Shown in pieces: positions 1 through 39,566 of a stretch of 39,566 nucleotides of DNA. Below the pieces are notes generated by a model that saw only the letters and a program-made list of their open reading frames with translations, made no database searches and had not been told where the DNA came from. Position numbers and translations under genes: made by a program. Source of the stretch: Desulforamulus aquiferis (GTDB lineage Bacteria > Bacillota > Desulfotomaculia > Desulfotomaculales > Desulfotomaculaceae); assembly GCA_004143605.1 (NCBI GenBank), contig AWVY01000052.1:102650-142215 (forward strand), read 5' to 3'. The number at the start of each line of letters is the position of its first letter. Position 1 is the stretch's first letter.

Positions 1-687
1 GGTGTCGGTGGTAATACCAGCCATAATGAGGCTGAACGTATTTTTGATACTATTAACGGGGTAAAAGCAATTCCCGAAGTTAAAGAAATTATAGTGGTGG
101 ATGACGCATCCACTGACAAAACTGCAGAAATAGCTGAACAAGCAGGTGCACTGGTTATCAAGCTGCCCCATAATATGGGCAAGGGGGAGCACTAAACACC
201 GGAGTAGCCGAAGCCAAAGGTGAGGTGGTAGCCTTTTGGATGCCGATTTGGGCACAAGCTCCTCTGAGGCCAGGGCATTAATTTTACCCATTCTGGAAAA
301 TAAAGCTGATATGACCATAGCTCGATTCCCTAAGGCTAAAAAAAAGGGTGGTTTTGGTTTAGTCAAAAATCTAGCCAGGGGTGGAATACGCTTTTTTCCG
401 GCATTGAAAGCCAGGCGCCTCTCTCGGGCCAGCGGGTTATGACCAGGTCTGTGTTGACAAGAATTCTACCCTTTGCTTCTGGCTACGGGGTGGAGGTAGC
501 CTTGACAATTAGGGTGGCCAGGGAGGGTTTTATAGTGTTGGAGGTACCCACTGGCATGTCCCATGCTGAAACTGGGAGGGATTTAAAGGGTTTTATGCAC
601 AGGGGCAAGCAGTTTGTGCATGTGGCCAAGGTGTTGGGCGGGTGTCTATTTAGGTATGGGCCATTTCCAAAAAAGAAGTTTACATAA
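1..687 (+). CDS. Family-2 glycosyltransferase, 5' partial, with three frame breaks
   Basis: This is the distal part of a GT-A fold glycosyltransferase, probably transferring a sugar from a nucleotide-sugar donor to a lipid or wall acceptor. The first readable segment has a NEAERI stretch, then EIIVVDDASTDKTAEIA, the classical GT2 nucleotide-binding segment, and HNMGKG; after a break comes the metal-binding DADLG. The gene enters from outside the window. Single missing bases near 187 (G run), 236 (T run) and 412 (G) split it into frames that otherwise join smoothly; the stop is at 685-687. It lies just upstream of an MraY-like GT4 gene, so the two may act in one envelope glycan or lipid-linked sugar pathway (inference). 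The acceptor cannot be told from sequence. Confidence 0.8.
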
Positions 688-725
688 CATCAATAATTAG
701 TTTTTTAATGGAAAAAGTTTATAGG

Positions 726-762
726 TTGTCATAATTAGGAATAATTAATAATAAATTATTCC
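726..762 (+). promoter_or_regulatory. AT-rich dyad and possible promoter before the GT4 gene
   Basis: A perfect 9-bp inverted repeat (GGAATAATT at 738-746, AATTATTCC at 754-762) sits in the 100-bp gap between the two glycosyltransferase genes. TTGTCA (726-731) and TAATAA (749-754) are 17 bp apart and could be a vegetative promoter overlapping the dyad. There is no T-run, so a terminator is less likely. Weak evidence from AT-rich DNA. Confidence 0.25.
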
Positions 763-788
763 TTGCAGATACTTAAGAGGTGTTTCTT

Positions 789-1625
789 ATGTTAGTAAAT
801 TATGATTTGCTGCTGGTCCTCATTGCTTTGGTTTTAGCCTTTACCCTGGCCCGCTTCGCATTACCGGGGCTGCTTAAAATCATTGGGGAAGCCGGTTTTG
901 TTAGACCCAACTTCCGGGGAGATAAAATTCCTGTGGGTGCTGGGCTTTTATTTTTCTTGTCTGCCCTACTACCTACTGCCTTATTGATAATTTGGCAGCC
1001 GGAAACATATAAAATCGGTGGGCTAGCTTTTTTGTTTGCCCTGGGGACCATGACACTGCTGGGCATTGTGGATGATGTTTTTGGTTCCAGGGCTGATAGT
1101 GGACTTAAAGGACATATAAAAAAGCTATTGCGGGGCGAATTAACAACCGGGGGCTTAAAACTGGTGGCAGGTGGTCTAATGGCCCTGGTGGTAGCAGGTG
1201 TAATCAGTCCCCGGTGGCCAGATATACTGGTTAATACCATTGTGATTGCCCTATCAGTGAACGCCATAAACCTACTTGATTTAAGACCTGGCAGAGCGGG
1301 AAAGGGTTATCTCCTGGGGGTAGTATTACTAACTTCGGCTGCTTGGCCCTCCTATGAGCTGATCTGGTGTTTGGTTACCGCTGCAATACTGCTGGCTTAT
1401 TTGCCAATCGACCTGAAGGCAGGAGCCATGATGGGTGATACCGGCTCAAATGCACTGGGAGCTACAATCGGTATTACTGCGGCCATGGTTTTGTTATGGC
1501 CGGTAAAGCTGGGGTACCTGGCCTTTCTGGTAGTCTTTCATTTGTTTACTGAAAAATACAGTCTCACAAAAATTATAGAAAAAAATAAAATGCTTAATTA
1601 TTTGGACCAGTTGGGAAGAGGATAA
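789..1625 (+). CDS. GT4 (MraY/WecA-like) phospho-sugar transferase, integral membrane
   Basis: A 278-aa polytopic membrane protein of the polyprenyl-phosphate sugar-1-phosphate transferase superfamily. Family signatures are in order: the Asp pair IVDDVFGS (D95, D96), SVNAINLLDLRPG (about 156-168) and MMGDTGSN (about 214-221), which bind Mg2+ and the nucleotide-sugar. Hydrophobic helices fill the rest. The start is ATG 789, placed 6 nt after AAGAGGTG; an in-frame GTG at 780 overlaps that ribosome site and is rejected. The gene is intact, unlike most neighbours. At 278 aa it is shorter than MraY (about 320 aa), so a specialised role rather than the essential peptidoglycan enzyme is more likely. 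It follows a GT2 gene and ends at a terminator. Confidence 0.85.
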   Translation: MLVNYDLLLVLIALVLAFTLARFALPGLLKIIGEAGFVRPNFRGDKIPVGAGLLFFLSALLPTALLIIWQPETYKIGGLAFLFALGTMTLLGIVDDVFGSRADSGLKGHIKKLLRGELTTGGLKLVAGGLMALVVAGVISPRWPDILVNTIVIALSVNAINLLDLRPGRAGKGYLLGVVLLTSAAWPSYELIWCLVTAAILLAYLPIDLKAGAMMGDTGSNALGATIGITAAMVLLWPVKLGYLAFLVVFHLFTEKYSLTKIIEKNKMLNYLDQLGRG

Positions 1626-1648
1626 TAGTCCCCGGCTGGCTTTTTTTT

Positions 1649-1670
1649 ACCTTCTGGGGGAAGGTTTTTT
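1649..1670 (+). terminator. Rho-independent terminator after the GT4 gene
   Basis: ACCTTC (1649-1654) pairs with GAAGGT (1660-1665) around a short G-rich loop and is followed by a T-run. It separates the glycosyltransferase genes from the ATPase/VOR genes. Confidence 0.7.
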
Positions 1671-1715
1671 ACAAAATTAAACGAAATATACTAAAGTTAG
1701 TATTGGAGGTCTATC

Positions 1716-2413
1716 ATGTTAGTTAACATAAAACCAGTAACTATTTTTACTGCAAACCTGGGAAGTGGGAAAACAGAAATTTCCATCAACTTTTCTCAAA
1801 TGCTTCAACAAAGGGGAGAAAAGGTATCTTTAGTTGATTTAGATATCATAAATCCCTATTTCCGTACCAGATTGGCCAAGGATAACCTGGCTAGCAGGGG
1901 ATTAAAGGTAATTTGTCCACCTGGTCATCTGATTAATGCGGATGTCCCGGCACTTACTCCAGCCGTAAGGGGGCACTGCAGACCAGCGAAGGCTATTGTG
2001 TCTGTGATGTTGGCGGTGATGATGTGGGAGCCATCGCCCTGGGTATGTATAAACCCTATCTCACGGAGGATAGATGTGATCTATATTTTGTGGTTAACAC
2101 CTGTCGGCCCTTTACGAGGGATTTTGCAGGTGTGTACAAAATGATGAAGGGGATAGAAACAAACTCCCGGCTGAAGGTTACCGGCCTGGTTAGTAATACT
2201 AATCTGGGGCGCCAAACAGATGTTGAGACTATGGTGCAAGGCTATGCCAAAGTTTCCGAAATAGCATCTAAGCTAGGATTACCCGTGGCCTTTATGGCAG
2301 CTCCCAAGCCTTTGGTTCCCGAGGTGATGGCTCGATTGCCTGAGGTTTCTGTATTACCCCTTGAATTTTTTATGAAAACACCCTGGGAAGAGGCCTTTGG
2401 CGAGGCTTACTAA
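1716..2413 (+). CDS. ParA/MinD-like P-loop ATPase, one frame break
   Basis: A 232-aa cytoplasmic SIMIBI-type P-loop NTPase once a missing G near 1968 (G run) is restored. The N-terminus has a variant Walker A, ANLGSGKTE (about residues 13-21), followed by SLVDLDIINPYFRTR, which resembles the Walker A' region of the MinD/ParA/Mrp class. After the break come CDVGGDDVGA (about 95-104) and VVNTCRPFTRDFAG. The start is ATG 1716 after TGGAGGTC. It lies 24 bp upstream of the four-gene 2-oxoacid:ferredoxin oxidoreductase cluster and reads in the same direction, which suggests a role in that enzyme's expression, assembly or cofactor loading; this is inference from position only. No partner ParB-like gene is visible. 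Confidence 0.7.
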
Positions 2414-2437
2414 TTAACTAATTGAGGAGGTAAAACT

Positions 2438-2656
2438 TTGTCAACTGTAACATTCAGGGAAGAACGCTGTAAGGGCTGCGAGCTATGCATAATAGTTTGT
2501 CCTGAGAAGATTATTACCCTGGCAGACCACTTTAATGCCATGGGTTTCCACCCGGCAACAGTGACAGAAATGGATAAATGTAAGGGCTGTGCCATGTGCG
2601 CCCGTATGTGTCCAGATGTGGTAATTGAGGTAATGAAGGAGGAGAAGCAGGCTTGA
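2438..2656 (+). CDS. vorD: 2-oxoacid:ferredoxin oxidoreductase, ferredoxin (delta) subunit
   Basis: A 72-aa ferredoxin-like electron-transfer subunit. Two 4Fe-4S motifs are visible, [12 protein letters not shown] (residues 11-22) and [12 protein letters not shown] (about 48-59), both CxxCxxCxxxCP. It carries electrons from the thiamine-bound intermediate in the beta subunit to external ferredoxin. The start is TTG 2438, chosen because GAGGAGGT lies 7 nt upstream. The stop overlaps the TTG of the alpha subunit gene (TTGA at 2653-2656), indicating translational coupling. The D-B-A-C order with a separate delta subunit matches VOR/KOR-type enzymes. Intact. Confidence 0.85.
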
Positions 2657-3717
2657 GCAAGGTATTAATGAAAGGCAACGAGGCCATTGGCGAGGGGGCA
2701 ATCCGGGCCGGCTGCCGTCATTTCTTTGGTTATCCCATCACCCCCCAGAGTGAATTGCCCCATTACCTGGCAAAAAGAATGCCCGAGGTAGGAGGGGTGT
2801 TCCTGCAGGCAGAGAGTGAAACATCATCTATTAATATGGTTTACGGTGCTGCAGCGCCGGTTTCCGCACCATGACATCATCCTCCAGCCCCGGTGTAAGC
2901 CTAATGCAAGAGGGTATATCCTATTTGGTAGGGGCGGAGCTTCCCTGTGTAGTAGTAAATGTAATGCGTGGCGGTCCTGGACTTGGCAATATTGCACCTG
3001 CCCAGTCGGATTACTTCCAATCCGTAAAGGGCGGTGGCCATGGAGATTACCGTATGGTGGTATTAGCCCCTGCCTCGGTTCAGGAGATTATTGATATGAT
3101 GCAGGTGGCCTTTGATCTTGCTGATAAATATCGTGGACCTGTAATGGTTTTGGGTGATGGCATCCTGGGCCAAATGATGGAACCCGTGGAGCTGGCAGAT
3201 GAGGTAACAATGCCTGAAATGCTCGCAAAACCTTGGGCGGCCAGCGGCTTAAAGGGCCGGGAAAAGACCAATGTCATTAACTCCCTGTATATTGTGCCGG
3301 AGGACTGTGAGGAATTAAACAAAAAGCTTTTGCAAAATATGAGATTATCGCAGCGAGGAAACTCGCTGTGAGGAATATATGCTGGATGATGCAGAAATAG
3401 TTCTCACCGGTTTTGGCACTGCTGCCAGAATCGCTAAATCCGTGGTAGACAAGGCCAGAGCCGAGGGAATTAAGGCTGGCTTGATTCGTCCCATTACCCT
3501 GTGGCCCTTCCCCTCTGAGATATATGCCAGGGCTGCAGAAAATGCCGATAAGTTCCTATGTGTTGAAATGAGCATGGGACAAATGATTGAAGATGTCAAG
3601 CTGGCTGTTAACGGCAAAAAGCCTGTGCATTTCTATGGCCGAAGCGGCGGCATGGTTCCCCTGGCCAAGGATGTTTTAGCCCAGGTTAAAAAATTAATGG
3701 CAGGGGGTGCAGAGTAA
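2653..3717 (+). CDS. vorB: 2-oxoacid:ferredoxin oxidoreductase, alpha subunit (VorB type), three frame breaks
   Basis: The subunit contributing the pyrimidine-binding and substrate side of a thiamine diphosphate enzyme that oxidatively decarboxylates a 2-oxoacid to its acyl-CoA with ferredoxin as acceptor. After restoring single bases near 2855, 3337 and 3352 it reads 355 aa. Visible motifs are [25 protein letters not shown] (about 24-34), [19 protein letters not shown] and MRGGPGLG, then a C-terminal domain with [10 protein letters not shown] and [11 protein letters not shown]. These resemble 3-methyl-2-oxobutanoate (branched-chain) and 2-oxoglutarate enzymes, so substrate is uncertain. The start TTG 2653 overlaps the ferredoxin stop and follows GGAGGAG. 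TAATG at 3715-3719 couples it to the beta subunit. Confidence 0.85.
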
Positions 3718-4461
3718 TGGCCAAGATAATATTCAAAAAGCCCGAGGCTCTCACCGATAAACAAAACCACTACTGTCCAGGCTGCACCCATGGGGTAATT
3801 CACCGCCTGGTGGCAGAGGTTATTGATGATATGGGGATCAGAGATAACACCGTTGGGGTTTGTCCTGTGGGCTGCTCTGTATTTGCCTATGATTATTTTA
3901 ATGTAGATATGTTCCAGGCTTCCCATGGCCGTGCTCCGGCAGTGGCCACAGGCATCAAACGCTGCCTGCCTGACAGAATGGTATTTACCTACCAGGGTGA
4001 CGGGGATTTAGCTTCTATCGGCTCTGCGGAAATTGTGCATGCCGCTGCCCGGGGTGAAAAAATCAGCACCATTTTCGTTAACAACGCCATTTACGGCATG
4101 ACCGGCGGGCAAATGGCCCCCACAACCCTACCAGTCAGAAGACAACCACCAGCCCCCGGGGTAGAGATAGGGAATTAAACGGCCTCCCCGTTAGGGTATG
4201 TGAGATGCTGGCTACCCTAGATGGCTCAGCCTATGTAGCAAGGGTATCGGTCCATGACCCCAAACATATCATGCAGCTAAAAAGGCCATCCGTAAGGCCT
4301 TTGAAATACAACAGGCCGGATTGGGCTTTGCCCTGGTAGAAGTGTTGTCCACCTGCCCCACCAACTGGGGTCTCTCACCTAAAGAGTCTTTGAAGTGGCT
4401 GGCGGAAAACATGATTCCGTACTACCCACTGGGTGTGTATAAGGAATCGGAGGTGAAATAG
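3717..4461 (+). CDS. vorA: 2-oxoacid:ferredoxin oxidoreductase, beta subunit (ThDP-binding), two frame breaks
   Basis: Thiamine diphosphate-binding catalytic subunit, 248 aa after adding one base near 4131 and one near 4274. HYCPGCTHG (residues 18-26) and VGVCPVGCS supply conserved Cys residues of this family. [11 protein letters not shown] and the following [11 protein letters not shown] form the GDG...NN Mg-ThDP motif. The C-terminal half, broken in the given frame, reads TTLPGQKTTTSP, then [11 protein letters not shown] and YPLGVYKE, all typical of the VorA/KorB family. The ATG at 3717 overlaps the alpha stop; the stop is TAG 4459-4461, one base before the gamma gene. Without the frame restoration only the first 153 residues would be predicted. 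Confidence 0.85.
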
Positions 4462-4462
4462 C

Positions 4463-5008
4463 ATGTTACAGGAGATATTAATTGCTGGGTTTGGCGGTCA
4501 AGGTGTTTTATCAACTGGTCAATTAATGGCCTATGCGGGTATGATTGAGGGCAAGCAGGTGGCCTGGATTCCCTCCTATGGGCCGGAGATGCGGGGTGGT
4601 ACGGCAAACTGCGGTATTACCATATCGGATGAACCTATTAGCTCACCCCTGGTTACCGAGCCCACTACCTTAATAGTGATGAACAGGCCATCCTTAGACA
4701 AATTTGAGAAGGCCGTTGTTCCGGGTGGTTTGATACTTATTAATTCCTCCCTGGTGGAACAAAAGGTCAAACGTGAGGATGTCAAGGCAATTGAAATACC
4801 GGCCAATAAGATTGCCGAGGAATTAGGGAATGTCAGGGTAGCTAACAATGTTATCCTGGGTGCGCTAATTGAACTTACCGGCATAGTTACGGTAGAGGCA
4901 GTGGTTGAATCCTTGAAAAAGGTACTGCCTGCCCGACGCCACAACATGATTCCCGTTAACCAGCTGGCTCTGGAAAGTGGCATCAAGCTAGCCAAGGAAT
5001 TAAAATAA
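4463..5008 (+). CDS. vorC: 2-oxoacid:ferredoxin oxidoreductase, gamma subunit
   Basis: Intact 181-aa subunit of the pyruvate/ketoisovalerate oxidoreductase gamma family, which completes the CoA-acylating 2-oxoacid enzyme. The N-terminus IAGFGGQGVLSTGQLMAYAG (residues 7-26) and the PSYGPEMRGGTANC segment (about 38-51) are family hallmarks. The start is ATG 4463, preceded by GGAGGTG at 4449-4455. Last gene of the D-B-A-C cluster; an imperfect hairpin follows. The substrate could be branched-chain 2-oxoacids, 2-oxoglutarate or an aryl pyruvate; sequence alone does not decide. Confidence 0.88.
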   Translation: MLQEILIAGFGGQGVLSTGQLMAYAGMIEGKQVAWIPSYGPEMRGGTANCGITISDEPISSPLVTEPTTLIVMNRPSLDKFEKAVVPGGLILINSSLVEQKVKREDVKAIEIPANKIAEELGNVRVANNVILGALIELTGIVTVEAVVESLKKVLPARRHNMIPVNQLALESGIKLAKELK

Positions 5009-5024
5009 TTGTATAAAATACTGT

Positions 5025-5062
5025 CAGCCGGTGGCATATCTATTAATATATGCTTCCGGCTG
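5025..5062 (+). terminator. Hairpin after the VOR cluster, possible terminator
   Basis: CAGCCGG (5025-5031) pairs with CCGGCTG (5056-5062), and inside it GCATAT pairs with ATATGC. The stem is long but only a poor T-run follows (CATATCTTTATAT). It may end the VOR transcript or stabilise its 3' end. Confidence 0.5.
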
Positions 5063-5107
5063 CATATCTTTATATAAGAATTTCATTTGATGAGGGGTGA
5101 ACCTGTT

Positions 5108-6237
5108 TTGATTAACGGTGAAAGGTTAATTCAAGAATTTATGGAATTGGTTCAAGTGGATAGTGAATCCCTGGCCGAGAGACAAGTTGCCAACTTACTG
5201 AAAGAGAGGCTTGGGGCGCTGGGATTTGAGGTCATAGAAGATGGAGCTGGTTCTTACGTTGAGGTAGGGGAAAAGACAGGAAATTTGATCGCCACACTAC
5301 CGGCCGCCGGTGGTGCAGGGCCTTCGATTCTTTTAAGCGCTCACATGGATACGGTTAAGCCCGGTAGGGGTATAAAACCCAAGCGGGAGAATGGTGTCAT
5401 ATCCTCCTCGGGCAATACCATTTTAGGTGCAGATGACAAGGCGGGAGTAGCTGCTATCTTGGAATGTATTAGGGTACTAAAGGAGCAGCAGATTCCCCAT
5501 GGGAGATACAGGTGGTATTTACCATTGGTGAAGAAATAGGCCTGGTGGGAGCTAAAAGACTGGACTATAGCAAAATAAAAGCTAAGCTCGGCTTTGTTCT
5601 TGACAGTGGAGGACCTCCGGGAGAAATTATCATTAAGGCTCCGACCCAATATAGTTTTAAGGCTACCATTAAGGGCCGGGCTGCCCATGCGGGTATTGCC
5701 CCGGAGCAGGGAATTAACGCCATTATGGTGGCCTCGGTGGCCATTGGCAATATGCATATTGGCCGTATAGATGATGAAACCACTGCTAATATAGGAATCA
5801 TCTCGGGTGGTATGGCCACTAATATAGTTCCTGAGCAATGTATTATTGATGGCGAAAGTCGCAGCATCAAGCCAGACAAGGCAAAGGCACAGATTGACCA
5901 TATGGTAGGTGAAATTAAAAAGGCTGCGGACAGGTTCCAGCTAAAGCCGAGATTAAGGTGGTTAAAGAATACGATCAAATCGATTTACAACCAGACTCGT
6001 TACCGGTTCGCATTGCTGTAAAGGCTGCTGAGAGCATTGGGTGGAGCCAAAACTAGGTCATACAGGCGGCGGCAGCGACGCTAACGTATTTAACGGTAAG
6101 GGCATTGCCTGCACAACCTGGGTATAGGTATGTCAAAGGTACATACCACCGACGAATTTATCACCGAGGAGCATCTGATTGCCAATGCCCGCCTGATGGT
6201 TGAAGTTGTAAGGTTAGCGCAAGAAATTAGAGAGTAA
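5108..6237 (+). CDS. M20 family metallopeptidase (PepT-like), four frame breaks
   Basis: A 377-aa zinc-dependent exopeptidase after restoring bases near 5502, 5941, 6040 and 6118. Metal and catalytic motifs are in order: LSAHMDTVKPG (about residue 77), LGADDKAGVA (about 107), TIGEEIGLVGA (about 140), a lid domain with RAAHAG, and C-terminal GHTGGGSDANVF. This is the PepT-like tripeptidase/aminopeptidase group of M20. The start is taken as TTG 5108, since GAGGGGTGA lies 7 nt upstream; an upstream in-frame TTG/ATG pair (5087-5092) has no ribosome site. The last 70 residues (about 6020-6237) have no open frame in the raw sequence but are clearly coding. Probably releases amino acids from small peptides in the cytoplasm. 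Confidence 0.85.
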
Positions 6238-6248
6238 GGTGATGCCTC

Positions 6249-6437
6249 GTGGAGGAATCGAACTTTAATGGAACTATGATAGCCCAGTTATTTAATTTCT
6301 TAGTTATGATTTTGTTGGTAGTGTTTGTTATAAAGATCATAACAAAGGCTAAAAGGGCAAGGGTATTGGAAGAGGATATTGATGATATAAGAAAACGATT
6401 ACAAGAAATTGAAAACAAGTTAGACAAAAAACAATAG
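6249..6437 (+). CDS. Small membrane protein with C-terminal coiled coil, unknown function
   Basis: A 62-aa protein I do not recognise. It has a single hydrophobic segment (about residues 11-29, LFNFLVMILLVVFVIKII), a basic stretch KAKRAR, then a highly charged helix with heptad-like spacing (EEDIDDIRKRLQEIENKL). This predicts an N-terminal membrane anchor with a cytoplasmic coiled coil. The start is GTG 6249 after AAGGTGATG; it begins 12 bp after the peptidase stop. A second protein of the same design follows directly, so the two may pair or be paralogues. Confidence 0.6.
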   Translation: MEESNFNGTMIAQLFNFLVMILLVVFVIKIITKAKRARVLEEDIDDIRKRLQEIENKLDKKQ

Positions 6438-6523
6438 AAGTCGTAAGCTGGACGCTATTGCTAAAATGCTAAATAATAGTGCCTGTGTTACATATTATAA
6501 CTTAACTAAGGAGGATTCTAGAA

Positions 6524-6720
6524 TTGGATATTATGCACGCTCCTTTTATGATGGGCAGTTTTTTGGTTTGCTAGGTATTCTATGGTTTCTAGCAGGACTT
6601 GCAGCCTTAATAGGAGTTATTAGAATGACTTATATCACCATGCCTTCGATTCAAGAAGAAGTCAAGGTGATCAGAAAGAAGCTCAGCGATCTAGAGGAAC
6701 GGGATCGTAATAGAGTTTAG
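6524..6720 (+). CDS. Second small membrane/coiled-coil protein, one probable frame break
   Basis: About 65 aa, function unknown. The best start is TTG 6524, 9 nt after AAGGAGG (6508-6514), reading MDIMHAPFMMGSF, then one missing T in the T run near 6558 joins it to FGLLGILWFLAGLAALIGVI. The uncorrected frame would begin at ATG 6466 and has no ribosome site, so I reject that start. Residues about 15-35 are hydrophobic; the tail EEVKVIRKKLSDLEERDRN is a charged coiled coil like that of the preceding gene. It lies between the M20 peptidase and DUF3866 genes, probably in one transcript. Confidence 0.55.
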
Positions 6721-6777
6721 GAGTAATGTTTGCTGGTAATAAATAACAATAGATTATTTTAATAGGGGGATCAACTC

Positions 6778-7859
6778 TTGATTCGCATTCGCAAGGGCAT
6801 AGTAAAATCCTTGCTCTCCCAGAGACCGGGTATAACTGAGCTGCTGGTTGAGGTGGAGGGTGAAACCCAACGGGGAGTCAATTATGACCGGCTTACAGGT
6901 CCCATCAATACCGGAGATGAGGTAATTCTTAATACCACTGCGGTATTTAAAAATCTGGGCACCGGGGGAGCTCATTTCGTGATGGGCAACTTGTCTAATC
7001 CTCAGATGGATATATCCGAGGAAGGCCATATTATGAAGGTCCGCTACAGCCCCTGTCAGGTCAAGGTTCTCTCGCTTGAAGAAGCCGATAGCCCCTACAC
7101 CAGTATTATGCAGCAGGCTGAAGGGTTAGAGGGAACACCAGTCATTGTAGGTGGCTTGCACAGTATGATTGCACCTGTGGCTGCTGCTTTAAAGAAGCTG
7201 GGACAGGGACAACTTAGGGTGGCCTATTTAATGAGCGATGCAGCGGCCCTCCCCATAGCCCTATCGAAGCTGGTCTATGAGTTAAAGGAAAAGGGCCTGA
7301 TACATGCTACAATCACCTGTGGACATGCCTTTGGCGGAGATTATGAGGCGATTAATCTTTATACAGCCTTCTGGCAGCCAAGGCGGTGGCCCGGGCTGAT
7401 GTGATTATAGCTGCCATGGGTCCCGGTATTGTAGGCAGTAATTCAACCTTTGGTTTTACCGGAATAGAACAGGCAGAAATGATCAATGCCATAAACCTGC
7501 TAGGGGGTAAGGCCGTTGCCATCCCCAGAATAAGCTTTACCGATTCCCGGGAGAGGCACATGGGAATTAGTCATCACTCAAGAACTGTCCTGGGTAAGGT
7601 CGCCCTCACAAAGGCCACGGTTACTCTGCCAAAGGTTGAAGCAGATAAAATGCAGCAACTGCTTAAGCAATGTGAAGACAGTGGCATTAGTAGTAAACAT
7701 GATATTGCGGTGATTGATGCCGAAGCAGCTTTAGCTGCCCTGGCTGAATATGATATAAAGGTTACCACTATGGGTAGGAGTGTGCATCAGGATCGTGAAT
7801 TTTTCTTGGCTGCCGGGGCCGCGGGAGTGTATGTTAGCAGCTTAGTGCAGGCTTATTAG
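6778..7859 (+). CDS. DUF3866 family protein, one frame break
   Basis: A 360-aa cytoplasmic protein after restoring one base near 7366. The whole reads like the DUF3866 family seen beside sporulation gene clusters in Clostridia (recognised from memory). Distinctive segments are GITELLVEVEG, NLGTGGAHFVMGN, VGGLHSMIAPVAAAL, TCGHAFGGDYEAIN, then IAAMGPGIVGSNSTFGFTG and GISHHSRTVLGKV. No biochemical function is established for the family to my knowledge; the glycine-rich and His-containing motifs suggest ligand or nucleotide binding. The start is TTG 6778 after AGGGGG. Its 3' end converges with, and overlaps by 26 bp, the small minus-strand MciZ-like gene. Confidence 0.75.
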
Positions 7860-7998
7860 GATAGCTTGATTTGATAGCTTTTGCGTTAATCAGCTCTTTA
7901 ACAGTACTGTACTGTTCGGCAAACTGATGGATTAGTTTACATAAGTCCTTAGCCTTACACTGGAAGTATACTCGGTCGGAGTAAACGTATATATGCAT
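7834..7998 (-). CDS. mciZ: MciZ-like peptide (candidate mother-cell inhibitor of FtsZ)
   Basis: A 54-aa minus-strand ORF starting at ATG 7998 behind the very strong site AGGAGGGGG. Residues 1-39 align without gaps to the 40-aa Bacillus subtilis MciZ as I remember it: shared M1, V10, K15-A16, V33-K34 and I37, plus about ten conservative matches (D18/E, L19/I, I23/L, F26/Y, Y30/F, E35/D). MciZ caps FtsZ filaments in the mother cell and is made under sigma-E. In B. subtilis mciZ also lies close to spoIIM, and a plausible sigma-E promoter lies upstream here. The tail after residue 40 is extra. Identity is inference from a short alignment; the reading frame and ribosome site are directly seen. Confidence 0.5.
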   Translation of the reverse strand: MHIYVYSDRVYFQCKAKDLCKLIHQFAEQYSTVKELINAKAIKSSYPNKPALSC

Positions 7999-8028
7999 AA
8001 TATTTTCCCCCTCCTATGATTATGGGAC

Positions 8029-8058
8029 AGTATATGAAGAAGGGGGACAGGTTTATAC
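8029..8058 (-). promoter_or_regulatory. Candidate sigma-E promoter for the MciZ-like gene
   Basis: On the minus strand, GTATAAA (8058-8052) is followed after 15 nt by CATATACT (8036-8029). This fits the mother-cell sigma-E pattern (-35 near ATA, -10 CATACANT, spacing 13-15) with one or two mismatches. It is about 30 bp upstream of the ATG at 7998. Motif match only. Confidence 0.35.
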
Positions 8059-8083
8059 CTAAATCAAAGGGAGGATAAATAAA

Positions 8084-8756
8084 ATGCACCGGTTAGTTTC
8101 CATGACTGCCAATGCTAGCGGTGCTGCTGAAGCCGGCAGGCTGGCATGGTGGTAATGATTGTTGACGTCATAGATATGTCCACCACCCTGGAGTCAGCCA
8201 TTGATGCTGGAGCTTGGCAGTGCTTGGGGCCAGTCCCGACGGGGCATCACCCCCGGTTGACCTAAAACCCGAGGTGATTGGACAACAGGCGGCAGCCATT
8301 GCCCTGGCTGCCGGCAGTAGTGTCGTCCTGGTCACAGAACCACGGGTAGGCACCGATGAAGAAAGGGCCAAAAATGCTGCCAGATTCCTCTCAGGTGTAA
8401 GATTAGGGGGAGCAGAGGTAACGGCTATTATACCAAATTTAGGTGCAGAAACTCCTAAGATATGCCATCTTAAGGGCAGAGTGGTTGTAGCTGCCACCGG
8501 TACCGGGGGAGTTGCCTATGATGCGGCCATGACCGCCGGTGCTCCCGAGGTTATTACCGGAACGGTGGCCAGGACCATGAAGAAAAAGGGGACGGCGCCT
8601 GCCAGGGCAGCAGCAAAAAGGGCTGTGGAAGCCGCCCGGAGATTAAATACAGGGATCTGTGTGGTTGCAGCCAGTGCAAATTCTTTAGAAGATCTACTGG
8701 CGGCAGAGTACATTATGAAGCTGATTATCGAGGAAGGCTTTTTGAACCAAGGGTAA
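8084..8756 (+). CDS. ComB-like (2-phosphosulfolactate phosphatase family) protein, two frame breaks
   Basis: A 224-aa protein after restoring one base near 8145 and one T near 8214. The N-terminal VVMIVDVIDMSTTLESAIDAGA resembles the VIDVLRATSTI...GA start of ComB enzymes; a central AATGTGGVAYDAAM and ITGTVART match the ComB TNGT region, and ANSLEDLLAAEYIM matches its C-terminal SLED motif. ComB removes phosphate from 2-phosphosulfolactate in coenzyme M synthesis; here the canonical LRAT is replaced by DMST, so the substrate may differ. The start is ATG 8084 after GGGAGGA. It lies directly upstream of spoIIM, suggesting co-expression during sporulation. Assignment is to a distant family member. 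Confidence 0.5.
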
Positions 8757-8835
8757 TAATTAACTTTACCCCCGGCATAGATATGTACAGTAGCAATTTC
8801 ATTAAGTTTACTGGGACATGTCGGGGGTGACCAAG

Positions 8836-9466
8836 TTGCGAGGCCGTTTTAAAAGCTTGTTTAAGTCCTCCCTGCGAGAGGGCTGGCCAATGTATATTCT
8901 TGCCCTAGTTACTATGCTGGCAGGGGTTTTTTTGGCAATTGGGGAGCGGGCACGCTGGATATAAGCCAGGCCACGCAATTATCTACCTACTTGGATATGT
9001 TTGTAAGTGAGGCAGGTCCATTGCCATTGACCACCCTCAGCTTGTGAGAACTACCATTACCAATAATCTTACCTTTGTGGGGATCATTTATCTATTGGGG
9101 CTGACCGTTATAGGAGCTCCGGTAATCCTTGCTTTGCTCTTTATCAGGGGCTTTTCCCTGGGATTTACAGTCGGCTTTTTGGCTAATGAGCGGGCTGGAG
9201 ACGGAGTAATTATAGCAATAGCTTCGGTACTCCCTCAGAACCTATTATTCCTACCGGCAATTTATTTGGCCGGGGTAGCTTCCCTGTCCTTTTCCTGCCT
9301 GTTAATTGGCAGACTTCGCAACTCCCGATTGCCGGTTTTGCCGGGCTTACTCGGATATCACTTTATAATAATCATTGTTTCCTGTATAGCGGCGGCTGCA
9401 GGTTTAGTCGAAGCTTTTTTAACACCGGAGTTAATTAAGACCACTGTAAATTTATTAATTAAATAA
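8836..9466 (+). CDS. spoIIM: Stage II sporulation protein M, two frame breaks
   Basis: A polytopic membrane protein, about 210 aa, of the SpoIIM family. With SpoIID and SpoIIP it forms the DMP machine that thins septal peptidoglycan and drives engulfment of the forespore. After restoring bases near 8942 and 9026 it reads from a basic N-terminus (LRGRFKSLFKSSLREGW) into a first membrane helix, an extracytoplasmic segment, NNLTFVGIIYLLG, and LFIRGFSLGFTVGFL, then two further hydrophobic stretches including SVLPQNLLFLPAIYL. TTG 8836 is preferred because GGGGGTGA precedes it by 5 nt; ATG 8818 is an alternative. Synteny with xerD, dacF and spoIIA supports the call. Confidence 0.85.
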
Positions 9467-9484
9467 ATTTTCCATCTTTTGCTT

Positions 9485-9513
9485 ACATAAAAAATTATTT
9501 TAAGGACATAATA
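9485..9513 (+). promoter_or_regulatory. Candidate sigma-G promoter for the SASP gene
   Basis: ACATA (9485-9489), 17 nt, then CATAATA (9507-9513). The -10 fits the forespore sigma-G consensus CATNHTA exactly, and the -35 differs from GHATR at one position. It lies about 60 bp upstream of the spore-protein start. Confidence 0.5.
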
Positions 9514-9572
9514 ATATCAGAAAAGGGGCAACCTAAATTTTTGTTTCACAAATTCTTACAGGAGGTAATAAT

Positions 9573-9868
9573 ATGTCCAAAGAGTTAATCTCAGTGGATT
9601 TACAGCCTGAAGATTTGATGAAAATAACTGCAGCCACAGGTTTAGTACCACGGGAGCTTGTGCCCTACGTTAAGCCGGCCATGGAGGAGTTTAGAAATGA
9701 GATGGCCGCGGAGCTTGGTTTGACGGATTATGCCAGCATGGATAAAGGCGAACTTCCCAGCAGGCAGAATGGAAAAGTAGGCGGCGGAATGACTAAAAAA
9801 TGGTTGCTTTTGCAGAGGCAGTTCTGGCATGGAATTATAAAAACAGAGTTTTATTAAAGGAATCCTAA
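9573..9868 (+). CDS. Alpha/beta-type small acid-soluble spore protein, one frame break
   Basis: A 98-aa DNA-binding spore protein that would saturate forespore DNA and protect it. With a missing A restored in the A run near 9801, the C-terminal half reads ELGLTDYASMDKGELPSRQNG, then KVGGGMTKKMVAFAE and LAWNYKNR. The NGxVGGxMTKxMV signature is the DNA-contacting hallmark of alpha/beta SASP. The N-terminal ~45 residues (DLMKITAATGLVPRELVPYVKP) are longer than in typical 60-70-aa SASPs. The start ATG 9573 follows CAGGAGGT. A sigma-G-like promoter lies upstream. The usual germination protease site could not be placed with confidence. Confidence 0.75.
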
Positions 9869-9910
9869 AAAACAGCTCCGCGCCGCTTAATTGGCGGGAG
9901 CTGTTTTTAT
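9866..9910. terminator. Bidirectional terminator between SASP and DUF441 genes
   Basis: AACAGCTCC (9871-9879) pairs with GGAGCTGTT (9897-9905), with an A-tract on the left and T-tract on the right, so it can stop both convergent transcripts. Confidence 0.85.
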
Positions 9911-9916
9911 TTAAAA

Positions 9917-10377
9917 TTATTTAAACCAATATACCACTTCCAGAAAAAGGGCGGTTAGTCCTGCTGCCATTAAGGGGCCAATGGGAATTCCGCCCAAAAA
10001 AACTATGCCAAAAACAGAACCAATAACCATGCCAAATATTAATTGTGGGTCCATTTTCAATAATGTCAGACCTTCGCCATTCATATGTGTGGCCAAGCTC
10101 CGCCAATAATGGCAAGAATTCCTTGGGGGGAGAGGGTTTTTTCCAGTATCTCCATATAAACTACATTGTCGTGGGCAAGGGGAACCAAAACAGAGAGCAT
10201 TAAAAAAATAAGGCCAATCTCCAGGCCTCTACGTTCTAATAGACTAAAGAAACGATAAAGCTTGGTGAGTCTCAATATTAGTAATATACATGCAGCTGTG
10301 GCCATTAGGGTTGAATTACCCACAAAGCCCATTATTAAAAGAATAACTAGAATTATTACTCCATTTTTTCCCATCAT
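9917..10377 (-). CDS. DUF441 (UPF0756) membrane protein, one frame break
   Basis: A 153-aa hydrophobic protein with about four to five membrane segments, matching the DUF441 family: MGFVGNSTLMATAACILLILRL near the N-terminus, ERRGLEIGLIFLMLSVLVPLA, then after a missing base near 10095 a C-terminal part with GMVIGSVFGIVFLGGIPIGP and ALFLEVVYWFK. Function unknown. The start is one of two adjacent ATGs (10377 or 10374), both correctly spaced behind AAGGAGGTGA; an in-frame ATG at 10398 lies upstream of that ribosome site and is rejected. Monocistronic, ending at the shared terminator. Confidence 0.75.
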
Positions 10378-10449
10378 CTCACCTCCTTCTGAAAACATAT
10401 GCAGGAATCCAGAAATGTTATGACAAGAAAAAAGGCCCCGTTAGGGCGG

Positions 10450-10691
10450 TCACATAAAATTATTTTTTTGTAAATCCAGTAACTGTGTGCCGAAGGAAAG
10501 CATATTTGTTTGCATACCTTCTATACCTGCACGTATGTTTTCCACAGAACGCTTGGTGCCAAGGATAAAGTCCCTAGCACTTTCAAAATATGATTCTAGT
10601 TCTTTTTCTGTTCCCATAATCAATAAAATCAAAATCAAAAATAATACATATGGATTTTGACCGCTTAAAAAACGATATTCCGCAGGACCAT
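10450..10691 (-). CDS. Small membrane-anchored protein, one frame break
   Basis: About 80 aa when one G is restored next to the start (ATG 10691, behind AAGGAGGTGCAGCA). It then reads MGPAEYRFLSGQNPYVLF followed by ILILLIMG, giving a short N-terminal leader and one membrane helix, then a charged helical tail EKELESYFESARDFILGTK and SVENIRAGIEGMQTNML. The GQNPYVLFLILILLIM pattern resembles short membrane peptides often found in spore-formers. I do not recognise the family. Without the restoration only the segment starting inside the helix (10638) is open. Confidence 0.45.
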
Positions 10692-10828
10692 TGCTGCACC
10701 TCCTTGTTAAGCCTTCTGTACCAGGATATGGCAGAAGAACTAAAATGGTGATAGTTGCTGGCCTGTAAAGGGTCAGTAATATTAGGAAGCCGATACAATG
10801 TCTGGTCTAAAAGGTAGTTATAGTACAT
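10665..10828 (-). CDS. Possible 54-aa protein upstream of the small membrane gene
   Basis: If the same missing G near 10689 is restored, an ORF from ATG 10828 ends at TAA 10667-10665 after 54 aa, overlapping the start of the next gene by 27 nt. It is rich in Tyr, Asn and Ser (YYNYLLDQTLYRLPN, NYHHFSSSAISWYRR) and has no membrane segment. No convincing ribosome site precedes it (AAGAAAAAACT). Could be a real coupled small gene or chance; not recognised. Confidence 0.3.
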
Positions 10829-10883
10829 AGTTTTTTCTTATCTAGATGTTGCTGACATGGCAACTCCTTTAGGGGGGACAACT

Positions 10884-11183
10884 GTGCTGGTTGTGTTTAT
10901 TACTAGGCTTAAGCAAAGAATTTTAAAGGGCTTGCGTTTTGCCTTTGTCCTTGCAGTGATAGCAATTTTGCTGGTTCAATTAATTGGTCTGCTTAAGGGC
11001 TCTGGACTAACAAGCAGGGACTCTGTACCGGGTGGAAACCCCATGAAAGTTCAAGGGGGGGTAATAGAAGCCTGTGATAATGATTTTGATCATGGGGCTT
11101 TAGAAAAAATAATAGATTACTTATTAAATAATCATCGAGATAAAAATAAAATAAAGGAATTAATTGGATGTTTGAAGAAGTAG
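10884..11183 (+). CDS. DUF4227 (YqzK-like) small membrane protein
   Basis: A 99-aa protein with one membrane helix (FAFVLAVIAILLVQLIGLL) after a basic start (RLKQRILKGLR), a PGGNPMKV element after the helix, and a helical charged C-terminus. The order helix, P-G-x-x-x-KV, and the position immediately upstream of xerD match B. subtilis YqzK/DUF4227; this is inference. The start is GTG 10884, four nt after AGGGGGGACA; the upstream in-frame ATG 10857 lies before that site. The C-terminal part (LEKIIDYLLNNHRDKNK) is longer than in YqzK. Confidence 0.5.
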   Translation: MLVVFITRLKQRILKGLRFAFVLAVIAILLVQLIGLLKGSGLTSRDSVPGGNPMKVQGGVIEACDNDFDHGALEKIIDYLLNNHRDKNKIKELIGCLKK

Positions 11184-11212
11184 TCCAAAAACTTTTGGGC
11201 TGCTTTATTATT
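11179..11212 (+). terminator. Hairpin before xerD
   Basis: AGTAGTCCAAAA pairs with TTTTGGGCTGCT with two mismatched or G-U positions, followed by TTATTATTTTC. It overlaps the end of the preceding gene and probably separates it from xerD. Confidence 0.6.
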
Positions 11213-11247
11213 TTCTTGACAATTGGTTTAAAGTAAGGGGGGGGAAG

Positions 11248-12138
11248 ATGGAACGCTGGTTAGAGGAATTTATCAATTATTTAGCTGTTGAGCGAGGCTT
11301 AGCCAAGAACACCTTGGCATCATATAGGATTGACCTCAGTCAGTTCCTTTCTTTTTTAAAGAAACAAGGAGTATCTTCACTAAGTGAAGCTAACCGAAAT
11401 CACATCCTGACTCACCTGTATAAGCTGCAAAAGGAAGGCAAGGCACCTGCCACTATTTCAAGGCATTTAGCTGCATTAAAGCATTTTTACCGCTTTCTGC
11501 TGGCTGAAGGGGCTGTTGCTGAAGATTACACCTTGAACCTTGAATCGCCAAAGCTTGCCCAGCGGCTTCCCCAGGTACTCTCCACAGGTGAAGTGGAAAA
11601 CCTATTAAGTCAACCCCAACTGGTTGATCCCGCAGGAATGAGGGATAAGGCCATGCTGGAGCTCATTTATGCCACAGGCATCAGGGTCTCCGAAATGGTT
11701 GCTTTAGATATCCAGCATGTGGAGCTGGAAATGGGCTATATTCGGTGCTTTGGAAAGGGCTCCAAAGAGAGAATCATTCCCCTGGGCTCAGTGGCAGCAA
11801 GGTTTGTGCAAGAATATCTTGCCAGAGCCAGGGTCAAACTAACCAAGGGTAAGCCTGAGAATCAGGCACTTTTCGTAAATGTGCAGGGGAAAAGACTAAC
11901 CCGCCAGGGCTTCTGGAAAATAATTAAAAAGTATGCCCGGGAGGGAAAGATAGATAAGCCAATTACACCCCATACCCTGAGGCACTCCTTTGCCACCCAT
12001 TTGCTGGAGAATGGAGCAGATTTAAGGTCTGTTCAGGAGATGCTGGGTCATGCGGATATTTCTACAACACAAATATATACCCATCTAACCAAGCTGAGGC
12101 TTAGGGAAGTGTATAGCAAAGCTCACCCCAGGGCTTAA
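11248..12138 (+). CDS. xerD: Site-specific tyrosine recombinase XerD
   Basis: Intact 296-aa recombinase. With XerC it resolves chromosome dimers at dif during cell division. The N-terminal SAM-like core-binding domain (residues 1-90, LAVERGLAKNTLASYR) precedes the catalytic domain. Catalytic residues are visible: R146 in ATGIRVSE, a Lys in FGKGSKER (about 170-173), H242 and R245 in HTLRHSFATHLL, H268 in MLGHADISTTQ and the nucleophile Y277 in IYTH. The length equals B. subtilis XerD (296 aa). ATG 11248 follows AGGGGGGGGAAG. Position upstream of deoB is the standard Firmicutes order. A chromosomal XerD rather than a phage integrase. Confidence 0.95.
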   Translation: MERWLEEFINYLAVERGLAKNTLASYRIDLSQFLSFLKKQGVSSLSEANRNHILTHLYKLQKEGKAPATISRHLAALKHFYRFLLAEGAVAEDYTLNLESPKLAQRLPQVLSTGEVENLLSQPQLVDPAGMRDKAMLELIYATGIRVSEMVALDIQHVELEMGYIRCFGKGSKERIIPLGSVAARFVQEYLARARVKLTKGKPENQALFVNVQGKRLTRQGFWKIIKKYAREGKIDKPITPHTLRHSFATHLLENGADLRSVQEMLGHADISTTQIYTHLTKLRLREVYSKAHPRA

Positions 12139-12162
12139 ATATTTTTACAAGGAGAGATGGTT

Positions 12163-13349
12163 TTGCATCAAGGAGAGGTTAAGAGAGTTACACTAATAGT
12201 TTTAGATAGTGTTGGAGTAGGAGAACTACCCGATGCCTCTGAATATGGAGACGCCGGCAGCAATACCCTGGCCAATGTGGCTAAAGCCATTGGTGGCATT
12301 AATTTACCTAACCTGGGAAGCTTAGGGCTAGGCAATATTATTTCTGTGGAAGGGGTTCCGCCATTGGAGAAGCCCCGGGGGGCCTTCGGTAAAATGGCCG
12401 AGAAATCCATTGGAAAAGATACAACCACCGGCCACTGGGAAATGGCCGGAATTATTTTAGAACAGCCCTTTCCCACCTATCCCCAGGGATTTCCGGCCCA
12501 GTTAATAGCTGAGTTTGAGAGGCTCATCGGGCGGGCCACCCTGGGTAATATAGCTGCCTCTGGAACAGCTATAATTGAAGAATTGGGACAGGAACATATA
12601 AATACAGGTAAACCTATCGTTTATACTTCAGCAGACAGCGTTTTTCAAATTGCTGCCCATGAAGAAATAATCGCCCTAAAGGAATTATACCGAATTTGCG
12701 AAATTGCCAGGGAGTTGCTGGACGGCGAACATCGTGTGGGCAGGGTCATTGCCCGACCCTTTGTCGGCAGTCCAGGCTCCTTTAAAAGGACTGCAAATCG
12801 TCATGATTATGCTGTGCCACCACCAAGTCCCAATATTTTAACCCTGCTGCAAGAGTCGGGGATAAAACCATGGGTGTTGGGAAAATTTATGATATTTTTG
12901 CCGGCCTTGGGATTTCCGAGACTGTGTCTACAAAGAGCAATATGGATGGCGTGGATCAGACCATAAGGCTTATGAAGGAGTCCCAGGAGGGCTGATCTTT
13001 GCCAATCTGGTGGAATATGACTCCCTTTACGGACACCGCAATGATCCCAAGGGTTATGCCGGTGCCCTGGAGGAATTTGACAGGAGGCTGCCTGACATTT
13101 TGGCTGCCATGTTGGACAATGAGGTACTGATCTTAACTGCCGACCATGGCTGCGATCCCACCACTCCCAGCACCGATCACTCCAGGGAGTATGTACCCTG
13201 TTGGTCTGCGGTAAGCCGGTGAGGCCGGGGATAAACCTGGGCACTAGAGCTTCCTTTAGTGATATTGCAGCTACCTTGGCAGAGCTTTTTAGATTGCCTC
13301 CCTCAATATAGGGGAGAGTTTTGCTTCGGAGGTCTTAGGGAGTAAGTAA
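12163..13349 (+). CDS. deoB: Phosphopentomutase, four frame breaks
   Basis: Alkaline-phosphatase superfamily enzyme interconverting (deoxy)ribose 1- and 5-phosphate in nucleoside salvage. After restoring bases near 12883, 12992, 13200 and 13310 it is 396 aa, the normal family length. Motifs: [13 protein letters not shown] (first metal Asp), [11 protein letters not shown] with the active Thr region, [13 protein letters not shown], then [11 protein letters not shown] and [17 protein letters not shown] with metal Asp/His ligands. TTG 12163 is preferred, six nt after AAGGAGAG; ATG 12157 is only one base from that site. It pairs functionally with the downstream nucleoside phosphorylase, which yields the pentose 1-phosphate it uses. 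Confidence 0.9.
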
Positions 13350-13368
13350 TTCTGCCGCATGAAGGTCG

Positions 13369-13525
13369 GGACAGGCGGCATTTCCAACGCTACGCTCCCG
13401 CAAGTCTACTGATTTACTTTTTGGTAGTTGTAGTCAACGCATAAGGACCGTAGCATTCCTTTGTGGATCTTCGGGCTAAGCAACGCAGCCCGTGCTCCGC
13501 TACGCTTTTGGAAAAGCCACCTGTC
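13369..13525. repeat. 157-bp noncoding element with imperfect 18-bp terminal inverted repeats
   Basis: The only gap between deoB and pdp holds GGACAGGCGGCATTTCCA (13369-13386) and, inverted, TGGAAAAGCCACCTGTCC (13508-13525), 16 of 18 matching. Inside are a GC-rich hairpin CGGGCT/AGCCCG (about 13472-13492) and related GCTACGCT/CCGCTACGC strings. No ORF or ribosome site. It resembles a MITE or intergenic palindromic repeat; no target-site duplication was identified. Confidence 0.5.
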
Positions 13526-13583
13526 CTACTATTGGGTCTTTTTGGGTAGATTTAGATTCTAGGGTTGTGTTGAGGTGTTACTT

Positions 13584-14882
13584 ATGAGAATGTACGATAT
13601 TATTTTGAAAAAGCGTCGGGGGTTGGAGTTAACCACCGCTGAAATTGATTTTTTTATAGATGGCTATACAAAGGATGAGATACCAGATTACCAGGTGTCC
13701 GCCCTGCTGATGGCTATTTTCTTTCAGGGTTTTACCGAAAGGGAAATTGGTGACTTAACCATGGCCATGCCGAATCGGGGGAACAGACCGACCTGAAATC
13801 TATACCTGGCATCAAGGTTGACAAGCACAGTACAGGCGGGGTGGGAGATAAGACCACCCTTATCCTGGGACCGCTGGTGGCGGCAGCCGGGGTTCCGGTG
13901 GCCAAGATGTCAGGGAGAGGCTTGGGCCATACGGGGGGGACTATAGATAAGCTGGAGGCCATACCGGGTTTCCGGGTTGCTTTAGACAACGCTGCCTTTA
14001 TTGAGCAGGTCAATAGAGTAAAAATAGCAGTTGTAGCCCAAACAGGCAATTTGGCCCCTGCGGATAAAAAGCTGTATGCATTGAGGGATGTCACTGCAAC
14101 GGTGGATAGTATTCCTCTTATTGCGGCTTCTGTCATGAGTAAAAAAATTGCTGCTGGAGCAGATGCCATTGTTCTGGATGTCAAGGTAGGCAGTGGAGCC
14201 TTTATGAAAAAGTCCGAGGATGCCTTTAACCTGGCCCGTACCATGGTGGACATAGGGACAAGGGTTGGCCGCAAAACAGTGGCCCTTGTGACGGATATGG
14301 ATCAGCCTTTGGGCTATGCCATAGGTAATGCCCTGGAGGTCAAAGAGGCCATCGCCACCTTGAAGGGCCAAGGACCCAAGGATTTACATGAGCTGTGTAT
14401 GCACTTAGGCAGCGAAATGCTTGTGCTGGCTGGTGTGGATAAGGATACTGCCAAGCTAGGGAACGCCTGGAAAAAATAATTTTCGAGGGGCAGGCACTGG
14501 AAAAATTCAAGGAATTTATCGTTGCCCAGGGAGGCGATCCAGAGGTATGTAGTAAAGAAGGGTTGCTGCCCCCGGCAGAAATTATTTACCCTGTGTCCAG
14601 CTTGGAAGAGGGTTACGTAACGAGATAGATGCGGAGCAAATTGGCCTGGCAGCCATGTCCCTGGGGGCTGGAAGAGCAACAAAGGATGCTGCAATAGATT
14701 TATCCGTGGGGTTGGTGCTCAAGAAAAAGATCGGAGAAGGTATCGGTAAGGGTGAAATAATTGCAGAGCTGCACGCCGCCAAGGGGCAGGAGCTTCTAGG
14801 GGCTGAAGATATGGTCAGGAAGGCCTATACTATTGGCCATAATAAGCCAGCTGTTAGGGAAATTGTGCTAGGAAGAGTGTAA
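13584..14882 (+). CDS. pdp: Pyrimidine-nucleoside phosphorylase, three frame breaks
   Basis: Splits uridine/thymidine with phosphate into base and (deoxy)ribose 1-phosphate, feeding DeoB just upstream. Restoring bases near 13768, 14456 and 14621 gives 433 aa, the same length as B. subtilis Pdp. Signatures are the N-terminal helical domain ([14 protein letters not shown]), the phosphate-binding [50 protein letters not shown] and the C-terminal [17 protein letters not shown] 13584 is taken as start (TGAGGTG six nt upstream); GTG 13575 overlaps that site. The deoB-pdp order is conserved upstream of dacF in Firmicutes. Confidence 0.92.
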
Positions 14883-14965
14883 GTTGTTTCTTGTGTTTTT
14901 TGACTCATCACCTTATAATAAGCTAGTGAATACAAATATGAGAATATAAGGGGTTTGAATTTTCC

Positions 14966-15316
14966 TTGGTCAAGGGACAACTGGAAGATGAAATAACTAA
15001 AGCCATGATCCAATGGGAAAGGGATTATATGGGTCGTGGACCAGATGAGGCTAAAACGGATATACTGCGTAATATGATAATTGTCACCCTTCGAGGAGTG
15101 CTTTCCAAGGCGGAGCAACATTTAGCCAGGGACAAGGACGGGGCTGCTTTGGTCAAAAAGTTGCGTCAGCAATTGGTTGAGCAAGGGCGCCAGGAGATAG
15201 AGATGATAGTTAACAAGATTACTTCAGCCAAGGTTATTAGTCTTCACACAGATATTAGTACAAAAACAGGAGAAAGAGTCTTTATCCTGGTTATTGATAA
15301 GAATCTTTATAATTAA
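14966..15316 (+). CDS. MpsC/DUF2294 family protein
   Basis: Intact 116-aa protein of the DUF2294 family (Pfam name MpsC, linked to a membrane-potential-generating system in Staphylococcus). Visible signatures are YMGRGPDEAKTDILRNMIIV (about residues 23-42), TLRGVLSKAEQHLA and, at the end, DISTKTGERVFILVI. No membrane segment, so cytoplasmic. The annotated start TTG 14966 has only a distant AAGGGG. It stands alone between pdp and a terminator. Its cellular role in sporulating Clostridia is not known to me. Confidence 0.7.
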   Translation: MVKGQLEDEITKAMIQWERDYMGRGPDEAKTDILRNMIIVTLRGVLSKAEQHLARDKDGAALVKKLRQQLVEQGRQEIEMIVNKITSAKVISLHTDISTKTGERVFILVIDKNLYN

Positions 15317-15366
15317 ATCTAATTGTTGGAAGATATTTTAAAGGGTAGTCTATATCAGTTAAATTT

Positions 15367-15406
15367 AATCCAACACCAATGAATAAATTGGTGTTGGATT
15401 TTTATT
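15367..15406 (+). terminator. Strong rho-independent terminator
   Basis: A perfect 14-bp stem, AATCCAACACCAAT (15367-15380) with ATTGGTGTTGGATT (15387-15400), followed by TTTATTT. It isolates the MpsC gene from the MFS gene. Confidence 0.92.
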
Positions 15407-15461
15407 TGCCCAAATACCACAATATAAGCAGGGAGATTAGACTGAGGGGAGAGATAAGATA

Positions 15462-16741
15462 ATGAGGGAGACAAAAATTAATAGATGGAGGGTTGTGGTG
15501 GGGGCTGTCTTAATCCAGGTCTGTTTGGGAGCATTTATGCCTGGAGTTTATTTAATCAGCCCTGATAGAAAAATTCGGCTGGCACTCCGAGGATGTTGTT
15601 TTAACCTTTTCAATTACCATTGCTGTTTTTGCAGCCTTTACAATACTAGCAGGTAAAGTACAAGATAGAATCGGTCCCAGATGGGTTGCCACAGCCGGAG
15701 GGTTACTCCTTGGACTAGGCCTCATCCTGCGTCACGGGCCACCACCATATGGGAACTCTATCTTTTTTATGGAATAATTGGAGGAGCAGGCATTGGCACT
15801 GCTTATGTCTGTCCCCTGGCTACCTGCGTAAAATGGTTTCCTGATAAAAGGGGACTTATCAGTGGAGTGGCAGTGGCCGGCTTTGGCGCCGGAAGTCTAC
15901 TTTTCAAGCCGGTGATTCTCTTTCTGATAAGTAATTTTGGTGTTTCTGAAACCTTTATGTATCTGGGAATAATTTATCCTTTAGCAATAGTCCTGGGGGC
16001 CAATTTTTAATCTTGCCTCCGGCAGACTATGTTCCTAAGGGTTGGACTCCTCCAGAAAACTCTAAGGCTCCGGTATCAAACTTTACCTCAGGTCAAATGT
16101 TAAAGACCTACCAATTTTATATAATGTGGTTTATGTACCTGCTGGGCTGTGTAGCCGGCCTGATGGTCATTAGCCTGGCTGTTAATATTGGCACCGACTT
16201 TGTTGGCCTTGGACCAGCCTTAGCGGCCAATGCAGTAATAGCCATAGCCATCTTCAATGCTGCCGGACGGGTAGCCTGGGGTACTCTGTCGGACATGTTA
16301 GGAAGGATAAACGCTCTGGTAGTAATGTATATATTGACCGCCAGTACTATGTTTTACATGGGAACAATGACCCTGGGTTATCTTGGCTTTATGATAGCGG
16401 TATCCCTGGCAGGCTTCTGCTTTGGTGGTTTTTTAGCATTATTTCCTTCCTTAACTGCTGATTACTATGGTATCAGAAATATGGGAGGAAATTACGGACT
16501 TGTATATCAAGCCTATGGCTTAGCTGCCATTGTAGGCCCAAGGATTGCCACCTCCATGGAATTTGCAAGTGCATTCATGATTGCCGGTATATTAAGTGTT
16601 GCCGCCGCAGTAATGGCCTTTCTGTTAAAGCCTCCGGTTTTGGCAGAAGAGGCAGGAACCACCAGGATAGGTGAGGGCTCACCAAACCTTCGTAAATTTC
16701 CATTAACTCCCTCTAGGTTTAAAAGCATAGATCCTTCATGA
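15462..16741 (+). CDS. MFS transporter, OFA (oxalate/formate antiporter) type, four frame breaks
   Basis: A 12-helix secondary transporter, 427 aa after restoring bases near 15536, 15577, 15731 and 16005. The first helix then reads RWRVVVGAVLIQVCLGA and YAWSLFNQPL, characteristic of OFA proteins. AGKVQDRIGPRW is the MFS loop 2-3 motif, GGAGIGTAYVCPLATCVKWFPD and RGLISGVAVAGFGAG are the OFA helix 4-5 region, and PPADYVPKGW marks the central loop; WGTLSDMLGR repeats the loop motif in the second half. The substrate is probably a small monocarboxylate; it cannot be fixed by sequence. ATG 15462 follows GAGGGGAGAG. A formate dehydrogenase is 12 kb away, but no direct link is shown. Confidence 0.75.
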
Positions 16742-16791
16742 AAGAAAAGAATATAAGGAGAAATGAAAAGTGAACCTGGAGGGGGAAAAAA

Positions 16792-18008
16792 ATGAAACAA
16801 TTAAAACGTGTAACTACTATTTTGATTTGCCTAGTTTTTATTCTTACCTTAAGTGTGTCGGCAGCTATAGCCGAGCCCAATGCTCAGGACAACCAGGGGC
16901 CAAAACCGGCTCCTAAGTCTGAGGCAGGAAGTAATGCCGGCGGAGTAAAATTAGAAACCACTGCTGAAACAGCAATTTTAATTGATTATGCTTCCGGACA
17001 GATCTTATTTGACAAGGACATGCATGCCTCAAGACCGATGGCCAGTGTAACAAAGCTCATGACAATGCTGCTGATTTGTGAGGCCGAGTCCCTGGGCAAA
17101 ATTAAAATGACCGATAAGGTTTTGACCAGCGAACATGCTGCCAGCATGGGTGGCTCCCAGATATTCCTGGAGCCGGGTGAAGAGTTACCGGCAAAGGAAT
17201 GTTGATATCCATTGCCACAGGCTCTGCTAACGATGCCAGCGTGGCCATGGCAGAGTTTATTGCCGGCTCTGAAGAAGCTTTTGTGGAAATGATGAATGAA
17301 AAGGCCAAGTCCATGGGATTGAAGAATACTCACTTCTCTAATCCTACAGGTCTACCCGTAGAAAATCATTATACATCGGCCTACGATATGGCCAAGGTAC
17401 TTAGGGAGTGCCTAAGGTATCCACTATTCCGAGAAGTTTCTTCTATCTATGAACACGACCTCCGGGGCGGGGATTTTAAACTCTGGAATACCAACAAGCT
17501 TTTGAAATGGTATCCGGGCGCTGATGCAGGTAAAACAGGCTGGACCAATGAAGCCAAGTACTGTCTGGCAGCCTCTGCAAAAAGGATGGGCTGCGGGTAA
17601 TATCAGTGGTACTGGGATGCCCCATGCCCCGCACGCACTTCCAAGAGACCATTAAAATATTTAACTATGGCTTTGCCCGTTACAAGGCTGTGAACTTAGC
17701 TGAGGAAGGACAAGTGATTAAGGAGCTGCCGGTAGGCAAGGGCGAATTAGAAACTGTTAAAATTGTAACCACTGCCCCGGTAAGCCTGGTGGTGTCCAAG
17801 GGGCAGGAAAAAACAGTCCAAGGCACCGTTCAATTGCCCGATAAGCTAGATGCACCCGTTAAAAAAGGACAGGTGGTAGGCAGCTATATCGTAACCAAGG
17901 ACGGTAAGGAGGCCCTCAAGTAGACTGGTGGCAGCCTCAGACGTTGAAAAGGCTTCTCCGCTTAAGCTCTTAAATGATATGCTGGATAGAGTATACGGCA
18001 TGGATTGA
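16792..18008 (+). CDS. dacF: D-alanyl-D-alanine carboxypeptidase DacF, four frame breaks
   Basis: Penicillin-binding serine peptidase (S11) that trims D-Ala from spore peptidoglycan, 406 aa after restoring bases near 17203, 17587, 17918 and 17924. A Sec signal peptide (RVTTILICLVFILTLSVSAAIA, residues about 5-27) leads to SVTKLM (SxxK nucleophile), GSANDA (SxN) and DAGKTGW (KTG), then a beta-rich C-terminal domain and a terminal helix (KLLNDMLDRVYGMD) that may anchor it to the membrane. ATG 16792 follows GGAGGGGG. GCATA at 16725-16729 with AAAGAATATA 16 nt later is a weak sigma-F-like match. Its place before spoIIAA is the classic order. Confidence 0.92.
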
Positions 18009-18028
18009 TAATTAATAATGGAGATTTG

Positions 18029-18066
18029 AACCGTTCCCTGGCAAATGAGCCGGGGGACGGTTTTTG
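18029..18066 (+). terminator. Terminator between dacF and spoIIAA
   Basis: AACCGTTCCCTGGC (18029-18042) pairs with GCCGGGGGACGGTT (18049-18062) with minor mismatches, followed by TTTTT. It implies that the spoIIA operon has its own promoter in the 18067-18223 gap. Confidence 0.85.
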
Positions 18067-18223
18067 CATATGGCGGTCCAGGCACAGGCAGGTTTTTTGT
18101 GCTCCTTTCTTGGAGTATAATCGACAATCATTTTGGAAGAATTTAGCAGGATAACGGGGGGCAGAGGTAGAAATTTTGTTCTTAAGATTTTGACAAGACT
18201 TTAAAGGGGGATGTTGGCAGGAG

Positions 18224-18561
18224 ATGCAGATAGATATAGAACAAAAATGGATGCTTTACTGGTACGTCTAAGCGGAGATCTAGATCTGGGGGTTGCGGAT
18301 AAACTGCGAATAACATTGGACGAGCATCTTAATACAAAAAAGATTAAGTATCTTATTATGAACCTGTCAAGAGTAACCTTTGTTGATAGCTCGGGATTAG
18401 GTGTTATCCTAGGACGATATAAGAAATTAACACCCTTCGGAGGCAAGGTTATTTTGGTAGGTGCACAGCCCCAGGTAAAAAGGATTTTGGAGCTGTCAGG
18501 GCTAATGCAAATTATGGAGAGCTATTTGGATGAAGCCAATGCTCTGGCAAAGATTGTTTAA
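18224..18561 (+). CDS. spoIIAA: Anti-sigma-F factor antagonist SpoIIAA
   Basis: STAS-domain switch protein; unphosphorylated it releases sigma-F from SpoIIAB in the forespore. FVDSSGLGVILGRYK carries the Ser phosphorylated by SpoIIAB. The raw frame starts at ATG 18211 and gives an aberrant N-terminus. Starting at ATG 18224 and restoring one A in the A run near 18246 gives MQIDIEQK...DALLVRLSGDLDLG, which matches family N-termini far better and yields 112 aa. Neither start has an ideal ribosome site. A weak sigma-H-like match (AGGATAA near 18148, AGAAAT near 18169) fits expression at sporulation onset, but is inference. Confidence 0.9.
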
Positions 18562-18577
18562 TTGAGGAGTGGTGTAA

Positions 18578-19024
18578 GTGAAAGCTGTAAATTGTTGCTC
18601 AATAGAGTTTCATAGTATTGCCGAGAATGTGAGTTTTGCCAGGGTTGCTGTGGCAGCCTTCGCTTCCCAACTGGACTGTACCTTACCGGAGCTTGAGGAA
18701 ATTAAGGTGGCTGTTTCTGAAGCGGTGGGTAATGCAATAATTCATGGATACCGTAAGCAAACAGATAAAACCGTGAGGCTAACGGTTAAAATTTATAAGG
18801 AAGGACTTGAAATAATAGTGGAAGATAGCGGACAAGGTATAGATGATATTGATTTAGCTATGCAGCCGGCCTATTCCACCGACCCTGAGAGAATGGGGCT
18901 GGGCTTTGTGTTTATGCAGTCCTTCAGTGACAGGCTGAGGGTTGAATCAACTCCTGGACTAGGTACAACCGTAACAATGTTCAAACATATAGGAATCCGT
19001 GGTGCCAAAGCCCGGGCCAACTAG
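18578..19024 (+). CDS. spoIIAB: Anti-sigma-F factor / serine kinase SpoIIAB
   Basis: GHKL-fold protein kinase and anti-sigma factor, 148 aa, intact. It binds SigF and phosphorylates SpoIIAA. The N box is EAVGNAIIHGY (about residues 48-58), the G1 box VEDSGQGIDD, the G2 box GLGFVFMQ and the final ATP-lid GTTVTM. The start GTG 18578 follows GAGGAGTGG; it begins 16 bp after spoIIAA and ends 15 bp before sigF, so the three form one operon. Confidence 0.95.
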   Translation: MKAVNCCSIEFHSIAENVSFARVAVAAFASQLDCTLPELEEIKVAVSEAVGNAIIHGYRKQTDKTVRLTVKIYKEGLEIIVEDSGQGIDDIDLAMQPAYSTDPERMGLGFVFMQSFSDRLRVESTPGLGTTVTMFKHIGIRGAKARAN

Positions 19025-19039
19025 TAAGGGGGGTGCCCC

Positions 19040-19819
19040 ATGAGCTCAACTAGGCTTTTGGAAATGAACCTTCCCCGCTTCCCGCTGCTGGGCGATCAGG
19101 AAATGCGTGATTTAATCAAAAAAGCTCAGTCCGGTAATACGGAAGCTAGGGAGAGGTTGGTTAACTGTAACCTAAAGCTGGTATTTAACCTTGTACAGAG
19201 GTTTAACAACCGGGGTTATGAGCTGGAGGATTTATTTCAGATAGGTTGCATTGGTCTAATGAAGGCCATTGATAAATTTGATTTATCCTATGATGTCAAA
19301 TTTTCTACCTATGCAGTACCTATGATCGTAGGGGAAATACGGAGATTCCTCAGGGATGATAGCCCCGTGAAGGTAAGTAGATCCCTTAAGGAAACGGCTT
19401 ATAAAATTCAGCAGACCAGGGATCGGCTGACGGCCAGACTTGGCCGTGACCCATCAATCAATGAAATCGCCAGTGAATTAGGTTTCCAGCGTGAGGAAGT
19501 CGTCAACGCCCTTGAGGCGGCCCAAACGCCAACCTCCATTTACGAAACCTTACATCAGGATGACGGAGATCCCATATATATTCTAGACCAATTAAGCGAT
19601 GGTGAAGAGGGGGATTCTCCCTGGCTGGAAAAACTAGCTGTAAAACAGCTATTAATTGAGCTGCCAGAGCGGGATAGGCAGATACTCTTGTGGCGATTTT
19701 TTGAGGATAAAACCCAATCGGAGGTGGCTGCCAGGCTTGGGCTTTCCCAGGTACAGGTTTCAAGGCTTGAAAGGCAGGCTTTAAGAAAGTTAAAGGAGCT
19801 TATGATTCAATCTGGTTAA
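19040..19819 (+). CDS. sigF: RNA polymerase sigma factor SigF (forespore)
   Basis: Intact 259-aa sigma-70 family factor that starts forespore transcription. Region 2 is visible in NLKLVFNLVQRFNNRG, EDLFQIGCIGLMKAIDKFD and FSTYAVPMIVGEIRRFLRD; region 3 in VSRSLKETAYKIQQ and SINEIASELGF; region 4 in LPERDRQILLWRFFEDKTQSE and the helix-turn-helix GLSQVQVSRLERQALRKL. ATG 19040 follows AGGGGGGTG. Operon position after spoIIAA-spoIIAB distinguishes it from SigG. A terminator follows. Confidence 0.95.
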   Translation: MSSTRLLEMNLPRFPLLGDQEMRDLIKKAQSGNTEARERLVNCNLKLVFNLVQRFNNRGYELEDLFQIGCIGLMKAIDKFDLSYDVKFSTYAVPMIVGEIRRFLRDDSPVKVSRSLKETAYKIQQTRDRLTARLGRDPSINEIASELGFQREEVVNALEAAQTPTSIYETLHQDDGDPIYILDQLSDGEEGDSPWLEKLAVKQLLIELPERDRQILLWRFFEDKTQSEVAARLGLSQVQVSRLERQALRKLKELMIQSG

Positions 19820-19820
19820 A

Positions 19821-19854
19821 AGAATCGGTTCAATATGAGCCGATTCTTTCTTTT
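19821..19854 (+). terminator. Terminator after sigF
   Basis: AGAATCGG (19821-19828) pairs with CCGATTCT (19840-19847) followed by TTCTTTTA; it closes the spoIIA operon. Confidence 0.85.
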
Positions 19855-19867
19855 ATAGTTGTTTTCT

Positions 19868-19896
19868 GAATAAAACAACTCCTGATACACATAATA
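19868..19896 (+). promoter_or_regulatory. Consensus-quality sigma-G promoter before the dodecin gene
   Basis: GAATA (19868-19872), exactly 17 nt, then CATAATA (19890-19896). Both elements satisfy the forespore sigma-G consensus (GHATR, 17-18 nt, CATNHTA) with no mismatch. Transcription would begin near 19903, about 30 bp before the GTG at 19934. Motif-based, not tested. Confidence 0.6.
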
Positions 19897-19933
19897 CCGT
19901 TAGTATTTAACAGAAATATAAGGGGGCATTATT

Positions 19934-20143
19934 GTGTATAAGGATGTAAGGGCCATAAGGGTAAGTGAGCTAATCGGAGAATCGCAAAACGGCTGGCGTG
20001 ATGCGGTACAAAATGCTGTAAATGAAGCTTCAAAAAATTTAAATAACATTACCGGTGTGGAAATAACTAATTTTACCGCCGATGTGGAGAACGGCCAATT
20101 GGTAGATTTTAAAGCGACCATGAAAGTGGCCTACACTGATTAG
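19934..20143 (+). CDS. Dodecin family protein
   Basis: A 69-aa protein of the dodecin family, small proteins that form hollow 12-mers and in known cases store flavins. RAIRVSELIGESQNGWRDAVQNAV (about residues 6-29) and ASKNLNNITGVEITNFTADV match the beta-alpha-beta-beta fold, ending in DFKATMKVAYTD. The flavin-stacking Trp found in archaeal dodecins (NLRWFEV) is replaced by TGVEI, a variant I recall from other Firmicutes, so flavin binding is not certain. GTG 19934 follows AAGGGGG. It is flanked by terminators on both sides and so is monocistronic, under the forespore-type promoter. Confidence 0.8.
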   Translation: MYKDVRAIRVSELIGESQNGWRDAVQNAVNEASKNLNNITGVEITNFTADVENGQLVDFKATMKVAYTD

Positions 20144-20152
20144 ATACTGGAG

Positions 20153-20175
20153 AGGACACCTGCGGGTGTCCTTTT
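20153..20175 (+). terminator. Terminator after the dodecin gene
   Basis: AGGACACC (20153-20160) pairs perfectly with GGTGTCCT (20165-20172) with a four-base loop, then TTT. Confidence 0.85.
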
Positions 20176-20235
20176 GCAGCATGAAAAAAGTCAGGGTTTT
20201 TCCTAAATGAGGGAAATAACCGGGAGACAGGTGAT

Positions 20236-20849
20236 TTGCAGGTGCAGGAAAAACGGAATGTTATCCTGGTCACCGACGGGGATCAGATAGCACGAAGGTC
20301 CCTTGAAGTGGCTGCCCGTAATGTGGGGGCGAGATGCATTTCCATGTCCGCTGGGAATCCCACCAGGCTTAGCGGCAAGGAGTTGGTAGAATTAATCAAG
20401 TCCGCTGCCCATGATCCGGTGGTGGTTATGTTTGATGATAAGGGACACGAAGGACAGGGCCCAGGGGAAAGGGCTTTGCTTGAAGTCTACAATGACCCGG
20501 GAATTAACATTCTGGGGGTAGTGGCGGTGGCATCAAACAGCTTTTGCTGTGATGGAGCCAAAGTAGATATTTCCGTCACCGACACCTGCCAGGTGGTCAA
20601 TGGACCCGTAAATAAATATGGGAAAACAACCAAACGAAGGGTCTTACAGGGGGATACGGTAGAAATATTAAATGACCTAGACGTCCCCATAGTAGTTGGC
20701 ATTGGCGACATAGGCAAAATGAACGGGGATGATGATTACCACTTTGGAGCCAGTGTAACCACCAGGGCTCTTCAGGAAATTATAGAAAGGAGTGGATTTA
20801 GTGGCGGCATCAGTAGAGAAAGAAGCTCCCAGGTTTATACGAATATTGA
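20236..20849 (+). CDS. spoVAE: Stage V sporulation protein AE (SpoVAEa type), one frame break
   Basis: A soluble protein of 204 aa once one C is restored in the run near 20829. It belongs to the SpoVAEa group tied to calcium-dipicolinate movement in spores. Signatures are NVILVTDGDQIARRSLEVAA, ARCISMSAGNPTRLSG, PVVVMFDDKGHEGQGPGE and VPIVVGIGDIGKM. In the raw frame it runs on into SpoVAF and looks like a fusion, but the restored base brings a stop at 20847-20849. The start TTG 20236 has a close GGTGAT; GTG 20242 is an alternative. The 3' end overlaps the spoVAF start by 49 bp, so translation is coupled. Confidence 0.85.
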
Positions 20850-22337
20850 AAAGAACATTGAATATTTAAATGACCTATTGGGTTTTGGAGAAAGCTACGA
20901 TATTGTGCTGCGAAGATTCAACGTTGCAGGTAAGGAAATAGCCATGTATTCCATCAACGGCTTTGTAAAAGATGATGTGATGGCCCTAATCCTTAGAAAC
21001 TTAGACCAGCTTAAGCGGGGAGATGTTTCTCCCAATAGTCTTAAAAAACTTTTTAACGAACACATTAACCATATACAGGTGGATTTGGCCAATAACCTTG
21101 ACCAGGTAATAGACGGAATCCTGAGCGGCCCCTTAGCCCTTCTAATTGAAGGTGAGGACCAGGCCTTATCATCGACCTGCGTACCTATCCAGGCCGGTCA
21201 CCCCAGGAACCTGATCTTGAAAAGGTAGTCCGGGGGCCAAGGGATGGGTTTGTGGAAAGTGTTGTACAAAATACCTTGCTGATGAGGCGTCGCCTTAGGG
21301 ACCCCCGTATGAGAAATGAAGTAATACAAGTAGGAACCCGCTCTAAAACAGACATAGTAATCTCTTACATAGACGACATAGTCAATCCTGACATGGTTAA
21401 GAGGGTTAAGGAAAATATACAAAAAATAAAGATTGACGGGATTCCTATGGCGGAAAAAGCTGTAGAAGAGTTAATAGAGCCAGGCAAATATGGCCACCTT
21501 TTTCCCAAGGTTCGCTTTACGGAGCGCCCGGATGTAGCTGTTGCCCATTTACTGGAGGGTAGAATTGTTGTTACTGTCGATACATCCCCCAGTGCCATGA
21601 TCACTCCCTGCACCCTGTGGGATCACCTGCAGGCAGCAGAGGAATACCGCCAGGGACCGCCCATCGGGGTCTATATCAGATGGGTGAGGTACCTGGGAGT
21701 GCTTGTGGCTTTATTCCTGCTGCCCCTCTGGTTCTTGTTTTCCGTTCAGCCTGATCTTCTACCACCTAGCCTTAGATTTATCGGCCCCAGTGAGCCGGGA
21801 AGAATTCCCCTGATAGTGCAATTTGTCATGGCTGAGCTGGCGGTAGATATGATCAGACTAGCCTCGGTCCATACGCCGTCGCCCCTGGCAATTTCCACCG
21901 GTATTATAGCTGCCATACTAATTGGTGACGTGGCCATAACCGTCGGACTCTTTAGCGCCGAGGTAGTCATGTACACAGCGGTAGCAGCGGTAGCCTCCTT
22001 CATCATCCCCAGCTATGAGCTCAGCTGGGCGGTAAGAATTGTAAGGCTGTTCTTGCTCCTAGCCACAGCAGCCTTTAGACTGCCGGGATTGATTATCGCT
22101 ATGCTCCTCGTTCTGGCTTACCTAATGCGTACCAAATCCCTGGGCGTTCCCTACCTCTGGCCCCTCATTCCCTTTAATGCCAAAGAAATGTTTGCAGTGA
22201 TAGTAAGAACCCCGGTAACACTAAGAAACAAAAGACCGGCCATATTCCACACCTTGGACCCGGTCAGACAAGCAGTACCTGAACCAGCCGCAAAAAGGAG
22301 CGGGGAGAAGATAAAGAAAAGAAATAGCGTCAAATGA
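20801..22337 (+). CDS. spoVAF: Stage V sporulation protein AF, GerA-like membrane protein, two frame breaks
   Basis: A 512-aa homologue of germinant-receptor A subunits that sits in the spore inner membrane. GTG 20801 lies 7 nt after AAAGGAGTG inside the spoVAE gene; restoring one C near 20829 gives MAASVEKEAPQVYTNIEKNI. A second missing base near 21167 restores the ALIIDLRTYPGRSPQEPDLE region. Later signatures are VRGPRDGFVES, LRDPRMRNEVIQVG, SYIDDIVNPDMV and PSAMITPCTLWD, followed by about five membrane helices. The basic tail ends KIKKRNSVK. The window has no spoVAC, spoVAD or spoVAEb next to it. Confidence 0.9.
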
Positions 22338-22367
22338 AATCCTGTGTTGAGTCACAGGATTTTTTTT
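22337..22367 (+). terminator. Terminator after spoVAF
   Basis: AAATCCTGTG (22337-22346) pairs with CACAGGATTT around TTGAGT, followed by eight Ts. Confidence 0.9.
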
Positions 22368-22394
22368 GGGACAAGGGGACAGGTTCGTTGTCCC
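22368..22394 (+). repeat. REP-like palindrome, left copy
   Basis: A 27-bp palindrome, GGGACAA...TTGTCCC, abutting the spoVAF terminator. The reverse complement recurs at 23109-23135 with one mismatch. The GGGGACAGGTTC core is typical of REP sequences mobilised by REP-associated tyrosine (Y1) transposases, though no such gene is in the window. Confidence 0.65.
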
Positions 22395-22522
22395 TATATA
22401 ATCCTTATTATAGATAAGGTTTGGGGAGAGTTTGTGAGATAACTAGGAAGGTTACAAAATAATGATGTAGAACTAAGACAATATAATTAAATATAAAATT
22501 TATTTCATGTTGGTGATACTGT

Positions 22523-23082
22523 ATGAAATTAACCTATGCTCTTGTTATTATTTTACTCATCTTACAGGGAGGCTGTTTTAATAGTCAGACCAGGGATGTT
22601 CCTGTAAACCAGCCTCTGGGGTATAGGGCAGAACCGCAAGTCGTAACAAAACTGAAGGTTCCAAACCAGGATACTAAAATGGAGGTTGATTATCCTGTAG
22701 CTTGGCCTAATCTAGTAATAAGTTGTTTATCAAAGAATATTCCTTGGGTACGTGGAGATGCAAATTTCACTGGTCAAGTAAATGGTGTCATAGGGAATAC
22801 TAGCTTTGGTTGCGATGAAAACAAAGCTATATTGATAAAACCCACAGAATTAAAACCTAATGCTGTATTATCGTTTACGCAGATGACGTTAAGGGATTAG
22901 ATAGTCCCAAATACTTTTTATGGCTACTAAACACTGAACATAGGCTTATTCCATATAACATAGATGAAGATAGCATTATCGTACCAACTGACGAAGGCGA
23001 GTATCTATATTATCTTTTAGTAGATTGGGGAAAAGGCGATAATACTATCTCCTACTGGTTTAAGGTAAAGGTAGTCCAATGA
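22523..23082 (+). CDS. Putative lipoprotein of unknown function, one frame break
   Basis: A 186-aa exported protein. The N-terminus MKLTYALVIILLILQGGC carries a lipoprotein signal with lipobox LQGGC, so the mature protein would be lipid-anchored at C18. One missing base near 22878 splits it; restored, it reads QDDVKGLDSPKYFLWLLNTE and later DEGEYLYYLLVDWGKGDN and ISYWFKVKVVQ. The DWGKGDN/YWFKV ending resembles small Firmicutes lipoproteins of unknown role. It is visibly more AT-rich than its neighbours and lies between inverted REP-like repeats, hinting at an acquired gene. Start ATG 22523 after TTGGTGATA. Confidence 0.65.
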
Positions 23083-23108
23083 TTCATAGTATTAATACCT
23101 ATACAGGC

Positions 23109-23135
23109 GGGACAAGGAACCTGTCCCCTTGTCCC
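23109..23135 (-). repeat. REP-like palindrome, right inverted copy
   Basis: GGGACAAGGAACCTGTCCCC and the following TTGTCCC; its reverse complement equals the copy at 22368-22394 except for one base. The two copies bracket the lipoprotein gene. Confidence 0.65.
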
Positions 23136-23210
23136 GAATAACAGTGCAATAAAAAAGCAGAATCAGTGAAAAATATAATTTAAGCATTATTATTAAAGGG
23201 GTAGAACGAT

Positions 23211-24290
23211 TTGAGTAAATTTCCTAAAATAGCAATCATAGGTGCTGGTCCTGCTGGTTTGGCTTGTGCATTAGAATGTGAGAAGCTTGGAGTGATTCCC
23301 CATCTTTTCGACAGTGGAGAAACAGTCGGTTGGGAGTGGCCTTCCGTTATATTACTGCTCAATATATTAGAAGTTCCAATGGGCGGTAATATTAGAGAAT
23401 ACATTAAGGATATATACAAAATTGATATTCAGCCAATTTCGCCTTGTACGGAACTTATTATGAAGTCACCAAATAAACAGACAAAGATAACTGGAAATTT
23501 AGGATTTTTTTATTCACGGGGTAAAAGAAAAAGCTCCCTTGAAAATCAGCTCCTAAATATGCTTATAAATACACCCGTCTTTTATAATCGCCCAGCCGAC
23601 TATAAAGAACTCTCTCAGAATTATGACTATGTAGTTGTTGCCACAGGGAATGAAAAAGTCGCTAAGGAGTTAGGGGTTTGGGAGGAATACGGACAAGTAC
23701 ATATTTGGAGTGCCCTTACTATAGGTCAATTCAAAACTGATTCTACAACAATATATTTTAATACTGACTATGCAGGTGAAGGTTACGCTAGGCTTACTCC
23801 ATTTGATTCATTTCACGCTATCGTTGACCTATATAATATTGGTAAAGATAAATTTGAAACAGACAAGCTATATAACAATTTTATAGCAAAAGAGGGTTTA
23901 TCAAATTTGGAAATAAAATATCAAATGCTGCTGCCACCTTTTTCTACTGGCAAGGTAAAGAAATTTCAGGTTAATAATATAATGTTAGCAGGACGTACTG
24001 CTGGCTTAACAGAAAGGCTCACAGGAACAGGTGCAATTGCAGCTTTAGGAAGTGGTATATTTGCAGCTAGAGCGATCATAAAGAATAAGGATTATGAAAC
24101 CTTAGTAAAGCCACTACAGGCTCATATAGAAAATGTATCTGCTTTTCGTAAAATCATGGAGAAACTTGATAACAATGGTCTTGATAAAATGGTTGCTATT
24201 ACAGATACTCCAGGTATTAAACAACTCATGTATAATACGAGACTAAATTTTTTAGACATTGTTGGGACTATTCTTAAAAAAGTAATGTAA
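23211..24290 (+). CDS. FAD/NAD(P)-dependent oxidoreductase
   Basis: Intact 359-aa flavoprotein with an N-terminal Rossmann motif AIIGAGPAGLACALECEKLG (residues 8-27) ending in the acidic LFDS that would bind the FAD ribose, and a C-terminal FAD site NNIMLAGRTAGLTERLTGTG. A second nucleotide-contact segment YVVVATGNEKVAKEL lies near residue 140. The fold suggests a geranylgeranyl-reductase or monooxygenase-like flavoprotein, but the substrate is unknown. TTG 23211 follows AAAGGGG. Like the preceding lipoprotein gene it is AT-rich compared with the sporulation block. It converges with mobA, 14 bp away, with no clear terminator between. Confidence 0.75.
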   Translation: MSKFPKIAIIGAGPAGLACALECEKLGVIPHLFDSGETVGWEWPSVILLLNILEVPMGGNIREYIKDIYKIDIQPISPCTELIMKSPNKQTKITGNLGFFYSRGKRKSSLENQLLNMLINTPVFYNRPADYKELSQNYDYVVVATGNEKVAKELGVWEEYGQVHIWSALTIGQFKTDSTTIYFNTDYAGEGYARLTPFDSFHAIVDLYNIGKDKFETDKLYNNFIAKEGLSNLEIKYQMLLPPFSTGKVKKFQVNNIMLAGRTAGLTERLTGTGAIAALGSGIFAARAIIKNKDYETLVKPLQAHIENVSAFRKIMEKLDNNGLDKMVAITDTPGIKQLMYNTRLNFLDIVGTILKKVM

Positions 24291-24304
24291 AAAATCACAT
24301 TTAT

Positions 24305-24934
24305 TTATACAGACACGTTCTGGGCCTGCTGGTAATCTTCGGGGGTATTTACATTAAAGAATATCGTATTCCAGTTGAACTCGGGATGCTTGTTAAAATC
24401 AAAGTACCTGACATGGACCTGTTCGTAGAAGGAAGTAATTCTTGGCCTCTCTGATTGCAGGGACTGCTCAATGGCAGGAAGACATCTTTTGCTGTAGGCA
24501 GCATGCAGGGGCTGAAGGTATCGATCCCTTTGTGGGACAGAGATATCAAATTTACCATCAAGCCTTGCCAGTAAAAGGTTTGCTAACTGCGTGTTTAAAA
24601 AGGGCATGTCACAAGCCACAAAGAAAGCAGAGTCATTAGTAATATTTTTAAGACCCGAGTGGATGCCGGCCAATGGGCCACGGTTTTGGTAATAGTCTGT
24701 GAAGATTGGTAGACCAAGATATTTGTACTGCTGGGGATTATTGCTGCTAATAAGGATCTCTTCAAAATGAGGACGAAGCTTGCTTATAATCACTTCTAAC
24801 ATGGGCTTGCCATTAAAACTTAGTAAAGCCTTATTGGTTTTCATTCTGCTGCTGTTACCTCCCACTAAGATTACAGCAGACGAAGCTCTTTTGTCCAAAC
24901 CTATCACATCATTTCCAAGTAGTTTTTTTGGCAA
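24305..24934 (-). CDS. mobA: Molybdenum cofactor guanylyltransferase MobA
   Basis: Transfers GMP from GTP to molybdopterin to make the guanine dinucleotide cofactor used by enzymes such as formate dehydrogenase. 209 aa, intact. VILVGGNSSRMKTNKALLSFNG is the GTP-binding loop; GPLAGIHSGL and VACDMPFL carry the guanine-binding and Mg2+ Asp residues. The usual MGxDK Asp is Asn here (MKTNK). The start is uncertain: TTG 24934 gives about 17 residues before the core, and GTG 24907 would shorten that; neither has a strong ribosome site. It lies 4 kb from the molybdo-/tungsto-enzyme gene fdhA, a likely client. Confidence 0.88.
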   Translation of the reverse strand: MPKKLLGNDVIGLDKRASSAVILVGGNSSRMKTNKALLSFNGKPMLEVIISKLRPHFEEILISSNNPQQYKYLGLPIFTDYYQNRGPLAGIHSGLKNITNDSAFFVACDMPFLNTQLANLLLARLDGKFDISVPQRDRYLQPLHAAYSKRCLPAIEQSLQSERPRITSFYEQVHVRYFDFNKHPEFNWNTIFFNVNTPEDYQQAQNVSV

Positions 24935-25070
24935 ATTTGCTTAACTAGGCCTCAATATCTATTATAAAGCCTAGCCAGAGCTATTGCAAAGCTCTTGTCC
25001 TATATAGAGATATATAGATCAGGAAAATTCTGTCAATATTATAAATTTTCTGACACTAAAGATATAACTG

Positions 25071-25099
25071 TTGCCACGGGGACGTTTGTTTGGCATAAT
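25071..25099 (+). promoter_or_regulatory. Candidate vegetative promoter for tatA
   Basis: TTGCCA (25071-25076), 17 nt, CATAAT (25094-25099), about 50 bp before tatA. The rest of the 24935-25148 gap holds short inverted repeats (CTAGGC/GCCTAG around 24945-24975 and AGAGCT/AGCTCT just after) and AT-rich DNA; no gene seen there. Confidence 0.45.
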
Positions 25100-25148
25100 T
25101 AGTACAAGATAAGTTATAGACAACCATTTCGGATAGACTGAAAGGGGA

Positions 25149-25379
25149 GTGAGAGTTTTCTTCGAGGGAATTTTTCAACCAACTCACATATTACTGATTT
25201 TAGTCGTTGTTTTGATAGTCTTTGGCCCTGGAAAACTGCCTGAAGTAGGTAAAGCGGTTGGCAAGACCATAGGTGAGTTTAGACGGGCAGCATCCCAGGT
25301 GAACTTTGACCTGGAGGAACCAAAGAAAGAGAAAAAGGAAGATAATAAGGAAGAGCCAAAAGACAGCAAACCTAGTTAA
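25149..25379 (+). CDS. tatA: Twin-arginine translocase subunit TatA
   Basis: Pore-forming subunit of the Tat system that exports folded, often cofactor-bearing proteins. 76 aa: one N-terminal membrane helix (HILLILVVVLIVFGPGKLPE, residues 13-32) with the conserved FGPGKLPE hinge, the amphipathic helix VGKAVGKTIGEFRRA, and a charged Lys/Glu tail. The start is unresolved: GTG 25149 overlaps AAAGGGGAG too closely, and a missing base around the T run at 25154 could hide a better start. Followed by tatC, so together they form a minimal TatAC system. Confidence 0.85.
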   Translation: MRVFFEGIFQPTHILLILVVVLIVFGPGKLPEVGKAVGKTIGEFRRAASQVNFDLEEPKKEKKEDNKEEPKDSKPS

Positions 25380-25410
25380 ATAGTTTTTTGGTTAGATAAA
25401 TATCTGTATT

Positions 25411-25512
25411 AAAAAAGCAGGCCCGATTTCCTTACAGGATAAGGTAATAAATGGGACTTCGGCCAAGTTGTTTTTGGCCAAAGTCCCATGAAAATTTTCG
25501 GGCCTGTCTTGG
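25411..25512 (+). promoter_or_regulatory. Nested double hairpin between tatA and tatC
   Basis: An outer stem (GCAGGCCCGA at 25417-25426 with TCGGGCCTGT at 25498-25507) encloses an inner stem (ATGGGACTTCGGCCAA at 25451-25466 with TTGGCCAAAGTCCCAT at 25474-25489, 15 of 16 pairing). The structure ends about 30 bp before tatC. It could be an attenuator, an RNA-processing signal setting the TatA:TatC ratio, or a small palindromic repeat. No known riboswitch motif recognised. Confidence 0.5.
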
Positions 25513-25539
25513 TTTGTCCTCATAAGGGGGTAATTAGCT

Positions 25540-26349
25540 TTGGCTGAAGAAAAAGACCAATCAATGATTGAGCACCTGGAAGAATTGCGCCGGGTGCTGA
25601 TAGTTTCTCTTATTGCAACCTTTATCATGACCGGGGTATGCTGGTTTTTAGTGATTATATCTTACAAATAATTATTCAGCCAGTAACAGCCACCGGCAAT
25701 AAAATGCACTATATAGGTGTAATGGAAGCCCTAATGACAAAAATCAAGCTATCTCTTTTCTTGGGCTTTCTCACAGCTTTGCCGGTGATTTTATGGCAGT
25801 TCTGGAGCTTTATTATGCCGGCCCTGCGCAAGACAGAGAAATTATATTTTACCATTTTCGTAATCGTTTCTTATTTATTTTTCATTGGTGGAATTTTATT
25901 TTCTTTCTATACTGTGTTTAACCTGGGCGTGAAGTTCTTACTTCATTTTGGCGGTGAAGAACTGCTGCCAATGCTAACCATTGGTAATTATGTATCCTTT
26001 GCCATGATGTTTATACTACCCTTTGGTATAGTTTTTGAATTGCCCCTGGCAGTTTCCTTTTGGCCCAACTGGGGGTAATTAACTACGAGTGGATGGTAAA
26101 GAAAAGGAAAATGGCTATCTTGGTCTCGGTTGTCACAGGCGCAGTTCTTGTGCCTTCGCCTGATATCATTACTCCTTTAATGATGGCCGCCCCTATGTAT
26201 CTGTTGTTTGAAGTAGCGTCTCGGTGGTCAAACTTGTGGAATGGCTTAAAAAGAGAAAGGCCAAGCGTCAAGCGGCCCAAGAGGAAGCCGAGGAAAGAGC
26301 GAGAAATAACAACGAGGAAGAAAAGGTTACCGAAAACAACAAAGATTAA
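25540..26349 (+). CDS. tatC: Twin-arginine translocase subunit TatC, three frame breaks
   Basis: Six-helix membrane receptor for Tat signal peptides, 270 aa after restoring bases near 25648, 26061 and 26227. Family signatures are MIEHLEELRRVLI at the N-terminus, EALMTKIKLSLFLGFLTALP, WQFWSFIMPALRKTEK, FGIVFELPLAVSFL and PSPDIITPLMMAAPMYLLFE. The C-terminal tail is highly charged (KKRKAKRQAAQEEAEERA), longer than usual. TTG 25540 follows AAGGGGGT. Raw frames alone would yield two unrelated-looking fragments. Confidence 0.92.
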
Positions 26350-26358
26350 TAAATCAAA

Positions 26359-26397
26359 CAAAACCGGTGTGCTAGTCTAGTCCGCCGGTTTTGTTTT
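26359..26397 (+). terminator. Terminator after tatC
   Basis: CAAAACCGG (26359-26367) pairs with CCGGTTTTG (26385-26393), followed by TTTTG. Confidence 0.85.
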
Positions 26398-26426
26398 GCG
26401 CAGAGAGTGCAGTAATATGTCATAAA

Positions 26427-26618
26427 TTTGTACAGGTGAACAAAGAGGAAATATTAAAACAATGTCGAAACTTAAAACTGTACAAAAATAAGGGCCTAGA
26501 TGTCAGCAAGACACAGAAAATAAAGGTCTTTATAATTATATGATTTGTACAAATAATAAACATGTGTATATCTTAGGGAGGCGATTGTTTAAAGGATATT
26601 TTCCGAATCTTTGTACAA
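26427..26618 (+). promoter_or_regulatory. Four TTTGTACA-type palindromic sites upstream of metP
   Basis: Sites at 26427-26434 (TTTGTACA), 26479-26486 (TGTACAAA), 26544-26553 (TTTGTACAAA, a perfect palindrome) and 26610-26618 (TTTGTACAA), centred 50, 67 and 66 bp apart, fill the 250-bp leader before the symporter gene. Four copies of a 6-base GTAC-centred dyad in this space are unlikely by chance and look like operators for an unidentified repressor or activator. No SAM riboswitch or T-box was recognised in the leader. Confidence 0.4.
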
Positions 26619-26651
26619 GATCTAAATAATTAGTATTAGGAGGAGTTAACA

Positions 26652-28137
26652 TTGGCTCAACAACGTGAACAGTGGGGTACCAGGACGGGTTTTGTTCTGG
26701 CTGCTGTTGGTTCTGCAATTGGTTTGGGAAACATTTGGAGATTTCCTTATGTAGCCGCTGAAAATGGCGGTGGCGCATTTTTATTCCTTATTTATTCGCA
26801 CTTTTAACTGCTGGAATTCCTATTCTTATTCTTGAATTTGGACTTGGTCAAAAATATCGTGGCTCTGCTCCCCTTACCTTTTCCAAGCTTAATAGCAAAT
26901 GGGAATGGCTAGGCTGGTGGCAGGTTTTGGTGTGCTTCTTTATTGCAGTTTATTACGCAGTAATTATTGCCTGGGCCATTTCCTTTACCTTCTTCGGTCT
27001 AACCAGGCCTGGGGTGATAATCCCTCGGACTTTTTCTTCGGCACCTACCTTGGATTAACTGGTGGTCCCTTTGAGTTGGGTGGTCTGCAGGCAGGTATTC
27101 TAATTCCTTTGCTGTTAGCCTGGGTTGTTACCTTTGCGGCACTCTATAGTGGTGTTAAGGGCGGTATTGAAAAGGCTAACAAGTTCTTCATGCCTGCTCT
27201 GTTTATCATTATCATTATTATTGCCATCAGGGGGATTACCCTCACCGGCGCAGCTGATGGTCTAAATTATTTGTTCCAGCCTGACTTTAGTAAGATTTGG
27301 GACTATAAAATTTGGACTGCTGCCTATGGTCAGATTTTCTTCTCTTTAAGTGTTTGCTTTGCTATTATGATTGCTTATTCCAGTTATCTGCCCAAAAAAT
27401 CTGACGTTGTAAATAATGCCTTTATAACAGGCTTTATGGATGTTGGCTTCAGCCTCCTGGCTGGTCTTGCAGTATTTGGTATCCTTGGTCACATGGCCCA
27501 TGTCCAGGGAGTAGGGGTTGCGGAAGTAGGTAAAGCCGGAGTTGGCCTGGCCTTTGTAACCTTCCCGGCGGCAATTAATACCCTTGGAGCCTTTGCCCCC
27601 GTTCTTGGTGTATTATTCTTTTTGTCATTAACCTTTGCCGGTCTGTCTTCGCTGATTTCAATTAACGAAGCGGCCATAGCGGCCTTTATGGACAAGTTTA
27701 GTCTAAGCCGGAAGAAGGCTGTTAGCATTTATATTGCTGTTGCCGCCATCTGCAGCCTGGTATTTGCAACTGGTGCAGGCCTATATATCCTTGATATTGT
27801 AGACCATTTTATAAATAATTTTGGGATTGTTTTTGCAGGACTGATACAAGTAATTCTGGTAGGTTGGTTCTTTAATCTAAAATCAATTCAGGAGCACGTA
27901 AACGCCATTTCTGATTTCAGTGTAGGTTCTTGGTGGATAGTATGCATTAAGTTCATAACACCAATCATCTTGGGTTATATGGCTATCATGAATTTGATAG
28001 GTGACTTAAAGGCTCCTTACGAAGGCTATCCTGGTGACGCACTATTTTGGATGGGCTGGTTTGTTATGATTGTGGTTATAACAGGTGGTTTCATCATGCA
28101 GGCTTTTAAAACTCAAAGTAGAGATTTAAAGGAATAG
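26652..28137 (+). CDS. metP: Neurotransmitter:sodium symporter family amino-acid importer (MetP-like), two frame breaks
   Basis: Sodium-coupled amino-acid transporter with LeuT fold, 495 aa after restoring a T near 26787 and an A near 27000. The first helix carries the Na+/substrate signature [22 protein letters not shown] (residues about 15-36), then GGGAFLF and the [12 protein letters not shown] loop. Later [19 protein letters not shown] and [17 protein letters not shown] match helices 6 and 8. The tiny downstream partner is a MetS-type subunit, so methionine/alanine uptake as in Corynebacterium MetPS is the likely role. TTG 26652 follows AGGAGGAG. Confidence 0.88.
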
Positions 28138-28181
28138 CCCATTTAAGATGTACTTCGGTTAAATAGTAAGGGGGTAAAACA

Positions 28182-28277
28182 ATGACTACCGGTGCTATTG
28201 TGATGATGATATTCTCCATGATATTACTTTGGGGCGGGGCAGCCTATTGTATCAGTATAGCCCTGAAAAATAAATAA
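28182..28277 (+). CDS. metS: MetS family small subunit of the NSS transporter
   Basis: A 31-aa single-helix membrane peptide reading MTTGAIVMMIFSMILLWGGA then AYCISIALKNK. The TTGAIVMM start and WGGAAYCIS(I/L)A pattern are the signature of MetS small subunits, which are needed for MetP activity. ATG 28182 follows AAGGGGGT at good spacing, 44 bp after metP. Too short for routine gene callers. Confidence 0.85.
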   Translation: MTTGAIVMMIFSMILLWGGAAYCISIALKNK

Positions 28278-28294
28278 TTAGGACAGTATCTGAG

Positions 28295-28324
28295 GGTCTG
28301 GACAAGAGTGCCAGATCCTTTTAT
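28295..28324 (+). terminator. Terminator after metPS
   Basis: GGTCTGG (28295-28301) pairs with CCAGATCC (28311-28318) with one G-U or mismatch, followed by TTTTATTTTA. Confidence 0.7.
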
Positions 28325-28484
28325 TTTATGAGTCAGGTAATTGTGTCCACTTTTTATAAACATTTACCCTGGTATTTCGACAAAAGGAAGCTGCAATTGG
28401 CAGTGGAACAGTAGATGTTTCGTCATAAAAATAGTAGAATATAGCTTGTTTAAAGATAAATTTCATTCCGGAGGTGCCCGACAA

Positions 28485-28963
28485 ATGACTTGTAAATGTA
28501 ATGAAAATAACGAAAGGCAAGTCCGGTTAGAAGAGATTCTGGTGAAGTATCAGAATGAGCCGGGGGCTTTAATACCTGTACTCCAGCAGGCCCAGGATAT
28601 TTATGGCTATTTATCTCCGGAACTGTTGAAGGAGATTTCTAGCTGCCTGAATATACCCCTTTCCCGTATCTATGGGGTAGCCACTTTCTATGCCCAATTT
28701 CACTTAGAGCCAAGGGGGCGGAATATTATCAGGGTTTGCCAGGGAACAGCCTGTCATGTTCGGGGTGCTTCAAGGGTGATGGATGCCATTAAGAGATATA
28801 CTGGGGTTGATACAGGTGAAACAACTAAGGATTTGCGTTTTACCATAGAACCAGTGGCTTGCCTGGGGGCTGTGGCTTGGCTCCTGTAATGATGGTTAAT
28901 GAGGATACTGAGGGTCAGTTGACACCGGAAAAGGCGGTAAAAAAGATTTCCAGCTATAAATAG
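28485..28963 (+). CDS. NuoE-like [2Fe-2S] subunit of NAD(P)-linked formate dehydrogenase, one frame break
   Basis: Thioredoxin-like ferredoxin subunit, 159 aa, of the NuoE/HndA/HydC family. Cluster ligands C85 and C90 (VCQGTACHVRG) and C126 and C130 (CLGACGLAP) are visible once a missing T near 28872 is restored. It passes electrons between the NuoF-like flavin subunit and the rest of the complex. The start ATG 28485 follows GGAGGTG; an in-frame GTG 28341 upstream lacks such a site. First gene of a three-gene operon with the NuoF-like and FdhA genes, so the complex is soluble and cytoplasmic. Confidence 0.88.
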
Positions 28964-28978
28964 AAGGCAGGTAATGAA

Positions 28979-30928
28979 ATGATTAATTTAATGGAAGCCT
29001 GCTGTTCCCAATGTAAGCATACCCCTGCCACACCCTGTCAAAGGTTCGTGGACTGTCGAAAATCTGGTCCCTTTTGCCATGAGAGCAAGGGTTGTGCTGA
29101 CAGCAGGAAAAAATTAGTTAACAGGGTGCAGGTGTTATCGGGATCACCTGTTAAACAAATTATCGTGTGTGGTGGGACGGGCTGTTCTTCCTCCGGCTCG
29201 GCCAAGCTGGCAGAATTATTGACGGAGGAGATAAAAAAGCGGGAACTGTCTAATGAGGTGCTGGTTAAGAGAACCAGCTGCCATGGTTTTTGTGAAAATG
29301 GTCCTATTGTTCATGTCAAACCAGAGTCAATTTTTTATACTAAGGTTAAGCCTGGGGATGTAAATGAGATTGTTAGCTCCCACCTGATTGAAGAAAAGTA
29401 TGTTGAGGGATTAATGTTTCATGATCCTGACTCAGGACACCCATACCCCCACTTCAGTGATATTCCCTTTATGCACGGCAGACCAGGGTATTATTAGAAC
29501 GCTGTGGTCAAATCGACCCGGAACAAATCGCCGATTATGTAGCATTGGGGGGTATCTCAGCCTGGTCCAGGCCCTGCAAAGGATGTCCCCGGAACAAGCC
29601 CTGGAGGAAGTGAAGCTTTCCGGTCTCCGGGGACGGGGGGGAGCAGGGTTTCCCACGGGCAGAAAATGGGAAAGTGCCAGAAGGGCAGCGGGAGCTATAA
29701 AGTATATTATTTGCAATGCCGATGAAGGTGATCCCGGTGCTTTATGGATCGTTCTGTGCTGGAGGGGGATCCCCATTCTGTGCTGGAGGGAATGCTAATT
29801 GCCGGCTACGCAGTTGGCGCAAGCACCGGCTATGTCTACTGCCGGGCAGAGTATCCCCTGGCTATTCAGAGACTTAAAACAGCCATTAAACAGGCCCGGG
29901 AATACGGCCTGCTGGGAAATAACATATTAGGATCAGGTTTTTCCTTTGACATTGTATTAAAGGAAGGTGCAGGGGCCTTTGTGTGTGGCGAAGGAACTGC
30001 CCTACAGGCTTCCATTGAAGGAATGCGCGGCATGCCCAGGGTCAAACCCCCCGCTCCACCGAAAGATTATGGGAAAAGCCCACCGTATTAAATAACGTTG
30101 AGACCCTGGCCAATATACCTTTAATTATTAAAATAGGGGCCGAAGAGTATAAAAAACTGGGAACGGCTAGTTCACCTGGTACTAAAATTTTTGCCATCAG
30201 CGGTTCCGTTGCCAATGCTGGATTAGTTGAGGTACCCATGGGGGTCAGCCTTAGGGAGATTATTTTTGGTGCCGGGGGCGGCATTCGGGTGGTAAAGCTT
30301 TCAAGGCTGTTCAATTGGGAGGGCCATCCGGGGGCTGTCTTACAGAACAGCACCTGGACATGCCTGTGGATTTTGATTCCCTATCCTCTGCGGGGGCGAC
30401 AATTGGTTCCGGCGGCATGGTAGTGATGGATGAAGACACCTGTATGGTAGATGTGGCCAGGTTTTTTCTAGCCTTCACCCAAGCAGAATCCTGCGGCAAG
30501 TGTACTCCCTGCCGGGAAGGAACCAAGCGCATGCTGGAAATACTCCAGTCTATGTGTCAGGGCAGGCAACCATGGAGGATCTTGAAAACCTGGAAAGACT
30601 ATGCAGGGTAGTTAAAGCAACGGCACTATGCGGTCTGGGTCAAGCCTGTGCCAACCCGGTACTTTCTACCCTCAAGTATTTTAAATCTGAGTATTTAGCC
30701 CACATCGTGGACAAGCGTTGTCCAGCGGGAGTATGCACAGATTTAATCGGCTACAGCATAGATGCGGAAAAATGCAGGGGCTGTGGTCTCTGTCTGAGGG
30801 AGTGTCCCACAGGGGCCATCACTGGCGAAAGAAAGCAGCCCCACATAATTAATGCCCAGAGCTGTATTAAATGTGGCGTCTGCATTAGCAAATGTAAATT
30901 CAAAGCAGTAAAGATTCAAGGGAGGTGA
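28979..30928 (+). CDS. NuoF-like diaphorase subunit with Cys-rich N-terminus, six frame breaks
   Basis: FMN- and NAD(P)-binding subunit (HndC/HydB/HylB type), 651 aa after restoring bases near 29480, 29548, 29741, 30055, 30290 and 30568. Order: an unusual N-terminal Cys-rich segment (C8, C9, C12, C20, C26, C33, C39), a thioredoxin-like [2Fe-2S] domain ([11 protein letters not shown] ... [10 protein letters not shown]), the NADH/FMN core ([24 protein letters not shown]), the 4Fe-4S motif [11 protein letters not shown] with a distant CGLGQ, and two C-terminal 4Fe-4S motifs ([23 protein letters not shown]). This layout is shared with electron-bifurcating hydrogenases and formate dehydrogenases. 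ATG 28979 has only a modest ribosome site. Confidence 0.88.
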
Positions 30929-30933
30929 GTAAG

Positions 30934-33607
30934 GTGTCTGATATATGCTTAACTATTAATGACCAAAAAGTTTCAGTGCCAAAGGGAACTACCTTGCTCG
31001 CAGCGGCCCGGAAGCTTGGCATAGATATTCCTACCCTTTGCCATGATCCAGAATTAACCCGCTATGCGGTTGCCGTATTTGCGTGGTTGAAGTGGTAGGC
31101 TGGGGGAGCCTGCCTGCCTCCTGTGTAACAGAGGCAAGGGAAGGCATGGTTGTATATACCGAATCTGATCAGGTGACAGAGGCAAGAAGCACTATATTGG
31201 AACTGCTGCTGGCAAATCATCCTGATGATTGCCTAACCTGTGATAAGGCGGGTCGCTGTAGTCTGCAGGATTTCAGCTATCGTTACGGTATCCGTAAGGG
31301 TCCCTTTTTGGGTGAAAGAAAAGCCTATCCCTTGGATCAGGAGAACCCCTTCATTCTTCGTGATATGAGTAAATGCATACTGTGTGGCAAATGTGTCAGG
31401 GTTTGTTCCGAGGTAGTTGGCCGAAATGTAGTAGATTTTAGTTTTCGAGGGTTTGCCACCAAGGTTGCCACCCCCTTAAATTGCGGCCTTGAAGAAGCAG
31501 GCTGCGTATTCTGCGGCTCTTGTGTTGAAGTCTGCCCGGTTGGTGCATTGTCAGAAAAACAGATGTCCGGTAGGGGCCGAAGTTGGCAAGTTAATTCCGT
31601 TACCACCACCTGTCCCTATTGCGGTGTTGGCTGTCAGGTTAACCTGCAAGTGAAGGGCAACAGAGTTGTTGGAGCAAAATCCGCCGGAACAGGCATCAAC
31701 GGCAAGCATCTATGTATCAAGGGACGTTTTGCCTATGGTTTTATTCACCATCCAGAACGCTTAACCAGACCCCTAATAAAAAGAAATGGCCAGTTTGAAG
31801 AGGTAAGCTGGGAAGAGGCCTTGCATGAAACTGGTAGCCGTCTTAGGGAAATAAAAGAGCTGCATGGCAGTGATGCCCTGGCCGTCCTGGCCTCGGCCCG
31901 GATTACCAACGAGGAAAACTACCTCTTGGGAAAACTGGCCAGGGCAGCATTGGGTACCAATAATATAGATCACTGTGCCCGTCTCTGACACTCCCCCACC
32001 GTCGCCGGTCTGGCGACTGCGTTGGCAGTGGGGCCATGACTAACTCCATTGATGAAATAGCCGGAGCTAGCCTGATCCTGGCCATTGGCACCAATACCAC
32101 CGAGGCCCATCCGGTTATTTCCCTGCGCATCCGTAAGGCTCTGCAGCGGGGTGCCAAATTGATAGTGGTTGACCCAAGAAAAACCGAGCTGGCAGAACTG
32201 GCCACCAGTCACCTGCAGCTCAAGCCCGGAACTGATATTGCCCTATTTAACAGCATGGCCAGGTATATTTTAGGAGAGAGAATATGGAATAAAGAGTTCG
32301 TGGCGGAAAGGTGCGAGGGATTAGAGGGACTCAGGGAATCCCTCGGCGAATTTACTCCCGAATATGCCCAGACTATAACAGGTATTCCGGCAGCTTTAAT
32401 TAAAGAAACAGCCCGTGCCTATGCCCAGGCGGAAAGGGCCACAATTCTATACACCATGGGTCTTACCCAGCATGCTTGTGGAACAGATAATGTTTTGGCA
32501 GTGGCTAATCTAGCCCTGCTATGCGGTCAGATAGGGCGGGAATCCACAGGCCTTAACCCATTACGGGGCCAAAATAATGTCCAGGGAGCCTGCGATATGG
32601 GGGGCTTGCCCAATGTTCTACCGGGCTACCAGCAGGTTCAGGATGAAGGAAACAGAAAAATTTTCTCTGGGGCCTGGGGTGCAGCACTTAGTGATAAACC
32701 TGGCCTAACCCTTGGGGAAATGATGGATAGTGCTCTTCAGGGAACCCTTAAGGCCATGTATATTACAGGGGAAAACCCAATCCTTTCCGATGCTGACAGC
32801 AACCACGTTCAAAAAGCCTTGGAGAAGCTAGACTTCCTGGTGGTCCAAGACATGTTTTTAACCGATACCGCCAAGCTGGCAGATGTGGTGCTTCCGGCAG
32901 CCAGCTTTGCAGAAAAGGAAGGTACCTTCACCAACACAGAACGTCGTGTGCAGCGGGTGAGAAAAGCCATTGAGCCAATAGCTGGGGCCAAACCGGATTG
33001 GCAGATAATCTGCGCCCTGGCGGCAGAACTTGGCTACCCCATGAAATATGCAGGACCCAAAGAAATTTTCGAGGAGATCACAAGGCTCACCCCTTCCTAC
33101 CGGGGCATAAGCTACCAGCGCTTAGAAAAGGAAGGCATCCAATGGCCCTGTCCCTCAGAAGAACATCCCGGCACAAAATATTTACACAACCAAACCTTTG
33201 TCCGGGGCAAAGCCCGGCTAACCCCTGTCAATTACATGCAGCCAAAGGAACTACCGGACGAAAAATACCCGCTAATGTTAAACACCGGCAGGCGTTTGCA
33301 GCACTACCATACCGGCACCATGACCCTGCGTACTGAGATTACCCAAATATACGGTTCAGAAAAGCTAGACATCAACCCAGGGATGCCAAAAACCTGAAAC
33401 TATCCCAAAAGGACAACATTAGAGTAATCTCCAGGCGAGGAGAGGTAACAATGCAGGCAAACCTCTCTGAAACAGTTCCCCCCGGCATGGTATTCGCAGC
33501 TTCCACTTCCCCGAGGCAGCCATAAACAAACTAACCAACGCCGCCAGATGCCCCAAGCTAAAATACCGGAATTCAAAATCTGTGCAGTAAGGGTTGAAAA
33601 GATATAA
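30934..33607 (+). CDS. fdhA: Selenocysteine formate dehydrogenase catalytic subunit, UGA = Sec, five frame breaks
   Basis: Catalytic subunit oxidising formate to CO2 (or the reverse), 892 aa once bases near 31069, 32022, 33380, 33500 and 33575 are restored. N-terminal [2Fe-2S] domain (C36, C47, C50, C64), His-Cys 4Fe-4S site (HPDDCLTCDKAGRC), two 4Fe-4S motifs (CILCGKCVRVC, CVFCGSCVEVC), then the molybdopterin domain starting CPYCGVGC. TGA 31986-31988 at codon 352 lies in DHCARL-U-HSPTVAGL, the exact active-site position of selenocysteine in FdhF-type enzymes, and a SECIS hairpin follows. No Tat signal, so cytoplasmic. GTG 30934 follows GGAGGTGAG. With the NuoE/NuoF-like subunits it should be NAD(P)-linked and possibly electron-bifurcating. 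Confidence 0.93.
31986..32025 (+). promoter_or_regulatory. Bacterial SECIS element directing Sec at UGA 31986
   Basis: Eighteen nt after the UGA begins the apical loop GGTCT (32007-32011) of a perfect 6-bp stem, GTCGCC (32001-32006) with GGCGAC (32012-32017). A GGUCU apical loop is what I recall for the Escherichia coli fdhF SECIS bound by SelB, and the UGA-to-loop distance is in the known range. The stem also encodes the conserved TVAGLAT residues. Confidence 0.85.
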
Positions 33608-33617
33608 ACAAAGCAAA

Positions 33618-33645
33618 AAACAAGTGCCGCCCAGGCACTTGTTTC
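33618..33645. terminator. Terminator after the formate dehydrogenase operon
   Basis: ACAAGTGCC (33620-33628) pairs with GGCACTTGT (33634-33642). The A-tract on the left makes it a good minus-strand terminator and the TTTC on the right a weaker plus-strand one. Confidence 0.75.
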
Positions 33646-33671
33646 AGGCTGTCGAGAAACTACCTATATTT

Positions 33672-33881
33672 GGGTTTTAATAATCCCTCACGATTCCTCT
33701 CTCCGCAGTGGACAGCGCTAATCGCTTGCTTCGGGCGAAAATGGGTCGCCTTCGAGTAAACATCGTGTTTACCTCAGGCTTGCCCGGACGTCCATGTCCG
33801 GGCACCCATTTTCGCATCCTCAGCTTCGCGAAGCGCTGTTTCCACTGCTCCGAATGTCGCTGTTCGGGATTATTAAAACCC
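33672..33881. repeat. 210-bp near-palindromic noncoding element (MITE-like)
   Basis: Perfect 16-bp terminal inverted repeats, GGGTTTTAATAATCCC (33672-33687) and GGGATTATTAAAACCC (33866-33881), enclose arms that keep pairing with gaps: CAGTGGACAGCGCT and GCGAAAATGGGT on the left match AGCGCTGTTTCCACTG and ACCCATTTTCGC on the right. The centre is a hairpin GCCCGGAC/GTCCGGGC (about 33781-33802). The ORFs across it have no ribosome sites. It fills the convergent gap between fdhA and the chemoreceptor. Confidence 0.6.
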
Positions 33882-33904
33882 AGTTGTATCTTTTTCAACA
33901 ATCT

Positions 33905-33928
33905 GAAGGCACACCGATGTGCCTTCTT
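33905..33928. terminator. Terminator for the minus-strand chemoreceptor gene
   Basis: GAAGGCACA (33905-33913) pairs with TGTGCCTTC (33918-33926). It is directly downstream of the receptor stop on the minus strand; the TTTTTCAACAATCTGAA next to it resembles, inverted, the sequence beside the fdhA terminator. Confidence 0.6.
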
Positions 33929-33941
33929 AACCCTTAGCTAA

Positions 33942-35534
33942 TTATTGTAGCTTAAATCTCTTAGTCATTAAATCAAGCTCCTCAGCCATTTTGGCTAAAT
34001 CTTGAGAGGTGCCTGAAAGCTCCTCCATTGTGGCTGTTTGTTCCTCTGTTGAAGCAGCTGCATTTTGAACGCCGGAAGCCATTTGTTCAGTAGCTGAAGC
34101 TAATGATTGAATTTCGCTGGCCATTTCTTGAATTGATAAAATGATTTTCCCTATGGATTCACTTACCTCATGCACCACCTGAACACCATCTTTTGCTTGA
34201 ATTTTTGTATTCTCCATACTCTCAACGGCTTTATGTGACTCCTGCTGGATAACCGAAATAAGGTCGTGAATTTCCTTGGCGGCGTTCGTGGATTGTTCGG
34301 CCAATTTCCTCACTTCCTCAGCCACCACCGCAAACCCTCGTCCTTGCTCCCCGGCCCTGGCCGCTTCAATAGCAGCATTAAGGCTAATAAATTGGTCTGA
34401 TCAGCAATTTGGGTAATTAATTCGACAATCTTAGTGATTTGACTACTGGCATTGCTTAGCCCTTGGATTACCTGAGAACTATCCTCTGTGGATTTATGGA
34501 TAACATCCATCTTCACCCTTATATTAGATATGGCCTCTTCCCCATTTGAAGCGTAGACAGTTGCCTTGTCTGAAGAATCGGCAATGTTTTGGGAATTGGC
34601 AGCCACTTGCTCAATGGTTGTTGCCACTTCGTTGATGGAGCTGAAATTTCGCTGGCATTTAAAGCCATATTTTCTGCACCCTTAGAAAGATTTTCTGCAG
34701 ATGAGGTAACATTGCCCGATTTCTCCTGAAGGTTAAGTACATATCCTTTAGGCTCAGCAGCATTTTATTAAAGGAATCCGCTAATGCTCCAATTTCATCC
34801 TTAGATTTAATTTTTATCTCGGTACTAGTCAGGTCATTAGAGGCAATCTTTGCCGCCTCTTGGCTCACGATCCGAATGGGTTTAACCATTCTCCAACCCA
34901 TCAAGTAACCAATTAATGCTCCTAATATAGTCACCAGTGCCAATAATACTATGGAAATCTGTATAGTATTATTAGCATTATCAAAATTCATTTTTGTTTC
35001 TTTATCTAATGCATCAGAAATAAGAAATTCAAAGGTATTGCCCGACGAGGACAATTTGCTAAACAATTCCTCATTGGATCTAATATGGCTCATTAATCTT
35101 TCTTGAACCTCTTCCCTTTCGTCTCCCTCTATATCCTCACGTTCCTTTATTAAATTAAGGACTTGCTGCCCGTATTGCTCATAGGACATGGCTCTTTCAT
35201 TAAAGTCCCCATATAATGCCTTTTCCTCTTGTTTGACCAATAATGGTTCAATGCTTTTTAAATTCTCCTTAGCACGGTTTATGGCTTGTACATACTTAGA
35301 AGCGTCACTGGGGTTTCCTGTCACTGTATAGGAGATTAAATTAGCGGCAGCTTGATTATAGTTAGCATTGGTCAATGTTATCATGTACCTGGCATGGGCC
35401 TTTTCATTAATTAATCGGTCGTAATTATTGTTTATATTCCAAATGTTAACAACCAAAAATGCTCCGATGCAAAACATTAATGACAAAATCACTCCAAAAC
35501 AAAGCATAAACTTACCTAGAATATTAAACCTCAA
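33942..35534 (-). CDS. Membrane methyl-accepting chemotaxis protein, three frame breaks
   Basis: A 531-aa chemoreceptor after restoring bases near 34741, 34641 and 34382. It has a first membrane helix ([21 protein letters not shown]), a helical periplasmic sensor domain (four-helix-bundle type, residues about 30-190), a second helix ([19 protein letters not shown]), a HAMP domain ([19 protein letters not shown]) and the cytoplasmic signalling domain with the hairpin tip [22 protein letters not shown] that contacts CheA/CheW. TTG 35534 is the start, 5 nt after TAGGGGTGA; GTG 35543 overlaps that site. Its mRNA leader carries a c-di-GMP riboswitch. The ligand is unknown. Confidence 0.92.
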
Positions 35535-35575
35535 AATTATCACCCCTATGTTTTTAGTCCTTAAAATTGCCGCTT

Positions 35576-35610
35576 AAAAACACAAAAAGCCCCTCGCAAA
35601 ATAGGGGTTT
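35576..35610 (-). terminator. Riboswitch-linked terminator upstream of the chemoreceptor
   Basis: On the minus strand ACCCCTATTTTGCGAGGGGC forms a short GC hairpin followed by TTTTTGTGTTTTT. It lies between the aptamer and the chemoreceptor start, as expected for an expression platform that ends transcription. Confidence 0.85.
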
Positions 35611-35651
35611 AGCCAGACAAGGCTCTTAAGCTGCCATTACTAAAAAACATA

Positions 35652-35740
35652 TGATTGTTAGGCAACCTGGCAGTCATACCATAATGGCTTAGACCATAGC
35701 TTTGCGTCCCCACCTTTCGATAGGTTTGCCTTTATCTATA
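35652..35740 (-). ncRNA. Cyclic-di-GMP class I (GEMM) riboswitch
   Basis: Read on the minus strand: AAAGGCAAACC, then CGAAAGGTGGGGACGCAAAGC, a variable stem with GGTCTAAGCC and ATGGTATGACTGCC, ending AGGTTGCCTAA. The GGCAAACC...GGTTGCC closing stem, the GAAA tetraloop-type CGAAAGG and the invariant ACGCAAAGC are the GEMM-I consensus. With the terminator downstream it would couple chemoreceptor expression to cellular c-di-GMP. Confidence 0.92.
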
Positions 35741-35756
35741 AAAATAGGACAATTTT

Positions 35757-35785
35757 CCTATATCTAGATTACAGTAAATTGTAAA
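35757..35785 (-). promoter_or_regulatory. Candidate promoter for the riboswitch-chemoreceptor transcript
   Basis: Minus strand TTTACA (35785-35780), 17 nt, TATAGG (35762-35757), about 20 nt before the aptamer. Downstream lies an almost palindromic TAGGAAAATTGTCCTA that could be an operator. Motif evidence only. Confidence 0.4.
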
Positions 35786-35901
35786 TTTTTGCAATATAAT
35801 GTTTGAATTTTGGGGAAATTCCTTTACATCCAACTAATTGGCACTTGTTAACATAATTAGCATATATTATAAAAAACCTTATTAGAAAGGGACTGTTAGA
35901 A

Positions 35902-36502
35902 ATGTCTTCTTATATTCGTGTGCTGCACGCCTCCCCAGACGCTCCGGCTGTTGATGTTTATGCTAACAACACCGCACTTGCTAGAAACCTAAGCTATCGA
36001 AATTTTACCGAATACCTCCAGGTCCTGCCGGCACTTATAGTCTAAGGGTTTTCCCTGCCGGTACAATAACCAATCCTGTTATAGATACTACTATAGAGCT
36101 ACCGGATAGAAGCATATTTACCGTTGCAGCCAAGGGCCGGTTAGCTGACATTGGGCCCCTTTTAGTTCCAGATACACCCGGCACAGTACCCCAGGGTATG
36201 ATCAATATACGCTTTGTGCACCTTTCACCCAACGCACCCAATGTTGACATTACCCTTCCCGATGGGACCAGCTTATTCAGCAATGTTCCCTACCAGGTAT
36301 CACGGAATATTCTACCATTAGCCCCGGAACTTATACCTTACAAGCCCGGGAAGCAGGCACTAATAACATTATAGTGAATGTTCCCAATCAAACCTTTGCA
36401 CCAAACCGTTTCTATACCGCCTATGCAGTTGGACTAGTAGGAGAAACTCCTCCTTTACAATTGCTTACCCCGTTAGACGGCAACAGTTATATAAGGGTGT
36501 AA
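35902..36502 (+). CDS. DUF4397 domain protein, two frame breaks
   Basis: A 200-aa protein made of two DUF4397 beta-sandwich repeats, after restoring bases near 36021 and 36303. YIRVLHASPDAPAVDVYANN (about residues 4-23) and the second-repeat INIRFVHLSPNAPNVDITLPDG are the diagnostic (RxxHxSPxAPxVDV) motifs, each followed by a PAGTYSLRV or SPGTYTLQA strand. Family members are usually exported, but here no signal peptide is visible: the protein starts MSSYIRV. ATG 35902 follows AAAGGGACTG at moderate distance. Its 5' gap is shared divergently with the chemoreceptor leader. Function unknown; possibly surface-associated. Confidence 0.8.
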
Positions 36503-36530
36503 CCTTTTGATAGCAGGAAAAGTTCCCATT

Positions 36531-36580
36531 AAAAAAGAGAAAAGGATTTTCACCAGTCAAGGTGAATACCCTTTTCTCTA
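36531..36580. terminator. Bidirectional terminator between DUF4397 and acyl-CoA ligase genes
   Basis: GAGAAAAGG...TTTTCACC (from 36537) pairs with GGTGAA...CCCTTTTCTC (to 36578) around AGTCAA, flanked by an A-tract on the left and CTAAAT on the right. Confidence 0.75.
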
Positions 36581-36585
36581 AATAC

Positions 36586-38268
36586 TTACCGCCTCATGTC
36601 TTTTTCCCTAATCTGAACCCGCCGTATTTTACCACTGATGGTTTTGGGAAGCTCTGTTACAAACTCGATTACCCTGGGGTATTTATAAGGAGCGGTTGTT
36701 TTTTTGACATGTTGCTGTAATTCCTTGACCAGCTCTTCACTCGGTTCGTAGCCCTTAGATAGAACAACAGTGGCCTTCACGATAAAACCCCTGACGGATC
36801 AGGAATCCCTGTCACAGCCGATTCCAAAACTGCAGGATGCTCTGCCAGTGCCGACTCCACCTCGAAGGGTCCGATCCGGTAGCCCGAGGATTTGATAATG
36901 TCATCATTTCTGCCCACATACCATAAAAAACCCAATTCATCACGGTAGCAGTGTCTCCCGTATGATACAAGCCATCATGCCAGGCCTTTTGGGTACTTAT
37001 TTCATCCTGATAGTAGCCCATAAACAAGCCCTTGGTTCTAGTCTCCAGGCTTGCGGCCTTTAAACAGATTTCGCCTGTCACACCCGGGTCAACCTCCTGC
37101 CCATTTTCATCTGCAATTACCAGGTCATAACCAGGGGTGGGAAGCCCCATAGAACCCGGCCTTGGCTGTACCCAGGGGTACAGGGTGGAACAGGACAGGG
37201 TTGTTTCCGTCTGCCCAAAGCCCTCGAAGATGCGCAGCCCGGTAGCCCTCTTCCATTGGTTATAAACCTCGGGGTTTAATGCCTCACCCGCAGTACAACA
37301 GTGTTTTAAAGCCGATAAATCATACTTGCTAACATCTTCTTTTAGCATAAACCGATACATGGTCGGTGGAGCGCAAAAGGTGGTAATACGATATTTGGCC
37401 AGCTTTTCTAAAATATCTGCCCCCTTAAAGGTATCAAAATCATAGGTGAAGACCGCTGACTCGGCAAACCATTGGCCATAAAATTTACCCCATAGGACTT
37501 CAGCCAGCCGGTATCGGAAATGGTAAAATGCAGACCATCCGGCTCGGCCCTGTGCCAAAAGACCCCAGTAATGATGTGGCCTAAGGGATAGGAATGATCG
37601 TGTGAAACCATCTTTGGGTAGCCGGTAGTGCCGGAGGAAAAGGCCGTAATCATCATATCTGTAACCTTGGTTGCTTCTTCTCCGGTTGGCCGCTGCCAAT
37701 GATCAGGGGCGGCTTCAATACCTGCCTCAAAATCCAGCCATCCCTCCCCCGCTGCCTTACGCCCGGTAACGGCCTTTATCTGAACGGTCTTACATTCCGG
37801 CATAGCCTTGTCAAAATCCTCAGTGCAGCCTCCGTCCCCGGTAATGACCGCCATCTTTATGCCGGCAGCCTGGCAGCGGTAAACATAATCCTTGGCAGTT
37901 AACAGGTGAGTAGCCTGAACTGCAACAGCACCAATTTTGTGAAGGGCCAGCATGGCATACCAAAATAAATAGCTTCTTTTCAGTACCAGCAAAACAAAAT
38001 CGCCTTTTTTAATCCCCAAGGATTTAAAGTAGTTGGCAGTTTTATCTGACCAAAGCTTCATATCCCCAAAGGAAATTCTCTTTTCTACCCCATCCTTGCT
38101 GACCCACAGCATGGCCAGACTGTCAGGCTTGTCCTCCGCCAATTTATCCAGCACATCATAGGCAAAATTAAAATCCTCCGGGCATTTTATGGAATAATTT
38201 CTGTATAAATCCTCTAGGGTTACAAAATCATCACGATGTCTGCCGATATACTTCTCATACATGATCAT
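36586..38268 (-). CDS. AMP-forming acyl-CoA synthetase (acetyl/medium-chain type), three frame breaks
   Basis: An ANL-superfamily ligase that activates a carboxylic acid through an acyl-adenylate to its CoA thioester. Restoring bases near 37495, 36940 and 36790 gives 561 aa. The P-loop-like AMP motif is [19 protein letters not shown], followed by ISDTGWLKS, then [26 protein letters not shown] (A5), HTGDTA (A7), [21 protein letters not shown] and the C-terminal catalytic Lys in [11 protein letters not shown]. The order resembles medium-chain or aryl acyl-CoA synthetases more than acetyl-CoA synthetase. ATG 38268 follows GGAGG. It starts 12 bp after the XRE-cupin regulator gene, so one operon. 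Confidence 0.88.
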
Positions 38269-38280
38269 AACAGTTCCTCC

Positions 38281-38835
38281 TTATTTCATGACAATTGCCA
38301 GAAACTTCGCCGGTTTATCGCCATGAGCCTTCATAGCGTGAGGAACTGCGGAATCGAAGTAGACGCTGTCACCCTCACCAAGCGTATAAGTCATGTCACC
38401 AATATAAAACTCCATACATCCCGAAACCATATAGTTAAACTCCTGCCCACAATGGGAGTGACGCTCTGGTACCGCATCGCCGCTCGGCTCCACTGTCACC
38501 ATAAATGGTTCGGCCTTTTTATTGCGAAATGTAAAAGCCAAGTGCTTGTAATCATAGGCCTTTCTACGGTTAATATCATAGCCGCCACCCGCTCTGACCA
38601 CAGAGCACAATGAGAGCTTGGGTGTCTCACCGCTGATGATATCCACCACATCAACCCCTAAAACACCTGCCACATTATACAAGAAACTGAAAGAAAAATC
38701 CTTTTCCCCGGCTTCATAAAGCAAATAGTCCTCTGCCGAAACCTCAAGGATCTCCGCAATTTTCTCAGGCGTAACACCCATGGACTCCCGCAGCATGGAT
38801 AATCTTTTACCAATATCCTTTAATTGCTCTGTCAA
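38281..38835 (-). CDS. XRE family regulator with C-terminal cupin domain
   Basis: Intact 184-aa transcription factor. Residues about 8-60 form an XRE helix-turn-helix (RLSMLRESMGVTPEKIAEIL then EDYLLYEAGEKD); residues about 110-180 form a cupin beta-barrel with PERHSHCGQEFNYMVSG and GDSVYFDSAVPHAMKAHG, whose His residues could bind metal or a small effector. TTG 38835 follows GGGGAGAAG. It is co-transcribed with the acyl-CoA synthetase and probably controls that operon in response to an acid or acyl-CoA; this is inference from neighbourhood. Confidence 0.88.
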   Translation of the reverse strand: MTEQLKDIGKRLSMLRESMGVTPEKIAEILEVSAEDYLLYEAGEKDFSFSFLYNVAGVLGVDVVDIISGETPKLSLCSVVRAGGGYDINRRKAYDYKHLAFTFRNKKAEPFMVTVEPSGDAVPERHSHCGQEFNYMVSGCMEFYIGDMTYTLGEGDSVYFDSAVPHAMKAHGDKPAKFLAIVMK

Positions 38836-39027
38836 AATAAACTTCTCCCCTTCCCAAGGTAAACTTAAAAGTACTAGAATTTTCTTTCAAATTCCACAAA
38901 ATTACCTAAAATTCCTTCTTCCTCACTCCACTACTTACATTTCTCTAAATATTTACATTTTGTTCATTAAGGCATAACCAATCAGTGTTAAAATAGAGTC
39001 CATATATTGACACAAAGGGGCGAAATT

Positions 39028-39566
39028 ATGAACTATCAGAATGATGAAGAAATATTACAAGCAATATGCTACACTGCTCAATTTATCAGGGATATAATGC
39101 CTTTAGATTGTATGGTAAGTGTAACAGACTCAGAAAAGTTTCTTGCATATCACCCAGGTCAAAAAATCGACGTTAAGGCTCAAGTTGGTGCTCCTATTCC
39201 CGATGAGGATATCATTAAAGCTGTTCTGCAATCCGGCCAAAAAATTGTTGCTGAGGTGCCTAAACAGGCCTATGGATTCCCCTTTAAAGGAATAGTAACA
39301 GCAGTTAAAAATATTAAAGGTGAAGTAATCGGTTCATTTAACCTAGGCATTGATTTATCAACACAGGTTGAGCTTACACAAATAGCTCAACAGCTTGCAG
39401 CATCATTTGAGCAAATTTCTAGCAGTACACAAGAGCTTGCGGCGGGAGCCCAGGAACTTAGTTCATCACAACATGAACTTTTATCTGTTTCCAACAATGC
39501 CCATAAAAACCTTAAACGAACTGACCAGATTCTAAATCTTATTAAGGACGTTTCCGCTCAAACAAA
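39028..39566 (+). CDS. Soluble methyl-accepting chemotaxis protein, 3' partial
   Basis: The first ~180 residues of a cytoplasmic chemoreceptor; the gene leaves the window. MNYQNDEEILQAICYTAQFI opens an N-terminal sensor domain (to about residue 115) with PLDCMVSVTDSEKFLAYHPG and VTAVKNIKGEVIGSFNLGID, resembling a PAS/Cache-like fold found in small soluble receptors such as B. subtilis YfmS. The helical signalling part begins at QQLAASFEQISSSTQELAAGA. No membrane helix. ATG 39028 follows AAAGGGGCG. It is divergent from the XRE-cupin operon; the 190-bp gap (38836-39027) is AT-rich with no clear promoter. Confidence 0.8.
   Translation, partial: MNYQNDEEILQAICYTAQFIRDIMPLDCMVSVTDSEKFLAYHPGQKIDVKAQVGAPIPDEDIIKAVLQSGQKIVAEVPKQAYGFPFKGIVTAVKNIKGEVIGSFNLGIDLSTQVELTQIAQQLAASFEQISSSTQELAAGAQELSSSQHELLSVSNNAHKNLKRTDQILNLIKDVSAQT

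Follow-up and report, generated by a model that had tools for sequence, protein, structure and literature searches.

The in-frame TGA codon at positions 31986–31988 (plus strand) of the analyzed DNA from Desulforamulus aquiferis, a stretch of 39,566 nucleotides here called the window, is almost certainly the selenocysteine codon of the alpha subunit of an NAD-linked formate dehydrogenase (fdhA), decoded by means of SelB and a SECIS hairpin. In a mechanical search for open reading frames this codon terminates the ORF 31083–31988. Translation through the TGA yielded NNIDHCARL-U-HSPTVAGLATA, so that the selenocysteine context DHCARL and HSPTVAGL claimed in the initial annotation was recovered. 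The motif UHSP agrees with UHxP, the motif given for selenocysteine-containing FdhA in the available portion of the review PMC13188914, and the UGA aligns with the active-site cysteine of homologues. The features of the region are collected in Table 1.

Table 1. Features of the formate dehydrogenase region (positions in the window).
Feature	Position	Strand	Remarks
NuoE/HoxE-like subunit	28341..28889	+	2Fe-2S_thioredx domain; NuoE/HoxE models score below cut-off
NuoF-like subunit with CCxxC prefix, in several frames	28979..30928	+	NuoF_pre_CCxxC, Complex1_51K and NADH_4Fe-4S on separate ORFs
fdhA up to the UGA	30934..31988 (start approximate)	+	NuoG-like Fe-S domains, Molybdop_Fe4S4, start of the molybdopterin domain
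UGA read as selenocysteine	31986..31988	+	residue 302 when the ORF is read through from 31083
fdhA past the UGA	31989..33527 (end approximate)	+	molybdopterin domain and C-terminal part, in several frames
SECIS hairpin	32001..32017	+	stem GTCGCC 32001–32006 with GGCGAC 32012–32017, loop GGTCT 32007–32011
Frame change distinct from the UGA, frame 3 to frame 2	32021..32033	+	seen with all four relatives; likely assembly error

The hairpin starts 13 nt past the UGA, and the distance from the UGA to the loop is 18 nt. The perfect 6-bp stem and the loop that had been described before were thus found in the sequence exactly as claimed. The loop GGTCT presumably resembles that of the SECIS element of E. 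coli fdhF. Folding of the RNA 31986–32024 gave the same hairpin with a free energy of −10.9 kcal/mol. All values lie within the limits of the bSECIS model as given in the accessible part of PMC13188914, namely a loop of 3–9 nt (here 5 nt), an upper stem of 4–16 bp (here 6 bp), a G in the first two loop positions, 16–37 nt from the UGA to the loop and a minimum free energy of at most −7.5 kcal/mol. The fold energy of 31986–32024 itself is unremarkable (z = −0.72; 46 of 200 shuffled sequences folded as well or better) and was dropped as uninformative evidence for a SECIS. The geometry is rare: of the 1162 TGA triplets that the two strands of the window contain, one is followed at exactly this distance by a perfect 6-bp stem with a 5-nt loop that has G in its first two positions, and six are when spacers of 11–33 nt are admitted. 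The word GGTCT is present 64 times on both strands and is flanked by six pairs only at 32007–32011.

Homologous sites were collected from two sources. A scan of genome contigs gave 575 confirmed stretches, the best 80 of which were kept, and a search of 60 genomes including the window's own gave matches in 54, of which 30 were fetched. These 110 loci and the window were aligned, resulting in 113 rows across the codon (L064 and L078 contribute two rows each). All 113 rows carry either TGA or a cysteine codon at the place equivalent to 31986 (TGA 95, TGC 12, TGT 6, among the best 80 of 575 and the 30 fetched loci). After removal of the window together with L103, its own copy, and merging of rows identical over the compared stretch, 105 distinct related sites remained from these loci, comprising 88 TGA, 17 cysteine codons and no other codon. 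The comparison with Sec- and Cys-containing homologues, proposed in the initial annotation as a check, consequently turned out in favor of selenocysteine.

The hairpin varies together with the codon. Full pairing of the stem (6/6) was observed in 80 of 88 TGA rows versus 2 of 17 Cys rows, the loop GGTCT in 83 of 88 versus 5 of 17, and both features together in 76 of 88 versus a single Cys row (L063). The 12 TGA rows without full stem or exact loop, and L063, which retains both, count against the selenocysteine reading. The Fisher values for this comparison overstate its significance because the rows share ancestry; the argument is the contrast between the two sets. For pair counts further identical rows were merged, leaving 82 distinct rows of the 88. 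In this TGA set 98.4% of the cells are paired, while sliding the 3′ side by 1–3 columns left only 20.5–65.2% paired. Both sides of a pair are altered in 59 cells compared to a shuffled mean of 12.5, and none of 500 shuffles reached this value. For the Cys rows all five measures of pairing and covariation were at the level of the shuffles. The most variable pair joins columns 21 and 33, the third positions of a valine and an alanine codon; judged from the codons, the protein sequence would not account for this coupling. The orthologues form a clean natural contrast in which the hairpin covaries where UGA is present and is mostly decayed where cysteine is encoded, in one case inside the genus.

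Within the genus, a single TGA was located in the best FdhA match of seven of the eight other genomes and none in the remaining one (G004). The six genus loci inspected (L104–L107, L109 and L110; 67–72% identity) have the TGA at the same codon, 6/6 pairs and the loop GGTCT. Apart from the TGA their frames are unbroken, unlike that of fdhA in the window. Desulfotruncus alcoholivorax (L023) and Desulfofundulus australicus (L027) show the same TGA codon and hairpin at about 62–63% identity. The G004 locus (L108) contains TGC instead, and this genome retains selA and selB. Such a codon in the same genus, together with the error-rich assembly of the window's genome, could suggest that a cysteine codon was turned into TGA by an error in sequencing or assembly. 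This is extremely improbable. The errors seen are frame changes, and a substitution would be needed exactly where the relatives have TGA. Moreover, the hairpin of L108 is reduced to 4/6 pairs with the loop GGACT, whereas the window has 6/6 pairs and GGTCT. A genome-wide reading of TGA as tryptophan was also considered; at this site the alignment with cysteine and the hairpin argue against it.

A covariance model (R1) was built from the 88 TGA rows with the window left out. In the window it matched 31983–32024 with 62 bits and E = 3e-18 (rough calibration), and the next match reached 7.1 bits. A test with a SECIS covariance model, which had been suggested together with the original claim, accordingly gave a clear match at the proposed site. 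The Rfam model SECIS_3 (RF01989) aligned over its full length (model positions 1–59 of 59) to 31983–32040 with 40.1 bits and E = 4e-8 in 201 bases. This score is below the gathering score of 63, which speaks against the SECIS reading, and the hairpin is therefore not filed in this Rfam family; the matched stretch crosses the frame change at 32021–32033. At the gathering threshold Rfam reported two families in the window, neither of them a SECIS.

When the genome was scanned with R1 (1084 candidates, 150 scored), nine matches with E up to 1 were obtained: the window site, a strong match at C33:67904–67945 and seven matches of at most 20.2 bits. The match on C33 (L142; 56.4 bits) is a second UGA in FdhA context with a SECIS hairpin. 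Two of these seven weaker matches were examined and taken as chance. One (L145) is antisense to a ferredoxin-like frame. For the other (L143), located in a frame starting MKVAIIGAGVAGLA, model positions 19–37 alone were matched.

The genome of the window (69 contigs, 72% complete) was searched for the selenocysteine machinery. Only matches above the curated cut-off were counted; matches below threshold occur in control genomes too. The tRNA-Sec gene selC was detected at C56:20646–20738 with 63.4 bits (cut-off 47), and ARAGORN identified a tRNA-SeC with the anticodon TCA at this locus. The adjacent genes selA and selB were found at C56:44003–47300, each with one stretch above its cut-off; their pieces contain SelA domains and the GTPase, beta-barrel and winged-helix domains of SelB. 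For selD on contig C24 a score of 361.9 bits was obtained (cut-off 125). Thus, all four genes of the Sec-decoding trait, which the initial annotation had recommended to look for, are present with matches above cut-off, and the absence of selB and selC, named there as evidence against selenocysteine, is not the case. The selD gene has an in-frame UGA of its own in the context AAG-U-AAK (L021, about 1522–1545). This agrees with UxxK, listed for Sec-type SelD in the available portion of PMC13188914. The TGA inside the selA stretch C56:46414–46899 was rejected as a selenocysteine codon; according to the ORFs it lies at the edge, beside a frame change, and is read as an overrun.

A second kind of interruption has to be distinguished from the UGA. 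Comparison of fdhA with four relatives revealed frame changes at about 31068, 32021–32033, 33376–33382 and 33498–33513. Those at 32021–32033 and 33376–33382 were seen with all four relatives, those at about 31068 and 33498–33513 with two of them (L105 and L106). The separate break reported earlier near 32022 is consequently real, but it does not stand alone, as there are four frame changes besides the UGA. Similarly, it had been stated that automatic annotation would split the enzyme at the UGA. The UGA does end the mechanical ORF; a split would, however, also result from the four frame changes. The UGA itself lies inside one uninterrupted aligned stretch (31068–32033) and is therefore not the product of a frame change.

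A UGA and four frame changes in a single gene might indicate a pseudogene, with the TGA as a nonsense mutation and the frame changes as signs of further decay. We regard this as very improbable, since the TGA occupies the same codon in 88 of the 105 related sites together with a covarying hairpin, and since the frame changes are not special to fdhA. In the same assembly rpoB is broken into nine matched stretches, which by their coordinates require at least six frame changes, and selA into four stretches compared to one stretch in each of the eight other genus genomes. That fdhA, selA and selB are all found in several frames counts against the selenocysteine reading. Because rpoB is broken too, the frame breaks of fdhA are probably assembly errors, which are their likeliest cause.

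The assignment as formate dehydrogenase was derived from both parts of the gene, whose limits were taken from the alignment with L106 (30934 to 33527). The best family for the piece 32036–33397 is Fdh-alpha (TIGR01591) with 580.9 bits. The piece before the UGA scored 167.5 bits with this model, and the genome search gave 185.6 and 594.7 bits for the pieces before and after the UGA, respectively. The whole-protein cut-off of 666.25 was reached by no single piece, as expected for a fragmented gene. On the piece preceding the UGA, NuoG (245.5 bits) outscored Fdh-alpha, which is due to the N-terminal Fe-S part. Among solved structures, the two best chains for the protein P0001, 6tg9 and 9wxb, are formate dehydrogenase alpha subunits and matched residues 2–312 with E = 4.5e-75 and 4.4e-75, respectively; the few C-terminal residues of P0001 come after the frame change near 32024 and were probably translated in the wrong frame. 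The NuoE- and NuoF-like genes are located directly upstream of fdhA on the same strand, a gene set in keeping with an NAD-linked formate dehydrogenase.

From established knowledge of the family, the following route can be proposed. SelB carrying Sec-tRNA(Sec) and GTP would bind the hairpin that closely follows the UGA and would deliver selenocysteine at this codon instead of termination. The selenocysteine is predicted to ligate molybdenum or tungsten in the active site. Electrons from formate would then reach NAD by way of the N-terminal Fe-S clusters and, after these, the NuoE/NuoF-like subunits. One could also imagine the UGA as a selenium-dependent switch that leads to an NuoG-like iron-sulfur protein of roughly 350 residues without selenium and to the full enzyme with selenium. 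There is very little likelihood of this, and it is just as doubtful that the truncated protein would associate with the NuoE/NuoF-like subunits and serve as a separate electron-transfer module.

Taking the UGA as a selenocysteine codon, fdhA closely matches a known system. It shares the UHxP motif, a UGA with a hairpin within the limits and the sel genes with the Sec-containing FdhA with bacterial SECIS described in PMC13188914. As far as the available portion of this source extends, nothing distinguishing was found; the gene here lies in several frames in the assembly. It is well supported that fdhA is a classic, already known bacterial FdhA selenoprotein, that is, an ordinary one and not a new system. 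For annotation the codon matters, as splitting at the UGA would hide the formate dehydrogenase and a part of the energy metabolism.

Several further elements were noted in the window. A protein with a MobA-like nucleotidyltransferase domain (24305–24934, minus strand) and TatC, in two frames (25638–26380, plus strand), are encoded a few kb ahead of the formate dehydrogenase genes. SpoVAE and GerA spore-germination domains at 20236–22337, with GerA split over two ORFs, mark the source as an apparent spore former. Just downstream of fdhA a TwoAYGGAY RNA (RF01731; 54.2 bits) was detected on the minus strand (33698–33855). A c-di-GMP-I riboswitch (RF01051; 74.9 bits) on the minus strand at 35658–35740 is situated upstream of a chemoreceptor-like gene with 4HB_MCP_1 and HAMP domains (34659–35543, minus strand).
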